A stretch of 64,000 nt of DNA from Oceanicaulis sp. HTCC2633 (GTDB lineage Bacteria > Pseudomonadota > Alphaproteobacteria > Caulobacterales > Maricaulaceae). The translations under genes were made by a program, and so were the position numbers. Location: contig NZ_CH672428.1 in the NCBI RefSeq assembly GCF_000152745.1, forward strand, positions 2,209,272 through 2,273,271. Reading direction: 5' to 3'. Under the pieces are notes generated by a model. The model saw only the letters and a program-made list of their open reading frames with translations. It had not been told where the DNA came from and made no database searches. Of the stretch, positions 1 to 64,000 are shown in pieces (position 1 is the stretch's first letter; every line of letters starts with the position of its first letter).

Positions 1-551
1 TATTCTGATGCGCGTTCGAGCTTTGGCTCGAGCGTCCGCCAGGCCGCGATCAGCGGTTCGATGGCGTCGCGTTCGGTCTGAAGCACGCACAAGCCGCCGT
101 CACGTCTGCGGTCAGCGCCAGTGAGATCGCGGTTCGGGGCGTCGCGCTCCATGTTCCAGCGCTGAAAATCCCCCACCGCAAGGTCGAACGGCAGGCGGTC
201 ATCCAGCTGCACATCGGGCGTGAAGATCACATGCTGTTCGGCGACGCCATTCTGGTTCCAGCCCACAAACACGCGGCCATCCCCGCCGCGGGCCGCAAAG
301 GCTGTGCCGGGCTCGAGCAGGGCGGCGAACTCGCCTTCGACGGCGCCGCACAACTCACGCGCCTTGCGGTCGGTGGGGCGCAGATCGTCCCCGGCCTCTT
401 CGAACGAGGCCTCCCCGGCAACGTCCGCGCCTTGTTGCGCAACGCCATCCGGGCCGCCGGCATAGGGCGACAGATCCGGCTCCTGGGGTTCGCCGCAGGC
501 GGCGATCATCAGGGCAAGGGCGGACACACTGAGAAAACGCATGGGATTCAT
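1..551 (-). CDS. Lipoprotein of unknown function (partial, runs off the left edge)
   Basis: The frame reads leftward from an ATG at 551 and is still open at position 1, so only the first 183 residues are visible. The start is supported by a GGAGA ribosome site 7 bases upstream. The N-terminus is a lipoprotein signal: two Met/Pro residues, Arg5, a hydrophobic run and the lipobox I-A-A-C19, so the mature protein should be lipid-anchored in the envelope. After an acidic linker the visible part has two cysteines, in RELCGAVEGEF and GGLCVLQTERD, that could form a periplasmic disulfide. I do not recognise the family. A downstream in-frame ATG at 542 is possible but lacks a better ribosome site. Confidence 0.7.
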   Translation of the reverse strand, partial: MNPMRFLSVSALALMIAACGEPQEPDLSPYAGGPDGVAQQGADVAGEASFEEAGDDLRPTDRKARELCGAVEGEFAALLEPGTAFAARGGDGRVFVGWNQNGVAEQHVIFTPDVQLDDRLPFDLAVGDFQRWNMERDAPNRDLTGADRRRDGGLCVLQTERDAIEPLIAAWRTLEPKLERASE

Positions 552-646
552 GAGATGTCTCCAGATGAAAAAGGCCGGGCCGAAATCTAGCCCAGCCCTT
601 GCCGCTGCGGGAGGGGAATTGCGCCCTGTCGCTGAAGCTTCAAGCT

Positions 647-1384
647 CTAGCGGCTGAAGAAGGTCTTCACATCGCTGATCAGCGCCTTGCGGGCGGCGGC
701 GACGATGGTCGCGCCCTTTTCCGGGGTGGCCTGGGCAGGGTCCGAGCCGATCCGGCCGTCCGGAAAGCTCTTGCGATAATTGTCTGCGTCGGTGAATCGG
801 CCGTTCGGCGCGATCTTCGGGCTCATCTCGACCGTTTTGACATGCTCGGGATAGGCGTAATAGGTCACAGAGACCTCGGACGCCGTCGCATGACTGCCTT
901 CACCGACGGGGAAGAGCGAGCGGCACACATCCATCACGCCGGGCAATTCCCACCAGTTCATCTGCTTGAGCTCATAGGGGCAGGCTTCGCCGTCATAGGA
1001 CCAGTTGGCATAGCTTTCGGCGAAAGCGGCGGCGATTGTGGCGATATTGCCGCCATGCCCGTTGAGGAAGTAGATTTTCTCAAAGCCGTGCCGGGCCAGG
1101 GAGTCGATCCAGTCATTGATCGCCGCGATCATGGTCGTCGGACGCAGGGTCATCGAGCCCGGAAAACCCAGATGGTGCTGCGCGACGCCCACGTTGAAGG
1201 TGGGGCCCACCAGAATGCCCGCTTCCGCGCCGGCTTCGCGGGCGATCACTTCCGGGCAGATGGCGTCCGTGCCCACCAGGCCATTGGGACCATGCTGCTC
1301 GGTCGAGCCGATGGGAATGATGATGCCCTTGCTGGTCTTGAGATAGGCTTCCACCTCGGGCCAGGACGCGGTGTGCAGCAGCAT
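647..1384 (-). CDS. Creatininase-family amidohydrolase
   Basis: A 245-residue protein of the creatininase (creatinine amidohydrolase) superfamily, cytoplasmic metal-dependent amide hydrolases. Metal-site motifs are visible: E29-Q30-H31-G-P near the N-terminus followed by D40, the NGHGGN motif in mid-protein, and an EGSHATASE motif containing further His and Glu ligands. The frame is open upstream to 1498, but I place the start at 1384 because GGAGTG lies 6 bases before that ATG and family members begin a few residues before the W-P-E-V-E-A-Y-L motif. The gene diverges from acetyl-CoA synthetase across about 150 bases. The substrate cannot be read from the sequence. The family also includes enzymes for other amides such as FAPy and mycofactocin precursors. 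Confidence 0.85.
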   Translation of the reverse strand: MLLHTASWPEVEAYLKTSKGIIIPIGSTEQHGPNGLVGTDAICPEVIAREAGAEAGILVGPTFNVGVAQHHLGFPGSMTLRPTTMIAAINDWIDSLARHGFEKIYFLNGHGGNIATIAAAFAESYANWSYDGEACPYELKQMNWWELPGVMDVCRSLFPVGEGSHATASEVSVTYYAYPEHVKTVEMSPKIAPNGRFTDADNYRKSFPDGRIGSDPAQATPEKGATIVAAARKALISDVKTFFSR

Positions 1385-1535
1385 GAAAGTCACTCCAGCC
1401 ATCAATGTTGAGGCGTGACTGGATACCAGACCGTCGCGCTTCACAAGAGGGCGTAACACGTTCGTCTGCCTTGCGGTGGCCCGTCCGGCGCCGCACATCT
1501 ACATAAAAGACTGACCCCGAGGGAGGAGAGCGATC

Positions 1536-3488
<1,953 letters not shown>

Positions 3489-3545
3489 ATATGTTAATTA
3501 CCCGCTGATTGGTGTATGCAGGTCTCCTCATTGGGGAGGCCTGCC

Positions 3546-4193
3546 ATGCTGCTAATGGTGAAATCCGTTCTGGCGTCCGGCGTGATGCTGGCGACGTTGG
3601 GCATGTGTTCCAGCGTCCAGATCATCGCGCCCTATGATGCGTCGCTGGAGCAGGCGCTGTCGGAGCGAAACGAGGAATTTGTCGAGCTCGTCGCAGCGCT
3701 CGAGAGCGATTTGAGCGATGGCGTGCCCGCCTATGCCGAGTATGAACCGCGCTATATCGCTCTGGCCGCCAGGCTCGAGACGGCGTCCACGCGCGCGCGC
3801 CTGACCAGTCTGGGCGCCGCCGAACCGGTCTGCGCCCTTCCCGAGATGATGCGCGCGCGCCTTGAGGCCCGTCTGGGCGCCAGCGCGCTCAGAACCATCG
3901 CGGCGGGATCGACTCAGGATGAAGCGGATGAGGACACGGTCCGGGGGTGCACCGCCCGGCTGATGAGCAATGTCCAGGAGCAGTTTTCCAACTTCACAAG
4001 CATGCATTATTGCGCCTCGGTCAGCCGGCCGGAGGACAGCCTTGCTCAACAGGCCTGGGACCGACGCTGCCCGGATGGGCGCCTGATGCTCAACACGCTG
4101 GTGCTGGAAACCGCCAGCGGCCAGATGAAGCAGACTCTGGAATACGCCTGGGCTGTCGAGCTCGCCAAGAAACCGTCGGGTGAGGAGAGCTAG
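3546..4193 (+). CDS. Exported protein of unknown function
   Basis: A 215-residue protein not recognised as any family. The open frame begins at 3516, but ATG 3546 is preferred because GGGGAGG sits 6 bases upstream. The N-terminus is a short hydrophobic signal-like segment ending in L-G-M-C. This resembles but does not fit a standard lipobox, because Met replaces the small residue before Cys. The rest is mostly helical, rich in Ala, Glu and Arg, with additional cysteines (PVCALPE, RGCTAR, HYCASV, RRCPDG) that could pair in the periplasm. The stop codon lies one base before the start of the next gene, so the two are almost certainly cotranscribed and probably work together. Confidence 0.6.
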   Translation: MLLMVKSVLASGVMLATLGMCSSVQIIAPYDASLEQALSERNEEFVELVAALESDLSDGVPAYAEYEPRYIALAARLETASTRARLTSLGAAEPVCALPEMMRARLEARLGASALRTIAAGSTQDEADEDTVRGCTARLMSNVQEQFSNFTSMHYCASVSRPEDSLAQQAWDRRCPDGRLMLNTLVLETASGQMKQTLEYAWAVELAKKPSGEES

Positions 4194-4194
4194 C

Positions 4195-4536
4195 ATGTCC
4201 CTGGATGTTGAAGCGATCGTTCAAAAGATGATGTCCTCGGCCAGTACGGCCTTTGGCGAGAAATGGAGCCAGGTCGAAGATTTCGCTGAGTCCGAGTTCA
4301 AGGCTCTGGCGACCTCCATGGTCGAGATTTCCAGGAATGTCGCGCGCCATGAGCTCGGACAGGGCGGCTATGACCTGCCCACGGGCAAGGCGCTGTTCCG
4401 AATGCACCGCTTGACGCTGGAGCAGGCCTTCGTGGCGGTGACGGCCATGGTCCTTGTGGCTGTGCAGTCCGCTCTGGACGCTATTCTGGGCGTTCTGGCC
4501 GAAGCCTTCTCAGAGCTCGTGGATCTGATCCTCTAG
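4195..4536 (+). CDS. Small protein with a C-terminal hydrophobic segment, unknown function
   Basis: A 113-residue protein whose ATG follows the previous stop codon by one base. The ribosome site GAGGAG lies inside the end of the upstream gene, which points to translational coupling. The N-terminal 60 residues look like an amphipathic helix rich in Glu, Lys and Met. Residues about 80-113 form a hydrophobic stretch (AVTAMVLVAVQSALDAILGV) that could span or associate with the membrane. I do not recognise the family. The pairing with an exported protein suggests an envelope role. Confidence 0.6.
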   Translation: MSLDVEAIVQKMMSSASTAFGEKWSQVEDFAESEFKALATSMVEISRNVARHELGQGGYDLPTGKALFRMHRLTLEQAFVAVTAMVLVAVQSALDAILGVLAEAFSELVDLIL

Positions 4537-4683
4537 GCTCAGGCAGGCTTCGGCTCCGGGCCGACAGAGCCTGCTTGAAGCGGTCAAACCCCTACTTTTC
4601 ATATCCCTATAATCTGTAAGCGCGCCGGGGTCGCATCCTCGCGCGCGCGTCCAGCGTCTAGATACGGCGTCAGATAACAACAG

Positions 4684-5364
4684 ATGTTGGACGATCTCAT
4701 GCGACACCTCCCCTACTGGATCGGCGGCTTCATGCTGCTGCCCTTCATGCTCTGGGCCGGGATGTTCCTGGCCTTTCCGGGCGACAAGCCCGGGATCACG
4801 GATTCTCCGCTGACTGCGGCGCTTGTGGCGGTCTCCCTGCCGCTGGCGCTGTTTCACTACATTGCCGGGCTGGGCTTTGTGGCCAATTCCATGAGCGGGC
4901 AGGCCGGCGAAGTCCTGCCTGTCTGGGGACCGGCGCGCTGGGCGCAGCGGGCGATGGCGCCCCTGACCGTGGTGCTTTCGGTGCTGGCGGTGGTGTTCCT
5001 CACTCAGGCGGGCGAGGGCTGGCTGACCGCGCTTGCGGTGGGGCTGGGCGGTCTGGTGATGGCGGGCGTCATGGTCGCCGCGCGTCGTCCCACGCGCTCG
5101 GCGGTCCTGCATGTGCGCCCTGGCGAGTGGCTGGACAGCCTTGTGATGGCGCTCGGTCGCGGCTTGCTTTACGTGCCGGTGTTGGGCGGGCTGCTGCGTG
5201 AAGCGGGGCGCGACCCGCATCGCGGCGTGCCGATGCTGCTGCTGAATCTGGCGCTTCTTATGGGCGTTCTGGTCGCGCTGTTCGGGTTCTCCGTCCTGGT
5301 GATCCCGGCATTCCTGGCCCTGCCCTTTGTCTTCTACGTGCTGCTGGTCCTGGCGGCGGGCTAG
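4684..5364 (+). CDS. Multi-pass inner-membrane protein, unknown function
   Basis: A 226-residue very hydrophobic protein with about five predicted membrane segments (near residues 10-30, 40-65, 95-140 and 180-225) and an Arg-rich cytoplasmic loop (VAARRPTRSA). No catalytic motif is visible and I cannot assign a family. The start is uncertain: neither the ATG at 4684 nor the in-frame ATG at 4699 has a strong ribosome site. It is separated from the preceding pair by about 150 bases containing TA-rich sequence that could hold its promoter, and it converges on the S9 peptidase across a shared hairpin. Confidence 0.6.
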   Translation: MLDDLMRHLPYWIGGFMLLPFMLWAGMFLAFPGDKPGITDSPLTAALVAVSLPLALFHYIAGLGFVANSMSGQAGEVLPVWGPARWAQRAMAPLTVVLSVLAVVFLTQAGEGWLTALAVGLGGLVMAGVMVAARRPTRSAVLHVRPGEWLDSLVMALGRGLLYVPVLGGLLREAGRDPHRGVPMLLLNLALLMGVLVALFGFSVLVIPAFLALPFVFYVLLVLAAG

Positions 5365-5374
5365 GCCATGACAA

Positions 5375-5401
5375 AGCCCCGGCGCCTGAGGCGCCGGGGC
5401 T
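5375..5401 (-). terminator. Rho-independent terminator of the S9 peptidase gene
   Basis: Perfect 12-bp inverted repeat AGCCCCGGCGCC / GGCGCCGGGGCT with a 3-base loop. On the minus strand it is followed by TTTGT, so it best serves the leftward peptidase gene ending at 5423. It could also stop the rightward membrane-protein gene. Confidence 0.8.
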
Positions 5402-5422
5402 CATGCTCCGTCTGTCGGCGGA

Positions 5423-7471
<2,049 letters not shown>

Positions 7472-7572
7472 GAGTGTTCCCCTTGCATGCGAGGCGCTTC
7501 TTGTGGCGCTGACGCAAGCCTATGGGTCGCAAGGCAGGCAGGCAAGTTGAGGTTAATAACCCCCGGCCAGGA

Positions 7573-8253
7573 TCAGGGCGCCGGGGCGTCTTCATCGGGC
7601 GCCGTGTTCAGGTAGAGCGACAGATAGGCTTCGAGCGCCTTCACAAGTTCGGCGAACATTTCGCTCAGGGCCTTGGGGTCGCGCATCTGGGCGCAGCGCG
7701 TTTCGATCGACATGAAGATCTCGACCGTGAACCTCGCCACCAGATCGGGATCGCCGCCAGAAAAGCCATCCTGGCCCTGGCGCCAGCGCGCGCTGAGCAT
7801 GTCGGCCACATGACCGATCATCACCGCCTTGGCGTCCCGCAATTCCTGGCTGGTCTGCATCACCAGGAGGAGTTTCCAGTAGCCCGGATTCTCCATCAGG
7901 AAGAGATGCAGGCGGGTGATGATCGTGCCGGTCACCTCGCGCCAGTCATCCCAGCCGGGTTGGGAATTGGCGAGACACTCCTCGATGACCGCAATGATCT
8001 CCTCGTTCAGGTCCTCGAACAGATAGGCGAACACCGCCGACACATTCTTGAAGTAGCGATAGACCGAACTCACCGGAACGCCGGCGCGATCCGCAATCAG
8101 GTTGGTGGTGATGGCTTCGGCGTCCATCTCCTCCACCAGCTTTTCAGCGGCGTTCAGAATGGCGTCCAGACGCTGGCGAGCCCGGCGTTGTTGCGGCTTG
8201 TCGCGCAGGCGTGATTGCCGGGGCAGGGCGTCATTGGCGGGTGTTCCGGGCAC
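7573..8253 (-). CDS. TetR/AcrR-family transcriptional regulator
   Basis: A 226-residue regulator with an N-terminal TetR helix-turn-helix (ILNAAEKLVEE, then ITTNLIADRAGVPVSSVYRYF, about residues 28-75) and a C-terminal ligand domain. The open frame extends to a TTG at 8301. GTG 8253 is preferred because AAGGA lies 7 bases upstream, while the TTG has no ribosome site. It diverges from the TonB-dependent receptor at 8382, and the perfect palindrome at 8313-8325 between them is the obvious operator. It is therefore the likely local regulator of the receptor/beta-helix/dihaem protein block. The inducer is unknown. Confidence 0.9.
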   Translation of the reverse strand: MPGTPANDALPRQSRLRDKPQQRRARQRLDAILNAAEKLVEEMDAEAITTNLIADRAGVPVSSVYRYFKNVSAVFAYLFEDLNEEIIAVIEECLANSQPGWDDWREVTGTIITRLHLFLMENPGYWKLLLVMQTSQELRDAKAVMIGHVADMLSARWRQGQDGFSGGDPDLVARFTVEIFMSIETRCAQMRDPKALSEMFAELVKALEAYLSLYLNTAPDEDAPAP

Positions 8254-8292
8254 AGGGCGATCCTTGGTTCTACAGGCTCTAACTAGTGTGGC

Positions 8293-8322
8293 TTGATCCA
8301 ATTTGCAAAATGAGAATAGTAT
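8293..8322 (+). promoter_or_regulatory. Candidate promoter of the TonB receptor operon
   Basis: TTGATC (8293-8298) and TAGTAT (8317-8322) are 18 bases apart, about 55 bases upstream of the receptor ATG. The -10 element lies inside the palindrome at 8313-8325, so an occupied operator would block it. Assigned by similarity to sigma-70 elements only. Confidence 0.4.
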
Positions 8323-8325
8323 TCT
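8313..8325. promoter_or_regulatory. Candidate TetR operator palindrome
   Basis: AGAATA-G-TATTCT is a perfect 13-bp palindrome located between the divergent TetR and TonB-receptor genes. Its AT-rich composition stands out from the surrounding high-GC DNA. Size, symmetry and position are typical of autoregulated TetR operators. Confidence 0.55.
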
Positions 8326-8381
8326 GTTTCTAAAACCGGGATGAGGGAATACCCCACCGGTCTCTGGGGGAGAGGAACACC

Positions 8382-10808
8382 ATGAAACAGGCGCTCTTTA
8401 TCGGCGTATCCGCAGGCGTGATGGCTCTGGCCGCACCGCTTGCGCCGGCGACGGCTCAGGAAGGCGTGTCCAATACAGGTGTGGACACGATCACGGTCAC
8501 CGCCCAGCGACGGACGCAAAGCATCCAGGACGTGCCGCTGGCCATCGAGGTGGTGACGGCGGACAATATCGATGCGATCGCCGCGACCAGCCTCAGCGAT
8601 CTCGACCAGTTCGTGCCGGGACTTGATGTCAGCGGCGGCAGTCCGACCCAGCCGCGATTTTCCATCCGCGGCGTGTCCACTTCCGATTTCGGCGTAGGCA
8701 CCGACCCGGCGGTCGGGGTGTATGTGGACGGCATCTACGCCGCCCGTTCGGGCGCGTCCCTGCTGGCGTTCAACGATGTCAGCCGCGTCGAGGTGATCAA
8801 GGGCCCGCAAGGCACGCTGTTCGGTCGCAACTCGGCGGCGGGCGCCATTTCGGTGACGTCCAATGACCCTAATGTGGAAGAGGTGGAGGCCGAGCTCGGC
8901 CTGCGCCTGGGTGAGAACAATCTGCGCCGGTTCGAGGGTTTGCTGAACATTCCCTTCGCCGAGACTTTCGCCCTGCGACTGAACATGGTGGTGAACCAGC
9001 GCGACGGCCTGCTGACGGATGCTGCAACCGGCGAGGATTACGACCGTCAGGATAATTGGGCGGTGCGTGGCGCGATCGGCTGGGAGCCGACGGCGCTCAC
9101 CGATGTGGTCTTCCGCTACACCCGGGAGAAGCTCGATGAGGACGCGCGTCCGGCCATCGGCATCACGCCTCTGCCCGCCGCGCCGGCGCGGCCCGGCGTG
9201 CCGGTGGACCCGTCAACGCTTCTCAATCCGTTCGACACGCCCATCACCAATGACGTGACGTCCAATCTGGAAGCGCGGGACCTGGATGAGGCGTCCCTGC
9301 ACATCACCCATGACTTCGGTGCGTTCACCCTGCAGTCGATCTCGGCCTTCCGGTATTTTGAAACCTCGAACCGTCAGGACGAGGACGGCACCAACCGGAT
9401 CGAGCTCTATTTCGACACCAACAATATCGAGCAGAACCAGAGCTGGTATCAGGAGTTCCGGCTGTCCGGCGCCAATGATCGCTTCGACTGGGTCGCCGGG
9501 ATCAGCTATTATGACGAGAACGCCACCCAGACGAGCGAGACCGACGCCTTCACGGACTCCATCGAGACCGTGTTGTTCAATCTGGGAGCGGGCACGCCCT
9601 TCACCGATCTGCAATATGGTCTGCTGATCCCTTACAATCTGCCCCAGCGTCTTCTTGGTCTGAGCTGGGACGAGTCCATGTACAATCGCGGCGATTTCTC
9701 CGCGTTTGCCGCCTTTGCGGACGTGGAGTGGCGCATCACCGACCGGTTCTCGCTGATCGGCGGCGCGCGCTATACTCGTGACGAGAAAACTTTCAGCTGG
9801 CTCAACGGCCCGCGCGTCGCGCCGGAACTGGATCAGGCCCTGGCCGAACTGGACGCCCTGGGCGTTCTGGCGCTGGCGGGCGTCAGCCCTGCCGATTTCG
9901 GCTTTGACGTGGTGTTCGACCTTTCCAGTGCGGCGGGCCTCGCCTGTGACAATGGCGTCACCGTCGCGGAGGGCGTCGTCTGCGAACGGTCAGACAGCTG
10001 GAATGATATCAGCCCGCGTCTGGTGGCGAACTTCCGGGCGATGGACAACCTGCTGCTCTTCGCGTCCTACACACAGGGCTACAAGGCGGGCGGATACAAT
10101 TCGGTCGAAGTGGGCTCACGTTTCGAGAACGAGGATGTGGACAATTTCGAAGCCGGCCTGAAATGGACCGCGCCGGACAATTCCATGCGGGTCGCCGCCT
10201 CGATCTTCCACTATCTGTACAAGGACAAACAGGCCGTGCGCTTGGTCAACAATGTGGGCGGTTCCGGCGTGCCGCAATATGTGGTCGAGACGTCTGACGA
10301 GACCGGGACCGGCGTGGACTTCCAGGTGGACTGGGCGCCGCTGGCCGGGTTCGAGGCCTATCTGAACCTGCAGTATATCGATGTGACCTTTGACGAGCGG
10401 ATCACCCGTTCAGGCGTCGACCTGTCCGGTCAGCCCACAGGCACGCCGGAATGGTCCATCTCGACCGGCGCCAGCCAGACCTGGGCGATGCCGAACGGAT
10501 CCGAGGTCGAGCTCCTGGGCGCTTACGCCTATACCAGCGAACGCCGGTGCAATACCGAAAGCCGCCAGCAGCTCGGTTGCGCCGTCATTGGCGGCGTGCA
10601 GAACGGCGAGGCCACGCAGCGTCTGGACCTCCGGGCGTATTGGCGTGACGCCAATGATCGGCTCCAGCTTGGCGCCTACGTCAATAACGTCTTTGATGAG
10701 CAATATATCGACGGCGTGGGCACGCTGACGGCGGACACTTTCGGAACCGTGCACGCCCAGATCACTCCGCCGCGCATGTGGGGTGTGGACCTGCGGGTCC
10801 GGTACTGA
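8382..10808 (+). CDS. TonB-dependent outer-membrane receptor
   Basis: An 808-residue outer-membrane active transporter. It has a signal peptide ending near A-T-A-Q-E, a TonB box (DTITVTAQRR) and a plug domain with the conserved RGVSTSDFG, VYVDGIY and RVEVIKGPQGTLFGRN motifs. A 22-strand-type barrel follows, ending in the aromatic C-terminus GVDLRVRY. It lacks an N-terminal signalling extension, so it is not a transducer. The substrate cannot be deduced. Sequence style matches the large receptor families expanded in marine alphaproteobacteria. It is followed after 20 bases by the beta-helix lipoprotein gene and is probably controlled by the divergent TetR. The ATG is preceded by GGGGGAGAGGAAC. 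Confidence 0.95.
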   Translation: MKQALFIGVSAGVMALAAPLAPATAQEGVSNTGVDTITVTAQRRTQSIQDVPLAIEVVTADNIDAIAATSLSDLDQFVPGLDVSGGSPTQPRFSIRGVSTSDFGVGTDPAVGVYVDGIYAARSGASLLAFNDVSRVEVIKGPQGTLFGRNSAAGAISVTSNDPNVEEVEAELGLRLGENNLRRFEGLLNIPFAETFALRLNMVVNQRDGLLTDAATGEDYDRQDNWAVRGAIGWEPTALTDVVFRYTREKLDEDARPAIGITPLPAAPARPGVPVDPSTLLNPFDTPITNDVTSNLEARDLDEASLHITHDFGAFTLQSISAFRYFETSNRQDEDGTNRIELYFDTNNIEQNQSWYQEFRLSGANDRFDWVAGISYYDENATQTSETDAFTDSIETVLFNLGAGTPFTDLQYGLLIPYNLPQRLLGLSWDESMYNRGDFSAFAAFADVEWRITDRFSLIGGARYTRDEKTFSWLNGPRVAPELDQALAELDALGVLALAGVSPADFGFDVVFDLSSAAGLACDNGVTVAEGVVCERSDSWNDISPRLVANFRAMDNLLLFASYTQGYKAGGYNSVEVGSRFENEDVDNFEAGLKWTAPDNSMRVAASIFHYLYKDKQAVRLVNNVGGSGVPQYVVETSDETGTGVDFQVDWAPLAGFEAYLNLQYIDVTFDERITRSGVDLSGQPTGTPEWSISTGASQTWAMPNGSEVELLGAYAYTSERRCNTESRQQLGCAVIGGVQNGEATQRLDLRAYWRDANDRLQLGAYVNNVFDEQYIDGVGTLTADTFGTVHAQITPPRMWGVDLRVRY

Positions 10809-10828
10809 TTTCCGGGGAGGATGAACCA

Positions 10829-12061
10829 ATGAAGACCATCAAGACCGCCCTTGTGGGCGCCAGCCTGCTCACCCTCGCGGCATGCGGGGCTCCGGAAGAG
10901 AGCCGTGATGTCTCCGGATTTGACCGGGTGTATCAGAACACCCTGATGAACGCCTTGCTGGATGCCCAGCCGGGCGATGTGATCGAGATTCCCGAGGGGG
11001 AGTTCATCATTGAACGCGGCCTGTCCCTCACGGTGGACAATGTCACCATACGCGGCGCGGGCATGCATCACACCGTATTGTCCTTCGCCGAACAGCGCCA
11101 GGGGGCGGAAGGCCTTCTGGTGTCGGGCGTGGAGGGTTTCACGCTCGAGAATCTCGCTTTCGAGGATACGGTAGGAGATTCCGTGAAAATCTCGGACTCC
11201 ACCGATGTGGTGATCCGCAATGTGCGCGTTGAGTGGACCAATGGTCCGTCTACGGATAACGGGGCCTATGGCCTCTATCCGGTCCAGTCCACCAATGTGC
11301 TGATCGATGGCGCGGTGGCGATCGGCGCCTCGGACGCCGGCATCTATGTCGGCCAGTCGGAAAACGTCATCGTCCGGAACTCCCGCGCCGAATACAATGT
11401 GGCGGGGATCGAGATCGAGAACTGCAACAATGCCGACGTTTACGGCAATACCGCCATCAACAACACCGGCGGCATCCTGATCTTCAACATGCCCAACCTG
11501 CCCCGTCCGGGCGCCGGAACCCGGGTCTTCGACAACGATGTGTTCGAAAACAACACCAGTAATTTCGGCCATGCCGGGACACCGGTCGCCAGCGTGCCGG
11601 CCGGTTCGGGCATTCTGATCAACTCCAATGACGATGTGGAGATCTTCAACAACCGGCTGAGCGATAACCGCACCGCCCACGTGATCATCTCTTCCCTGTA
11701 CACGTCGGGTTATGAGGATCTGGGCGTGACCGAGGGGTTCGATCCCTATCCGGAAGCCATCTACATCCATGACAACATCTATTCCGGCGGCGGCGGCAAT
11801 CCGGATGGTCTGGAGCTCCAGGCCCTGCGCGTGGCGCTCTTCGGCCCGACCGGGCGTCTGCCGGGCGTGCTCTGGGACGGCTATGTGGATGAAGAGAAGA
11901 TGATCAATGGCTCCCTGCCGGATGATCTGCGTCTGTGCGTGACCGACGCCCAGGTCGTCAATGCGGACGCGCCCAACGGCTTCTCCAGCCCGCATGTGGC
12001 GGACTCGGCGCTGTTTGACTGCACTCTCGAGCCGCGTCCGGCGGTGGAGCTGGACCTGTGA
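10829..12061 (+). CDS. Parallel beta-helix repeat lipoprotein (TIGR03805-like)
   Basis: A 410-residue lipoprotein with lipobox L16-A-A-C19. ATG 10829 is chosen because GGGGAGG lies upstream and the signal peptide begins there. Most of the protein is repetitive, with turns of the type VIRNVRVEW, VLIDGAVAI, GIYVGQSENVIVRNSRAEY and GIEIENCNNADVYGNTA. This is the signature of a right-handed parallel beta-helix as in polysaccharide-binding and -cleaving proteins. From memory it resembles family TIGR03805, described as occurring in a two-gene pair with TIGR03806. Here its stop codon overlaps the next start (GTGA), matching that pairing. No lyase catalytic residues can be assigned. Binding or processing of a surface substrate imported by the upstream receptor is an inference. 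Confidence 0.85.
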   Translation: MKTIKTALVGASLLTLAACGAPEESRDVSGFDRVYQNTLMNALLDAQPGDVIEIPEGEFIIERGLSLTVDNVTIRGAGMHHTVLSFAEQRQGAEGLLVSGVEGFTLENLAFEDTVGDSVKISDSTDVVIRNVRVEWTNGPSTDNGAYGLYPVQSTNVLIDGAVAIGASDAGIYVGQSENVIVRNSRAEYNVAGIEIENCNNADVYGNTAINNTGGILIFNMPNLPRPGAGTRVFDNDVFENNTSNFGHAGTPVASVPAGSGILINSNDDVEIFNNRLSDNRTAHVIISSLYTSGYEDLGVTEGFDPYPEAIYIHDNIYSGGGGNPDGLELQALRVALFGPTGRLPGVLWDGYVDEEKMINGSLPDDLRLCVTDAQVVNADAPNGFSSPHVADSALFDCTLEPRPAVELDL

Positions 12062-13212
12062 TCCGCAGCCTGCTCGCGAGCCTGTGCCTGTTATGCCTCC
12101 TGTGCGCCTGCGCACAGGAGGCGCCGCCCGAACCGCCGACGCCGACCTTTGTTCCTGACGGGCGGCCCGAAGCGCTGTCAGACTGGGGCCAGCTTGCCGT
12201 CGGCGGCGGAACGCTGGTTCTGGGCGAGGCGGTGACGCCGTATCATCTGGCGACGGCGCTTTTCACCGATTACGCCCAGAAGCTGCGCACGGTCTGGATT
12301 CCGGCTGACGCCGGTCCCGCCGGCTATGACCCCGAGGGCGCGTTCGACTTTCCGGTCGGGACGGTGATCACCAAGACCTTTTACTATCCCCGCGCCGGCG
12401 GCGGTTTCGAACGCGTCCTGAAGTCGAATGACGGCATGGCGCATTACACGGATCGCCAGATCGATCTGGACGCCGTGCGCCTGATCGAGACACGGGTGCT
12501 GGTGCATCGCGAAACCGGCTGGGAAACCCTGCCCTATGTCTGGAATGCCGAGCAGACCGAGGCCTATCTCAGCCGCGCAGGAGCCTTTGTGGATCTGACC
12601 CTGGTCTCGGACGCCGGGGAGGAGGCGCTGGGCTATATGGTGCCCAATGTGAACCAGTGCGCCGGCTGTCACGAGACCGACACCACGGACGGGATCGGCG
12701 CCCGCCCCATTGGCCCGCGCGCGCGACACATGAACACCGATTTTGAGTATTTCGACGGTGTGGCGAACCAGATCGATCACTGGTCCGAACAGGGCCTGTT
12801 GCGCGGCGCTCCCCCCGCACAGGCGGCGCCCCGCAACGCGTCCTGGCAGGGGGAGCCGCCCCTGATCGGCGCAGCGCTTGATGAGGCTGCGCGCGCCTAT
12901 CTCGACATCAACTGCTCGCATTGCCATTCGCGAACGGGACCGGCGGACACCTCCGGCCTGTATCTGGAAGCGGATGAACCCGTGGGGCCGCATCTGGGCG
13001 TGTGCAAGCTGCCGATCGCAGCCGGGCGCGGCACGGGTGACCGTCGCTATGACATCGTTCCCGGGGCGTCAGAGGAATCCATTCTGACCCACAGGCTCGC
13101 CAGCGTGCAGTCCGATGTGATGATGCCCGAACTGGGGCGCGCCCTTGATCATGAGGAAGGGGTGGCGCTCATCACCGCCTGGATTGATGCGATGAGCGGC
13201 GGTTGCGGTTAA
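12058..13212 (+). CDS. Dihaem c-type cytochrome-like lipoprotein (TIGR03806/SO2930-HNE_0200 type)
   Basis: A 384-residue exported protein that starts with GTG overlapping the previous stop codon by four bases, indicating translational coupling. The signal peptide is Cys/Leu-rich and ends in a lipobox-like L-C-A-C18, so lipid anchoring is likely. Two haem-binding motifs are visible: C201-A-G-C-H205 and C286-S-H-C-H290. Methionines in the C-terminal part (SDVMMPELGRALDH) could be axial ligands. From memory this is the partner family of the beta-helix protein (TIGR03806, named for Hyphomonas HNE_0200 and Shewanella SO2930). The function of the pair has not been established to my knowledge. A redox step on the ligand bound by the beta-helix protein is an inference. 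Confidence 0.85.
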   Translation: MIRSLLASLCLLCLLCACAQEAPPEPPTPTFVPDGRPEALSDWGQLAVGGGTLVLGEAVTPYHLATALFTDYAQKLRTVWIPADAGPAGYDPEGAFDFPVGTVITKTFYYPRAGGGFERVLKSNDGMAHYTDRQIDLDAVRLIETRVLVHRETGWETLPYVWNAEQTEAYLSRAGAFVDLTLVSDAGEEALGYMVPNVNQCAGCHETDTTDGIGARPIGPRARHMNTDFEYFDGVANQIDHWSEQGLLRGAPPAQAAPRNASWQGEPPLIGAALDEAARAYLDINCSHCHSRTGPADTSGLYLEADEPVGPHLGVCKLPIAAGRGTGDRRYDIVPGASEESILTHRLASVQSDVMMPELGRALDHEEGVALITAWIDAMSGGCG

Positions 13213-13226
13213 ACCGTCATGGTTTA
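13210..13226 (+). terminator. Weak hairpin after the dihaem protein gene
   Basis: TAAACC-GTCAT-GGTTTA, a 6-bp stem containing the stop codon of the dihaem protein. There is no T-run after it, so termination is uncertain. Confidence 0.3.
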
Positions 13227-13296
13227 GCGCTTGGCGGACGGGACAGGTTTGGGCACACTGCGGCCTCTCAGTCCTGTCCCGCTGCCGGAGCCCTCC

Positions 13297-13785
13297 ATGT
13301 TCGTTCGCTCGATTTCCGCCTGCGCTCTCGCCAGCATCGCCCTGACCGCCTGCGCGACGTCCCAACCGGTGTGTCGTCCGGCGGATCCGATGGAGCGGGC
13401 GGCGTTCGGCGCGGTGGTCGCCCATGACCAGGCGCGCCTGGCGCAACTGATGGCCCAGGGTCCGACGGCTGACGAGGTCCGGGCTCTGGATCCGCGGATC
13501 GAGGCACAGGTCTTCGGCCAGCGCATGGGGGACACGGCCGTGCGCACTGTCCTGATGCAACCGCCCCTGTGCGTGGTGGACGGCGCCGCCAGTAATGGCG
13601 CCCGGATCAGCTATGTCTTCCCGCAAGCCCGGTTCGACGCCTTGCAGAATCCTGATCTGGAAGGGCTGGAACGTGGACGGCCCGGCCAGGACCACATCGC
13701 CTGCCGCTATGAGGAGACGGCGGAAGGCTGGCGCCTGTCGGATGCATGCCTGAGCACCTTCGCGCCGCCGCCGTCTGCAAGCTGA
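13297..13785 (+). CDS. Small lipoprotein, unknown function
   Basis: A 162-residue lipoprotein with lipobox L16-T-A-C19. The frame is open from 13231, but ATG 13297 starts the signal peptide and has GGAG 6 bases upstream. The mature part begins with a Cys (QPVCRPADPME) and has further cysteines (LCVVDGAA, IACRYEET, DACLSTF) that could form two disulfides. The N-terminal ankyrin-like phrase AHDQARLAQLMAQGP does not extend into clear repeats. I do not recognise the family. It lies about 85 bases after the dihaem protein gene. An inverted repeat GGGACAGG/CCTGTCCC (13240-13280) precedes it, so cotranscription is not certain. Confidence 0.65.
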   Translation: MFVRSISACALASIALTACATSQPVCRPADPMERAAFGAVVAHDQARLAQLMAQGPTADEVRALDPRIEAQVFGQRMGDTAVRTVLMQPPLCVVDGAASNGARISYVFPQARFDALQNPDLEGLERGRPGQDHIACRYEETAEGWRLSDACLSTFAPPPSAS

Positions 13786-13866
13786 GCCCACGCGACCTTT
13801 CGCCGTCTGGGCGCATTGCGACGAGGGTTTACACTGGCTCATCCAACCTGATGGGAGGACGAGCAT

Positions 13867-14358
13867 ATGCCATTTCGCAAAGGTCCGCTCTGGGTCGTCG
13901 CCTTCGACGGCGGCCAGGCGAAAATCTTCCTCAAGAGCGGGGCGCTGACCGCCCCCGCGCTGGACCTGCTCAAGACGTTCGAGATCGACAACCCGCCCGA
14001 TCATGAGCAGAGCCGTGACGCCGAGGGGCGTTTCGCGGACGGGGCGGGGCGCAAGGGCGGGCGCGGACTGCCCGCCGGCGTGGCCGTGGGCGCGTCCAGG
14101 GTTGAAGGCCAGGATGCGCACGAGCAGGCCGAGACCCGGTTCATTGCAGAGTTGATCGCTCATCTCAACGCCAGGGCTGACGCGGATGCGTTCGCCGAGC
14201 TGGTCGTGCTGGGCGCGCCTCAGGCGCTGGGCGTGGCGCGACCATTGATGAGTTCTGAGCTGAGTTCGCGCGTTCGGGTCGAGGCCGCCAAGGATGTGGT
14301 TGGTGCGACGCCCGAGGACATCGCCATGCATGTCGGCCAGCTGCTGCGGCCGGATTAA
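13867..14358 (+). CDS. Host-attachment-protein family protein (Host_attach/baeRF-like)
   Basis: A 163-residue protein of the family annotated as protein required for attachment to host cells (Pfam Host_attach), related to the bacterial eRF1-like (baeRF) fold. Visible hallmarks are the opening WVVAFDGGQAKIF, the DHEQSRDAEGRF motif, the middle E-Q-A-E-T-R-F-I-A-E-L segment and the LVVLGAPQALGVARPLM motif followed by a VRVEAAKDVVG end. Family length is 140-160. The attachment name derives from Agrobacterium and the molecular role is not settled. Ribosome site AGGA is 7 bases upstream. It converges on the GNAT gene with a 4-base overlap of stop regions. Confidence 0.85.
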   Translation: MPFRKGPLWVVAFDGGQAKIFLKSGALTAPALDLLKTFEIDNPPDHEQSRDAEGRFADGAGRKGGRGLPAGVAVGASRVEGQDAHEQAETRFIAELIAHLNARADADAFAELVVLGAPQALGVARPLMSSELSSRVRVEAAKDVVGATPEDIAMHVGQLLRPD

Positions 14359-14921
14359 CGCGACCCGGCCGGCGTGGCTGTCACGTCCCGCCATTCCATC
14401 TCGAGGAACGAGCCAGCCCCGGGCGAATTGTCTGTTCGCGTCCCCAGTTCGCGGAAGCCGAGACGCGTGTAGAGCTGGCGCGCCGGGTTCATGGGATGGA
14501 CCTGCAAGGTCACGGGCATGCGCTGGGCGGCCGCCTGGGCGCACAGGCTGCGGATCAGGATCTCGCCGATCCTCTTGCCGCGATAGGGCGGCAGGATATT
14601 GATGTCGAGCAGGCGGATTTCATGGTCGCGGAAGTCGGCGTACAGGCGTCCGATCGGCTGCCCGCACCACTCGATCACTGCGTAATGGGCCAGCGTGAAG
14701 GCATTGAAATAGACGTCGTGCTGGGCGCTGTACTGCTGCTGGTAGATCGTCTCGATCAGCGCATCGTCCACCTGACCCTTGAGCGCCTGGAATTCCCAGG
14801 CGCGGCCGGCGTCATGGACGGATTTGAGAAACGCCTCGTCCCGGGCGGAGGCTGGCCGCAAATGCAGGTCCAGCGGGTTCACATCGGCGGAATTGGCGGG
14901 TCGGGCGTGAGTCTGGATCAT
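14355..14921 (-). CDS. GNAT-family N-acetyltransferase
   Basis: A 188-residue acetyltransferase. The GNAT acetyl-CoA site is visible as DINILPPYRGKRIGEILI (motif A, R/Q-x-x-G-x-G/A type), preceded by the beta4 strand GRLYADFRDHEIRLL and followed by QVHPMNPARQLYTRLGF (motif B). The first 20 residues are a non-homologous leader. The acceptor substrate is unknown. It is convergent with the host-attachment-like gene and stands alone. Confidence 0.88.
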   Translation of the reverse strand: MIQTHARPANSADVNPLDLHLRPASARDEAFLKSVHDAGRAWEFQALKGQVDDALIETIYQQQYSAQHDVYFNAFTLAHYAVIEWCGQPIGRLYADFRDHEIRLLDINILPPYRGKRIGEILIRSLCAQAAAQRMPVTLQVHPMNPARQLYTRLGFRELGTRTDNSPGAGSFLEMEWRDVTATPAGSR

Positions 14922-14960
14922 GCGTCAGTACCGGTCAGCGGTCAGTCAGGGACAAGCTTT

Positions 14961-14986
14961 CGCCCCGGGCCGCAAGGCCCGGGGCG
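14961..14986 (-). terminator. Strong GC hairpin ending the tail-collar/DUF6916 unit
   Basis: CGCCCCGGGCC / GGCCCGGGGCG, an 11-bp perfect stem with a 4-base loop, just downstream of the leftward stop at 14997. No T-run follows, so it may act as a Rho-assisted terminator or mRNA 3' stabiliser. Confidence 0.6.
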
Positions 14987-14996
14987 ACAGGGCGTC

Positions 14997-15278
14997 TTAG
15001 TTGAAAACGATTTCGAATTGCGCGCCCTTGGGGGACGCAATCCGGTGCACCATCAGCTCAAGTTCGCCGATCGCGTCATGCTGGACCGGGACCACATCCG
15101 CCAGTTTCAGGGCTTCGGGACCTGAGAAGATCAGGCTGAACGGAGCGCGAAAATCAGGATGGGGCGCGTCGCGGGTGTCGATTTCCTTCAGAACCAGGGT
15201 GTGATTGTGAGCCAGAGTGAAGTTCTGGCCGACCAGCGGTTTGAAATCGTCAACGGTCAGGTTTTCAATGGGTTTCAT
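14997..15278 (-). CDS. DUF6916-type small protein
   Basis: A 93-residue cytoplasmic protein with no signal or membrane segment. It starts N-LTVDDFKPLVGQNFTL and ends PKGAQFEIVFN, the layout I associate with the DUF6916 proteins encoded beside phage-tail-collar proteins. The ribosome site GAGGAGG precedes ATG 15278 and the gene follows the tail-collar gene by 19 bases, so they form one unit. The function is unknown, and a role as chaperone or partner of the collar protein is an inference. The strong hairpin at 14961-14986 lies just beyond its stop. Confidence 0.7.
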   Translation of the reverse strand: MKPIENLTVDDFKPLVGQNFTLAHNHTLVLKEIDTRDAPHPDFRAPFSLIFSGPEALKLADVVPVQHDAIGELELMVHRIASPKGAQFEIVFN

Positions 15279-15297
15279 GGCTTGGACCTCCTCGCGC

Positions 15298-15894
15298 CTA
15301 GGACCGGCTCGGATAAATGCCGTACATGCAGATCTGATAGTTCAATGCCTGATAGGGCGATTGAACGAAGAGCGACTGGCCGCCGCCGGTGTTGTAGGTG
15401 GTGCCGGAGACCGACACGGGCTGGCCTGGAATCGGAATCGGACCCATGCTGCCCGGCGGGGTGGAAAGGGTTGTTGAATAGGGCCGCACCGAGCCGCTCG
15501 TGACGCCAAGATATGCGCCATCCGGATCCGAACCGATCGCCGCGTCAGAGGAAACCGGCAATTCCGTCGTGGTGGGCTGGGTTGAACCGACCACGCTGAA
15601 GGTGTGGCTGTGCGGCGGCAGGTTCACATTGGTGATGGTGGAGTATTCAACCCCGCCCATCTGCCCAAGGCTCATGGGATTGAGGCCCGGGCCATTGCCC
15701 CAGCCAGCCGGAGACCGACCCCGCAGATCCGGCAGTCCGAACGTGCTGGTCGCGTTGCCGCCGAAATTGTCGCCCAGCAGCGAGAACAGCGCACTGTACT
15801 GCCCCACCGAGAGCAAACCGCCCCAGCAGGCGCCCCAGTTGCGAATGACGAAATTGCACCCGAATGGGGTGATCATGGACATGAATGCTTCCAT
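15298..15894 (-). CDS. Phage tail-collar-domain protein (microcystin-dependent-protein type)
   Basis: A 198-residue protein with the tail-collar fold motif near the N-terminus: FGCNFVIRNWGACWGGLLSV, then QYSALFSLLGDNFGGNATSTFGLPDLRGR. The middle is a Ser/Thr/Gly/Pro-rich shaft, and it ends with PYQALNYQICMYGIYP, the conserved C-terminal motif of this family. No other phage structural gene is near, so this is the standalone chromosomal type also called microcystin-dependent or MdpB-like protein. Ribosome site GGGAGG lies just upstream of the ATG. It is cotranscribed with the DUF6916 gene. Its role is unknown. Surface fibre or domesticated tail-fibre remnant are both possible. Confidence 0.85.
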   Translation of the reverse strand: MEAFMSMITPFGCNFVIRNWGACWGGLLSVGQYSALFSLLGDNFGGNATSTFGLPDLRGRSPAGWGNGPGLNPMSLGQMGGVEYSTITNVNLPPHSHTFSVVGSTQPTTTELPVSSDAAIGSDPDGAYLGVTSGSVRPYSTTLSTPPGSMGPIPIPGQPVSVSGTTYNTGGGQSLFVQSPYQALNYQICMYGIYPSRS

Positions 15895-15949
15895 CTGTCC
15901 CTCCCTGTTATCAATGAAGGGGAGAGTGACAGACAGATTTTCGCCCGCA

Positions 15950-15982
15950 ACAAGAATTTCCCCCTTTTGGGGAAATTCTTGT
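15950..15982 (-). terminator. Very stable hairpin between the chemoreceptor and tail-collar units
   Basis: ACAAGAATTTCCCC / GGGGAAATTCTTGT forms a perfect 14-bp stem with a 5-base loop. An additional inverted repeat CCCGCAACA (15944-15952) / TGTTGCGGG (15995-16003) overlaps its left foot and could extend or compete with it. It lies 30 bases past the chemoreceptor stop codon, so termination of that operon is the likely job. Confidence 0.65.
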
Positions 15983-16011
15983 CAGATAATATCGTGTTGC
16001 GGGTGCGAAGC

Positions 16012-17472
16012 TCAGGCGGCGCTGTCGAGATCGGTGCGGAACTTTCCAAGCTCCTGGGAGAGGTGTCGCGCCGCGGTCCGCAATCCTTCCGCCGCTTCAT
16101 CGAACTGACCGGCAGCCTGGGTGGCGCGTTCCGCCGCGCCCGTCACGGCCGTCACCTCATTGCTGACGCGACTGGTGGACTGGGCGGCGTCGGCCGCCAG
16201 ACGGGCGATCTCGTCGGTCGCGCTGGATTGCTGGCTGAAGGCGTCACGCGCGCTGGAGGACGCATTGCGGATCTCGCCAATGGTGGAGCCGATCTGGGTC
16301 AGCGCCGAGCTGGCTGCATCGGCGGCCTCACGCATGGCGTTGATCTTCTTGTGAATGTCCTCGGTGGCCTTGCCGGTCTGGTTGGCGAGCTCCTTGACCT
16401 CGCTGGCGACGACGGCGAAGCCCTTGCCGGCTTCGCCAGCGCGGGCGGCCTCGATGGTGGCGTTCAGCGCCAGAAGGTTGGTCTGCTCGGCGATATCACT
16501 CACCAGCTTGGCGATGTCCTCGATCTCGCGGGCCGCTTCATGAAGCTCCTTCATGGAGCCGTCTGCCCGGCCGGCTTCTGATTCCGCGCGAACGGAAATC
16601 TCGTCGGCGGTCGTAAGGGTGCGAGTCACCTCGGCAATGGAGGCGGCGAGCTCCTGCGCGGCAGAGGCCACAGCCTCCACATGGCCGCTGGTCTGATAGG
16701 CCTGATCAGAAGCCGATCCTGCACTGGCCGCGGTGGCGTTGGAATCCGTGCGCAGCTGGTCAGCCAGCGCGCCCAGCTCCGAGGAGGCGTTCTGCAAGCG
16801 ATCCAGAACGCTCGCGACGGTCTGTTCAAAGGCGTTGGCGATGCCGGAGATGGTCTGGCGCGACTGCTCGATCTCGGCCTGACGTTCCTTGTCGGCGTCA
16901 AACAGCTGGCGCGCCTGGATGTTGGCGGCTTCGGCTTCCGTGACCGCCTGATCGGCGTCAGTCAGCGCCTTGGAGACCGCCTGGGCCAGCCACAGCAGAA
17001 CGGCCGTCTCCGCGATGACGACAACGGCGTGGAACAACACGCGCAGTATGTCTCCTCCGCCCGGGAAGACTGCGGAGGGCAGGATGAAGTTCAGACCCAG
17101 ATGGTGAACCGCGGTGACCCCTGCGGCCGCCACCAGCGCCCGCCAGTCGCACATGAGCGTGACCATCGCCAGCGCGGCGAAGAAGGTCATGTGCATGTCG
17201 ATCTGCCAGGCCTGGCCGCCCATCATGTAGGTGAGCATGGCGGGAAACCCGACCATGCCGGCGCCGACGACCATGCGGCTGGAGGCCTGGCGCGGCGCAG
17301 TCTTCCACACAAAGGCGGACATGCCTGCGATCAGGCCCAGCATGACAGCGCCAAATATGGCCTTCCCGGGGTCCAGGAAGACGGCCTTCAACAGATAGAG
17401 CGGGATGGCGGCGAACTGGATGCCGACCAGGACCATCATGGCTTTGGTCTGCAGTTGCTCGAGACGGGTCAT
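16012..17472 (-). CDS. Methyl-accepting chemotaxis protein with an integral-membrane sensor
   Basis: A 486-residue chemoreceptor. ATG 17472 is chosen because it follows the upstream gene's stop by one base and has GGGGGA upstream; the frame itself is open to 17559. Residues 1-185 contain about six membrane segments, with a conserved-looking AVHHLGLNF motif, instead of a periplasmic ligand domain. No HAMP domain is evident between the membrane part and the signalling helices. The tip of the cytoplasmic hairpin carries the diagnostic [19 protein letters not shown] motif and the downstream [10 protein letters not shown] segment. Signal could be membrane-embedded, such as redox or energy state. 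The C-terminus lacks a CheR/B tether pentapeptide. Confidence 0.92.
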
Positions 17473-17473
17473 G

Positions 17474-17806
17474 TCAGAGAATTCCCCCATTCTGGGATCC
17501 AAGTTCCGAGCAGCCGCCCAGAATGACCGGATCCGCAATGATCCAGGCCCCCGCAGCACGCAGTTCGGCGGGGCCTGACGCTGGCGTCATGTTCACGATG
17601 ACCGCTCCGGGGACTGCGCCGAAGCGGACGAGTTCCGCGCCTGCGTCGGATATCCGGCGTAACTGGTCAGCGCGACTGAGTGACGGATTGAGTAAGACCG
17701 CCGCCTGGCCCTGTTCAGGCGCGGAGGCGATGGCGCCCGTAAAGGGCGCGCTGGTGATGAGCGCGACCATCAGGCCGAGACAGATCTGGGGCGGTGACAG
17801 GCGCAT
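17474..17806 (-). CDS. Small exported protein coupled to the chemoreceptor
   Basis: The frame runs from 17833, with possible starts at 17833, 17815 and 17806. I use 17806 (110 residues) because it begins the signal peptide [20 protein letters not shown]. The mature protein is about 80 residues and contains [26 protein letters not shown] and ending [13 protein letters not shown]. Its stop codon is one base from the chemoreceptor start, so the two genes are translationally coupled. I do not know the family name. A periplasmic binding partner for the receptor is the simplest reading of the context, but that is inference. Confidence 0.6.
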
Positions 17807-17880
17807 TCCACTCATTCCCATGCATAATAACATTCAGGAATGACTGAAGAAGATTAACCCAGTATTGAGCTATTTGCGTC

Positions 17881-18834
17881 TCAACCCCAGGGCCCGCCAT
17901 AGTTCCCGCCAGAAGATGCGTCTTTGCCGCCAGCCTCGCTCCAGGGGCCCAGATCGCCCCAGGGACCGGAGGCGGAGCCCGGCGCAGCGCCGCCCATCCG
18001 ACGCAGGCGCGCAATGCGATTCGCGGTCGCCGGATGAGTGGAGAACAGATTGTCAGCGCCCTGCCCATTCAAGGGGTTGATGATAAACATGTGCGCTGTG
18101 GCCGGATTGCGCTCGGCCGCAACATTCATCGTGCGCCGCGCGCCGCGTTCGATCTTCTCGAGCGCCGAGGCCAGCCAGAGCGGATCACCGCAAATCTCGG
18201 CGCCGCCCTTGTCTGCGTCATATTCACGCGCCCGCGAAATCGCCATCTGGACCAGACCGGCCGCCATGGGCGCCAGGATGGCGAGCGCCAGCGCTCCCAG
18301 AAAACCGCCGCGATCGCGACCGCCGCCAAAGAACAGCGCGAAGTTCGCCAGAAATCCGATGGCGCCCGCGAGGGTCGCCGTCACCGTCATGGTCAGCGTG
18401 TCGCGGTGGCGGATATGCGCCAGCTCATGGGCCATCACGCCCATCACTTCCTGCCGGTTCAGCGTTGCCAGAAGCCCGGTCGTCGCCGCCACGGCCGCGT
18501 TGTTGGGGTCGCGGCCTGTGGCGAAGGCGTTGGGCTGGTCGCTCTCGATCACATAGACCCGCGGATAGGGCATGCCTGCGCGTTCGGCCATGCCGACCGT
18601 GTCGGACGCGAACTGGCGAAGCGCCGGATTGCGCTCCTCGGGCGTGATCTCGCGCGCGCCATGCATGCGCAGCACCATCTTGTCCGCATTCCAGTAGGCG
18701 AACAGGTTCATGCCGCCTGCGATCACCAGTGCGATCAGCGCGCCGCCGCTCCCGCCGATCAGATAGCCCACGGCCATGAACAGGCCGGTCAGGGCGGCGA
18801 GCAGAATGAAAGTGCGAAGCGTGTTTGCGGTCAT
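17881..18834 (-). CDS. htpX: HtpX membrane zinc metalloprotease
   Basis: A 317-residue HtpX protease, an inner-membrane M48 metallopeptidase that degrades misfolded membrane proteins. Hydrophobic segments lie at about residues 8-25 and 30-48. The zinc motif is H136-E-L-A-H140 followed by two more hydrophobic segments around 150-195, then E in the [12 protein letters not shown] region as the third ligand. ATG 18834 is preferred over the in-frame GTG at 18846 because AGGTGA, perfectly complementary to 16S rRNA, lies 8 bases upstream. The C-terminal tail is Gly/Ser/Trp-rich and disordered. No heat-shock promoter was identified. Confidence 0.95.
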
Positions 18835-18910
18835 TGATGCGGTCACCTGTCTTGGCGGAGCGCGCTCCGCGACTTAGGTAAATGGGCGCGAGACAAAAGG
18901 ACCGCAAGTG

Positions 18911-19114
18911 ATGAGCGATGCACAAACGCCTGAACCGGACGAGCCCCGCAAACCCCTGAGCGAGGCGGCGAAACGCGCCCTGGCCGAAGCCGAAGAGCGC
19001 CGCCGGCAGGCGGAGGCCGATGCTGAACGGGAAAAGGAGCTGGGCGGCCCCAAAGGCCCTGAACCCACCCGCTTTGGCGACTGGGAGAAGAAGGGCATCA
19101 CCTACGATTTCTAG
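18911..19114 (+). CDS. DUF1674 protein (succinate dehydrogenase assembly factor 4 type)
   Basis: A 67-residue protein with a charged coiled-coil-like middle (AKRALAEAEERRRQAEAD) and the signature C-terminus EPTRFGDWEKKGITYDF. That signature defines DUF1674, the bacterial counterpart of the mitochondrial SDH assembly factor SdhAF4, which helps flavinated SdhA mature. AAGGA lies upstream; a GTG immediately before the ATG (18908) is an alternative start. Its length is normal for the family. No sdh genes are in the window. Confidence 0.88.
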   Translation: MSDAQTPEPDEPRKPLSEAAKRALAEAEERRRQAEADAEREKELGGPKGPEPTRFGDWEKKGITYDF

Positions 19115-19152
19115 CCGCGCCTGTCCTGGCTTCAGTCTCTTCGGGACTGTGC

Positions 19153-19164
19153 TATATTGAAACG
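19153..19164 (+). promoter_or_regulatory. Candidate leaderless promoter -10 element
   Basis: TATATT (19153-19158) lies exactly 6 bases before ATG 19165, so transcription would start at or next to the A of the start codon. No ribosome site precedes the gene. The same geometry recurs at 19569-19580. Confidence 0.45.
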
Positions 19165-19506
19165 ATGATAACCCTGCTCGCCTTCACCCTGATCACGGTC
19201 GAGCCCGCCCAATTGCTGGGCGGCCAGGAGGATGTGCGCGAACAACAGCCTCAGGGCGTCATCGTCTATGAAGAGCAGGCTTATCGCGCCGAAGGGTCTT
19301 ATGAGCGGTATCGTCATGAGCGGTCCCGCTTTGGCGGATACGCCGACGCCTTGACCGCTGCGCCCCGCAGACCCGTGCAGGCCGGCGACCCCGTACAGCT
19401 GGATGAGGCCTTCTTTCAGGGCCCGCTCACAGGCGGCGTCGGCGGCGAACCGCCGCGCCTGATCGTGGTCCGTCATTCCGGACATCCATATTACCGCTGG
19501 CGGTAG
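19165..19506 (+). CDS. Small Tyr/Arg-rich protein, unknown function
   Basis: A 113-residue protein with a short hydrophobic N-terminus (MITLLAFTLITVEP) that may be a weak signal or anchor. The body is rich in Tyr, Arg, Glu and Gln (YEEQAYRAEGSYERYRHE) and it ends with RHSGHPYYRWR. No family is recognised. Codon use fits a real gene. It appears to be translated from a leaderless message because a TATATT -10 sequence ends 6 bases before the ATG and no ribosome site is present. Confidence 0.5.
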   Translation: MITLLAFTLITVEPAQLLGGQEDVREQQPQGVIVYEEQAYRAEGSYERYRHERSRFGGYADALTAAPRRPVQAGDPVQLDEAFFQGPLTGGVGGEPPRLIVVRHSGHPYYRWR

Positions 19507-19568
19507 GATGTGAGCGCAGACGCCGGCCTGACGCGCCAGTGTCGCTTTTCTGAATCTGATAATTTTCC

Positions 19569-19580
19569 TATATTGGCGAC
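19569..19580 (+). promoter_or_regulatory. Candidate leaderless promoter -10 element
   Basis: TATATT (19569-19574) ends 6 bases before ATG 19581 of the nuclease gene, the same spacing as at 19153-19164. No ribosome site is present, which supports a leaderless transcript. Confidence 0.45.
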
Positions 19581-20051
19581 ATGATCGGAATTATCGCCAG
19601 TATCGCGAGCGCTTTCGCCTCAACACACCTACAGGCTGCAGACCGGATCGCCGGGCCTGTCGCTGCGGATGTGGTCGAGGTGATCGACGGCGACACGATC
19701 GCCGTGCGCGCACATATCTGGCCGGGGCATATCGTGGAGACGCGAGTACGGCTCGACCGCGTGGACACACCCGAAACCCGGCGCCCCGATTGTGAGGCCG
19801 AGCGCGAGGTGGGCCATCGCGCGACCGCGTTCACCCGTGACTGGCTGGCTCAGCATCCGTCTGTGACCCTGCATCAGGTGCGGCTGGGCAGTTTTGCGGG
19901 TCGGGTGATCGCGGACATGCAGGATGAGCAAAGCCATCAAAGCCTGTCGGACGCGCTGCTGGAGGCCGGACTCGCCACACGCTATGGCGAGGACGGACTC
20001 TGGTGCCAGAACTCGTCTGTCAGTGGGCCGACGCCGTCGCGTCCACGCTAG
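19581..20051 (+). CDS. Thermonuclease-family (SNase-like) nuclease
   Basis: A 156-residue protein with a short signal-like N-terminus (IIASIASAFAS) and a staphylococcal-nuclease domain. Motifs in order are VIDGDTIAVRAH (metal-binding Asp residues), ETRVRLDRVDTPETR (catalytic Arg and the D-x-P-E site), a CEAEREVGHRATAF helix and SFAGRVIADM carrying the second catalytic Arg. These enzymes cut DNA or RNA using calcium and are often exported. The message looks leaderless. The 3' end overlaps the convergent DUF2061 gene by 32 bases, and the last 20 residues are low-complexity. Confidence 0.85.
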   Translation: MIGIIASIASAFASTHLQAADRIAGPVAADVVEVIDGDTIAVRAHIWPGHIVETRVRLDRVDTPETRRPDCEAEREVGHRATAFTRDWLAQHPSVTLHQVRLGSFAGRVIADMQDEQSHQSLSDALLEAGLATRYGEDGLWCQNSSVSGPTPSRPR

Positions 20052-20292
20052 GCGCAGGGGCCCGGTTCCAGGCGCGCTCGTGCAGGGTGTAGGCGACCGT
20101 CTGCACGGCCGGTTCGATGAGGCCGATCGCCAGCGCCGCCGTCCAGCTGCCCGTCAGAACGAAGGCGACGCTGATCGCGACCACCAGGTGCATAAGCCCA
20201 TAGGTGACAGGCTTGAGCGCACGCAGCGGCATGGAGACCGGAAAATCTAACAGCAGGCCCTTGCGGGGGATGGCGTTCAGGATGACGGACAT
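20020..20292 (-). CDS. DUF2061 membrane protein
   Basis: A 90-residue protein with two hydrophobic segments (HLVVAISVAFVLTGSWTAAL and the following LIEPAVQTVAYTLHERAW), the arrangement of DUF2061 predicted membrane proteins: Arg/Lys-rich N-terminus, KPVTYGLMHLVVA, then E-P-x-x-x-x-x-x-Y-x-x-H-E-R-x-W. Function is unknown. Its 3' end overlaps the convergent nuclease gene by 32 bases. Confidence 0.85.
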   Translation of the reverse strand: MSVILNAIPRKGLLLDFPVSMPLRALKPVTYGLMHLVVAISVAFVLTGSWTAALAIGLIEPAVQTVAYTLHERAWNRAPAPSVDATASAH

Positions 20293-20394
20293 CGGGGCTT
20301 CCTCATGCGAACCATTCGCAAAAGAAAGATAGAAAACCCACGCTCATTTGTCACATGAATGCTTCTGATCGTTTCTATCGAGAACGCCTATGGC

Positions 20395-21717
20395 CTAGCC
20401 GGGCGTGGATTGCACCGATCCGCCTTCGCTGAGCGCCAGCACTTCGCCTGCCAGATAAAGCGAGCCGCAGATCACCACGCGCGCGCCGGGATAATCGCTG
20501 ATGGCGTCGCGGACGGCTTCGATCAGGTCCGAGGCGGTCTGGGCGGGCAGGCCCGCCATGCGGGCGGCTTTGGCCACGGCGCCAGGGGGCTGGGCGCCCT
20601 CGCGTCCACCTTGAAAATCAATGGCGATAACGCGGGCGGCGAGGCCTTCGAAATACGCAAGGAAGCCCTGCGCATCCTTGTTGTTGGAGAAGGCGCAGAT
20701 CAGCACCAGCGGACGCTCGCGCCCCGCTTCCATCTCCCCAAGGCTGGCGGCGAGGGATTCCGCGGCGGAGAGGTTGTGCCCGCCATCAAGCCAGAGCGCG
20801 CCTTCGCCCTCTGACACGATCTCGGTCAGCGGACCGTCGGTGAGCCGTTGCAGGCGCGCGGGCCAGCGGGCGGTTTCCAGCCCGGCGCTGACCGCTTGCT
20901 GGCTGTAGCCGCAGGCGCGCGCCGCAGCGGCGGCGACCCCGGCATTGATGATCTGGTGTGAGCCGGCGAGGCTGGGCGGGTTGAGATCCCACAACTCGTC
21001 CTCGGCTTCAAACACCAGCCGTCCATGTTCGGTATAGGCGCGGAAATCCTGCCCCCAGATCGAGACGGGCGCGGCCATCGCCTCGGCCGTGGCGCGGATC
21101 ATGTGTTCGGCTTCCAGGGTTTGCGGGCCAACGATGACCGGAACATCGCGCTTGATGATCCCCGCCTTCTCCGCCGCAATCAACTCGATGGTGTCGCCCA
21201 GAAACGCCTGATGATCGAGGCTGACCGGGGTGATCACCGTGCATTGGGGTTTGGGCAGCACATTGGTGGCGTCCACCCGTCCGCCGAGCCCGACCTCCAG
21301 GATCAGCCGGTCCGCCGGGACTTCGGAGAACAGCAGGAAGGCCGCCGCCGTGGTGATCTCGAAGAAGGTGATCTCATGATCGCCATTGGCGGCCTCACAC
21401 CGTGCAAAGGCGTCTTCCAGCCGGGCGTCATCAACGATCTCACCGGCCAGCACGATGCGCTCGTTAAAACGCACCAGATGCGGGGAGGTGTAGACATGGC
21501 AACGTTCGCCCGCTGCTTCCGAAATCGCTTTCAGAAAGGCGCAGGTCGAGCCCTTGCCATTGGTTCCAGCCACATGAATGACGGGCGGCAAGCGGTCCTG
21601 CGGGCGGCCGAGCGCTTCAAGCAAGCGCTCGATCCGGCCCAGCGACAGGTCGATCTTCTTGGGGTGCAGGCGCGAGAGGCGTTGCAGCGCCGCCTCGATG
21701 GTTTCAGCGGTCGCCAC
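20395..21717 (-). CDS. folC: Bifunctional dihydrofolate/folylpolyglutamate synthase
   Basis: A 440-residue Mur-ligase-family enzyme adding Glu to dihydropteroate and to reduced folates in the cytoplasm. The ATP-binding loop HVAGTNGKGSTCAFLK is near residue 48, followed by TSPHLVRFNERI, the VGLGGRVDATNVL motif and the DGGHN motif of the C-terminal domain. It starts with GTG and has GGAG 8 bases upstream. It lies 17 bases after accD and is the last gene of the trpF-trpB-trpA-accD-folC run, a gene order common in alphaproteobacteria. Confidence 0.96.
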   Translation of the reverse strand: MATAETIEAALQRLSRLHPKKIDLSLGRIERLLEALGRPQDRLPPVIHVAGTNGKGSTCAFLKAISEAAGERCHVYTSPHLVRFNERIVLAGEIVDDARLEDAFARCEAANGDHEITFFEITTAAAFLLFSEVPADRLILEVGLGGRVDATNVLPKPQCTVITPVSLDHQAFLGDTIELIAAEKAGIIKRDVPVIVGPQTLEAEHMIRATAEAMAAPVSIWGQDFRAYTEHGRLVFEAEDELWDLNPPSLAGSHQIINAGVAAAAARACGYSQQAVSAGLETARWPARLQRLTDGPLTEIVSEGEGALWLDGGHNLSAAESLAASLGEMEAGRERPLVLICAFSNNKDAQGFLAYFEGLAARVIAIDFQGGREGAQPPGAVAKAARMAGLPAQTASDLIEAVRDAISDYPGARVVICGSLYLAGEVLALSEGGSVQSTPG

Positions 21718-21734
21718 GATGCCGTCTCCGCTCT

Positions 21735-22610
21735 CTAGGTGCGCGCCGGAGTGTTGTCCGCAGCGGCCGGGCGCTTCAGCATGGTCCGCATCAGATTGCC
21801 CAGCACCTTGCGCAGCTCGTGGCGGTGCACGACCTTGTCCACCATGCCCTTGTCCAGAAGGTATTCCGAGCGCTGGAAGCCTTCGGGCAGCTTTTCGCGA
21901 ATGGTCTGCTCGATCACGCGCGGGCCGGCGAAACCGATCAGCGCGCCGGGCTCGGCCAGATGCACATCGCCCAGCATGGCGTAGGATGCGGTGACGCCGC
22001 CCGTGGTCGGGTCGGTCAGCACGACGATATAGGGCAGCTTGGCGTCTTTCAGCATTTCAACGCCCAGCGTGGTGCGCGGCATCTGCATCAGCGACAGGGC
22101 GCCTTCCTGCATGCGCGCGCCGCCGGCGGCGGTGAAGACGATCAGCGGCGTGCGACGCTCCACCGCGGTTTCACAGGCCTTGAGGAAGCCCTCGCCTGCG
22201 CCCATGCCCAGCGAACCGCCCATGAAGGAGAAGTCCTGCACGAGAACGGTGGTCTCGATATTCTTGATCGAACCCACGCCGATCGCCATCGCGTCCTCGC
22301 GCCCGGTCTTCTTGCGGGCGGCGGCGATGCGGCTGGTATAGGGCTTGTCGTCGCGGAATTTCAGCGGGTCCTTGGCGACCTCGGGCAGGGCCACTTCGGT
22401 ATAATCGCCATCAAACGTGTACTTGAAGCGCAGGGCCGGACCGATGCGCATATGGTGGCCGGCTGGCGTGACGTGCTGGGACGCTTCAAGGTCCTTGTTG
22501 AAGACCATCTCGCCCGAAATCGGACACTTCACCCAGAGATTTTCCGGGGTGTCGCGCTTTTCGAACATTTTCTGGACGCCCGGCGGGGTCAGTCTTTGAA
22601 GCCAGCTCAT
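21735..22610 (-). CDS. accD: Acetyl-CoA carboxylase carboxyltransferase subunit beta
   Basis: A 291-residue AccD that with AccA transfers CO2 from carboxybiotin to acetyl-CoA, making malonyl-CoA for fatty-acid synthesis. Diagnostic segments are [27 protein letters not shown] and the [12 protein letters not shown] motif. The N-terminal zinc ribbon present in E. coli AccD is degenerate: only the first Cys (KCPISGE) remains and the second CxxC is replaced by VTPAGHH. I recall the same replacement in other alphaproteobacterial AccD proteins, so this is probably a lineage trait rather than damage. It lies between trpA and folC in one operon. Confidence 0.96.
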
Positions 22611-22663
22611 ATCGCGTCACACCTCTTCAAACGTTTCTTCTGCGCCCGGCGGGGCCGCTTCCG

Positions 22664-23455
22664 CTAGCGTGCGGAATGGGCGGCGTCCGCCAGCGTGCCG
22701 GCGAGATGCAAGGCCTGGTCCACACCCTTTGTCGCCAGCTCTTCCACAATCGCAGAGCCCACGACGACGGTGTCAGCCACCTTGCCGATCTCCTGGGCGC
22801 GCTCCGGCGTCTTCACGCCAAAGCCCACCGCCACCGGCAGACCGGAAGCCGCACGCACGCGTGCAACCGCCGCTTCGATATCCCCGGTCGCGCCTGATCC
22901 AGCGCCGGTCACGCCCGTTGTGGATACGTAATAAACAAATCCGGACGTGTGCGCGACCACTTGCGGCAGACGCTTGTCGTCGGTGGTGGGGGCGGCGAGG
23001 CGCACAAAGGACAGGCCATTGGCGTCCAGCGCGGATCGGAACTCGGTGTCTTCCTCGGGCGGAATGTCCACGCAGATCACCCCGTCCGCGCCCGCCGCTG
23101 CAGCGTCGGACGCAAACTTTTCAAAGCCATAGGCGAAGAACGGGTTGGCGTAGCCCATCAGCACGACGGGCGTGTCCTTGTGGGTCTCGCGGAAGCGTTT
23201 GACGAGCGCGAGCACGCCCTTGAGCGTCATGCCGCTCTCAAGCGCGCGGATCGCGGCGCGCTGGATGGTCGGGCCGTCCGCCATGGGATCGGTGAAGGGC
23301 ACGCCGAGTTCCAGCACGTCTGCGCCTTTATCGGCGAGGCCCTGCATCATCTTCAGCGTGGTGTCCGCATCGGGATCCCCCGCCATGACATAGGCGACGA
23401 AGCCTGCGCGGTTGTCAGATTTCAAGGCAGCGAAGGTGGGGGCGAGGCGGGTCAT
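22664..23455 (-). CDS. trpA: Tryptophan synthase alpha chain
   Basis: A 263-residue TIM-barrel subunit that cleaves indole-3-glycerol phosphate to indole and channels it to TrpB. Conserved segments are FVAYVMAGDPDADTT, LELGVPFTDPMADGPTIQ (with catalytic Glu and Asp), VLMGYANPFF and the phosphate-binding VGFGVKTPERA and VVGSAIVE. The frame extends upstream to 23476, but ATG 23455 gives the normal family N-terminus and follows the trpB stop by 4 bases, with GGAG upstream. Confidence 0.97.
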   Translation of the reverse strand: MTRLAPTFAALKSDNRAGFVAYVMAGDPDADTTLKMMQGLADKGADVLELGVPFTDPMADGPTIQRAAIRALESGMTLKGVLALVKRFRETHKDTPVVLMGYANPFFAYGFEKFASDAAAAGADGVICVDIPPEEDTEFRSALDANGLSFVRLAAPTTDDKRLPQVVAHTSGFVYYVSTTGVTGAGSGATGDIEAAVARVRAASGLPVAVGFGVKTPERAQEIGKVADTVVVGSAIVEELATKGVDQALHLAGTLADAAHSAR

Positions 23456-23459
23456 GGTC

Positions 23460-24671
23460 TTACAGCTCCACACCAAGCGCTTCGGCGACGGAGAACACGT
23501 CCTTGTCGCCGCGGCCGCACATATTCATCAGGATAACGCCGTCCTTGCCCAGCTCTTTCGCCAGGTCGCGCACGCGGGCGAGGGCGTGGGCGGGCTCAAG
23601 GGCGGGGATGATGCCCTCTTTCTGCGAGCAGAGCTGGAACATCTCCAGCGCTTCGGCGTCGGTGGCCGAGCGGTATTCCGCCCGTCCCACATCATGCAGG
23701 AAGGCGTGTTCCGGGCCGATGCCGGGGTAATCCAGACCGGCGGAGATGGAGTGGCCCTCGGTGATCTGGCCGTCCTCATCCTGCAGCAGATAGGTCTTGT
23801 TGCCGTGAAGAATGCCCGGCCGACCGCCATTGAGGCTGGCGGCATGATCGGGCGTATCAAGACCCTTGCCCGCCGCTTCCACGCCAATCAGGCGCACGCC
23901 TTCGTCTTCCAGGAAGGGGTGGAACAGGCCCATGGCGTTCGAGCCGCCGCCAATACAGGCGACCGCCGCGTCGGGCAGGCGCCCGATCCGCTCAAGCATT
24001 TGTTCACGCGCCTCGCGGCCGATGACGGACTGGAAGTCACGCACCATGGCCGGATAAGGGTGCGGGCCCGCCACCGTGCCGATGACGTAGAAGGTCTCAT
24101 CGGGATAGGTCACCCAGTCGCGCAGCGCCTCGTTCATGGCGTCCTTGAGTGTGCCGCGACCGGAGGTGACGGCATGGATCTTCGCGCCCAGTAGGTTCAT
24201 GCGGAAGACGTTCGGCTTCTGACGCTTCACATCGGTCGCGCCCATGAACACTTCGCAGGGCAGACCAAAGCGCGCCGCCACGGTGGCCGTCGCCACGCCA
24301 TGCTGGCCGGCGCCGGTTTCGGCGATGATGCGGGTCTTGCCCATGCGCTTGGCCAGCAGCACCTGGCCCAGGCAGTTATTGATCTTGTGCGCGCCGGTAT
24401 GGTTGAGCTCGTCGCGCTTGAACCAGATCTTCGCCCCGCCAAATTCCTCGGTCAGGCGCTCGGCGAAATAGAGCGGGCTCGGACGACCCACGAAATCACG
24501 GCTGAACTCGTCAAACTCGGCGATGAAATCGGGATCGTTCTTGTAGTGCTCATACGCCTCTTCCAGCGCCAGAATGTTCGGCATCAGCGTCTCGGCTACA
24601 TAGCGGCCGCCGAACTGTCCGAAACGCCCTTCAGCATCAGGCTGTTGGGAAAATGCGTTGGGTTGGGTCAT
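23460..24671 (-). CDS. trpB: Tryptophan synthase beta chain
   Basis: A 403-residue PLP enzyme condensing indole with serine. The PLP lysine lies in the [16 protein letters not shown] motif, with [17 protein letters not shown] after it and the glycine-rich [10 protein letters not shown] phosphate loop. The start is taken at ATG 24671; the in-frame GTG at 24686 is possible, and neither has a strong ribosome site. Its stop is 4 bases from the trpA start, supporting coupled production of the complex. Confidence 0.97.
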
Positions 24672-24771
24672 GACGAGGTCTTTCACGACGACAGGGCGGT
24701 GGGGTCCACCATCCTGAAAGGGTCAGAAGGTCGGCCTCAGAGAAGCCGGTAAAGGGCGGCGGCGCAAGCCT

Positions 24772-25422
24772 TCAGGCTGCTTTGACGGCAGTGATGAAGG
24801 CCTTGATTTTGTCTACACATTTCACGCCCGGCGCGCTCTCGACGCCCGACACGACATCGACGCCCGGCGCGCCCGATTGCGCGATGGCGTCCGCCACGCT
24901 GTCGATGGTCAAGCCGCCCGCCAGAAGCCAGGGCTGGCCGGGATCAAAGCCCTTGAGAACGCCATAGTCCCACGCCTGACCCAAACCGCCGGGACGGTCG
25001 GCATGCTTGGGCGGTTTGGCGTCAAACACGAAGCCATCCACATGGTTCTGATAGGCGCGCGCCCTTTCAAGGTCTTGCGCTGTGGACACGCCCAACGCCT
25101 TCCAAACGCCCAGCTCGGCATAGTGGCGGGCGTCGAGGCACCGCATCGGGCTCTCCCCGCCATGCAGCTGGATGTAATCGGGCCGCATGGCGCGCAGCAC
25201 TTCGCCCATCAGCGCTTCATCGGGATCGACCAGCACCGCCACCGATTTCGCAGCGCCCTTGCGAGCCGCGAGTTCGCGCATCTGCGCAAGTGAGACATGA
25301 CGCGGGCTTTTGGGAAAATGGATGAAGCCCAGATAGTCCGCGCCTGCCGCCACGGCGGCGTCGACCGCCGCGATGGAATTGAGGCCGCAAATCTTGATCT
25401 GGGTATGGGATGACGCGCTCAT
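24772..25422 (-). CDS. trpF: Phosphoribosylanthranilate isomerase
   Basis: A 216-residue TIM-barrel enzyme of tryptophan synthesis that converts phosphoribosylanthranilate to the carboxyphenylaminodeoxyribulose phosphate. Visible motifs are QIKICGLNS (catalytic Cys), YLGFIHFPKSPRHVS, QLHGGES, FVFDAKPP (catalytic Asp) and LAGGLTIDSVADA with DVVSGVES at the phosphate site. It heads the trpF-trpB-trpA-accD-folC run, about 100 bases ahead of trpB. Confidence 0.96.
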   Translation of the reverse strand: MSASSHTQIKICGLNSIAAVDAAVAAGADYLGFIHFPKSPRHVSLAQMRELAARKGAAKSVAVLVDPDEALMGEVLRAMRPDYIQLHGGESPMRCLDARHYAELGVWKALGVSTAQDLERARAYQNHVDGFVFDAKPPKHADRPGGLGQAWDYGVLKGFDPGQPWLLAGGLTIDSVADAIAQSGAPGVDVVSGVESAPGVKCVDKIKAFITAVKAA

Positions 25423-25478
25423 GGAGCGGACTTAGCGCTGAAGCGCGGCGTCGCCAAGTCACAGCTGCAAAAGGCAGC

Positions 25479-26330
25479 CTATGCGAAGATGGCGCTGGTC
25501 TGGCGGATCGCTTGCGCCCGTGTGGTGGCGGTATAGGCGCCATTGGCCTGACTGAGCGCGGCGGGAGCAGGCTCGGCGCCGCTGAAGCCGAAGGCGGCGG
25601 CCTGGCTCTGATCGGTGTTGGCCTCTGACGCAGGGGCCACCTCATCGCGAGGCAGCACCGAGCCCGATTGCGTCGGATCATCAGGTTTGTCGCCTTCAAG
25701 CGCGGCCTGACGCTCCTCGCGGTCCTGCGCGGCGAGTTCCGCGCGCGCCTGTTGAGCGGCGGCGTCGGCGGCGGCGGCGACCTTGCGGTCCTGACCTGAG
25801 GGCTCAGCCGGGGCGAGAGCGGCGGCTTTGACCACGCGCATCTTCTCGATAGTCGCCTCGGGGTCGCCGGCAATCGGGCTTGAATCGATCTGGACCTCGC
25901 CGCCCACCGCGTATTGCTGACCGTCCGGGCCCTTCTGGTACTCGTAGGAGGGGGCGCTGGCGTATTGGCCGCCCGCGGCCTGGTGCGCCTGTTCATGCTG
26001 GCGCACTTCCCGATCGCGCTTCTTCAGCTCTGCGACCTGCTTCTGTTCGCCTTCGGAGAGCGTCTCGCCAGACGCGGACCGGGCGGCGCCGGGCTTGTCT
26101 GACGGCTCGGCGGAGCGCGTAGCGTCCTGAGCGCCGACCTGACGGGCCTGGGCGGAGAGGGTGACGGGATCAGAGATGACGCGGCGGGACGTATCCGCCA
26201 GTGCAGCGTCGGATGCAGGTTGAGTCCGCCCGTTCGCCTGGGCGCGCAGCTCAGGCGATAGGGGCGTCGCGCCATACCCGCCCTGATAGGCAAGGTCAGC
26301 GCCGCCGGCTGTCAGCGGCGAAAGCGCCAT
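25479..26330 (-). CDS. SprA-related putative metalloprotease (CJM1_0395 type)
   Basis: A 283-residue protein with no signal peptide. Long Ala/Gln/Glu-rich, probably disordered arms flank a compact core from about residue 95 to 165. The core has the charged helix LSEGEQKQVAELKKRDREVR, then the zinc-type motif H112-E-Q-A-H116, then GGQYASAPSYEYQKGPDGQ and a YAVGGEVQID segment. I recall this layout as the SprA-related family annotated as putative metalloprotease CJM1_0395. Proteolytic activity has not been shown to my knowledge. It sits alone between trpF and ihfB. Confidence 0.8.
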   Translation of the reverse strand: MALSPLTAGGADLAYQGGYGATPLSPELRAQANGRTQPASDAALADTSRRVISDPVTLSAQARQVGAQDATRSAEPSDKPGAARSASGETLSEGEQKQVAELKKRDREVRQHEQAHQAAGGQYASAPSYEYQKGPDGQQYAVGGEVQIDSSPIAGDPEATIEKMRVVKAAALAPAEPSGQDRKVAAAADAAAQQARAELAAQDREERQAALEGDKPDDPTQSGSVLPRDEVAPASEANTDQSQAAAFGFSGAEPAPAALSQANGAYTATTRAQAIRQTSAIFA

Positions 26331-26405
26331 GCATCAACTCACAGGTGCAACCTGTCGATGAGCGTGGCCGATAAATCTTAAGGTTTGGGTAACGGGGGTT
26401 AAGGC

Positions 26406-26690
26406 CTAGGCCTTGCCGTCGACCCGTTCACGCAATTCCTTGCCGGTCTTGAAGAAAGGCACGTGCTTTTCCTTGACCGAAACGGGCTCGCCGGTGCGCG
26501 GATTACGACCCTGGCGCGGCGGGCGGTTGCGGACGGAAAACGCGCCGAAACCGCGCAGTTCAACGCGGTCGCCACGCTCGAGCGCCTGAGTGATTTCTTC
26601 CAGCACCGTATTCACCACCCGCTCCAGATCCTTCTGGTACAGATGGGGATTTTCTTCTGCGAGCTTCTCGATGAGTTCGGATTTGATCAT
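26406..26690 (-). CDS. ihfB: Integration host factor subunit beta
   Basis: A 94-residue DNA-bending protein of the HU/IHF family. It pairs with IhfA to bend DNA at promoters and recombination sites. The beta-specific sequence [19 protein letters not shown], the [13 protein letters not shown] turn and the [12 protein letters not shown]-intercalating arm with Pro are all present. ATG 26690 is chosen with AAGGGGA 8 bases upstream; the longer open frame is not coding. It follows rpsA, the common alphaproteobacterial order, but the terminator at 26765-26801 separates the two transcripts. Confidence 0.96.
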
Positions 26691-26764
26691 GGTGCGGTCC
26701 CCTTGAAGGCCGTCAGTGTAGGAACACCTGAACAGACCCGTCAATCGGTTAGCCGGGCTGCAAC

Positions 26765-26801
26765 CCAAAAAAGAACCCCCGATGCCGGGCATCGGGGGTT
26801 C
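26765..26801 (-). terminator. Rho-independent terminator of rpsA
   Basis: On the minus strand GAACCCCCGATGC / GCATCGGGGGTTC (13-bp stem, 3-base loop) is followed directly by six Ts. It lies 40 bases beyond the rpsA stop and before ihfB. Confidence 0.92.
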
Positions 26802-26840
26802 ACGCTCCCTCAGACGGGGAGAAAGTTGAAGATCAGACGA

Positions 26841-28538
26841 TTAGTCCTCGTCTTGACCTTTCAGAGCGGCGCCCAGGATATCACCCAGGGACGCGCCGGA
26901 GTCCGAAGACCCGTACTGTTCGACGGCTTCTTTCTCTTCCGCCATTTCCAGCGCCTTGATGGACACCGAAACGCGGCGAGACGCCTTGTCGATATTGGTG
27001 ACGCGCGCGTCGACCTTGTCGCCGACAGCAAAACGCTCGGGGCGCTGCTCGGCGCGGTCACGCGAGATGTCGGACTTGCGGATGAAGGCCTTGACCAGGT
27101 TGTCCGGGCCGAGGGTCACTTCGATGCCGCCGGTGGTGATTTCGGTGACGGTGCAGGTCACGGTCTCGCCGCGCTTGAAGCCGCCCTCGTCCATCGGATC
27201 GCCGCCCAGTTGCTTGACGCCCAGGGAGACGCGTTCCTTCTCGACATCGACGTCCAGAACCTTGGCGCGCACGGTGTCGCCTTTCTTGTAGTCCTGGATG
27301 GCGTCTTCGCCCGAACGATCCCAATCGAGATCGGACAGGTGCACCATGCCGTCGATTTCTTCGTCGACGCCGATGAACAGACCGAATTCGGTGATGTTCT
27401 TGACTTCGCCTTCGACTTCAGAGCCGACCGGGTGCGCTTCCGCAAAGACTTCCCACGGATTGCGCTGGGTCTGCTTGATGCCAAGCGACACGCGACGCTT
27501 GTCCGGATCCACGTCGAGCACCATCACGTCCACTTCCTGGGAGGTGGAGACGATCTTGCCCGGATGGACATTCTTCTTGGTCCAGCTCATCTCGGAGACG
27601 TGCACCAGGCCTTCGACGCCCGGCTCCAGCTCCACGAACGCGCCGTATTCGGCGATGTTCGTGACGCGGCCCTTGAAGACAGCGCCGTTCGGGTATTTCA
27701 GCGCCACGCCGTCCCACGGATCGGACTGCAGCTGCTTCATGCCGAGCGAGATGCGCTGGGTGTCCTTGTTGATCTTGATGATCTGCACCTGAACGGTCTG
27801 GCCAACCTCGACCACTTCGCTCGGGTGACCCACGCGCGACCAGCTCATGTCGGTGACGTGCAGCAGGCCGTCAATGCCGCCCAGATCCACGAACGCACCG
27901 TAATCGGTGATGTTCTTGACGACGCCTTCACGCACTTCGCCTTCGGCCAGCTGGCCGACGAGCTCAGCGCGCTGCTCGGCGCGGGATTCTTCCAGGACAG
28001 CGCGGCGGGAGACCACGATGTTGCCGCGCGGACGGTCCATTTTCAGGATCGCGAACGGCTGTTCCTTGTTCATGAGCGGAGCCACGTCGCGCACCGGACG
28101 GATGTCCACCTGAGAGCCCGGCAGGAACGCGGATGCGCCGCCCAGGTCCACGGTGAAGCCGCCTTTGACGCGGCCGACGATGGCGCCGTTGACCGGCTCT
28201 TTGGATTCGAACGTCTTCTCCAGACGGTCCCAGGCTTCTTCGCGGCGGGCTTTGTCGCGCGACAGAACCGCTTCACCCATCGCGTTCTCGATACGCTCAA
28301 GGTAGATGTCGACCTGATCGCCCAGTTTCGGGGCTTCAGAGCCGGGGCCGGTGAATTCACGCAGGGCCACGCGGCCTTCGGTTTTCAGACCGACGTCGAT
28401 GACAACGGTGTCGTGCAGGACGGCAGTGACGGTGCCGCGCACCACCGTGCCTTCCATGAGGTCGCGGCCCGCAAGGGACGCTTCCAGCATTGAGGCGAAA
28501 TCATCGCGGCTCGGGGCCGAGGTGTTGGTTTCAGACAT
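26841..28538 (-). CDS. rpsA: 30S ribosomal protein S1
   Basis: A 565-residue S1 protein that brings mRNA to the small subunit. Six S1 RNA-binding repeats are visible, with recurring GxVKNITDYGAFVDLGGIDGLLHVTDMSW-type units; the first two are divergent as usual. The start is ATG 28538 (MSETNTSAPSRDDF) although the frame stays open to 28721. It lies downstream of aroA in the same direction, but about 330 noncoding bases separate them and cmk, which often sits there, is absent. It ends at a strong terminator. Confidence 0.97.
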   Translation of the reverse strand: MSETNTSAPSRDDFASMLEASLAGRDLMEGTVVRGTVTAVLHDTVVIDVGLKTEGRVALREFTGPGSEAPKLGDQVDIYLERIENAMGEAVLSRDKARREEAWDRLEKTFESKEPVNGAIVGRVKGGFTVDLGGASAFLPGSQVDIRPVRDVAPLMNKEQPFAILKMDRPRGNIVVSRRAVLEESRAEQRAELVGQLAEGEVREGVVKNITDYGAFVDLGGIDGLLHVTDMSWSRVGHPSEVVEVGQTVQVQIIKINKDTQRISLGMKQLQSDPWDGVALKYPNGAVFKGRVTNIAEYGAFVELEPGVEGLVHVSEMSWTKKNVHPGKIVSTSQEVDVMVLDVDPDKRRVSLGIKQTQRNPWEVFAEAHPVGSEVEGEVKNITEFGLFIGVDEEIDGMVHLSDLDWDRSGEDAIQDYKKGDTVRAKVLDVDVEKERVSLGVKQLGGDPMDEGGFKRGETVTCTVTEITTGGIEVTLGPDNLVKAFIRKSDISRDRAEQRPERFAVGDKVDARVTNIDKASRRVSVSIKALEMAEEKEAVEQYGSSDSGASLGDILGAALKGQDED

Positions 28539-28872
28539 GTTAGAGGATGGCTCCAGGGGTTTTCGTCGTTTCCGGCCGGCCGGTTGTGTCCGGCGGTCTT
28601 GCCGCGCGCGGCGGCTGGAAGTCTCCAAATCAGCCGCGAACGGCCGGAATACGCGTTCCAAATGAGCAGAGCGAAGCGGCAGGGCGGCGCGATCGAGCCG
28701 TAAGTCAGAACCGACGAACAAGATGAAGGCGCGCCAGGCCGCGGGACATCGCCCGCCCGGCGAATGACTGGCCTCTTCCTGTCCTCAGACGCAACAGGCC
28801 AATCGCGCGCGGACTTACCGCAAATTTGCTAGGAGAGCAAGGCTTACAGGGCTGGCTAACTGACTCCAGCCC
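28539..28872 (-). other. Noncoding gap between aroA and rpsA (rpsA leader)
   Basis: About 330 bases without a credible gene on either strand. Near the aroA stop are two hairpins: GGGCTGG/CCAGCCC (28849-28872), a possible aroA terminator without a T-run, and TTGCT/AGCAA (28826-28840). The rest presumably holds the rpsA promoter and leader. No cmk coding remnant can be recognised. Confidence 0.6.
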
Positions 28873-30222
28873 CTAGGCGATTTCCGCGCCGAGCGCCGCC
28901 ATGTGGCCAAAGAAGTCCGGATAGCTGGTGGCGATCATGCCGACATCATCCACGCTCACTGGCGCCTGCGCCCCGAGGCCCATGATCAGCGCGCTCATGG
29001 CAAGGCGATGATCATGATGGGTTTTCACCATTCCGCCGCCCGGAACGCCGTCCTGACCGCAACCGTGAACGGTCAGGGAATCCTCGCCCAGCTCGATCTC
29101 GACTCCGTTGGCTTGCAGGAGCGCGGCGCTGGCAGCCAGCCGATCACTTTCCTTGGCGCGCAATTCCGCCAGCCCCTTCATCACGGTCACCCCGTCTGCG
29201 AAGGCGGCGATGACCGAGAGGATCGGGTATTCATCGATCATGGAGGGCGCGATGGAGGCGGGAACCTCGACGCCGTGAAGGGCGCCCGAGCGGACGGTGA
29301 TGTCCACCAGCTGTTCGCCGCAACGCTCGCCGGCGGGAGTCATCTCAAGGTCCGCGCCCATCATCTTCAAGACCTCGTAGAGTCCGAACCGGGCGCTGTT
29401 GGTCATCACGCCGGTGACCGTGATCTCGCTGTCGCGGGTCACCAGCGCCGCAGCCACCGGGAAGGCCGCCGAGGACGGATCGCCGGGAATGGAGACATTC
29501 GCCGGGCTGAGCGTCCGTCCGCCGCGCACCCGGGCGATCAGGCCTGCGCCCTGGCGCTCGACGCTCAGATCGGCGCCATAGACCGGGGCCATGACCTCGG
29601 TGTGATCGCGGGTCGCGTGGGGTTCGCGCACGATGGTTTCGCCCTTCGCGCCGAGACCCGCCAGCAGGATCGCGCTTTTCACCTGGGCGGAGGCGACGGG
29701 CGGGGTGTAATCGATCGCGTTGAGGCTCGACGAACCGCGCAGCGTCACGGGCAGGCGCCCGCCATCGCTCGACTGGCTTTTCACTCCCATTCGCGACAGC
29801 GGATCGAGAACGCGCGCCATGGGGCGCGAGGACAGGCTCTCATCCCCTACAAACTCCGCGGTGAGGTCAAAGCGGCTCGCTGCGCCCATCAAAAGGCGCA
29901 CCCCGGTGCCGGAGTTGCCCAGATCAAGCGGTTCGGACGGGCTGGTCCACTGGCCGCGACCCGTCACGCTCCAGCGGCCAGCGCCTTCGCGCTCCACCTG
30001 CGCGCCAAGCGCAGCGACGGCTCGAGCCGTCGCCAGCACGTCTTCACTTTCCAGCAATCCCTCGATGCGGCTCTCGCCATCGGCAAGCGCAGAAAAAATG
30101 ACGGCGCGATGGGAGCAGGATTTGTCAGCGGCCGCCTGCAGTCGTCCTTTCAGGGCATTGACAGGGCGGGCGGTTTTAGGCCCGCTTACGGCCTTGGACG
30201 GGGTGGGCGTGGCGTTGGACAT
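28873..30222 (-). CDS. aroA: 3-phosphoshikimate 1-carboxyvinyltransferase (EPSP synthase)
   Basis: A 449-residue EPSP synthase joining shikimate-3-phosphate and PEP in aromatic amino acid synthesis. Visible family motifs include LDLGNSGTGVRLLMG, the RPMARVLDPL segment, the SAQVKSAILLAGL motif, IPGDPSSAAFPVAAALV and ELRAKESDRL near the end, typical of class II enzymes. The first substrate loop is unusual: A30-A-A-D-K34-S-C-S-H-R39, where Pro-Gly normally precedes the Asp-Lys or Ser-Lys; the binding residues Lys34, Ser35 and Arg39 are kept. ATG 30222 is chosen as start although the frame is open to 30390. It diverges from the FYDLN-acid gene. Confidence 0.94.
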   Translation of the reverse strand: MSNATPTPSKAVSGPKTARPVNALKGRLQAAADKSCSHRAVIFSALADGESRIEGLLESEDVLATARAVAALGAQVEREGAGRWSVTGRGQWTSPSEPLDLGNSGTGVRLLMGAASRFDLTAEFVGDESLSSRPMARVLDPLSRMGVKSQSSDGGRLPVTLRGSSSLNAIDYTPPVASAQVKSAILLAGLGAKGETIVREPHATRDHTEVMAPVYGADLSVERQGAGLIARVRGGRTLSPANVSIPGDPSSAAFPVAAALVTRDSEITVTGVMTNSARFGLYEVLKMMGADLEMTPAGERCGEQLVDITVRSGALHGVEVPASIAPSMIDEYPILSVIAAFADGVTVMKGLAELRAKESDRLAASAALLQANGVEIELGEDSLTVHGCGQDGVPGGGMVKTHHDHRLAMSALIMGLGAQAPVSVDDVGMIATSYPDFFGHMAALGAEIA

Positions 30223-30340
30223 GCAGGCTCCGCGGGCAGGCAGATGACAGAAGGCTTCAATCGGGTTTTGACAGCCGCGCCAGAACATGGCAACTGGCGC
30301 GCCGATTTGATCGCCCTTCGCTGTGAAAGGATATGGACTC

Positions 30341-30796
30341 GTGGCGAAAGCTGAACTTGGGACCAAGCGCGTTTGCCCGGAAACCGGCAAGAAGTTCTAT
30401 GACCTGAACAAGGACCCGATCGTGTCCCCGTTCACCGGCATGGAATATCCTCTGTCGTATTTCGAGGAAGTCTCTGTCCCCACCAAGGCTCCCAAGCCTG
30501 AGAAGGAAGCCGAAGAGGATACGGACGCTGAAGCCGAAGACGAGTCCGACGAGGACGAAACCGAAGACGACGACGCCCCCGAGCTTGACGAGGAGCCGAT
30601 CGATCTGGGCGGTGATGACGATGAGGACGAAGCGCCGGTCACCAAGCGCGCAACCCCGGCGGATGATGATCTCGACGGCTTCTCCGACGATGAATCCGAT
30701 CTCGATGATGATGACGATGACAGCGTCCTTCTGGACGATGACGACGATGATCTGGACGATGATATCGCTCTGGACGATGATGAGGACGACGTCTGA
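30341..30796 (+). CDS. FYDLN-acid family protein (TIGR02300)
   Basis: A 151-residue protein starting at GTG 30341, with AAAGGA 9 bases upstream. The first 45 residues are the conserved ELGTKRVCPETGKKFYDLNK domain, followed by PIVSPFTGMEYPLSYFEE. The single Cys with TGKKFYD suggests a reduced zinc-ribbon-like fold. The remaining 100 residues are almost pure Asp/Glu low complexity. This layout is the alphaproteobacterial TIGR02300 family, whose function is unknown. The acidic tail could mimic nucleic acid or hold metal ions. It is followed by tRNA-Ala. Confidence 0.93.
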   Translation: MAKAELGTKRVCPETGKKFYDLNKDPIVSPFTGMEYPLSYFEEVSVPTKAPKPEKEAEEDTDAEAEDESDEDETEDDDAPELDEEPIDLGGDDDEDEAPVTKRATPADDDLDGFSDDESDLDDDDDDSVLLDDDDDDLDDDIALDDDEDDV

Positions 30797-30840
30797 TCGC
30801 GCGCACTGTCATTGAGGGGATCGAGTGCTGAAAAACAGGC

Positions 30841-30869
30841 TTGATTGCTCTCAAACGCGCGGCTAGGTT
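30841..30869 (+). promoter_or_regulatory. Candidate tRNA-Ala promoter
   Basis: TTGATT (30841-30846) and TAGGTT (30864-30869) are spaced 17 bases apart, about 50 bases upstream of the tRNA. Fits sigma-70 spacing. Confidence 0.4.
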
Positions 30870-30921
30870 CCGCGCTCTCGAAACGGCGGGGCCCCAATCC
30901 CGCCCGCTTCGCAAAGGTTTC

Positions 30922-30997
<76 letters not shown>

Positions 30998-31003
30998 AAA
31001 AAG

Positions 31004-31033
31004 AACCCCTGCGCTCACGCGCGGGGGTTTTTC
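31004..31033 (+). terminator. Rho-independent terminator of tRNA-Ala
   Basis: AACCCCTGCGC / GCGCGGGGGTT, an 11-bp stem with one G-T wobble and a TCAC loop, followed by a T-run. Confidence 0.92.
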
Positions 31034-31123
31034 ATATCGTCTGGTTTGCGCCGGCGCATGCCTTGAACGTTCTGATAAGAAAACCCATGTGATAGTCTAA
31101 CAAAGCAATGCATGGGGCGTTGG

Positions 31124-31357
31124 ATGGATACCGAAACCGAACTGATGCTGGACACGACGCCGACGGTGTATGTGCGCACCATCGACGCGGCCGAAATCAT
31201 GGAGCAGGCGGCGAATGCCGGGGTCAAACTCGATTCCGACGCGACGCTCTACGCCATCCATGACGAGAACGGTCAGCGCATGGCTGTGTTCTCGGACCGT
31301 GAAGCGGCGTTCGCCGCCGCGCGCGACCATGGCGCCGAGCCGGTGAGCGTGCACTAG
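31124..31357 (+). CDS. DUF1150 family protein
   Basis: A 77-residue protein with the alphaproteobacterial DUF1150 pattern: VYVRTIDAAEI, TLYAIHDENGQRMAVFSDRE, then AAFAAARDHGAEPVSVH. The start is uncertain between ATG 31124 and in-frame ATG 31112. Function is unknown. In other alphaproteobacteria it often lies next to a small heat-shock protein gene, but none is here. It ends before a strong terminator. Confidence 0.85.
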   Translation: MDTETELMLDTTPTVYVRTIDAAEIMEQAANAGVKLDSDATLYAIHDENGQRMAVFSDREAAFAAARDHGAEPVSVH

Positions 31358-31382
31358 CCTTCAATCCTGACAGGATGACGCG

Positions 31383-31413
31383 AAACGCCCCCTGCGCTGC
31401 AGGGGGCGTTTTC
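31383..31413 (+). terminator. Rho-independent terminator after the DUF1150 gene
   Basis: AAACGCCCCCTGC / GCAGGGGGCGTTT, a 13-bp stem with a 3-base loop, followed by a short T-run. Confidence 0.9.
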
Positions 31414-31465
31414 GTGTGCGCTTGGCGGTTTGCCACAGACGACGGGCGCGGCTAAAGGCACATCC

Positions 31466-31987
31466 ATGAGAGGATATTTCGCAGTCGGCGTCGAAGGCAT
31501 TTCCAAGGCGCGCAATCTGGGCGCGGTCATGCGCACGGCGCACGCCTTTGGCGGCAGTTTCGTGTTCACCGTGGGCGCGGCTAATCGCGCGCGCGAGATG
31601 TTCCAGACCGATACCGCCAAGACCACCGAGAACCTGCCCTATTACGACTGGGAGACGGTGGACGACATGGCCTTGCCGCGCGGTTGCCAGATTGTCGGCG
31701 TCGAGCTCACCGATGATGCGGTGGAATTGCCGAGCTTTCGGCATCCGCGCATGGCGGCCTATGTGCTGGGCAAGGAGCGCGGCGATCTCAGCCCGGAAAT
31801 GCTCGAGCGCTGCGCGCATGTGGTGAAGATCCCCACGAAATTCTGTGTGAACCTGTCCGTTGCGGCCGCGATTGCGCTCTATGATCGCACATTGTGTCTT
31901 GGGGGCTATCCCGAGCGCCCGGTGATGCCGGGCGGCCCGCTCGAAGACAAACAGCATGTCTGGGGCGCGCCCAAGAAGCGCACCTGA
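31466..31987 (+). CDS. SpoU/TrmH-family RNA methyltransferase
   Basis: A 173-residue SPOUT methyltransferase using SAM to 2'-O-methylate RNA. The motifs are VEGISKARNLGAVMRTAHAFG (motif 1 with conserved Asn and Arg), AAYVLGKERGDLSPE (motif 2) and VNLSVAAAIALYD (motif 3 forming the SAM knot). ATG 31466 is chosen because AAAGG lies 8 bases upstream. There is no N-terminal L30e-like domain, so this is the minimal type. The rRNA or tRNA target cannot be read from sequence. Confidence 0.9.
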   Translation: MRGYFAVGVEGISKARNLGAVMRTAHAFGGSFVFTVGAANRAREMFQTDTAKTTENLPYYDWETVDDMALPRGCQIVGVELTDDAVELPSFRHPRMAAYVLGKERGDLSPEMLERCAHVVKIPTKFCVNLSVAAAIALYDRTLCLGGYPERPVMPGGPLEDKQHVWGAPKKRT

Positions 31988-32008
31988 GCCTCTGACGCTC
32001 TCGATCCT

Positions 32009-33280
32009 TTACAGGTGCAGGCTGTCCCCGCGCAGGAGCGCTGGCAGATCGCCCACCTCGCCGCCCGCGGTGCGCATGAAGAAGCGTCGGGCGACCGGAA
32101 TCTGGTCGACAATCGACAGGCCCAGCCCGCGTGCGGTGCGGATCAGGCTGTGATCATTGGAGAACAGCAGCGTGAACAGGTGCGAGCCCAGCCCGACGGC
32201 GGCTGAATCCGTCCGCCGCCAGCGTTCATAGCGTTGCAGGGTGGCGGGCGCGCCCAGATCCAGCCCGGCGCGCTTGGCGTCCACCAGCACATCGGCCAGC
32301 ACCGCTGCGTCACGGACCCCGAGATTGAAGCCCTGGCCCGCAATGGGGTGAATGCCGCGCGCGGCGTCGCCCACCAGAGCCAGCCGGTCATCAGTGAAGC
32401 GTTCGGAGAATTTCAGCGTCAGCGGATAGGTCCAGCGAGGGCTGACCGGCTTCACCCAGCCCAGAAAATCGCCAAAACGCGCTTCCAGCGCTTCCTGGAA
32501 ACCTTCGTCGTCCATGTCCTTAAGCGCATCCGCCGCCTTGGGCTTCTCGCACCAGACCAGGCTTGAGCGATTGTTGGGCAAGGGCAGGATGGCGAACGGG
32601 CCGGTGGGCATGAAGAATTCATACGCCACGCCCTCATGGCTGAACTCATGCTCGACGGTCAGCACCACGGCTTTCTGGTTATAGGCGTGATCGACGGTGC
32701 GCACGCCCGCCTGTCGTCGCAGACCGGACTGGCGCCCCTCACAGGCCACGATGAGCGGCGCTTCGAGAACCTTGCCGCTTTCGAGCACCAGCCGGTTCCT
32801 GCCCGGCGTCGCATCGGGTTGCATATGGCGGGCGCGTTCTGGCGCAAGAACCGTCAGGCCCGCCTCGTCAGCCGCCTTGGCCAGCGCCACGCGCGTCCAG
32901 CGGTTCTCGGCCATGTAGCCCAGCGCCTCGCCGTCATCCTCGGGCGAGATCTCGCGGCGATCAAAATGCAGCTGGTCATGGCCCGGCCCGCCGGGCTTCA
33001 AACCGTCATAGGGGCGGCCATCAACGACCAGTATGTCTTCGATTGGCTGCACGTGTTCGCGCAGATGCTGGCCGGCGCCCACCGCGTCGAGCATGCGCAT
33101 GGAGGTGTAGGCGAGCGCCGAGGAGCGCCCGTCAAATTCGGGCGTGACGTGCTGGGACAGCTCCATCGCGTCCACGACAGCCACAGCCAGCCCGGCTTTG
33201 TGCAGGGCCAGCGCCAGGGTGAGGCCGGCGAGCCCGCCGCCGGAAATCACCACATCGCCAGAGAAGATCGGTTTGCTCAT
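32009..33280 (-). CDS. UbiH/UbiF/COQ6-family FAD-dependent hydroxylase
   Basis: A 423-residue flavoprotein monooxygenase of ubiquinone biosynthesis. The N-terminal dinucleotide-binding loop ISGGGLAGLTLALAL, the DGRSSALAYTSMRML motif characteristic of the UbiH/Coq6 group and the second FAD motif LVGDAARGIHPIAGQGFNLG are all visible. Which ring position it hydroxylates (C1, C5 or C6, as UbiL/UbiH/UbiM types differ) cannot be decided. ATG 33280 is preferred to the in-frame TTG at 33289. No ribosome site is obvious. It lies downstream of the sigma/anti-sigma pair in the same direction. Confidence 0.92.
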   Translation of the reverse strand: MSKPIFSGDVVISGGGLAGLTLALALHKAGLAVAVVDAMELSQHVTPEFDGRSSALAYTSMRMLDAVGAGQHLREHVQPIEDILVVDGRPYDGLKPGGPGHDQLHFDRREISPEDDGEALGYMAENRWTRVALAKAADEAGLTVLAPERARHMQPDATPGRNRLVLESGKVLEAPLIVACEGRQSGLRRQAGVRTVDHAYNQKAVVLTVEHEFSHEGVAYEFFMPTGPFAILPLPNNRSSLVWCEKPKAADALKDMDDEGFQEALEARFGDFLGWVKPVSPRWTYPLTLKFSERFTDDRLALVGDAARGIHPIAGQGFNLGVRDAAVLADVLVDAKRAGLDLGAPATLQRYERWRRTDSAAVGLGSHLFTLLFSNDHSLIRTARGLGLSIVDQIPVARRFFMRTAGGEVGDLPALLRGDSLHL

Positions 33281-33339
33281 GGGGGACAAGATAACAACGC
33301 CCCCGCCGAAGGAAAGCGGCGCGGCGCCGCAGGCCGCGT

Positions 33340-34038
33340 CTAGCGGCTCAGCGCCCGCTGGATCCAGCCCAGAGCGCCCGTGAAGGCGAGAGGGCCATCG
33401 GTGACGGCGAGCACGATGCAGACCTCGCCTTCATCAGCGACAGGTTTGTGGATCGTGTCGGGATTGGCCATGCACACCTCGCCCGGGCCATAGCTGGCGC
33501 GGCCATCGGAGAAGCCGCCGGTCAGCACGAGCGTGAATTCGGTGCAGTCATGGCCGTGATGAGGAACGCCGCGGCCCGGCTCGATACGGATCAGTTCGGC
33601 CTTGGCGCCGTCCTCATTGAGCAGGGTCATGTTGCGTACGCCAGGGCCTGCGAAGGACCAGCCGCCCTGATCGAGGGCCAGGTCGCGCACCGGGTCGGGC
33701 AGGTTCAGCAATTCGTCGATCGCCTGGCCGGCCTTGCTTGCGGCGTTGCGAGAGCGTTCGGAGCCCGCCCTTGAGTCAAAGCGCGCCGGACCGGCTTCGC
33801 CCAGCCCTGCTTCCTCGCTGTCGATCACGTCAAACAGGGTGGCCAGCGCGTCGGGCATCATCGAGGCCGGCGTTTCCTGTTCCAGCAATATGCCCGCCAT
33901 GGTTTCCACGACGTCGCGCGCCTGCGCCACATCCGCGTTCACCGCGGCCTGGGCGTCCAGCAGCAGGCGCATCGGAGCCGACAGGGCGCCCGAAGCGTAT
34001 GCGGTATAAATTTCGTCACCCAGCGGATGGTTTGTCAT
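33340..34038 (-). CDS. ChrR-type cupin anti-sigma factor lacking the N-terminal zinc ligands
   Basis: A 232-residue protein downstream of an ECF sigma gene. The C-terminal half is a ChrR-type cupin with intact metal ligands H161-x-H163-x3-E167 and H197, the domain that senses oxidants in Rhodobacter ChrR. The N-terminal anti-sigma domain keeps its outline (DEIYTAYASGALS) but has no cysteine at all. By alignment with the ChrR pattern H-x24-H-x3-C-x2-C from memory, only His4 remains while the next three ligands read Gln30, Asn34 and Val37. It may bind sigma without zinc or be a diverged member. ATG 34038 is chosen; the longer frame is unlikely. Confidence 0.85.
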   Translation of the reverse strand: MTNHPLGDEIYTAYASGALSAPMRLLLDAQAAVNADVAQARDVVETMAGILLEQETPASMMPDALATLFDVIDSEEAGLGEAGPARFDSRAGSERSRNAASKAGQAIDELLNLPDPVRDLALDQGGWSFAGPGVRNMTLLNEDGAKAELIRIEPGRGVPHHGHDCTEFTLVLTGGFSDGRASYGPGEVCMANPDTIHKPVADEGEVCIVLAVTDGPLAFTGALGWIQRALSR

Positions 34039-34140
34039 GGTCGTTTCTGGTCGTCGTCTGCTACAGCGTCGCGGATATTGATCAGTTTTGCCTGATATCA
34101 AGTCTGCGGGCCATATTTCTTCTCAAGCGTTCAGTTTTGT

Positions 34141-34722
34141 TTACAGGGTGTCGGAATCCAGCACCCGTCTGAGTTTGTCGAACGCCAGCCTGAGCCTTGA
34201 TTTCACGGTGCCCAGCGGCATGCCGAGCTGGTCGGCGATGTCGCGATGGGACAGCCCGTCAAAGAAGGCCAGCCGCAGCAGCGCCACCTGCTCGTCCGGC
34301 AAATCCAGCATGGCGGCGCGCACCCGATCATCGCGATCGCTGGCGTGCACGGCGTCGTCAGGGGCCTCGATCTCCGGCGGGCGCAGGCTCGGATCCTCGC
34401 CGTCGAGGGCGGGTTTGTTGGCCTGTCGCGCGGCGTCGATGCGCCGGTTGCGGGCGATGCGGAAGATCCAGGTGGAGGCGGACGCCTGGTCGGGATCAAA
34501 CTGGCTTGCCTTGCGCCAGACGGTCAGCATGATCTCCTGGGTCAGCTCCTCGGCCAGGCTGTCATGGGCGTTGAGCCGCAACAGATAGGCCTTCACCCGG
34601 GGCGCATAGAAATTGAACAGCGCCGCAAACGCCTGTCGGTCCCGCTGCGCGGTGGCCAGAACCAGCGAATTCAGGGTCGTGCGGTCCGGCGTTGCGCCGG
34701 AAGAAAAGGGGGCGTCAGGCAA
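34141..34722 (-). CDS. ECF RNA polymerase sigma factor (RpoE/ECF11-like)
   Basis: A 193-residue extracytoplasmic-function sigma factor. Region 2 covers about residues 28-95 (FNFYAPRVKAYLLRL, then the -10-recognising helix with TWIFRIARNRRIDAAR) and region 4 about 130-185 (LPDEQVALLRLAFFDGLSH, helix-turn-helix GMPLGTVKSRLRLAFDKLR). With the ChrR-type partner 100 bases downstream it resembles the RpoE-ChrR system answering singlet oxygen and peroxides. No convincing autoregulatory TGATC/CGTA-type promoter was found upstream. The two genes are separated by 102 bases containing repeats. Confidence 0.93.
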   Translation of the reverse strand: MPDAPFSSGATPDRTTLNSLVLATAQRDRQAFAALFNFYAPRVKAYLLRLNAHDSLAEELTQEIMLTVWRKASQFDPDQASASTWIFRIARNRRIDAARQANKPALDGEDPSLRPPEIEAPDDAVHASDRDDRVRAAMLDLPDEQVALLRLAFFDGLSHRDIADQLGMPLGTVKSRLRLAFDKLRRVLDSDTL

Positions 34723-34888
34723 GTTTCACCCTTGAAGCTCTTTGCAGATCACTCTCACATCCGCACTCATGACGATCAAGCCACATCCTGCCTTGAAACC
34801 GCCGTCTCAGACCGCTTTAAACAGGGACGCGGATCTGCGCCAGCAGATCTGCCAGCGCCAAACCGCTTAAACTGAATGGAAATTCGCT

Positions 34889-35398
34889 ATGCGCGTGCTT
34901 TTAGCCAGCCTGTGTCTGTCCCTGACGAGCCTGACGCCCGCTCTGGCGCAGGACGCCTCCGAGCCTGAATTCCAGGGCGCGCATCGCGACTGGCGCGTGT
35001 TCACACGCGGCGAAGGCGAGGCGAAGGTCTGCTATGCGCTGAGCCGGCCGCAGGAAGCGCTGCCGAGCAATGTCGATCATGGCGACGTGTTCTTCCTGGT
35101 GGCGAGCTGGGCCAGCGGGGCGGCGGACAACCAGCCCAGCTTCCTGGCCGGGTATCCGCTGCGTCCTGACAGCCCGCCGCGCGTGCGGGTCGGCTCGGAT
35201 CGCTTCCAGATGTTCGTGTCCGAGCAGGAAGGCTTCCTCGAGGAGACAGGCGAGGAATCCCAGCTGGTGCGGGCCATGCGGCGCGGGTCCGACATGCGGG
35301 TTGAAGCCACCAGCAATCGCGGCACCGCCACCGCCTACACCTTCTCGCTGCTGGGCGTGACCGCGGCGCTGGAGCAAGTGGACGATCTCTGCGACTAG
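34889..35398 (+). CDS. Invasion-associated locus B (IalB)-family protein
   Basis: A 169-residue exported protein with a clear signal peptide (MRVLLASLCLSLTSLTPALA). The mature part has the IalB family pattern: HRDWRVFTRGEGEAKVCYALSRP, then VASWASGAADNQPSFLAGYPL and a C-terminal FSLLGVTAALEQVDDLC, with paired cysteines. The name comes from Bartonella; in free-living alphaproteobacteria these are periplasmic proteins of unknown role. It diverges from the ECF sigma gene across 166 bases, so it may be a target of that regulon, which is inference. Its 3' end overlaps the convergent LysR gene by 4 bases. Confidence 0.88.
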   Translation: MRVLLASLCLSLTSLTPALAQDASEPEFQGAHRDWRVFTRGEGEAKVCYALSRPQEALPSNVDHGDVFFLVASWASGAADNQPSFLAGYPLRPDSPPRVRVGSDRFQMFVSEQEGFLEETGEESQLVRAMRRGSDMRVEATSNRGTATAYTFSLLGVTAALEQVDDLCD

Positions 35399-36264
35399 GC
35401 GCGTCGCGCCGCCGCTTCAAAACAGTCAAACAGATGATCGCGCGCTGCGCTTTGCGGGGCGTTGGCGCGATAGATCAAGGCGGGCCGCAGGCGCAGGCCG
35501 CTCGGCGTGTCGGGCAACGGGACCAGCCCGTGCTCGGCCATCAGCCGGTCCATGACCGAGTGCGGCGCCGCCAGGATATGGTCAGACGCCGCGCACGCCA
35601 GCGCCAGCACGGTGAAATCGTCGCAGACCAGACCCGGCCGTTCCCCGCCCCAGGGCAGGGGCTGGCGGGCCAGACGGTCCGGCGGGGTGGCCGTCGCCAG
35701 CGGAAACCGCTCCGGCGGGGCGCTCGCAAGGGCCGGGTGGCCGGGGCGCACCAGGGCTGCGACGCCTTCTTCGGGCAGGGCGTGGACCCTGAGCGCCGGA
35801 TCGTGCTCGGCTTCACCCATATCCGCCGCCACCAGATCAAGCGCCCCGCGCCGCACCTGGTCGAGAAGCGCGTTCGCGGCTCCGGCGCGAATGGTCAGCT
35901 GTACGGTGCGGCCTGCACGGTAGAAGCGGGCGACCGCCTCGGGGAGCAGGCGATAGGTGACGCTGGGGCCGGCCCCGACGCTGAGCACGCCATCCTCACC
36001 GCTGCGCCAACGCTCCGCTTCAGATTTGAGATCCTCCGCCTGTTGCAGCAGCGCGCGTGCGCGCGGCAGCAGGGCTTCTCCCATGCGGGTCAGCACCAGC
36101 TTGCGCCCGGCGCGTTCAAACAGCGCGCCGCCCAGATCCGCTTCCAGCTGGGCGAGAGACTTGGTCGCTGCAGGCTGGCTGACATGCAGCCGTTCGGCGG
36201 CGGCGGTCAGCGTGCCGGCGTCAGCAGAGGCGACAAAGAGGCGGGCCGTGCGAAGGCTCAGCAT
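35395..36264 (-). CDS. LysR-family transcriptional regulator
   Basis: A 289-residue LysR regulator. The N-terminal winged helix-turn-helix reads LRTARLFVASADAGTLTAAAERLHVSQPAATKSLAQLE, followed by a two-lobe effector domain of 200 residues with VGAGPSVTYRLLPEAVARF at the first strand. It diverges from the sterol-desaturase-type gene at 36355, across 90 bases that include ATAA-N7-TTAT (36270-36284). It is therefore the likely regulator of that gene. The effector is unknown. Confidence 0.92.
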   Translation of the reverse strand: MLSLRTARLFVASADAGTLTAAAERLHVSQPAATKSLAQLEADLGGALFERAGRKLVLTRMGEALLPRARALLQQAEDLKSEAERWRSGEDGVLSVGAGPSVTYRLLPEAVARFYRAGRTVQLTIRAGAANALLDQVRRGALDLVAADMGEAEHDPALRVHALPEEGVAALVRPGHPALASAPPERFPLATATPPDRLARQPLPWGGERPGLVCDDFTVLALACAASDHILAAPHSVMDRLMAEHGLVPLPDTPSGLRLRPALIYRANAPQSAARDHLFDCFEAAARRA

Positions 36265-36269
36265 GGGTT

Positions 36270-36284
36270 ATAATCCATGGTTAT
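36270..36284. promoter_or_regulatory. Candidate LysR box
   Basis: ATAATCCATGGTTAT, an interrupted dyad of the T-N11-A type directly ahead of the LysR start and upstream of the divergent hydroxylase gene. Symmetry is imperfect in the centre. Confidence 0.35.
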
Positions 36285-36354
36285 GTCATCATGTAAAACT
36301 TGTATTGGAAGTTATGGCAAGCCTCGCCCAATCTGAGGCTGGGAGGCGACCGTC

Positions 36355-37149
36355 ATGATCAATGAGAAAATCCTGGTTCCGGCCATTTTCGCGGCTTTCA
36401 TCCTGCTGGAAGCGGTGACGGGGAGGTTCTTCCAGAAGGAGAAGGGCTCGACGCGGGATGTGGTGATCGAGGTCTCATCCTCGCTGACAATCGTGCTGAT
36501 CACCGTGCCGCTGATCTTCGCGGTCGCGCCCTTGCTGGTCGAGGCGGTTCGCCCCGGATCAGAGGATGCGCTGGCCTTTCTGCCCTGGTGGGCGATGCTC
36601 GGCATCCTGCTCGTGGCTGACGACATGACCCAGTACTGGTGGCATCGTGCCAGCCACACCTTTCCTGTGCTCTACAATCTGCACCGGGCGCATCATTCGG
36701 GCGGATATCTGTCGATCCGCACCGCCTATCGCAACAACCTGTTCTATTACCTGTTCATGCCGGGTCTGTGGCTGGCCGCCATCCTCGTGCATCTGGGCTT
36801 CTACCCGGTCTATGCCGTGTATCTCGTCGTGAAGATGACGGTGATCTTCGGCGCGCATTCCGCCTGGCGCTGGGATGAGGCGCTCTACAGGGTTCCGGCT
36901 TTCACACCGGTGATGTGGGTGCTTGAGCGCACCATCTCCACGCCCGCCACCCACAGCGCCCATCATGGTCTGCACAAGGAGGACGGCGTCACTCACTACA
37001 AGGGCAATTACGGCAATCTGCTGTTCTTCTGGGATGTGCTGTTCGGCACCGCGAAGATCACCCGCCGCTATCCCGAGACCTATGGCATTGAAGGCATGGA
37101 GCCGGTCAGCGCCGGGCGTGAATTGCTCTGGCCTCTGGTGCGCAAATAG
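36355..37149 (+). CDS. Sterol desaturase/fatty acid hydroxylase-family membrane protein
   Basis: A 264-residue integral membrane di-iron oxygenase. Four or five membrane segments surround the histidine clusters that bind the two irons: WWHRASH, HRAHHSGG and THSAHHGLH, with a further His in the VTHYKGNYGN region. The ERG3/FAH12-type spacing is right for the superfamily. It hydroxylates or desaturates a lipid; the actual substrate (fatty acid, sterol-like or hopanoid, ornithine lipid) is not evident. It is controlled in all likelihood by the divergent LysR. Confidence 0.9.
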   Translation: MINEKILVPAIFAAFILLEAVTGRFFQKEKGSTRDVVIEVSSSLTIVLITVPLIFAVAPLLVEAVRPGSEDALAFLPWWAMLGILLVADDMTQYWWHRASHTFPVLYNLHRAHHSGGYLSIRTAYRNNLFYYLFMPGLWLAAILVHLGFYPVYAVYLVVKMTVIFGAHSAWRWDEALYRVPAFTPVMWVLERTISTPATHSAHHGLHKEDGVTHYKGNYGNLLFFWDVLFGTAKITRRYPETYGIEGMEPVSAGRELLWPLVRK

Positions 37150-37152
37150 GGG

Positions 37153-37905
37153 CTAGCGAGTCTTTGGTGCGGCCTTGGTGAAGGGTTTGATGTGCAGCTT
37201 GGTCTTGTGGCTGGGCGCGCCCTTGCCGCCATCGGGCATCAGGCCCCGATAATAGCCCTTTTGCCATTTTTCCTCAGCGGCGTCGGCGTCGTTCTCCCGC
37301 AGGCGACCAGCGAAATCGGCGCGGCTTAGTCGCCATGTCTCCATCGCTTGCGCGGTTTTCGGATCAGACTGGATGGGGCGGATCTCGGGCGTGATCTTGT
37401 CAAACAGATCGCGCCGGACCGGGAAGATATGCGCAATGGCTTCATCGGCCTCAAAGCGCACCTCGCCCGGGCGGGTGAAGCGCCAGTTCATGGTGAAGCT
37501 GTAGGGACTCCAGTCGGTCTCGATCACGCCGGACAGGGGCGCTATGCCGTCCTTGACCGCGTTGACCGGGCCCTGGACCCAGATGTTCCAGCCGGGCGGG
37601 GTGCGCAGCAGGAACCCCATCTCGAAGGTCAGGATTCCGGAGCCGAAATTGCTCATCGGTCTGGCGGGGGCCTGCCCGGACGCTGCGTCGGGGTGAAGGC
37701 TCACATCCTCGACCCGATCTCCGCCGGTCCAGCGAGCGGTGAAGCCGGACGGGGTGAAGACCTCCCAGCCATGCTGGTTCCCGATCACCAGTGGCAGGCA
37801 GCGATAGGCATGGCTCTCGGGCGTGTCGTCCATCCAGGAGCGACGCGATGAGGCGGGACGAACAGGCGGGTCAAAGGCGGTCAGCGGATGGCAAATCAGT
37901 TTCAT
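37153..37905 (-). CDS. DUF6065-family protein
   Basis: A 250-residue soluble protein without a signal peptide. Recognisable phrases are MKLICHPLTAF at the start, LPLVIGNQHGWEV, FGSGILTFEMGFLLRTPPGWN, VIETDWSPYSFTMNWRFTRPG and FPVRRDLFDKITPEI, which I associate with DUF6065. The fold is probably a beta sandwich. Function is unknown. ATG 37905 is preferred over in-frame ATGs at 37914 and 37950. The C-terminus is basic (HKTKLHIKPFTKAAPKTR). Confidence 0.78.
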   Translation of the reverse strand: MKLICHPLTAFDPPVRPASSRRSWMDDTPESHAYRCLPLVIGNQHGWEVFTPSGFTARWTGGDRVEDVSLHPDAASGQAPARPMSNFGSGILTFEMGFLLRTPPGWNIWVQGPVNAVKDGIAPLSGVIETDWSPYSFTMNWRFTRPGEVRFEADEAIAHIFPVRRDLFDKITPEIRPIQSDPKTAQAMETWRLSRADFAGRLRENDADAAEEKWQKGYYRGLMPDGGKGAPSHKTKLHIKPFTKAAPKTR

Positions 37906-38000
37906 GGCGGGCATGAGACCGACCGCGTGCGGCGGACGCAACCCCGCCATGCGTTCTCGCCCCTCGAACTTTGTTCAGTTTTCCATTATATGACGCCGCC

Positions 38001-39188
38001 ATGAACGCACCTTTGAAAACCCTCGACCTGTCCTTCTCCAACCGGCCGGAAACGACCGGTCCCATCGCCCTTGTCGGCATGACGCGTCCGCAATTGCGTG
38101 ACGCGCTCGTCGAGCATGGCCTTGTGGACGAGAAGAAAGCCAAGATGCGCGCCGAACAGCTCTGGCGCTGGATCTACCATTACGGCGTCACTGAGTTTGA
38201 TCAGATGACGAACGTCTCCAAGGATCTGCGCCAGCAGCTGGAGGCGAAGTTCACCCTTGCCCGCCCGGAAATCACCGAGCGTCAGGTCAGCGTGGATGGC
38301 ACCCGCAAATACCTCATCCGCATGGCGTCGGGTGTTGAGGTCGAGACGGTCTTCATTCCCGCCGTGGCGCGGTCGGGCGCGCTGTGCGTGTCGTCCCAGG
38401 TGGGCTGCACGCTCAACTGCACCTTCTGCCATACCGGCACCCAGCCGCTGGTGCGCAACCTGACCGCCGCCGAGATCGTCGCCCAGGTGATGATCGCGCG
38501 CGATGATCTTGGCGAATGGCCGACCTCCAACGAGGACCGCCAGATCACCAATATCGTCTTCATGGGCATGGGCGAGCCGCTCTACAATCTCGACCATGTG
38601 TCGGATTCGATCGATGTGATCTCCGATCATGAAGGCATCGGCATTGGCCGTCGCCGCACCACGGTGTCGACCTCGGGCGTCGTGCCGAAAATCCCCGAAC
38701 TGGGCGAGCGCACCCGGTCCATGCTGGCGATCAGCCTGCACGCCACCAATGATGAATTGCGCAACGAGCTGGTGCCGCTGAACAAGAAATACCCTATCGC
38801 CGAGCTGATGGACGCGATCCGCGCCTATCCGGACCTGTCCAACTCCAAGCGCGTGACGTTCGAATATGTGATGCTGAAGGGCGTGAACGACAGCCTCGCC
38901 GAGGCGCGGGCGCTTGTGAAACTGCTCAAGGGCATTCCGGCCAAGATCAACCTCATCCCGTTCAATCCCTGGCCGGGCAGCCCCTATGAGTGCTCGGACT
39001 GGGATCAGATCGAGGCCTTCGCCGATGTGGTGAACCGGGCGGGATACGCCAGCCCGATCCGTACGCCGCGCGGCCGGGATATCTTTGCGGCCTGCGGTCA
39101 GCTGAAAAGCGAAAGCCAGAAGATCCGCGCCAGCGAACGCCGGCGTCTGGAACGTGAGGCGGAAGCGGCGCAAGAGGATCAGGCGTGA
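38001..39188 (+). CDS. rlmN: 23S rRNA A2503 / tRNA A37 C2-methyltransferase
   Basis: A 395-residue radical-SAM enzyme that methylates adenine 2503 of 23S rRNA and adenine 37 of some tRNAs. The 4Fe-4S ligands are C136-x3-C140-x2-C143 (GCTLNCTFC), followed by [10 protein letters not shown]. The catalytic cysteine pair is completed by Cys in the AACGQL motif near the C-terminus. ATG 38001 gives the family-typical start; the frame is open upstream to 37971. Its stop overlaps the GTG of the next rRNA methylase gene by four bases. Confidence 0.97.
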
Positions 39189-40537
39189 ACCGGCAGCAGG
39201 ACCGCCGCCAGCCGCGCAGATCTGGACCCGAGCCCAAATCCTCCACCAAGAACCTGATGCCTCGCGCGGTTGCACTGGGCGCCGTCGAGGGCGTGCTCGC
39301 CAAGGCCGTGCCGCTCGATGGGGCCTTGGCCGGGCGACCCGAATGGAAGCGGATGGAGCCGCGAGACCGCGCCTTTGCGCGCGCCATCGCCTCCGCCGTC
39401 ATTCGTCGTCCCATCGCGCTCGACGCGGCTTTGATGCAGGTGCTTGACAAGCCCTTGCCGGATGAAGAGGTGCGCGCCCATCTCATTCTGCGGTGCGGCG
39501 CGGCGGAACGCCTGATCCTGGACACCCCGGCGCATGCGGCCGTGGACGCCTGGGTCAGCCTGATGGCGCAGGATCGCCACACCGCGCGTTTCAAGAATCT
39601 CGCCAATGCCGTGCTGCGCCGGGTGGTTGATCAGGGGAAGGATGCCTTCCTTGATTCCGATCCGCTTGAGGACCTGCCTGACTGGCTGGCCGAGCGCTGG
39701 GTGGAGACCTATGGCGAGCCCACCGCGCGCGCCATCGCCATCGCCCGCTCTGTCCCGCCGACGCTCGACCTGACCGCCAAGCCGGGCTTTGACGCCCAGA
39801 GCTTCGCCGAGGAGATCGGCGCCAGCGTGCTGGAAACCGGGACCATCCGCCGCCCAGACATTGGCGCGGTCGATGGCCTGCCCGGTTTTGAAAACGGGGA
39901 CTGGTGGGTTCAGGACGCTGCCGCTGCGCTGCCCGCGAAACTGCTGGGCGTGAAGGCGGGCGAGACAGTCGCTGATCTCTGCGCCGCGCCGGGTGGCAAG
40001 ACCTTGCAGCTCGCTGCGACCGGCGCATCCGTGATTGCGGTCGACGCCTCGCCCAAGCGCCTGAAACGCCTGGAAGACAATCTCGAACGCACAAAGCTCA
40101 AGGCCGAGATTGTCGCCGCGGATGTGGCTGACTGGACGGCGCCCGAACCGCTGGACGCCATCCTGCTCGACGCGCCGTGTTCTGCGACCGGTACGCTGCG
40201 CCGTCGCCCGGATGCGGCCTGGGCCAAGCAGCCCGGCGACATCGCCAATCTTGCGGACATTCAGCGCCGACTGCTGGATGCGAGCTTCAATCAGCTCAAA
40301 CCGGGCGGCCGCCTCGTCTACTGCACCTGTTCGCTGGAGCGCGAAGAGGGGGAAGACCAGATCGAGGCCTTCCTCAAGCGCACGCCCGACGCCCGCCTTG
40401 ATCCGGTGACGGCGGACGAATTGCCGGGGCTCAAGGCTGCGATCACGCCAGACGGCGCCGTGCGCACCCGCCCGGATTTGTGGTCCGAGCGTGGCGGCCT
40501 GGACGGGTTCTACATCGCCCGGATCGTGAAGGGGTAG
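39185..40537 (+). CDS. rsmB: RsmB/NOP-family rRNA (cytosine-C5)-methyltransferase
   Basis: A 450-residue SAM-dependent m5C methylase. Residues about 25-165 form a NusB-like RNA-binding domain ([26 protein letters not shown]) and the rest is the Rossmann methylase: [16 protein letters not shown] for [20 protein letters not shown] with Cys332 and [12 protein letters not shown] with catalytic Cys382. This matches the enzyme for 16S C967. It starts with GTG inside the end of rlmN (GTGA overlap), so the two rRNA methylases are translationally coupled. A terminator follows at 40579. Confidence 0.94.
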
Positions 40538-40578
40538 GGCGCTCCCGCCTTTCCCATTCCTCTGAGTTCAAACTGAAA

Positions 40579-40617
40579 AACCCCGGCCGGGCATGGCGCC
40601 GGGCCGGGGTTCTTTCA
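40579..40617 (+). terminator. Terminator after rsmB
   Basis: AACCCCGGCC / GGCCGGGGTT stem (10 bp, 13-base loop) followed by TCTTTC. A second hairpin CTCCCGGG/CCCGGGAG (40644-40672) lies between it and the convergent icd gene. Confidence 0.8.
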
Positions 40618-40688
40618 GGCTGACATGTGTATCGCTGGCGGAGCTCCCGGGTGCTGGAGGCAGGCCCGGGAGTCCAACACGTTCAGCC

Positions 40689-42176
40689 CTACTGGCCCTG
40701 ACCGAGCGAATAGCCGGGCTTGCCGTCAAACTCGTAGAGTTGCTCGGTCTTCACGAAATCAATGCCGGCGGCCTCGATGCGGCCCAGAAGGTCGACCACA
40801 TCGGCGTTCTTGCTGACGGCCCCGCTCATGAAGCGGCAGCGCCAATGGTCGGTCTTGAAGGTTTCCGGCAAACCGTTCGGCCAGACCTTCACGCCACGAT
40901 TGGTGATCATCTTCAGGCTCAGGGATGCATCGCCCGCTGCGGCGTTCAGCGCGTCGGCGAGTTCATCGGGGTTCTGGGTCGGCATGTCGACGAAGACATC
41001 CACGCCCACCAGCGTCTTGGTCTGGCGCTCACGGCGCTTGTAGGGCGCGATCTCGACGCCGCCAGCATCCGCATTATAGCGCACCGGGGTGAAGGTGCTC
41101 GGCTCCTGACCCAGACGGGCGATGACGGCGTCGGCAAAGGCGTCGGTGCCCACTTGTTCCTTCGTCATGTCTTCAGACGCGATATCGACGGTGTGAACGC
41201 CGTCCTCCAGCGTCTTGAGCCAGGCATTGTGGATTTTCTCCGCAACATCGGCCTGACCGATATGCACCAGCATCTGCACGCCGGCCAGCAGCAGGCCGGA
41301 CGGGTTGGCGATGCCCTGACCGGCAATCATCGGGGCGGAGCCGTGAATGGCTTCGAACATGGCGCAATGCTCGCCAATATTGGCCGAGCCGCCCAGGCCG
41401 ACCGATCCGGTGATCTCGGCGGCGACGTCAGAGATGATGTCGCCATACAGGTTCGAGGTGACGATCACGTCGAACTGTTCGGGCGCGTCGGCGAGCTTGG
41501 CGGTGCCGATATCGATGATCCAGTGATCGGTCTTGATGTCGGGATACTCCTTGGCGATCTCGTCAAAGACCTCATGGAACAGACCATCGGTCAGTTTCAT
41601 GATGTTGTCCTTGGACAGGCAGGTCACCTTCTTGCGGCCATTGGCGCGGGCATAGTCGAACGCATAGCGCACGATCCGCTCGCAGCCCGGACGCGAGATC
41701 AGCTTCAGGCACTGCACCACTTCATCGGTCTGGCGGTGTTCGATGCCGGCATAGAGGTCTTCCTCGTTCTCGCGCACGATCACCACATCCATGTCCGGAT
41801 GGCGCGTCGCGACGAACGGGGAGAGCGCCGCACAGGGGCGCACATTGGCGAACAGGCCCAGCGATTTGCGCACGGTCACATTGAGCGATTTGAAGCCGCC
41901 GCCCTGGGGCGTGGTGATTGGCGCCTTGTAGAAGACCTTCGTGCGGCGCAGGGAGTCCCAGGCGCTGTCCTCGATCCCCGCGCTCACACCCTTCAGATAG
42001 ACCTGCTCGCCAATCTCGATCGGCTCCGGCGCCAGCGCCGCGCCGGCGGCGTTGAGCACCTTCAGGCTGGCCTTCATGATTTCCGGGCCGATGCCGTCGC
42101 CATAGGCCACGGTGATCGGGGTCGGGGTGCGGGTCGCCGTAGCGGCGGACTTGGAGGCGGAGACGTGGACGTTCAT
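40689..42176 (-). CDS. icd: NADP-dependent isocitrate dehydrogenase (long alphaproteobacterial form)
   Basis: A 495-residue TCA-cycle enzyme oxidising isocitrate to 2-oxoglutarate. The N-terminal 340 residues are the isocitrate/isopropylmalate dehydrogenase domain: TVAYGDGIGPEIM, VRENEEDLYAGIEH, the metal-binding SNLYGDIISDVAAEITGS and FEAIHGSAPMIAGQGIANP. About 140 extra C-terminal residues form an ACT-like appendage seen in Thermus, Rickettsia and many alphaproteobacterial enzymes. ATG 42176 is chosen with GAGGAAA upstream; the open frame to 42311 is noncoding. It diverges from a LysR gene whose upstream region contains repeated elements. Confidence 0.95.
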   Translation of the reverse strand: MNVHVSASKSAATATRTPTPITVAYGDGIGPEIMKASLKVLNAAGAALAPEPIEIGEQVYLKGVSAGIEDSAWDSLRRTKVFYKAPITTPQGGGFKSLNVTVRKSLGLFANVRPCAALSPFVATRHPDMDVVIVRENEEDLYAGIEHRQTDEVVQCLKLISRPGCERIVRYAFDYARANGRKKVTCLSKDNIMKLTDGLFHEVFDEIAKEYPDIKTDHWIIDIGTAKLADAPEQFDVIVTSNLYGDIISDVAAEITGSVGLGGSANIGEHCAMFEAIHGSAPMIAGQGIANPSGLLLAGVQMLVHIGQADVAEKIHNAWLKTLEDGVHTVDIASEDMTKEQVGTDAFADAVIARLGQEPSTFTPVRYNADAGGVEIAPYKRRERQTKTLVGVDVFVDMPTQNPDELADALNAAAGDASLSLKMITNRGVKVWPNGLPETFKTDHWRCRFMSGAVSKNADVVDLLGRIEAAGIDFVKTEQLYEFDGKPGYSLGQGQ

Positions 42177-42265
42177 GTGGGTTTCCTCATTCCAGCGTGA
42201 GACTTTGCAAACCGGCGCCGGGTGGACGAAGCCGGGATGGGGGCTGTTTAGCCGTATGCATGTAA

Positions 42266-42312
42266 ATTTGAAAAATTGATTGTCATGCGTCCATGCATTT
42301 GAAAAACTCATT
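42266..42312. repeat. Pair of direct repeats between icd and a LysR gene
   Basis: ATTTGAAAAATTGATT (42266-42281) and ATTTGAAAAACTCATT (42297-42312) match at 13 of 16 positions and start 31 bases apart, three helical turns. ATGCAT precedes both. They end 2 bases before the LysR start codon, so they are candidate regulator-binding sites. Confidence 0.5.
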
Positions 42313-42314
42313 CA

Positions 42315-43184
42315 ATGCAAACTGACCGTCTCGACCTTGATCTGTTGCGCGCCTTCGTGGCGGTGGCCCAGTCCCAGAGCTTCACCCGGGCGGGGGAGCT
42401 GCTCTTTCGCAGCCAGTCCGCCATCTCGCTACAGATCAGGAAACTCGAACAGATCACGGGCGAGCGTCTGTTCAGCCGCACCGCGCGGCGCGTGACGCTG
42501 ACGCCTGCGGGCGAGCGGCTGATGGGCTATGCCGAACGCATGCTGGCGCTGCATGACGAGGCGCTCTCGGCGTTTCGCGATGGCGGCGCGCGCGGCACGG
42601 TGCGCCTGGGCACGCCCGAAGACATCGCGACGGCGCACCTGCCCAAGGCGCTGGCGGAATTTTCCCGCGCCCATCCGGGCATCCAGCTCGAGGTGACCTG
42701 CGACCTGACGCTGAACCTGATGAAGATGTATCACGCCGGCCGGCTTGATGTGGCGCTGGTGAAACGTGAGCCCAGCGCCGCTGTGGATGGTCAGCGCGTC
42801 TGGTCAGAGCCACTCGTCTGGGTGGGGGCGAATGACGGCGTGTTTGAAACAGGCGGCGTGACCGCTCTCGTGGTCAGTCCCGAACCCTGCGTCTATCGCA
42901 AGCGCGCCGTGGAAGCGCTGGGCAAGGCCGGCGGCCGTGCCCGGGCCGCCTATGTGTGCGGCTCGCTCGCCGGTGCGCTGGCGGCCGTGCGCGCCGGTCT
43001 TGGCGTGGCGGTATTGCCACGGGACTTTGCGCCCGATGATCTCGCCATTGATGATGGCCAGCGCATGCCGCCGCTTGCGGATGCCGAGGCGGTGCTGCTG
43101 ACCGCGGCTGACGCCGGGCTTGCCGCCCGACGCCTCGCCGATCATCTGGCGCACGCGCTGGAGGACGAACCGGCGCGGTTCTAG
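42315..43184 (+). CDS. LysR-family transcriptional regulator
   Basis: A 289-residue LysR protein. The DNA-binding domain reads LDLLRAFVAVAQSQSFTRAGELLFRSQSAISLQIRKLEQ, and the effector domain starts at VRLGTPEDIATAHLPKALAEF. It diverges from icd, with two direct repeats just before its start codon that could be autoregulatory sites. No ribosome site is visible, because the repeats occupy that position. The inducer and target genes are not evident; icd is the nearest candidate. Confidence 0.92.
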   Translation: MQTDRLDLDLLRAFVAVAQSQSFTRAGELLFRSQSAISLQIRKLEQITGERLFSRTARRVTLTPAGERLMGYAERMLALHDEALSAFRDGGARGTVRLGTPEDIATAHLPKALAEFSRAHPGIQLEVTCDLTLNLMKMYHAGRLDVALVKREPSAAVDGQRVWSEPLVWVGANDGVFETGGVTALVVSPEPCVYRKRAVEALGKAGGRARAAYVCGSLAGALAAVRAGLGVAVLPRDFAPDDLAIDDGQRMPPLADAEAVLLTAADAGLAARRLADHLAHALEDEPARF

Positions 43185-43190
43185 AGCGCT

Positions 43191-43871
43191 TTAGGCCGTC
43201 TGGGCGTCCGCTGCCTTGTGAATCTCGTTCACGAGGTCTGCATCAAGATTGAGCCGAGCCGCCAGCATCTGCAGATAAGCTTGCTCTGCAGGGGTGTCGA
43301 TTTCGATGGCCACCAGAGACGCGGCGTAGATTTCCGCGGCGTGTTCGGGCGTGTCGGCAGCGTCCACCACGGCGTTGATGTCGAGCGGGGCGGACAGTTC
43401 GTCAAACACGAAGGCCTTGTCCTCGGCGCTCAGATCCATGGCGTTCAGGCGCGCGAAGATGGCGTCCTTCTCCTCGGCGTCGACCTTGCCGTCGGCCTTG
43501 GCGGCCGCGATCATCGCGCGGACGAGCGCCTTGCCCAGCTGATCGACCGCAGCCTCATCCGTCGGGGCGGGCAGGAAGGCGGAGTTTTCCGGCGCGGGTG
43601 TGAAAGCGACGTCCTGGGGAGCGGCCGCAGACGGAGCGGCGCCCTGACCCTGCTTGTTCTGCTGGGATTTCTGCCAGGCATGGTAGGCGATCCCGCCAAT
43701 GGCGGCGACCGCGCCATACTTGGCGGCCGTGCCCATCATCTTGCGCCCTTTCTTGCCCATCAGCATGGACGCGGCGAAGCCGGCGGCCAGTCCGCCGCCG
43801 CCCGCGAGCGCGGTGCGCTGGGCGTTGGGGTCAGTCTGAAGGGCGGTGATGATCTTGTTCACGTCAAACAT
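43191..43871 (-). CDS. DUF533/TerB-like protein
   Basis: A 226-residue protein. A glycine-rich hydrophobic region (AGGGGLAAGFAASMLMG and AAKYGAVAAIGGIAYHAW) occupies residues 20-65 and may insert in the membrane. After a Gln/Ala/Pro linker, residues 100-226 form an all-helical TerB-like domain with the acidic motif MIAAAKADGKVDAEEKDAIF and an AYLQMLAARLNLDADLVNEIH end. This is the DUF533 (YebE-type) layout, of unknown function. ATG 43871 has AAAGG upstream. The longer frame to 43964 is not supported. Confidence 0.9.
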   Translation of the reverse strand: MFDVNKIITALQTDPNAQRTALAGGGGLAAGFAASMLMGKKGRKMMGTAAKYGAVAAIGGIAYHAWQKSQQNKQGQGAAPSAAAPQDVAFTPAPENSAFLPAPTDEAAVDQLGKALVRAMIAAAKADGKVDAEEKDAIFARLNAMDLSAEDKAFVFDELSAPLDINAVVDAADTPEHAAEIYAASLVAIEIDTPAEQAYLQMLAARLNLDADLVNEIHKAADAQTA

Positions 43872-44020
43872 GGCGGACCTTTCAAGAAGAGGCTGGCGCA
43901 GCGCAGAGCCGAACGTCCGTCTGGGCGCGGAGGAATGGGTCAGAAGCACTTGGGAATACGGCAATTCCAGCGCAAGAACCCGTTACCGCTTTTTCACGCA
44001 CATGGAGCAGCCCTCCGCGC

Positions 44021-44048
44021 TTGACTGCCGCCTCTGATTGGGTACTTT
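44021..44048 (+). promoter_or_regulatory. Candidate tRNA-Ser promoter
   Basis: TTGACT (44021-44026) and TACTTT (44043-44048), spacer 16, end 12 bases before the tRNA. Confidence 0.45.
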
Positions 44049-44060
44049 CCGCCGCCTTAC

Positions 44061-44150
44061 GGTGAGGTGGCCGAGTGGTCGAAGGCGCACGCCTGGAACG
44101 CGTGTAGGCGGGCAACCGTCTCGTGGGTTCGAATCCCACCCTCACCGCCA
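44061..44150 (+). tRNA. tRNA-Ser (anticodon GGA)
   Basis: A 90-base class II tRNA with encoded CCA. Acceptor GGTGAGG pairs with CCTCACC, discriminator G as expected for serine. The anticodon stem CACGC/GCGTG encloses CTGGAAC with anticodon GGA. A long variable arm (TAGGCGGGCAACCGTCT region) and T-arm GTGGG/CCCAC with TTCGAAT follow. Confidence 0.97.
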
Positions 44151-44313
44151 TTCTTCTTTTGACGACGTCAAGACAGGTCCCGTTCCGGGGCCTTTTTCTT
44201 TGCGCGAACCTGGCTGGCGCGCCCGCTTATCACCCTGCCGCCCCCTGAACAGGGGAGGCGCGGGGGATGCGTGCCGGTCTAGCCTCCCCGCTCTGCTGAG
44301 ATGGGAGGCTCAC

Positions 44314-45606
44314 ATGTTCCGATTCCTGATCGTTCTCGGTCTGCTCTGGGGGGCGGGCGCTGCGGCCGAGGCCCGGCAATCGCAATCCGAAGCGGGTTGC
44401 CGCGCCAATGACGCTGAAGCCTGTTTCTATACGGGGGCGGAATATGCGCAGGGCATGGGCGTGCCCGAGAACAAGCAACGCGCGGTCGAGTTCTTCCTGC
44501 GCGCCTGCGATCTGGGCGTGCCTGACGGATGCAACACGGCGGGCGTTCTGGTGAGCCGGGGCGACGGCAATGTGGCGCGCAATGTGATCCGCGGCGTCGA
44601 GTATATGGAGCGCGCCTGTGCGATGGGCCATGCGGACGGCTGCAGCAATGGTCTGGGCCACCGCATCAGCAGATCGTCTGAGGCGGGCAATCTCAATCGT
44701 GTGCTGCCGACTGCTCGCGCCGGCTGTGAAGCCGGGGTGGAGAATGCGTGCCTGTGGGGGCTGGATTGGTCCTATGACGGCAATGAGGGTGAGTTCATTC
44801 GCCTCATCAACATGGATGAAGCGGCCTGGTTCGCCGAGCAGTCGTGCGACCGGTATCGCGACATCAAGGGCTGCGACGTGGCGGCGCGGCTGTACGCCAA
44901 CCCTGAATTCCCGACCTTCGACGCCGAGAAGGGCATGCGCTATTCGCTGATCCGCTGTGACGAGCAGAATTCATCCGGAGACTGCCGGAATGTGGCGGCG
45001 GTCTATGTCCTGATCGAGGAGCATCAGCTGGGCGCGCGGTACTATGAGCGCGCCTGTTCGCTGGGGCATGAATTCTCCTGCGGCATGGCGCAGGAATGGC
45101 GGACCTATTTTGCCGAGGTCGCCGAGTATGAAGCCCGTCAGGCCGCACAGGCGGCGGAGGTGAACGCCGCCTTGTCCCAGGGCCGGTATGGCGATGCGGT
45201 GTCTGTTGCAATCAATTCGGCGCGGTCCCAGGACCTGGCTCAGCGCGCCATTCTGGCGGCGCGCAATGCGGGACGTATGGGAGATGTGGCGACCAATGAT
45301 CTGTACGCCGCCGCCCTGTGGTTTTCCTCGGGGCCGGTGCGGCAGGCTGCGGATGCGGAGATGGCTGCGCGCGGCACGGGACTGGAAGGGACGTTCGGGA
45401 CCGGAACCAACACAGCGGGCGCTGCAGACGCCCGATGGCGTGAACTCTATGGTTCCAGCGCCCCCTCCTACCGCTCAAGCGCGTCCAGTGTGACGCCGCC
45501 CAGCGTGGCGAGCGCTGCGGAGATTTCCGCCGCCACGCGGGATCGTTATCGCTATGCGCATTGCGTGATGAGCGGTAGCAATACAAGCGCATCGGTCTGC
45601 CAATAG
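44314..45606 (+). CDS. Cysteine-rich Sel1-repeat exported protein
   Basis: A 430-residue protein with a signal peptide (MFRFLIVLGLLWGAGAAAEA). At least four Sel1-like helix pairs follow, with a Cys in each helix: GCRANDAEACFYTGAEYAQG, FFLRACDLGVPDGCNTAGV, YMERACAMGHADGCSN and YYERACSLGHEFSCGMAQEW. The spacing of cysteines resembles the disulfide-bridged Sel1 proteins of Helicobacter (Hcp family). The C-terminal third is Ala/Ser-rich with a final Cys pair (HCVMSGSN, SVCQ). ATG 44314 has GGGAGG upstream. It probably acts in the periplasm as a protein-binding scaffold; the partner is unknown. Confidence 0.85.
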   Translation: MFRFLIVLGLLWGAGAAAEARQSQSEAGCRANDAEACFYTGAEYAQGMGVPENKQRAVEFFLRACDLGVPDGCNTAGVLVSRGDGNVARNVIRGVEYMERACAMGHADGCSNGLGHRISRSSEAGNLNRVLPTARAGCEAGVENACLWGLDWSYDGNEGEFIRLINMDEAAWFAEQSCDRYRDIKGCDVAARLYANPEFPTFDAEKGMRYSLIRCDEQNSSGDCRNVAAVYVLIEEHQLGARYYERACSLGHEFSCGMAQEWRTYFAEVAEYEARQAAQAAEVNAALSQGRYGDAVSVAINSARSQDLAQRAILAARNAGRMGDVATNDLYAAALWFSSGPVRQAADAEMAARGTGLEGTFGTGTNTAGAADARWRELYGSSAPSYRSSASSVTPPSVASAAEISAATRDRYRYAHCVMSGSNTSASVCQ

Positions 45607-45673
45607 GCGGATTACGCGCGGCCTGCGACCCTCGCGCCGATTACGGCGCAAGTGACGATCGGGGACGCTCGTC

Positions 45674-47605
45674 ATGGGCAAGCAGGTCGCGCGAAGGGGG
45701 CGAAGGGGCATGCAGCAGAACTTGAAGACGGAGGCGGTGCGTCTGGCCGCCACACCCTTCACGCGGTTGATCGTGTTGACGGCCCTGGGGCTGGCGGCCT
45801 TTGCCCTTCTGAGCCTTCTGTCCCTTCAGCCCCAGACCGGCTGGTCCTGGTCGCCTGCGGACTGGCGCAATCCCTTCACCATTGATCCGGGGATCTGGAG
45901 CTCCTTGCTGACGGGGCTGGTCGCCTATCTGCTGTCAGCCTGGGTGTGGGCGCTCAAGCCCGCAAGCCTGCCGGCCAGCCTGTTCGCCATCAGCGGTCTG
46001 GCCACTTTGGCCTTCTGTTTCTCCTCGTTCTCCTTCTCGATTGCCCTGCCTCTGACGGAAGACACGATCGCCTGGTTCTGGATCGTGAACATGCTGGGGG
46101 CGTCTTCGTTCGGGATCATCATGATCAGCCTGTTCCTGATTTACCCGACGCGGTTGCCTGGTTGGCGGATGCTGATGGCGCTCACCGGTCTGGGGTTCGG
46201 GCTGTGGACCCTGCTGCGCACATTCGGTCCCTGGCGCGAATTCGCCGAGGTGCAGCTGATCACTACGGTGGAGATGCTGGTGATTGTCGGCGTTGTGGCC
46301 TGGCAGATGTGGGCGAGCGCCCATGATCCCCGCGCCCGCGCGATAGCGGTCTGGCTGGGCGTGTCGGTGCTGCTGGGCGCGGGCGCCTTCATTGCAACCG
46401 TCGCCGCGCCCCTCAGTTTCGGCTTCCAGCCGCTGGTGCGGGAGAACTACGCCTTCGCCTTCTTCCTGGCGATCTATGTGGGTCTGGCGGTCGGGCTGAT
46501 GCGCTTTCGCCTGTTTGACCTCGGCGCCTGGTCCTATCGCATCATCTTCTATTCTGCAGGGGTTCTGCTGATCTTCGCCCTGGATCTGGGCTTGATCACG
46601 CTTCTGTCCATCGGGCCGTCCCAGGCGCTTGGCGTGTCGCTGCTGGTGGCGGGCTTCGCCTATCTGCCCTTTCGCGAGCGCATCTGGCGACACTTCGCGA
46701 TGAGCGCGCGCCCCGAGGATACGCCCTTGTTCAGCGGCGTGCTCGAAGCCGCCTTCAAGCCGTCGGCGGCGGAACGGTCCCAGGCATGGACGGACTTGCT
46801 GAGAGCGCATTTCCGCCCGCTTTCGCTGGATATCGACTCCCGGCCAGTAAGCGAGCCTCAAATCGAAGAGGAGGGGTTGGTGCTTCGTCTTCCCGCCAGT
46901 GACGATGCGCCAGTCCTCCGCCTTGCCTACAAGCAGGGCGGGCGCGCCCTGTTCAATTCGCGTGATGTTCTCTTGGCGAAGGAGTTGATCGCCCTGGCGC
47001 AAAAGGCGCGCGAGAACCGGTCGGCCTATGATCGGGGCGTCAGCGAGGAGCGGGTCAGGATCGCGCGCGACCTGCACGACAATATAGGCGCTCAGCTGAT
47101 GCGCGCCCTGCACTCGGCAGCGACCGAGAAAAAGGATGCGATGATCCGCGATACGCTGTCGGATCTGCGCGACGTCATCAATCATGCGCATGGCGCGGAG
47201 TTGTCCCTGGATGAATTGCTGGCGGACTTGCGGGCTGAAACCTCTGACCGGCTTGAGGCGCATGGCGTCCGGCTGAACTGGACGCTGGAGGCCGCCGCGG
47301 GCCACAGGCTGATGCCGGGCCAGGTCCACGCGCTGCGATCTGTGGTGCGCGAAGCGGCGAGCAACACCATCAAGCATGCAAACGCCCGGATGCTGTCGAT
47401 CAAGGTCAGGGCCCGGCAAGGACAAATCCAGATCGAGATCCGTGATGATGGCGTCGGGTTCGATCCGGCGCAAAGCTCGTCCGGTCAGGGCGTGTCGAAC
47501 ATGCGGGCGCGCATGGAGAGCGTGGGCGGCGCGTTCGATGTGGTCAGTCAGAAGGCCGGCGTCGCCCTGCACGCCAGCTTTCCCTGCCAGGGACTGTCAT
47601 CATGA
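45674..47605 (+). CDS. Membrane sensor histidine kinase (HisKA_3 type)
   Basis: A 643-residue kinase. Residues 30-330 contain eight or so membrane segments with short loops, so the input is probably sensed within or through the membrane. A cytoplasmic GAF-like linker follows. The dimerisation/phosphoacceptor helix EERVRIARDLHDNIGAQLM carries His468, and the HATPase domain shows REAASNTIKHANA (N box) and IRDDGVGFDP (G1), GQGVSNMRARMESVGG (G2), as in NarX/DesK-type kinases. The stop overlaps the response-regulator start (ATGA), so they form a cognate pair. A later in-frame ATG at 45710 is possible. Confidence 0.93.
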   Translation: MGKQVARRGRRGMQQNLKTEAVRLAATPFTRLIVLTALGLAAFALLSLLSLQPQTGWSWSPADWRNPFTIDPGIWSSLLTGLVAYLLSAWVWALKPASLPASLFAISGLATLAFCFSSFSFSIALPLTEDTIAWFWIVNMLGASSFGIIMISLFLIYPTRLPGWRMLMALTGLGFGLWTLLRTFGPWREFAEVQLITTVEMLVIVGVVAWQMWASAHDPRARAIAVWLGVSVLLGAGAFIATVAAPLSFGFQPLVRENYAFAFFLAIYVGLAVGLMRFRLFDLGAWSYRIIFYSAGVLLIFALDLGLITLLSIGPSQALGVSLLVAGFAYLPFRERIWRHFAMSARPEDTPLFSGVLEAAFKPSAAERSQAWTDLLRAHFRPLSLDIDSRPVSEPQIEEEGLVLRLPASDDAPVLRLAYKQGGRALFNSRDVLLAKELIALAQKARENRSAYDRGVSEERVRIARDLHDNIGAQLMRALHSAATEKKDAMIRDTLSDLRDVINHAHGAELSLDELLADLRAETSDRLEAHGVRLNWTLEAAAGHRLMPGQVHALRSVVREAASNTIKHANARMLSIKVRARQGQIQIEIRDDGVGFDPAQSSSGQGVSNMRARMESVGGAFDVVSQKAGVALHASFPCQGLSS

Positions 47606-48234
47606 AGACGATCTTGCTGGTCGAGGACATCGCAGAAACCCGCGCCTGGCTGCGCGAAGCGGCCGAGCTGGCGTTTCCGGGCTGCCGGATTTCCGAAGCG
47701 ACACGCGTGCGCGACGCCTTGGGACTCATGCAGAGCCGGGCCTTCGACCTCGCCATTGTGGACCTGGGATTGCCGGACGGCGATGGCGGTCAGCTGATCC
47801 AGGCCATGAAGGACCACCATCCTGCCGCCACCATCGTTGTGGCGACGGTCATGGGCGATGACGCCTCGGTGATTGCGGCGCTTTCAAACGGCGCGGACGG
47901 TTATCTCCTGAAGGATGCGCGGCAGGACGTCTTTGTGCGGCAACTGACCGCCATTGATCAGGGCGAGCCTGCGCTCTCTCCCTCCATAGCCCGGCGCATC
48001 ATCGAGCATTTCCGGCGCACGGCGCTGGTGGAGACCGATGGCGGGGATCTGACCCCGCGTGAGCGGGATGTGCTCAGCCTGATCGGGCGCGGTCTGCGCA
48101 ATGCCGAGGCCGCTTCGGCGCTGGGGTTGAGCGAGCACACCATCGCGGGCCACATCAAGTCGGTCTATTCAAAGCTCGGCATCTCCACCCGGGCCGAAGC
48201 GGCGCTTCTGGCGTCACGGCTGGGCCTGACCTGA
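47602..48234 (+). CDS. NarL/FixJ-family response regulator
   Basis: A 210-residue regulator with a receiver domain (phosphoacceptor Asp54 in AIVDLGLPDGDG; conserved Lys in GYLLKDA) and a C-terminal LuxR-type helix-turn-helix (LTPRERDVLSLIGRGLRNAEAASALGLSEHTIAGHIKSVYSKL, about residues 143-190). It overlaps the kinase gene by four bases. Target genes are not evident. The pair is followed by the convergent GST gene. Confidence 0.95.
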   Translation: MKTILLVEDIAETRAWLREAAELAFPGCRISEATRVRDALGLMQSRAFDLAIVDLGLPDGDGGQLIQAMKDHHPAATIVVATVMGDDASVIAALSNGADGYLLKDARQDVFVRQLTAIDQGEPALSPSIARRIIEHFRRTALVETDGGDLTPRERDVLSLIGRGLRNAEAASALGLSEHTIAGHIKSVYSKLGISTRAEAALLASRLGLT

Positions 48235-48239
48235 TGGCG

Positions 48240-48884
48240 TCAATCCTGACGCCCGGCCGCTGATTTGAACAGGTCATGCTTCTGCATGATGCGCTTAAAG
48301 CGGTCCGAGTTCAGATGATCGTCGAGCCAGCGCTGAAGATTGGGCCAGGGCTGGGCGTCAAACCAGTCCCGATCGGTATTGGCGAACTGGCGCACGAACG
48401 GAAAGAGCGCAATATCGGCAAGGCAGGGCGCGCCGCCCAGAAGCTGGTCGGACTGACCAAGCCGGGCTTCAAGCGCATCCAGATGCCCGCTGGCGGCGGC
48501 CCGGTGCTCGCTCGCCACCGCGCCTTCATATCGGGTGTCGTACTTGTAGCGATCGAGATGATGCTTTAACGGGCCGTCATTGGCCGCGATCAGCGCCTCC
48601 ATCTCCGACCGGTCGCCCGAAGGCGGGGTCAGCCAGTTTTCGGGGTCATTCTGCTCAAGCGCCCAGAGCATCACATCCAGGCTTTCCTCGATCACGCCTC
48701 CATCGGGCCGGACAATCACCGGCACCGTACCCTTGGGCGAGGCGGCCAGCATTTCGGCGGGCTTGTCCTTGAGGAGGATCTCGCGGTGCTCGACCGCGAT
48801 GCCGGCGACATCCAGCGCCATCCGGCCGCGCATGGCATAAGGGCAGCGACGGAAGGAGTAGAGGATCGGGCGCGCGTCAGTCAT
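48240..48884 (-). CDS. Glutathione S-transferase-family protein
   Basis: A 214-residue GST. The thioredoxin-like N-domain has a CPYA active site (Cys14 in [15 protein letters not shown]) and the [18 protein letters not shown] motif for gamma-glutamyl binding. The helical C-domain has the conserved [19 protein letters not shown] motif. The Cys-type active site suggests thiol-transferase or deglutathionylation chemistry rather than classic conjugation. Its start overlaps the trhO stop by 8 bases, so the two are cotranscribed. Confidence 0.9.
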
Positions 48885-49815
48885 CCGAAGCGGCCGAGGC
48901 GTCCAGCACAGCCCCTACATGTCGTTCGCCGCGGGCGGCGGCGCGGGCTTCCTGACGCTGGCGCTCGGCATAGCGCTGGCGTTGTTCCCCGGTGCGGGAT
49001 TCATGGCAGTGCGGACAGCTGACGCCGGGGGAGAAGAACGCCGATTTGAGGTCTTCGGGGCCGAGCGGTTCGCGGCAGGCGTGACAGGTGGTGTAATCGC
49101 CTTCCTTCAGGCCATGGCCGACCGCCACACGCCGGTCAAAGACGAAGCACTCGCCTTCCCACAGGCTGTCCTCCTCGGGCACGGTCTCGAGGTATTTCAG
49201 GATGCCGCCCTTGAGGTGGTAGACCTCATCCAGCCCTTCAGCGAGGGCGAAGGCGGTGGATTTCTCGCAGCGAATGCCGCCCGTGCAATACATGGCGATG
49301 CGGGCGTTGGGCCGGGTCTGGCGGAACTTGCGGAACCAGTCGGGAAATTCGCGAAAGCTCGTGGTTTCAGGATCCACCGCGCCCTTGAACTGGCCAATGC
49401 GCACTTCATAGGCGTTGCGCGTGTCGATGGTGACCACGTCCGGCGCGCTGATCAGGTCGTTCCAGTCTTCAGGCTCCACATAGGAGCCTACGGCGCGGGT
49501 CGGGTCCACGCCTTCGACCCCCAGCGTCACGATCTCCTTTTTCAGCCGAACCTTCAGGCGCAGGAAGGGCTGCTCGCTGGCGACGGAATCCTTGTGTTCG
49601 ATGTCGGCGCAGCCAGGCAGGGAGCGGATCACATTCAGGACCGCCTCGATGCCGTCCGGAGAGCCGGCAATCGTGCCGTTGATGCCTTCGCGGGCGAGCA
49701 GCAGCGTCCCCATCACGTCATGCGTGCGGCAGGCGCTCAGCAGATGGTCCTGCAGGGCCTTGTCGGCCTGCAGCGGGGTGAACTTGTAAAGGGCGGCGAC
49801 GCGGAACTGGGTCAT
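48877..49815 (-). CDS. trhO: tRNA uridine-34 hydroxylase (rhodanese-like)
   Basis: A 312-residue YceA/TrhO protein making 5-hydroxyuridine at wobble position 34 of tRNAs. The N-terminal ferredoxin-like domain ([17 protein letters not shown]) is followed by a rhodanese domain whose active loop reads C177-T-G-G-I-R-C183-E-K-S. The C-terminal part carries a CHACREPL and SCPHC zinc-type pair. The final 40 residues are Arg/Ala-rich. The GST gene follows with an 8-base overlap. This is a good match in length and motif order to the family. Confidence 0.94.
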
Positions 49816-50167
49816 GGCGGTCTTATGCCAAAATCAGCGGCTCAGGGGTACTGGCGGATCGCAGGCTGCGTCAATCCTGCGCGCATAGCCTCCTGTGCCG
49901 AGCCTGTCGGGCGTTAAGTTCGAACACGAACCAAGATTGTTGCGAAGGTGGAGGGGAAGACCTGCGTTCTGGAAACGGTTTCAGCCTGTTGTTTCAAAGC
50001 AACAACTTGATCCCACTTAATGTAAGATAACAGAAATATCGAACCGGTCTCGTGCGTGGCCGGACTTTTGATGCACCGCAAAAGCTTTGTGGCGAAAGCT
50101 TGGCTAGTCAGGGGCGAATGGTTTGTTTACATCGGAATAATCATAATCAATCGGAGAGCGCTAAACG
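49816..50167 (+). other. Noncoding region upstream of the second TonB receptor
   Basis: About 350 bases without a credible gene. Its sequence becomes AT-rich towards the receptor. It contains two dyads: GAAAC-G-GTTTC (49972-49982) and TGTTGTTTCAAAGCAACA (49987-50004). These are candidate operators. No clear -35/-10 pair was assigned. Confidence 0.5.
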
Positions 50168-52786
50168 ATGAGTCTCAAGAAACGAGTTCTCGCCAGCACC
50201 ATGTTGTCCGCCGCCATGGGCGTCGTGATGGGCGGTGCGGCAGTCGCGCAGGTGGACCGCATTGTCGTCACCGCCACCAAGACCGAACAGGATTCCCAGG
50301 ATATTCCGGTCGCCGTTTCCGCCATTGGCGAAAACGATCTGGAAGAGCTCGATGTGGATGTGTTTGCGGACTATCTGGTCCAGCTTCCCGGCGTCACCGC
50401 CGGCGGCAGCGGGCCGGGCCAGAACACCATCTACATCCGGGGCATCGCATCGACCACGCCGAACATGACGACGGCCGGCGTGGCGGGTCTTGCGCCGAAC
50501 GTGGCGTTCTATCTGGATGAACAGCCGCTCGCCCAGCCGGGCCGGAACCTTGACGTCTACGCTGTCGACCTTGAGCGCGTGGAAGTGCTGCCCGGACCGC
50601 AGGGCACGCTGTTCGGCGCCTCCTCACAGGCCGGCACAGTGCGCATGATCACCAACAAGCCGGCCATCGGCCTTTATGAAGCGGCCGCCAATTTCGGCGT
50701 CTCCTTCACCGAGGGCGGCGAAGCCAGCTACAAGACCGACGCCATGGTCAACCTGCCGGTCAGCGACAATTTCGCGCTGCGCCTGGTGGGATTCTGGGAT
50801 CAGCAGGGCGGTTATATCGATAACGTCCAGGGCACGGTGAACACGTCGGAGTCCGCACGCTTCCGCCCCGCGGGCACCGTGCGCGCAAACGGCGTTCCGG
50901 TGAGCGCGCGTCGCGCCGGTTTCCAGGCCGGCTCCGACCTGTCGGGCGTGACCTTCATCGATGCCGACAATTCCGCCCTGGTCGAGGATGACTTCAACGA
51001 CACCACGTATTCCGGGTTCCGGATTTCGGGTCGTTACGAGTTCAATCCTGACTGGCGCCTGACCGTGTCGGCGATGAGCCAGCAGCTCGATTCCGATGGC
51101 GTCTTCTTCCAGGATCCCGAGCTCGACGACTATGAAGTCTCGCGGTATTCCGACGAAACCCTGCAGGACGACTTCGTCAACGCCGCCTGGACGCTGGAAG
51201 GCCGCGTCGCCATGCTGGACGTGGTCTACACCGGCGCGTTCACCGATCGCGACACTGATCAGATCATCGACTACACCGAGTACATGTTCGTGGGGCAGTA
51301 TTTCCCGTACTACACCTGCGAAGGCTCTGTGACCTATCCGGGCGCGGCTGCGCCGTCGGGCACCTGTTACAGCCCGCAATCGCTGGTGGATTCCACGACC
51401 AACACTCAGGTCGAAAGCCACGAGCTGCGCTTCAACACCCCGCAATCGGAACGCCTGCGGGTGACGGCCGGCGGCTTCTATTCCAGCACGGAAGTCGAAG
51501 AGCGCAACGATTTCACCTATTTCGGCATGATCCAGGCGGATCCGTTCGGGCCGTTTGCGCCGAACTTCCCGTTCACCACGGGCTTCACCTCTGATCCGGG
51601 GCCGTTCCCGGAAGGCGTGATCTTCCGCAATGACGTGCGCCGCACCGACGAACAGCTCGGCGTGTTCGGCGAGGTGAGCTATGATCTCGTGCCGGGCGTG
51701 TTCTCCGTGACGGCGGGTGCGCGCTACTACGACATCGAGGTCGATCTGGCCGGCAGCGCCAACGCCTCGTTCTGTAACTCTGGCGGGACCGATGCGAACG
51801 CGTTCGGCACCGACATCTCCGACCTTTACAACGGCGATGGCCAGTACACCTTCCGGGGCACCTGCGACACCAGCCGCCACATCACCTATAACGACACCCA
51901 GTCCATCGCCGACATCATGGCGATCGACCCGGCGCTCAGCATGTCGCAAGCCCAGCAGATCTTTAACGCCACGCGGGCGCCGGATGTGGCCGCGACCGAT
52001 GGCGCGATCTACAAGCTGACGGGCACCTGGACGCCTGCGGCGGGCGTGCTTCTGTACGCCACCTATTCGGAAGGCTTCCGTCCGGGTCTGCTGAACCGTC
52101 CGGGCGGTGCGCCGGGACCGAATGGCTACACCGTGCCGTTCGCGATCGATTCCGACGAACTCACCAACTATGAGCTCGGCTGGAAGCTGGATCTGTTCGG
52201 CGATCAGCTGCGCTTCAACGGCAACGCGTTCTTCGTGGAGATCGAGGACCTGCAGACCACGATCTTCGATCCGTCGATCGTGAACCTGTTCTTCTCCGAT
52301 AACGCCGCGGACGCTGAAATCATGGGCGTCGAGGGCGATGTCACCTGGGCGCCGGCGGATGTGCCGGGTCTGACGGTGTCGGGCGCCTTCTCGGTGCTGG
52401 ACAGCGAGATCACCGAGGTGCTGACCCCGACCGATGACGTCGTCGAGGGCGAGGAGCTGGCCTATGCGCCCAGCCTGCAGCTCAATGCGCGTGCGCGCTA
52501 TGAGTGGCAGCTGGAGAACAGCTGGACCGCCCACGTTCAGGGCCAGGTGATCTATTCCAGCGACAGCCGGTCCGACATCATCGAGATCAACGCGATTGAT
52601 GTGGACAGCTACGCCACGCTGGGTCTGCGCACCGGCCTGACGTCCGATAACTGGACCGCGGAAATCTTCGTGGACAATGTCACGGATGAGAACGCCGAGC
52701 TGGCCAACAATTTCGTCAACGATCGCGAGCGCGTCACCGTGATGCGTCCGCGGACCTACGGAATTCGCTTCGGCATTTCCTACTAG
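50168..52786 (+). CDS. TonB-dependent outer-membrane receptor
   Basis: An 872-residue receptor. It has a signal peptide (MSLKKRVLASTMLSAAMG, ending near VAQ), a TonB box (DRIVVTATKTEQ), a plug domain with YIRGIASTTPNMTT, FYLDEQPLAQPG and RVEVLPGPQGTLFGASSQAGTVR, and a barrel ending MRPRTYGIRFGISY. The plug lacks the usual final Gly-Ala-Ile and has a TVRMITNKP form common to a receptor group in Hyphomonadaceae and Sphingomonadales. It is followed, after a terminator-like hairpin, by a TPR-sulfotransferase gene. The ligand is unknown. Confidence 0.95.
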   Translation: MSLKKRVLASTMLSAAMGVVMGGAAVAQVDRIVVTATKTEQDSQDIPVAVSAIGENDLEELDVDVFADYLVQLPGVTAGGSGPGQNTIYIRGIASTTPNMTTAGVAGLAPNVAFYLDEQPLAQPGRNLDVYAVDLERVEVLPGPQGTLFGASSQAGTVRMITNKPAIGLYEAAANFGVSFTEGGEASYKTDAMVNLPVSDNFALRLVGFWDQQGGYIDNVQGTVNTSESARFRPAGTVRANGVPVSARRAGFQAGSDLSGVTFIDADNSALVEDDFNDTTYSGFRISGRYEFNPDWRLTVSAMSQQLDSDGVFFQDPELDDYEVSRYSDETLQDDFVNAAWTLEGRVAMLDVVYTGAFTDRDTDQIIDYTEYMFVGQYFPYYTCEGSVTYPGAAAPSGTCYSPQSLVDSTTNTQVESHELRFNTPQSERLRVTAGGFYSSTEVEERNDFTYFGMIQADPFGPFAPNFPFTTGFTSDPGPFPEGVIFRNDVRRTDEQLGVFGEVSYDLVPGVFSVTAGARYYDIEVDLAGSANASFCNSGGTDANAFGTDISDLYNGDGQYTFRGTCDTSRHITYNDTQSIADIMAIDPALSMSQAQQIFNATRAPDVAATDGAIYKLTGTWTPAAGVLLYATYSEGFRPGLLNRPGGAPGPNGYTVPFAIDSDELTNYELGWKLDLFGDQLRFNGNAFFVEIEDLQTTIFDPSIVNLFFSDNAADAEIMGVEGDVTWAPADVPGLTVSGAFSVLDSEITEVLTPTDDVVEGEELAYAPSLQLNARARYEWQLENSWTAHVQGQVIYSSDSRSDIIEINAIDVDSYATLGLRTGLTSDNWTAEIFVDNVTDENAELANNFVNDRERVTVMRPRTYGIRFGISY

Positions 52787-52792
52787 GACGAA

Positions 52793-52823
52793 AACACCCG
52801 GCCTGACGATCAGGCCGGGTGTT
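52793..52823 (+). terminator. Hairpin after the TonB receptor
   Basis: AACACCCGGCCTGA / TCAGGCCGGGTGTT, a perfect 14-bp stem with a 3-base loop. Only a weak T-tract follows, so read-through into the TPR-sulfotransferase is possible. Confidence 0.75.
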
Positions 52824-52882
52824 CTCACGATGTCGGCGCTCCATTTCCCATGGGGCGCCGGTTCGTGTTTTATGGAGATGTG

Positions 52883-54907
52883 ATGTCCGCTGACGAAACC
52901 CAGACCCAGGCCCTCCGCGAGGCGGAGACGCATATGCGCAAGGGCGCCTTCGAGGCGGCCTTGCAGGTTCTGGAGCCGGTCCTGAGCGATGCGCCCGACC
53001 ATGTGGACGCGCTCTACATGCGGGCGGTCTGTCAGCGTTATCTCAAACAGGGGAATGACGCCCGCGCGACTCTCGATCATTTACTGCGCGTCGCGCCCGA
53101 ATTCGGCCGCGGGCTGCAGGAAGACGGACATCTGTTCCGTGATCAGGGCGATCGCGATCGTGCTCTGGGCAGTTACCGCGCTGCGGTGCGCGCTAATCCG
53201 GCGCTTCACGCCGCCTGGTCCGCCCAGGCGCAGATTCTGGCTGAGCAGGGCCGTGCGGATGAAGCCCGGCTGGCGCAGGCCCAGGCCGATCAGATCAAGG
53301 CGCTGCCGCCCGCGCTGCAGGCGGCCATGCATCATCTTCACGAGAACCGGCTTCTGAAGGCGGAAAACCTGTGCCGGTCCTGGCTGACCCAGAACCCGAA
53401 GGACGTCGCCGGCATGCGGCTTCTGGCCGAGATCGGCTCGCGGCTGGGCGTTCTGGAAGATGCGGAGTTTCTGCTTGAAAGCGCTGTGACCTTCGAGCCG
53501 GGCAACGCCGATCTGCGGGTGGACTATATCCGCATCCTCAGAAAGCGTCAGAAGTTCGGCAAGGCGCTTGAGGAAGCCCAGACCCTCTATGATCGCGACC
53601 CGGACAATCCGGTCTTCATTTCCCAGCTCGCCATCGAGCGAATGCAGACCGGCGACTATGCACGCGCCGTCGAGCTGTTCGACCGGGTGCTGGAACGCGC
53701 GCCGGGCGATCCGGCGACCCTGACTTCACGCGGGCATGCGCTGAAGACCTGGGGGCGGTCGGAGGAGGCCATTGCTTCCTACCAGGCGGCTTGCCAGAGC
53801 GACCCCGCCCATGGCGACGCCTGGTACGGGCTTGCAAATCTGAAGACCTATCGCTTCGACGCGGACGAGCGCGCCATTATGCAGGCCGAGGACTCGCGTC
53901 CCGGACAGCCGCTTCAGACCCGGATCAATCTCAATTTCGCGCTGGGCAAGGCGTTCGAGGACGAGGGTGATTTCGCTTCCGCCTTCGAGCGCTATCGCGA
54001 GGGCAATGCGCTGAAGACCCGCCAGACCCGCTACACGACCGATCAGATCGAGCGCGAGTTCGAGGCGCAAAAGAAATACTGCACGCCGGACCTGTTTTCG
54101 CCGTCCGCACCCAGCGGCGACCCGTCCCCGGACCCCATCTTCATCGTCGGATTGCCGCGGGCGGGCTCGACGCTGCTGGAGCAGATCCTCGCCTCCCACT
54201 CCCAGGTGGACGGCACGCTGGAATTGCCCAACATCATCTCGATCAGCCATGCCTTGCGCGGACGCCAGCGCGCCAGCGACAAGACCCGCTATCCGCGCAT
54301 CCTGTCAGAACTGGATTCAGAGGCGCTTGAAAAGCTGGGACGACGCTATCTGGAAGAAACGGCGATCCATCGCAAGGGCGCGCCCTTCTTCACCGACAAG
54401 ATGCCGAACAATTTCCGCCATATCGGTCTGATCAAGGCGATCCTGCCCAATGCGAAGATCATCGATGCGCGCCGCCATCCCATGGCGTGCTGCGTGTCAG
54501 GCTTCAAGCAGCTCTTCGCCGAAGGGCAGGAATTCACCTACGGACTCGAGGAGATCGGCGCCTATTACCGCGGCTATGTGGAGCTGATGGATCATTGGGA
54601 CCAGGTCATGCCCGGTCAAATCCTGCGCGTGATTCACGAGGATGTGGTGAACGATCTCGAGGCGCAGGTCCGGCGCATCCTCGACTATTGCGGCCTGGAG
54701 TTCGAGCCGGGCTGCGTGGCGTTTCACAAGACCAAACGCGAAGTGCGCACCGCCAGCTCCGAACAGGTGCGCCAGCCGATCAACACGAAAGGCCTCGAGC
54801 AATGGAAGGCGTATGACGCCTGGCTCGATCCGCTCAGAGACGCGCTGGGCCCGGTGCTCGACGACTGGCGTCGGGACACGCCGTTGCAAATCGCCGCCTG
54901 CTCATAA
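52883..54907 (+). CDS. TPR-repeat sulfotransferase
   Basis: A 674-residue cytoplasmic protein. Residues 1-390 hold about nine tetratricopeptide repeats (AALQVLEPVLSDAPDHVDAL, RALGSYRAAVRANPALHAAW, RAVELFDRVLERAPGDP and so on). Residues about 415-660 are a PAPS-dependent sulfotransferase: the 5'-phosphosulfate loop GLPRAGSTLLEQIL near residue 425 and the 3'-phosphate site KIIDARRHPMACCVSGFKQ. The acceptor is unknown; TPR-sulfotransferases may act on proteins or small molecules bound by the repeats. ATG 52883 has GGAG upstream. It lies between a TonB receptor and a BCCT transporter in one direction. Confidence 0.92.
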   Translation: MSADETQTQALREAETHMRKGAFEAALQVLEPVLSDAPDHVDALYMRAVCQRYLKQGNDARATLDHLLRVAPEFGRGLQEDGHLFRDQGDRDRALGSYRAAVRANPALHAAWSAQAQILAEQGRADEARLAQAQADQIKALPPALQAAMHHLHENRLLKAENLCRSWLTQNPKDVAGMRLLAEIGSRLGVLEDAEFLLESAVTFEPGNADLRVDYIRILRKRQKFGKALEEAQTLYDRDPDNPVFISQLAIERMQTGDYARAVELFDRVLERAPGDPATLTSRGHALKTWGRSEEAIASYQAACQSDPAHGDAWYGLANLKTYRFDADERAIMQAEDSRPGQPLQTRINLNFALGKAFEDEGDFASAFERYREGNALKTRQTRYTTDQIEREFEAQKKYCTPDLFSPSAPSGDPSPDPIFIVGLPRAGSTLLEQILASHSQVDGTLELPNIISISHALRGRQRASDKTRYPRILSELDSEALEKLGRRYLEETAIHRKGAPFFTDKMPNNFRHIGLIKAILPNAKIIDARRHPMACCVSGFKQLFAEGQEFTYGLEEIGAYYRGYVELMDHWDQVMPGQILRVIHEDVVNDLEAQVRRILDYCGLEFEPGCVAFHKTKREVRTASSEQVRQPINTKGLEQWKAYDAWLDPLRDALGPVLDDWRRDTPLQIAACS

Positions 54908-54922
54908 CGAGAGGACCACCCC

Positions 54923-56869
54923 ATGAAGAAGTTTGAACCCGCCGTATTCATACCGGCCGCCGTCCTCATATTCGCCGGGGTGGGCTATGCGGTTCTGGCG
55001 GGGGATCAGGCTGAAACCCTGTTCGTGCATCTTCGCATGATGATCACAGAGAAGGCCGGCTGGGTCTATTCGGTGGGCGTGGGCGTCTTCCTGGTGGCTT
55101 CGGTGTTCGTCGCCCTGTCGGATTGGGGGCAGATCAAGCTCGGGCCGGATGATTCCGAACCCGAGTACGGCTTCCTGGGGTGGTTCGCCATGCTGTTCTC
55201 GGCGGGCATGGGCATTGGTCTGATGTTCTTTGCGGTCGCCGAGCCTCTGACCCACTATATCGCGGCGCCGCTGGGCGATCCCGAGACGGTCGAGGCGGCC
55301 GAGCAGGCCATGGTGCTGACCTTCTTTCACTGGGGCATTCACGCCTGGGCGGTCTATGCGATCGTGGGGCTGAGCCTGGCCTATTTCGCCTTCCGCCATA
55401 ACCTGCCGCTGACCATCCGCTCGGCGCTCTATCCGCTGATCGGGGACCGGATCTATGGCCCGATTGGTCATGCGGTGGATGTGGTCGCCATCCTGGGCAC
55501 GCTGTTTGGCGTGGCCACCTCGCTCGGCTATGGCGTCAACCAGATCAATGCGGGGCTGAACACGCTGTTCGACGTGCCGATCTCGCCTGTCGTGCAGGTG
55601 GTGCTGATCGGCCTGATCACGGCGCTTGCGACCACCTCGGTCCTGGCGGGGCTGGACGCCGGCATCAAGCGTTTGAGCGAGTGGAATCTCTTCCTGGCCA
55701 TCGCCCTGATGCTGTTTGTCTTCATCGCCGGGCCGACGCTGTTCCTGATTGGCGCCTATGTGCAGAACATTGGCGACTATATCGACCAGCTGGCGGTTCT
55801 GACCTTCAATGTGGACGCTTATGGCGATGGCGTCTGGGTCAATGACTGGACCCTGTTCTACTGGGGCTGGTGGATTTCCTGGTCACCGTTCGTGGGCATG
55901 TTCATCGCCCGAATCTCGCGCGGCCGGACAATCCGCGAGTTCATCTTCGGCGTCCTGTTCGGACCGACCCTGTTCACCTTCCTGTGGATGACGATCTACG
56001 GCAATTCCGCCCTGCTGCAGGCGGTGAACGGCATGGCCGACCCGATCCTGCAGCTGGTCAGGGACGGGGATACGCCGCTGGTGCTGTTCGCCTTCCTGGA
56101 CACCCTGCCATTCAGCGCCATCACCTCGGTGCTGGCGATCATCCTGGTGACGACCTTCTTCGTCACCTCGTCGGATTCAGGCTCGCTGGTGAAAGCCACG
56201 CTGGCGTCGGGCGGCTCGCTGACCCCGCCGCTCTGGCAGCGTTTCTTCTGGGCGGTGCTTGAAGGCGTTGTCGCAGCCGTTCTGTTGCTGACGGGCGGTC
56301 TCGCCGCTCTGCAATCGGCGACCATCGCCGCCGCCCTGCCGTTCACGCTGGTGATCTTCCTGGCGTTTGTCGGCCTGATGCGGGCCTGGTCCATGGAAAC
56401 CGCACGCCGGGCCGGCGCCAAGTCGGCGCCGCAACTTCCGGTCGAGGGCGCCGCCGTGCCGTGGCGGATGCGGCTCAAGCTGATGTTCTCCACGCCCAAG
56501 CCCGAGGATGTGCGCGCATGGATGAAAGACGCCGTCGACGCCGCCTTCCGCGAGATCGTGCCCGAAATGGAGAAGCAGGGTCTGAGTTCGCGCGTGGAGA
56601 CCGATGAGGAGCAGGACCGGATCTGGCTCACCATTGAACATGGCGAGCAGCCTGACTTCGTCTATGGCATCGAGCTCAAGAGCTATGAGGACACGGCCGT
56701 GCCCGGCTCGAGCGTCAGCCAGCAGAATTCACGCGGCGAGGTGTTCCTGGCCGAGGGCGGCCAGCACTATTGCATCTACGGGTATTCCAAGACGCAGGTG
56801 ATCCGTGACGTCATCCGTCATTACGAGCGTCACCGTCAGTGGATCCACCATCTGGTGAATGTGAACTAA
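54923..56869 (+). CDS. BCCT-family (betaine/carnitine/choline) transporter
   Basis: A 648-residue secondary transporter importing trimethylammonium or related solutes such as betaine, choline or DMSP. The family signatures are GMGIGLMFFAVAEPLTHY in the early membrane part and the aromatic box FYWGWWISWSPFVGMFIARISRGRTIREF; about 12 membrane segments are expected. The C-terminal 150 residues are cytosolic and charged (MKDAVDAAFREIVPEM), longer than in BetP-like sensors, and resemble BetT-type tails. It lies 15 bases after the sulfotransferase stop with GAGAGGA upstream. Confidence 0.94.
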   Translation: MKKFEPAVFIPAAVLIFAGVGYAVLAGDQAETLFVHLRMMITEKAGWVYSVGVGVFLVASVFVALSDWGQIKLGPDDSEPEYGFLGWFAMLFSAGMGIGLMFFAVAEPLTHYIAAPLGDPETVEAAEQAMVLTFFHWGIHAWAVYAIVGLSLAYFAFRHNLPLTIRSALYPLIGDRIYGPIGHAVDVVAILGTLFGVATSLGYGVNQINAGLNTLFDVPISPVVQVVLIGLITALATTSVLAGLDAGIKRLSEWNLFLAIALMLFVFIAGPTLFLIGAYVQNIGDYIDQLAVLTFNVDAYGDGVWVNDWTLFYWGWWISWSPFVGMFIARISRGRTIREFIFGVLFGPTLFTFLWMTIYGNSALLQAVNGMADPILQLVRDGDTPLVLFAFLDTLPFSAITSVLAIILVTTFFVTSSDSGSLVKATLASGGSLTPPLWQRFFWAVLEGVVAAVLLLTGGLAALQSATIAAALPFTLVIFLAFVGLMRAWSMETARRAGAKSAPQLPVEGAAVPWRMRLKLMFSTPKPEDVRAWMKDAVDAAFREIVPEMEKQGLSSRVETDEEQDRIWLTIEHGEQPDFVYGIELKSYEDTAVPGSSVSQQNSRGEVFLAEGGQHYCIYGYSKTQVIRDVIRHYERHRQWIHHLVNVN

Positions 56870-56891
56870 CCGGCGGACGGGAGAGCCGCCG

Positions 56892-57473
56892 CTAGTCGCC
56901 CGGCTGCGGGAAGGGCGCAAGCGCGTCTTCCAGAATGGTCCGGATGCGGTCCTTGAGCATGGCGGCCTCGTGCTCGGGCACGCCATACGGGCCCATGATC
57001 GTGCGGCTGATGGCGAGGCCCATCAGAACGCTGCCGAACAGGCGCGCCCTGAGATCGCATTGCTCGCCTTCGAGCAGCCCGGCGACGGGCTTGTGAAAGC
57101 GTGTCTCGATGGAGTCGCGCACTGCGCAGGCCGCGTTGCTGGAGCTGGCGGAGTTCAGCATGATCAGCAGATCCACGAGCTTGTCGTCATCCTGCGGTCC
57201 ATCGGTCAGCATCTCCGCGGCGAGCGCGGCCATGCCGCTGCGGCCTTCCTGGAGGAATTCGGGATGATTGCGACCGTTTTCGAGCGCTTCCAGAAACAGG
57301 CCTTCCTTGGAGCCGAAATAGCGCCCGATCAGAGCGGAATCCACGCCGGCCTCTGAGGCGATGTCGCGAATGCCGACATTGTCATAGGTGTCGTGGGCAA
57401 AGAGTCGCCGCGCCGCGTCCAGGATCTTGGCTTCCGTCGCGTTACGATTCTTGGTGATGTGACCGCAGTTCAA
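56892..57473 (-). CDS. TetR/AcrR-family regulator of the RND efflux operon
   Basis: A 193-residue regulator starting at TTG 57473, with AAAGG 7 bases upstream. The helix-turn-helix reads ILDAARRLFAHDTYDNVGIRDIASEAGVDSALIGRYFGSKEGLF (about residues 17-60). The C-terminal domain is a typical TetR helical bundle. It diverges from a tripartite efflux operon, with three dyads in the 130-base gap, so it is very probably the local repressor of the pump, as with AcrR and TtgR. Confidence 0.92.
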   Translation of the reverse strand: MNCGHITKNRNATEAKILDAARRLFAHDTYDNVGIRDIASEAGVDSALIGRYFGSKEGLFLEALENGRNHPEFLQEGRSGMAALAAEMLTDGPQDDDKLVDLLIMLNSASSSNAACAVRDSIETRFHKPVAGLLEGEQCDLRARLFGSVLMGLAISRTIMGPYGVPEHEAAMLKDRIRTILEDALAPFPQPGD

Positions 57474-57486
57474 ATTCCGACCTTTC

Positions 57487-57501
57487 TGAGAACGGTTCTC
57501 A
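57487..57501. promoter_or_regulatory. Candidate TetR operator 1
   Basis: TGAGAAC-G-GTTCTCA, a perfect 15-bp palindrome 14 bases upstream of the TetR start codon. Probably controls the regulator's own leftward transcript. Confidence 0.55.
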
Positions 57502-57513
57502 TGTCTTCAGCTG

Positions 57514-57541
57514 TTGACATTTTGTGTGCGCTGCACAATAT
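57514..57541 (+). promoter_or_regulatory. Candidate RND operon promoter
   Basis: TTGACA (57514-57519), a perfect -35, and CAATAT (57536-57541) 16 bases later. It lies within the dyad at 57515-57545, so bound repressor would cover both elements. Confidence 0.5.
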
Positions 57542-57558
57542 GTCATCAATCGATGACA
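57515..57558. promoter_or_regulatory. Candidate TetR operators 2 and 3 (overlapping dyads)
   Basis: TGACATTTTGTG (57515-57526) and CACAATATGTCA (57534-57545) form a 12-bp inverted repeat with one mismatch and a 7-base centre. Its right end overlaps a second dyad, TGTCATC-AATC-GATGACA (57541-57558). Both lie over or just after the promoter. Confidence 0.55.
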
Positions 57559-57602
57559 AAATCAAAAGACGTTTAGACGCACTCAACGGAAGGTCCTCCC
57601 CC

Positions 57603-58787
57603 ATGTCATTTCGTTTTGGCCTCCCCGGCGCCGCGATTGCGGCGCTTGTCCTCGTTTCAGGCTGCGGACAGGCGCCCGCCGAAGAGAACAACGCGCCGCC
57701 GGCGCCCGTGGTTCAGACCGCCCAGCCTCTCAGCCTCGAAGTGGCGGACTGGGATGAATTCACCGGCCGGTTTGAGTCGCCTCAACAGGTGACCATACGG
57801 GCACGGGTGAGCGGCTATCTGCAAGAGGTGCATGTCGAGGATGGCGCTCTGGTGGAAGCCGGCGACCTTCTCTTCACGCTGGATCAGCGTCCCTATCAGG
57901 CGACGGCCAACGCCGCGCGCGGCCGGGCGCAACAGGCGCGGGCGACGCGTGACCAGGCGCAGGCCGATCTCAACCGCGCCCAGCAATTGCGTGAAGCGGA
58001 CGCCATTTCCGAGGAAGAACTCGAACAGGCCCGCACCGCCTCCGCCACCGCGCAGGCCGCCTATGCGGCCGCCCAGGCCGATGCGCAATCAGCAGCCCTC
58101 GAGCTTGAATACACTGAAATCCGCTCGCCCATCGCCGGACGTCTCTCACAGCGCATGGTGGATCCGGGCGACCTTGTCTCGGCTGCGGGCGAACCCATGA
58201 TCACGGTCGTTCAGACCGACCCGCTGCAGTTTCCCTTCTACGCCTCGGAAAGCATCTTCCTGCGCTATCAGCGCGAGGAAGGCGCGGGCCTGGGCGCGCC
58301 GGTCCAGGTGCGTCTGCAGGACGAGACCGAGTTCACCCATGACGGCGTGCTGAACTTCATCGACAACGCGGTCGAGGCCGGCACGGGCTCGATCCTGATG
58401 CGGGCCGAGTTCAACAATGAGGACGGCCTGATCCGACCGGGCATGCTGGGCACGATCCGGGTCCGCGGTTCGGCGCCCTATCAGGCGCTGCTCGTGCCCA
58501 AGACGGTCATCTTCTCCGACGCCACCCGGCGCTATGTCTTCGTGCTGGGCGAGGGCGATCTCGCCACGGTCCAGCCGGTGACCCTTGGCCCGGCCGTGGA
58601 CAATCTTCAGGTGGTGCATGGCCTGTCGGCGGATTCGCCGGTGCTGGTCAGCGGACTTCAGAACCTGCGTCCGGGAACCCAGGTCCAGGTGCGGCCCGGC
58701 GGTGAAATCGTTCACCAGCCTGCGGATGCGCAATCGGGCTCAAATCTACAAACCCGGCCGGCGGGCAGTGCGCGCATCGCGCAATAA
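57603..58787 (+). CDS. RND efflux periplasmic adaptor lipoprotein
   Basis: A 394-residue AcrA/MexA-type membrane-fusion protein anchored by lipobox V18-S-G-C21. The order is a biotinyl-lipoyl half motif (IRARVSGYLQEVHVEDGALVEAGDLLFTLD), an alpha-hairpin (AARGRAQQARATRDQAQADL and on), the second lipoyl half (YTEIRSPIAGRLSQRMVDPGDLV), the beta-barrel and the membrane-proximal domain. ATG 57603 has GGAAGG upstream; the long upstream frame is noncoding. It is the first gene of the efflux operon, 54 bases ahead of the pump gene. Confidence 0.95.
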   Translation: MSFRFGLPGAAIAALVLVSGCGQAPAEENNAPPAPVVQTAQPLSLEVADWDEFTGRFESPQQVTIRARVSGYLQEVHVEDGALVEAGDLLFTLDQRPYQATANAARGRAQQARATRDQAQADLNRAQQLREADAISEEELEQARTASATAQAAYAAAQADAQSAALELEYTEIRSPIAGRLSQRMVDPGDLVSAAGEPMITVVQTDPLQFPFYASESIFLRYQREEGAGLGAPVQVRLQDETEFTHDGVLNFIDNAVEAGTGSILMRAEFNNEDGLIRPGMLGTIRVRGSAPYQALLVPKTVIFSDATRRYVFVLGEGDLATVQPVTLGPAVDNLQVVHGLSADSPVLVSGLQNLRPGTQVQVRPGGEIVHQPADAQSGSNLQTRPAGSARIAQ

Positions 58788-58841
58788 CGCGCGCACCCCG
58801 TTTCGCCTGTCCCCCCTTTTTAAAGTCTGGAAAGATCGCAC

Positions 58842-61800
58842 ATGCGCCTTTCACATTTCTTCATTGAGCGGCCGATCTTCTCAGCTGTGATCGCGGTGTT
58901 CATCACCCTGATCGGCCTGTTCGCCTATCCGTCGCTGCCCCTGTCGCAGTATCCCGAAATTGCGCCGCCCACCATCGAGGTGCAGGCCAGCTATCCCGGC
59001 GCGACCGCCGAGGATCTCGCCGAGCAGGTCGCCGCTCCGCTGGAGCAGGAGATCAACGGCGTCGAGGACATGCTCTACATGACTTCGTCCGCCACGGCCT
59101 CGGGCCAGGTGGCGCTGACCGTCACCTTCCAGCCCGGCACCGATCTCGATACGGCCCAGGTGCTGGTCCAGAACCGGGTCAACCGCGCCGAACCGCGCCT
59201 GCCCGAACAGGTCCGCCTGCGCGGCGTGCAGGTGAACCAGCAATCGCAGGGCTTCTTGCTGATCGCGGCGCTGATTTCGCCCGACGAGTCCCTCGACAAG
59301 ACCTTCCTTGGAAATTACGCCAACACGACGCTGCGCGATCGCCTGCTGCGCCTTGAGGGCATCTCCAACGTCCAGATCTTTGGCGGCGGGAACTACGCCA
59401 TGCGGGTCTGGATCGACCCCGAGCGCGCAGCGGCTCATGACATGACCGCCGGCGATGTGGTGGCCGCGCTTCAGGCGCAGAACATCCAGGCGGCGGGCGG
59501 ATCGCTGGGGCAACCCCCGTTTGACGAGAACAATCCGGCCGAGTTTCAGCAGGCGATCTCCGTTCAGGGCCGCCTGATGAGCACCGAGGAGTTCGGCAAT
59601 GTTATCGTCAAGCGCGGCGAGAACGGCCAGCTGACCCATCTGCGGGAAGTGGCGCGGGTCGAACTCGCTGAGGAAGACTATTCCATCAAGGGCTATTTCG
59701 GCGGTGATCCCGGCGTGGCCATGGCCATCATCCAGCAGCCGGGCGCGAACGCGCTCGACGCCGCCAATGCAGCGCTGGAAGCGCTGGACGAAGCCTCCGC
59801 CGACTTCCCCGAAGGCATGGAATACTTCATCCCCTACAACCCGACCGAGTTTGTCCAGGCGTCGGTGTCGGCGGTGCAGCGCACCCTGATCGAAGCCGTG
59901 TTCCTGGTCGTTCTGGTCATCGTGATCTTCCTGCAGAACTGGCGCGCGGCCGTGATCCCCATCGTGGCGATCCCGGTATCGATCATCGGCGTGTTCGCCG
60001 TGCAGCTGGCGCTGGGCTTCTCGATCAACTCGCTGTCCCTGTTCGCCCTCGTGCTGGCGGTGGGCATCGTGGTCGATGACGCCATCATCGTGGTGGAGAA
60101 CGTCGAGCGCCTGATGCGCGAGGGGATGTCGCCCCGAAAGGCGGCTCACCAGTCGATGAAGGAGGTCAGCGGCGCGCTGATCGCCATGACGCTGGTGCTG
60201 GTGTCGGTGTTCGTGCCGACGGCGCTGGTGCCGGGCATTCCGGGCATCTTCTATCGGCAGTTCGCGGTGGCGGTCGCCACATCGGCAGTGATCTCGCTGA
60301 TCATCTCGCTCACCCTGTCGCCGGCGCTCTCCGCCCTCATCCTCAAGCCTCACAAGGAAGAGGATCATGGTCCGGGCTGGCTGGCGCCTCTGCGCTTCGC
60401 CGCCAACAAGTTCAATGCCGGGTTCGACTGGCTGTCGGACCGCTATGGTCGCCTGACCGGGCGTCTGGTGCGCCTCGTGACGATCATGCTGATCGCCTAT
60501 GCCGGCCTGCTGGCGATGACGGGCTGGCGTCTGATGGAAACCCCGACCGGCTTTATCCCGGAGCAGGACCAGGGCTTCCTCATCGGCGTCATCCAGTTGC
60601 CGCCCGGCGCGTCTCTGGACCGTACCGACCGCGTGATGCAGGCGGCTCAGGAGGTGCTTCTGAGCACGGACGGGGTGAGCACGACCGCGGCTATTGTGGG
60701 CCTCGACGGCGCCAGCTTCTCCGCTGCGTCCAATGCGGGCACCATCTTCATTCGTCTCGATGATTTCGCCGAGCGCGAACACCATCCGGGCATGTCGGCG
60801 GTTCAGCTCAGCCAGCAGCTGACGGGCACGATCAACATGGCGATCCCCGAAGGCGGCGCCTTCATCATCGCGCCTCCGGCGGTCCAGGGGCTGGGCAATG
60901 GCGGCGGCTTCAAGATGATGATCCAGGCCCGTGAAGGGCAAAGCTATGCCGAGCTTCAGAACTCTGTCTTCGCCATGATGGGCGCGGCGCAGGAGAACCC
61001 GAACGTCACGCAGGTCTACTCCACCTTCAACACCAACGCCCCGCGCATTGATGTGAATGTGGATCGCGAGCTGGCCTTCCAACTCGGGGTTCAACCCGCC
61101 GATGTCTACGAGACTTTGGGCGCTTACATGGGCTCCACCTATGTGAACGACTTCAACTTCGTGGGGCGGACCTTCCGGGTGCTGGCCCAGGCCGACGCCG
61201 AGTTCCGCAATGATGTCTCTGACCTCGCCCAGCTACGGGTCCGGTCGGCCTCGGGCGGCATGGTGCCGATTTCCGCCATCGCCCAGATCCAGGAAAATTC
61301 CGGGCCCGTACGCGTGGTGCGTCACAACCTGTTCCCGACCATCGAGCTTCAGGGACAGGCCGCGCCGGGCGTGTCCACCGGCCAGGCGCTGGCCTCCATG
61401 GAGGCGCTGGCCGATCAGATCCTGCCGGACGGGGTCAGCTATGAATGGACCGAGCTCGCCTATCAGCAAAAGGCGGCCGGCAATTCGGGCCTGATGATCT
61501 TCGGCCTCGCCGTGGTCTTCGTCTTCCTGGTGCTCGCGGCCCAGTATGAAGCCTTCACCCTGCCCTGGGCGGTGATCTTCATCGTGCCCATGTGCGTGCT
61601 GGCGGCGATGATCGGGGTCAATCTGGCCGGGTCGGACAACAACATCCTGACCCAGGTCGGCCTTGTGGTGCTGATTGCGCTGGCGGCGAAGAACGCCATC
61701 CTGCTGGTCGAGTTCGCCAAGCAGGCCGAAGACCGCGATCACAATGGCCCGCAGGAGGCGGCGGTCGCCGGCGCGCGCGTGCGCTTGCGTCCGATCCTGA

Positions 61801-62075
61801 TGACCTCCTTCGCCTTCATCTTCGGCGTGACGCCCCTGGCGTTCTCGCACGGGGCCGGCGCGGAAATGCGGGAAGCGCTGGGCATCGCGGTGTTCTCGGG
61901 CATGATCGGGGTGACCGTGTTCGGCCTCCTGTTCACGCCGGTCTTCTATGTGGTCGGGCGCTGGCTTTCGGGGCTCATGCCCCAGGGGCCGAGCGGCTCG
62001 ACCGATCCCGATTACTGGCTGTCTGACGATGATCCGGGCGCCGAGCGCGCCGATCAGGAAGGAGGTCGCGCATGA
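58842..62075 (+). CDS. RND multidrug efflux permease (HAE1 family)
   Basis: A 1077-residue inner-membrane proton antiporter of the AcrB/MexB type. It begins LSHFFIERPIFSAVIAVFITL (signature first membrane helix). TM4 holds the proton-relay Asp-Asp in GIVVDDAIIVVENVERLM, and the second repeat has an equivalent motif with LIALAAKNAILLVEFAKQ containing the conserved Lys. Two large periplasmic porter/docking loops interrupt the 12 membrane helices. HAE1 pumps export hydrophobic and amphiphilic drugs, dyes and detergents. Its stop overlaps the outer-membrane gene's start (ATGA). Confidence 0.96.
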   Translation: MRLSHFFIERPIFSAVIAVFITLIGLFAYPSLPLSQYPEIAPPTIEVQASYPGATAEDLAEQVAAPLEQEINGVEDMLYMTSSATASGQVALTVTFQPGTDLDTAQVLVQNRVNRAEPRLPEQVRLRGVQVNQQSQGFLLIAALISPDESLDKTFLGNYANTTLRDRLLRLEGISNVQIFGGGNYAMRVWIDPERAAAHDMTAGDVVAALQAQNIQAAGGSLGQPPFDENNPAEFQQAISVQGRLMSTEEFGNVIVKRGENGQLTHLREVARVELAEEDYSIKGYFGGDPGVAMAIIQQPGANALDAANAALEALDEASADFPEGMEYFIPYNPTEFVQASVSAVQRTLIEAVFLVVLVIVIFLQNWRAAVIPIVAIPVSIIGVFAVQLALGFSINSLSLFALVLAVGIVVDDAIIVVENVERLMREGMSPRKAAHQSMKEVSGALIAMTLVLVSVFVPTALVPGIPGIFYRQFAVAVATSAVISLIISLTLSPALSALILKPHKEEDHGPGWLAPLRFAANKFNAGFDWLSDRYGRLTGRLVRLVTIMLIAYAGLLAMTGWRLMETPTGFIPEQDQGFLIGVIQLPPGASLDRTDRVMQAAQEVLLSTDGVSTTAAIVGLDGASFSAASNAGTIFIRLDDFAEREHHPGMSAVQLSQQLTGTINMAIPEGGAFIIAPPAVQGLGNGGGFKMMIQAREGQSYAELQNSVFAMMGAAQENPNVTQVYSTFNTNAPRIDVNVDRELAFQLGVQPADVYETLGAYMGSTYVNDFNFVGRTFRVLAQADAEFRNDVSDLAQLRVRSASGGMVPISAIAQIQENSGPVRVVRHNLFPTIELQGQAAPGVSTGQALASMEALADQILPDGVSYEWTELAYQQKAAGNSGLMIFGLAVVFVFLVLAAQYEAFTLPWAVIFIVPMCVLAAMIGVNLAGSDNNILTQVGLVVLIALAAKNAILLVEFAKQAEDRDHNGPQEAAVAGARVRLRPILMTSFAFIFGVTPLAFSHGAGAEMREALGIAVFSGMIGVTVFGLLFTPVFYVVGRWLSGLMPQGPSGSTDPDYWLSDDDPGAERADQEGGRA

Positions 62076-63487
62076 CCTTGAAATCCCTGACCCTCATGAT
62101 GGCGAGCACGCTGGTTCTGACCGCGTGCGCCACAACTGAACGGCCTGATGTCTCCGATTCCACTCTGACCGGACGTCTGGAGGGCCCGCTGGTCTCGACC
62201 GCTGACGCTGCGCCCTTCACGACGGCGCAGCCGGATGCCCGGTGGTGGCGGCTCTATGACAGCCCCGAGCTGGACGGGCTGATCACGGACGCGCTCGAGA
62301 ACAACAATTCTCTGGCCCAGGCCGCCGCCTCTCTGGAGCAGGTTCGCGCCAGCCTGGGCGAAGCCCGCTCCGCACGCCTGCCCTCCACCGAGCTGTCCGT
62401 GCAGGGCGGCTATGCGGAGCAACCGCTCTCCCAGGGCGGCTATGACGGCGAACAGTATGGCGCCGGCTTCTCCACCAGCTGGCAGGTTGATCTCTTTGGC
62501 CGGGTGCGAAACGCCATCCGCGCGGCGCGTCAGGATGTGGTCGCCGCCGAAGCGGCCCATGACGCCGCCGCCATCCTGGTGGCCGGCGAGACCGCCCGCG
62601 CCTGGGCCGATTATTGCGCCGGAACGCGGCTTGTCAGCGTGGGCGAGAACAATGTCGCCCTCGCGGAGCAATCGCTGGATCTGACCGAGCGCCTGTATGA
62701 CGCAGGTCGTGGATTGCGGCTGGATGTGGTGCAGGCGCAAAGCCGTCTGGAAACCAGTCGCGCCGAACTGCCCTCCCTGCGCGCCTCACGCGACGCCGCC
62801 GTCTTCCGCCTCGCGACCCTGACCGGGCGCACCCCGGCGGAAATGCGCGCGGTGATCCCCGCCTGCGAGGTTGCGCCGCGTCTGGAAGGCGCGATTGCGG
62901 TGGGGGATGTGGCGAGCCTTCTGGCGCGTCGTCCGGATGTGCGCGAAGCCGAAGCCCGTCTCGCCGCAGCCTCTGCGCGCGTGGGCGTCTCTGTCGCCCA
63001 GCTCTATCCGTCGGTGACGCTGGGCGGCTCCATCACCTCCACCGCCTTTGATCTGGGCGATGTGGGCGATGAGGACAGCCTGTCGGTCTCCCTCGGCCCG
63101 CTCATCTCCTGGAGCTTCCCGAACCAGACGGCGGCGCGGGCGCGCCTGCGCCAGGCTGAAGCGGGAGCGCAGATCGCGCTTGCCGGCTTTGACCAGACGG
63201 TGCTGGAGGCGCTGCAGGAAACCGAAACCGCATTGACCGTCTTTGCGGCGGAGCGCCAGCGCCGGGCGTCGCTGGAAGTGGCGCGGGACGCCGCGGCGGA
63301 AGCCGCACGCCTGGCCCGTATCCGCTATCAGGCCGGATCGGAAAGCTATATCGCGGTGCTCGATGCAGAGCGCACCCTCGCCAATGCGGAAACGGCGCTT
63401 GCCAGTTCCGATGCGGCGGCGGCGAGTTCCGAAGTGGACGTTTTCATGGCCCTGGGCGGTCGCTGGACTGATACCGGCGACGAATAG
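62072..63487 (+). CDS. Outer-membrane efflux channel lipoprotein (NodT/OprM type)
   Basis: A 471-residue TolC-like channel with lipobox L16-T-A-C19, so of the OprM/NodT lipoprotein subgroup. Two repeated OEP domains: the first starts WWRLYDSPELDGLITDALENN, with SLAQAAASLEQVRASLGEAR for the helical barrel, and the second centres on ARRPDVREAEARLAAASARVGVSVAQLYPSV. It completes the tripartite pump with the adaptor and permease encoded upstream; the start codon overlaps the permease stop by four bases. Confidence 0.95.
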   Translation: MTLKSLTLMMASTLVLTACATTERPDVSDSTLTGRLEGPLVSTADAAPFTTAQPDARWWRLYDSPELDGLITDALENNNSLAQAAASLEQVRASLGEARSARLPSTELSVQGGYAEQPLSQGGYDGEQYGAGFSTSWQVDLFGRVRNAIRAARQDVVAAEAAHDAAAILVAGETARAWADYCAGTRLVSVGENNVALAEQSLDLTERLYDAGRGLRLDVVQAQSRLETSRAELPSLRASRDAAVFRLATLTGRTPAEMRAVIPACEVAPRLEGAIAVGDVASLLARRPDVREAEARLAAASARVGVSVAQLYPSVTLGGSITSTAFDLGDVGDEDSLSVSLGPLISWSFPNQTAARARLRQAEAGAQIALAGFDQTVLEALQETETALTVFAAERQRRASLEVARDAAAEAARLARIRYQAGSESYIAVLDAERTLANAETALASSDAAAASSEVDVFMALGGRWTDTGDE

Positions 63488-63493
63488 GCTCTT

Positions 63494-63505
63494 GGTTCAT
63501 GAACC
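63494..63505. repeat. Perfect 12-bp palindrome
   Basis: GGTTCATGAACC lies 6 bases after the efflux-channel stop codon. It may be part of the 3' end processing or simply chance; no role can be assigned. Confidence 0.3.
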
Positions 63506-63510
63506 GTGTT

Positions 63511-63549
63511 GAAGGCCGCGCTGGATGTCCCCCCATTGGCGCGGCCTTC
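63511..63549. terminator. Hairpin between converging efflux and regulator genes
   Basis: GAAGGCCGCGC / GCGCGGCCTTC, an 11-bp perfect stem with a 17-base loop, between the channel stop (63487) and the GntR stop (63564). Likely a shared terminator, followed by ATGATTTTC on the plus strand. Confidence 0.6.
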
Positions 63550-63563
63550 ATGATTTTCGGTCC

Positions 63564-64000
63564 CTAGAGAAGATCGCCGGACTCGGTGATGATTTCGAAT
63601 TCGTCCGCCCGGTTTGAAAGCCGCACGGCGGTCAGGGGCGCATCCCGGAATCGGGTCTGCCGTTCTATAACGAACACCGGCGCGCCCGCTTCAAGCCCGA
63701 GATGGTCCTGATCGATCTGATGGGCCCGCTCCGCCCGCAGGGCCGTGCGGATGAAGGAATAGGGCGCGCGCTGGACCAGCCATTCATTGGGGCTGATGGT
63801 TTCGAAGGTCTCGTCCGTCGCCTCGGGCACGGCGTCGAGATTGATCAGCCGGTCCTCAAGCTGGAACGGCTTGCCGTCGCTCAGATGCAGGCAGCGCACA
63901 TGGCGCAGCGGCGCGCCGTCAAAGAGCGCCGGATCGAGCGGAGAGGCGGCCGCCTCATCCACGCAGATCAGCTGATAGCCATAGCGTCCGCCACGCGCTT
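63564..64000 (-). CDS. GntR-family regulator, UTRA domain, HutC-like (partial, runs off the right edge)
   Basis: The frame is open across the right edge, so only the last 145 residues are visible; the DNA-binding domain lies outside. What is seen is a UTRA ligand domain: HVRCLHLSDGKPFQLEDRLINLDAVPE, then SPNEWLVQRAPYSFIRTALRAERA, then PVFVIERQTRFRDAPLTAVRLSNRADEFEI. The EDRLIN and P-x-E-W-L motifs resemble the histidine-utilisation repressor HutC. If so, hut genes should lie beyond the right edge. Another HutC/FarR-type GntR regulator is possible. Confidence 0.75.
   Translation of the reverse strand, partial: ARGGRYGYQLICVDEAAASPLDPALFDGAPLRHVRCLHLSDGKPFQLEDRLINLDAVPEATDETFETISPNEWLVQRAPYSFIRTALRAERAHQIDQDHLGLEAGAPVFVIERQTRFRDAPLTAVRLSNRADEFEIITESGDLL

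Follow-up and report, generated by a model that had tools for sequence, protein, structure and literature searches.

What does a beta-helix lipoprotein do beside a predicted dihaem protein, and do the TonB receptor and the TetR regulator next to them belong to the same system? This question is raised by one locus in the window, as we call the whole stretch of 64,000 nucleotides that was analyzed.

Organization of the locus

The first-pass annotation had described four genes as one unit, and indeed the open reading frame list and profile searches recovered all of them where it had placed them. The TetR-family regulator is encoded on the minus strand (7573-8301), divergent from the receptor, and exceeded the Pfam cut-offs for TetR_N (E 4.7e-9) and TetR_C_15 (E 2.4e-9). 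Its start is either a TTG at 8301 or a GTG at 8253, the latter being favored by the gene caller. The other three genes lie on the plus strand. The receptor (8382-10808, 808 amino acids) contains a Plug domain (E 7.1e-21) and a TonB_dep_Rec beta-barrel (E 5.4e-28). It is thus a TonB-dependent outer-membrane receptor by Pfam, and it scored below the TIGR01783 cut-off for siderophore receptors (118.6 versus 223.5 bits). The parallel beta-helix lipoprotein (BH; 10829-12061, 410 amino acids, lipobox LAAC) has a reading frame that opens mechanically at 10778; ribosome site and spacing make the ATG at 10829, which is preceded by GGGGAGG, its likely start. The predicted dihaem c-type lipoprotein (CYT; 12058-13212, 384 amino acids, lipobox LCAC) begins with a GTG that overlaps the BH stop, as had been noticed before, the GTGA at 12058-12061 being shared with the BH TGA. 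Its two haem-binding motifs were likewise recognized correctly: CAGCH (residues 201-205, 12658-12672) and CSHCH (residues 286-290, 12913-12927). C201, C204 and H205 and C286, H288, C289 and H290 are invariant in 48 rows; the count of cysteines and lipoboxes covers the 132 non-redundant loci less 18, namely 12 without a called pair and 6 fusions. The receptor stop and the BH start are separated by 20 bases and BH and CYT overlap by 4 bases, a spacing from which a single transcript for receptor, BH and CYT is likely. Downstream of CYT, here and in close relatives alike, the same strand encodes a small predicted lipoprotein (13297-13785, 162 amino acids). It matched no Pfam or NCBIfam family at E 0.01 and is a possible accessory of the unit.

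The intergenic region between the TetR and receptor genes contains a feature absent from the earlier annotation: positions 8313-8325 form a perfect inverted repeat of 13 bases, AGAATAGTATTCT. It lies within a longer, imperfect palindrome at 8308-8331 (no strand assigned), which is likely the TetR operator as predicted from the sequence. A 17-base pattern containing the repeat has a single exact match in the genome, namely this intergenic site. For comparison, the best match to a 23-base stretch in each other TetR intergenic stretch was set against 200 shuffles. The stretch is identical in L149, and weak operator-like matches were found in L151 (3 of 200 shuffles as good), L156 (2 of 200) and L163 (11 of 200). 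No clear match was obtained in L164 (27 of 200), L185 (54), L120 (167) or L150 (193).

BH and CYT form a strict pair

The first-pass annotation had assigned BH and CYT to the families TIGR03805 and TIGR03806. Profile searches confirmed both memberships, with 424.9 bits for BH (curated cut-off 141.5) and 356.9 bits for CYT (curated cut-off 313.3). The two families are an already known pair, for which our searches of the open-licence literature found no function. Of 143 loci that were collected for their BH or CYT, 137 have BH directly followed by CYT on one strand, a recurrence that is not due to chance. Nearly all of these loci were fetched for holding one of the two genes, and the 80 named loci represent the top matches to the window and not a random sample. 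Gene calls gave 119 pairs of separate genes with BH first and 6 single fused proteins, with a median gap of 1 base; 18 of the 143 loci had no gene-called pair, and 12 of these show the pair by tblastn. In a phylum sample of 398 genomes 37 exceeded the TIGR03806 cut-off, and all 37 also exceeded that of TIGR03805, as did 39 of 61 relatives. Hence, a pair without a function reported in that literature occurs in 37 of 398 genomes of the window's phylum.

The receptor is an accessory of the pair

We defined receptors of the window's clade as those scoring above 240 bits and called them linked when they were within 3 kb of the pair. By this definition 29 of 132 non-redundant loci have a linked receptor, and no clade receptor was found beyond 3 kb in the stretches fetched around the 132 loci. 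In the phylum sample, with two candidates scored per genome, 9 of 398 genomes carry a clade receptor, in 8 of them beside the pair; it is thus present in 8 of 37 pair genomes, each time adjacent, versus 1 of the remaining 361 genomes (Fisher p 2e-8). Three of the 61 relatives carry one, in all three cases beside the pair. The receptor is accordingly an accessory to the pair, and its linkage requires 10 changes on the pair tree. Using tblastn, a TetR or AraC gene was found at 26 of 29 linked but only 6 of 103 unlinked loci. A looser count by gene calls within 5 kb gave 21 of 29 and 15 of 103, 9 of the linked loci being without calls of the pair, and the regulator contrast is therefore weaker than the first count suggests. 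One fork of the pair tree holds all 19 linked AraC loci, which are therefore not independent. TetR genes also occur near some unlinked pairs.

The first-pass annotation had read receptor and regulator as pointing to an imported ligand, and this stands in part: pair and receptor are supported as functionally connected. Where they occur, clade receptors nearly always lie beside the pair, mostly with a TetR or AraC gene, and pairs that almost never adjoin TonB receptors are not what was seen; however, 103 of 132 pair loci have no linked receptor. The missing receptor at most pairs would fit a housekeeping redox pair that has receptor and TetR as chance neighbors, as would the related loci L102 and L152, where a homologue of window 4684-5364 directly precedes BH without receptor or TetR. 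Against this, one receptor clade adjoins the pair in more than one gene arrangement and in both alpha- and gammaproteobacteria, its position beside the pair in 8 of 9 genomes hardly arose by chance, and a second BH lineage, described below, also has a receptor nearby. We strongly disfavor the chance-neighbor explanation and consider it very improbable.

Genes for DnaB, alanine racemase, radical SAM, RelA/SpoT, RecG, transglutaminase/ATP-grasp and squalene-hopene cyclase proteins near many loci resemble ordinary synteny and were set aside as evidence of function. Neither the PQQ alcohol dehydrogenase of three Caulobacter-type loci nor the GMC dehydrogenase of one locus is general, and the AraC protein of gamma loci, of which one was scanned, is QhpR-like but scored below the QhpR cut-off (146 versus 250 bits). 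An aldehyde dehydrogenase gene within 5 kb, present at 6 of 29 linked versus 4 of 103 unlinked loci with some matches being weak, is suggestive only.

A second BH lineage with a MauG/MbnH-like partner

In a second BH lineage a MauG/MbnH-like enzyme takes the place of CYT. We used 42 MauG/MbnH-like hits above 600 bits and dropped 11 at 206-248 bits, none of which is at a listed BH. BH lies directly downstream of 41 of the 42 strong matches; the one exception has a contig start only 355 bases away, and G535, which is among the 41, matched BH only as sub-threshold pieces. A TonB receptor was present within four genes at 12 of 13 loci read, and the MauG-like/BH operon of L260 has a receptor closer to that of the window (359 versus 182 bits). 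Thus, beta-helix and receptor are kept when the haem partner is exchanged. BH itself changes with its partner: W136, Y150 and Q176 become none, Phe and Met in the MauG-partnered lineage.

This operon-like run of TonB receptor and MauG/MbnH-like enzyme argues for a metal or metallophore system like MbnT/MbnP/MbnH, in which a metal chelate imported by the receptor would be bound by BH in the periplasm, and the haem protein would reduce the metal or modify BH. The Pfam NosD match of BH (E 1.1e-11, 45 bits, cut-off 23.6) points the same way, and one paper describes MbnP/MbnH pairs near receptors and a Trp converted to kynurenine within the copper site of MopE (PMC3621798). However, it is the MauG-partnered lineage that lacks W136 (0 of 13), and no His, Cys or Met is conserved in at least 15 of 16 diverse BH rows, which makes a copper site on BH unlikely and led us to place copper binding by analogy to NosD second. 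BH also stayed below the TIGR04247 NosD cut-off (30.6 versus 300 bits), as the receptor did for TIGR01783, and the operator pattern with its one exact genome match is unlike an iron-regulon box. We regard a metal system as unlikely.

The conserved face of BH and a possible electron route

Y147, D169, Y173, E195, E197, N198 and N212 are shared without exception by the 141 BHs compared, a count that leaves out 12 of the 132 non-redundant loci. These residues lie within a conserved face from K120 to residue 220 (codons 11186-11488, plus strand). BH has no evident cofactor site, neither BH nor CYT found a convincing relative in a sequence search of the PDB, and a viral fold library gave no match at E 0.001. 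For the fused relative L061 the top structural matches were the polysaccharide lyase RbmB (E 6e-10) and epimerase modules of AlgE4 and AlgE6; by this route the nearest folds of BH are lyases and epimerases, and redox enzymes are not among them. To our knowledge, no beta-helix oxidoreductase has been described.

From these folds, BH could be a glycan enzyme (lyase, hydrolase or epimerase) acting on an imported oligosaccharide, with the haem protein serving a separate later oxidation. In agreement with such a role, some TIGR03806 proteins combine a sugar dehydrogenase domain with starch-binding or F5/8 domains. On the other hand, the BH-CYT fusions and the near-constant pairing favor one joint step, the aldehyde dehydrogenases near some loci give no pointer to polysaccharide, and the catalytic Asp and His of AlgE appear to be replaced by Tyr and Val in BH, judging from an alignment by eye. 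A glycan enzyme seems to us as doubtful as a metal system.

The CYT model reached pLDDT 94.8 and pTM 0.90, and no PDB chain was similar to it at E 0.001 or better. For the BH-CYT fusion the model reached pTM 0.60, with no confidence in domain placement. No homology of CYT to MauG was found: hhalign against the MauG-like set gave 6.9% probability (E 0.0052), the aligned part being 21 columns at a single haem motif, CYT had no CCP_MauG match at E 0.01, and none of ten window proteins scanned matched MauG/MbnH. A glucose/sorbosone dehydrogenase (GSDH) domain was present in all four TIGR03806 proteins without BH that were scanned (L143, L144, L145 and L148; the large second hit of G242 and weak small ones were left out), which suggests that the TIGR03806 haem domain accepts dehydrogenase electrons.

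A proposed uptake and oxidation module

We propose, at somewhat less than an even chance, that the locus is a ligand-inducible module for uptake and periplasmic oxidation. In its favor are the strict pairing with its fusions, the receptor and regulator linkage, the exchange of the haem partner, the GSDH domains beside TIGR03806 domains and the invariant face. The lyase and epimerase folds of BH with no evident cofactor site, the CYT model with no similar PDB chain, the poor domain placement in the fusion model and the many pairs with no linked receptor speak against it. TetR would repress the receptor-BH-CYT operon as long as neither the ligand nor a product has appeared, and the receptor, judging from its family, would carry the ligand across the outer membrane. 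Judging from their lipoboxes, neither with Asp at +2, BH and CYT would be envelope proteins that probably sit on the periplasmic side of the outer membrane; this sorting rule is that of E. coli. BH may bind the ligand via its invariant Tyr/Asp/Glu/Asn face and would probably take part in its oxidation, and electrons would pass from the BH step to the dihaem CYT and on to the respiratory chain. A bolder version, which we consider improbable, would make TIGR03805 BHs a new class of oxidoreductase. In these the Y147/D169/Y173/E195/E197/N198 cluster would oxidize the substrate imported by the receptor, perhaps via a tyrosine-derived cofactor or radical, and hand electrons to exchangeable c-type haem partners, either SO2930-type or MauG-like with a fused haem domain, matched by the partner-specific residues Trp136/Tyr150/Gln176 or none/Phe/Met. 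A redox-active BH, if true, would be a new use for a fold familiar from sugar chemistry. The system is now testable, with uptake as the phenotype set by the receptor, a screen for inducers built on the operator and mutants designed from the conserved face.

Comparison with known systems

The window proteins resemble the known TIGR03805/TIGR03806 pair (beta_helix_1 and SO2930/HNE_0200 dihaem) in family scores, gene order, lipoprotein nature and fusions in relatives. Those families were named without a function, whereas the window locus adds receptor and regulator. New compared with the known pair are the pairing count, the linkage to one receptor clade and to TetR/AraC, the MauG-partnered lineage, the BH residues that never vary and those that switch with the partner. 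The methanobactin-associated MbnT/MbnP/MbnH likewise combine a TonB receptor with a partner protein and a MauG-like dihaem enzyme, and the second BH lineage has an MbnH-like enzyme, although it scores below the MbnH cut-off. In contrast to MbnH, the CYT of the window is not recognizably related to MauG-like enzymes, and unlike MbnP, BH has no conserved His/Cys/Met metal ligands. AlgE-type mannuronan epimerases and RbmB share the right-handed parallel beta-helix, as seen on the fused relative, but the catalytic residues appear changed in BH and its partner is a haem protein. Finally, GSDH proteins with a TIGR03806 domain carry the same type of dihaem domain next to a catalytic domain, which there belongs to the PQQ-type sugar dehydrogenases, whereas in the window it is a beta-helix that stands in this place.

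Conservation of the BH–CYT pair

The first-pass annotation had described, within 7573–13212, a divergent TetR gene, a TonB receptor, a beta-helix lipoprotein (BH) and a dihaem lipoprotein (CYT). All four genes are real and lie where it placed them: TetR at 7573–8301 on the minus strand and, on the plus strand, the receptor (P0003) at 8382–10808, BH at 10829–12061 and CYT at 12058–13212. The GTG start of CYT at 12058 indeed falls within the BH stop, as had been claimed. BH starts at the ATG at 10829, with the receptor stop 20 bases before it. HMM searches placed BH in TIGR03805 (424.9 bits, cut-off 141.5) and CYT in TIGR03806 (356.9 bits, cut-off 313.3), the two families proposed for them. The two families have been noted to occur together and have no known function. 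No functional paper on the pair was found in the open-licence literature, where absence is weak evidence; SO_2930 appears in a localisation table of PMC4837345. The window spans 2209272–2273271 of its contig; among the loci fetched, the nearest named relative is that of Oceanicaulis sp. MMSF_3324 (BH identity 91%). A predicted lipoprotein of 162 residues without a family match (13297–13785) lies 3' of CYT on the same strand and recurs there in several related loci, whether or not they have the receptor.

The TIGR03805 cut-off was passed in 39 of 61 genomes (that of the window and 60 relatives). In a phylum sample of 398 genomes, 45 passed TIGR03805 and 37 passed TIGR03806, and comparison of the tables by reading placed all 37 within the 45. 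The remaining eight comprise two BH–CYT fusions (G136 and G249, TIGR03806 part under cut-off) and six genomes of a second lineage, in which a MauG/MbnH-like enzyme replaces CYT. We then compared 143 loci, namely the window, 80 best-matching named loci, 60 genome stretches and two plasmid records; nearly all were chosen for holding BH or CYT. Using tblastn, BH followed by CYT on one strand was recovered in 137. The six exceptions are L143, L144 and L145, taken for TIGR03806 without BH, the plasmid locus L148 of the same kind, the second-lineage locus L146, and L176, which is truncated at the end of its contig. In loci with calls for both genes, they were separate with BH first in 119 and fused in six. 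Pairwise distances of BH and CYT correlated (r = 0.76, uncorrected for species descent). Furthermore, in 113 of the 114 pairs called as separate genes, the GxCK cysteine of CYT and a set of two or more cysteines within the final 70 BH residues were jointly present or jointly absent. This sequence concordance is compatible with coupled evolution, though it largely tracks one tree split. In Caulobacter-type loci (L189, L195, L203) the pair is followed downstream by genes for an acyltransferase, a PQQ alcohol dehydrogenase and a TonB receptor of another kind.

Linkage to the receptor and regulators

The suggested association with a TonB receptor held for part of the family. Of 132 non-redundant loci, 29, the window among them, have a P0003-like receptor (>240 bits) no more than 3 kb from the pair; the other 103 are unlinked, and no such receptor lay farther away within the fetched stretches. 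Of the linked receptors, 24 are downstream and four upstream on the pair's strand, and one is opposite. Receptor and BH distances correlated (r = 0.69), and linkage needs 10 changes on the pair tree (FastTree). In the receptor tree, a single group of 30 rows with strong support contains 28 linked receptors, a duplicate of one of these and the second-lineage receptor of L146. A window-type receptor at E 1e-100 occurred in three of the 61 genomes, each time beside BH (up to 16 candidates scored per genome). At E 1e-70 it occurred in nine of the 398, eight times beside the pair (two candidates scored per genome); the ninth, G376, has a divergent TetR beside the receptor, and its second-lineage BH lies at another place on that contig. 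In L102 and L152 BH lies 105 and 102 bases downstream of a homologue of window 4684–5364. L149 and L249 hold TetR and receptor between the two, and the window adds an S9 prolyl-oligopeptidase-type gene (5423–7471) between this upstream neighbour and TetR, absent there in L149 and L249. In a Novosphingobium plasmid (L147, 8780–12572) the receptor adjoining the pair is broken by an IS5-family transposase gene, and in a Maricaulis bin (L150, 13363–13662) just a short piece of the linked receptor was recovered next to TetR and the pair.

By tblastn, an AraC-type gene lay within 5 kb in 19 of 29 linked compared with 3 of 103 unlinked loci, a count to be read with caution because all 19 belong to a single fork of the pair tree. 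For a TetR resembling that of the Hyphomonas locus L164, the corresponding counts were 7 of 29 and 3 of 103 (pooled, 26 of 29 and 6 of 103). A looser count of either regulator on called genes narrowed the contrast to 21 of 29 and 15 of 103, with nine linked loci lacking pair calls. The perfect inverted repeat between TetR and receptor (8313–8325) is retained in L149; among the other TetR loci compared, three showed a weak likeness and four no clear one. The 17-base pattern containing it is matched exactly at one place in the genome.

Proposed roles and comparison with known haem systems

The TIGR03806 proteins of L143, L144, L145 and L148 have 1158–2341 residues; besides a sugar dehydrogenase domain they contain repeats, F5/8, or starch-binding, PKD and DUF1592/DUF1588 domains. 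Since all four scanned TIGR03806 proteins without BH carry a glucose/sorbosone dehydrogenase domain, the haem domain plausibly accepts electrons. BH would occupy the place of this dehydrogenase in fused and paired forms and would keep it when the haem partner is swapped. For this reason we favour BH as the substrate-binding, and probably oxidising, half. The CYT model is of high confidence (pLDDT 94.8, pTM 0.90), its beta-rich part preceding the dihaem region, and it matched no PDB chain at E 0.001. In the model of a fused relative, L061, the beta-helix is confident and the placement of the domains uncertain (pTM 0.60); the closest folds are RbmB and AlgE-type enzymes. BH might alternatively be a lyase, hydrolase or epimerase acting on an imported oligosaccharide, which we consider less likely.

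The second lineage comprises 13 loci, six selected for TIGR03805 scores of about 180 bits and seven further loci of this type. A MauG/MbnH-like dihaem gene lies directly 5' of BH, preceded by a small cytochrome c in 12 of 13; 12 of the 13 also have a TonB receptor no more than four genes away, and neither was seen near BH in L247. These receptors were assigned by BLAST, except that of L146, placed by tree; the L260 operon has one closer to the window type (359 bits versus 182). The second-lineage BH has its own C-terminal CxxCH in 13 of 13, and across 196 genomes of the bacterial family concerned, 41 of 42 strong MauG-like matches have BH directly downstream. In a third set of six loci (L250–L255) CYT has about 500 residues and the adjacent BH about 600 (1075 in L255); the neighbours listed include no receptor. 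Y147, P151, D169, Y173, G175, E195, E197, N198, N212, N236 and N245 are invariant in 141 BHs of all three sets, and a structural role is possible for several of the Gly and Asn residues. W136 is Trp in all 128 CYT-partnered BHs and missing in all 13 MauG-partnered ones, which also carry Phe for Y150 and Met for Q176.

Comparison with MbnP/MbnH (PMC3621798) offers another reading, a metal system of the MbnT/MbnP/MbnH type. This reading, in our view unlikely, is weakened because BH lacks a conserved metal-type residue (no His, Cys or Met is retained in at least 15 of 16 diverse rows) and W136 is missing where the MauG-like enzyme is present. Four scanned copies of that enzyme gave CCP_MauG matches of about 1e-54. 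Six scanned proteins scored 216–225 bits against MbnH (cut-off 362.85) and 174–188 against MauG (cut-off 443.85), and hence it forms a subfamily separate from both.
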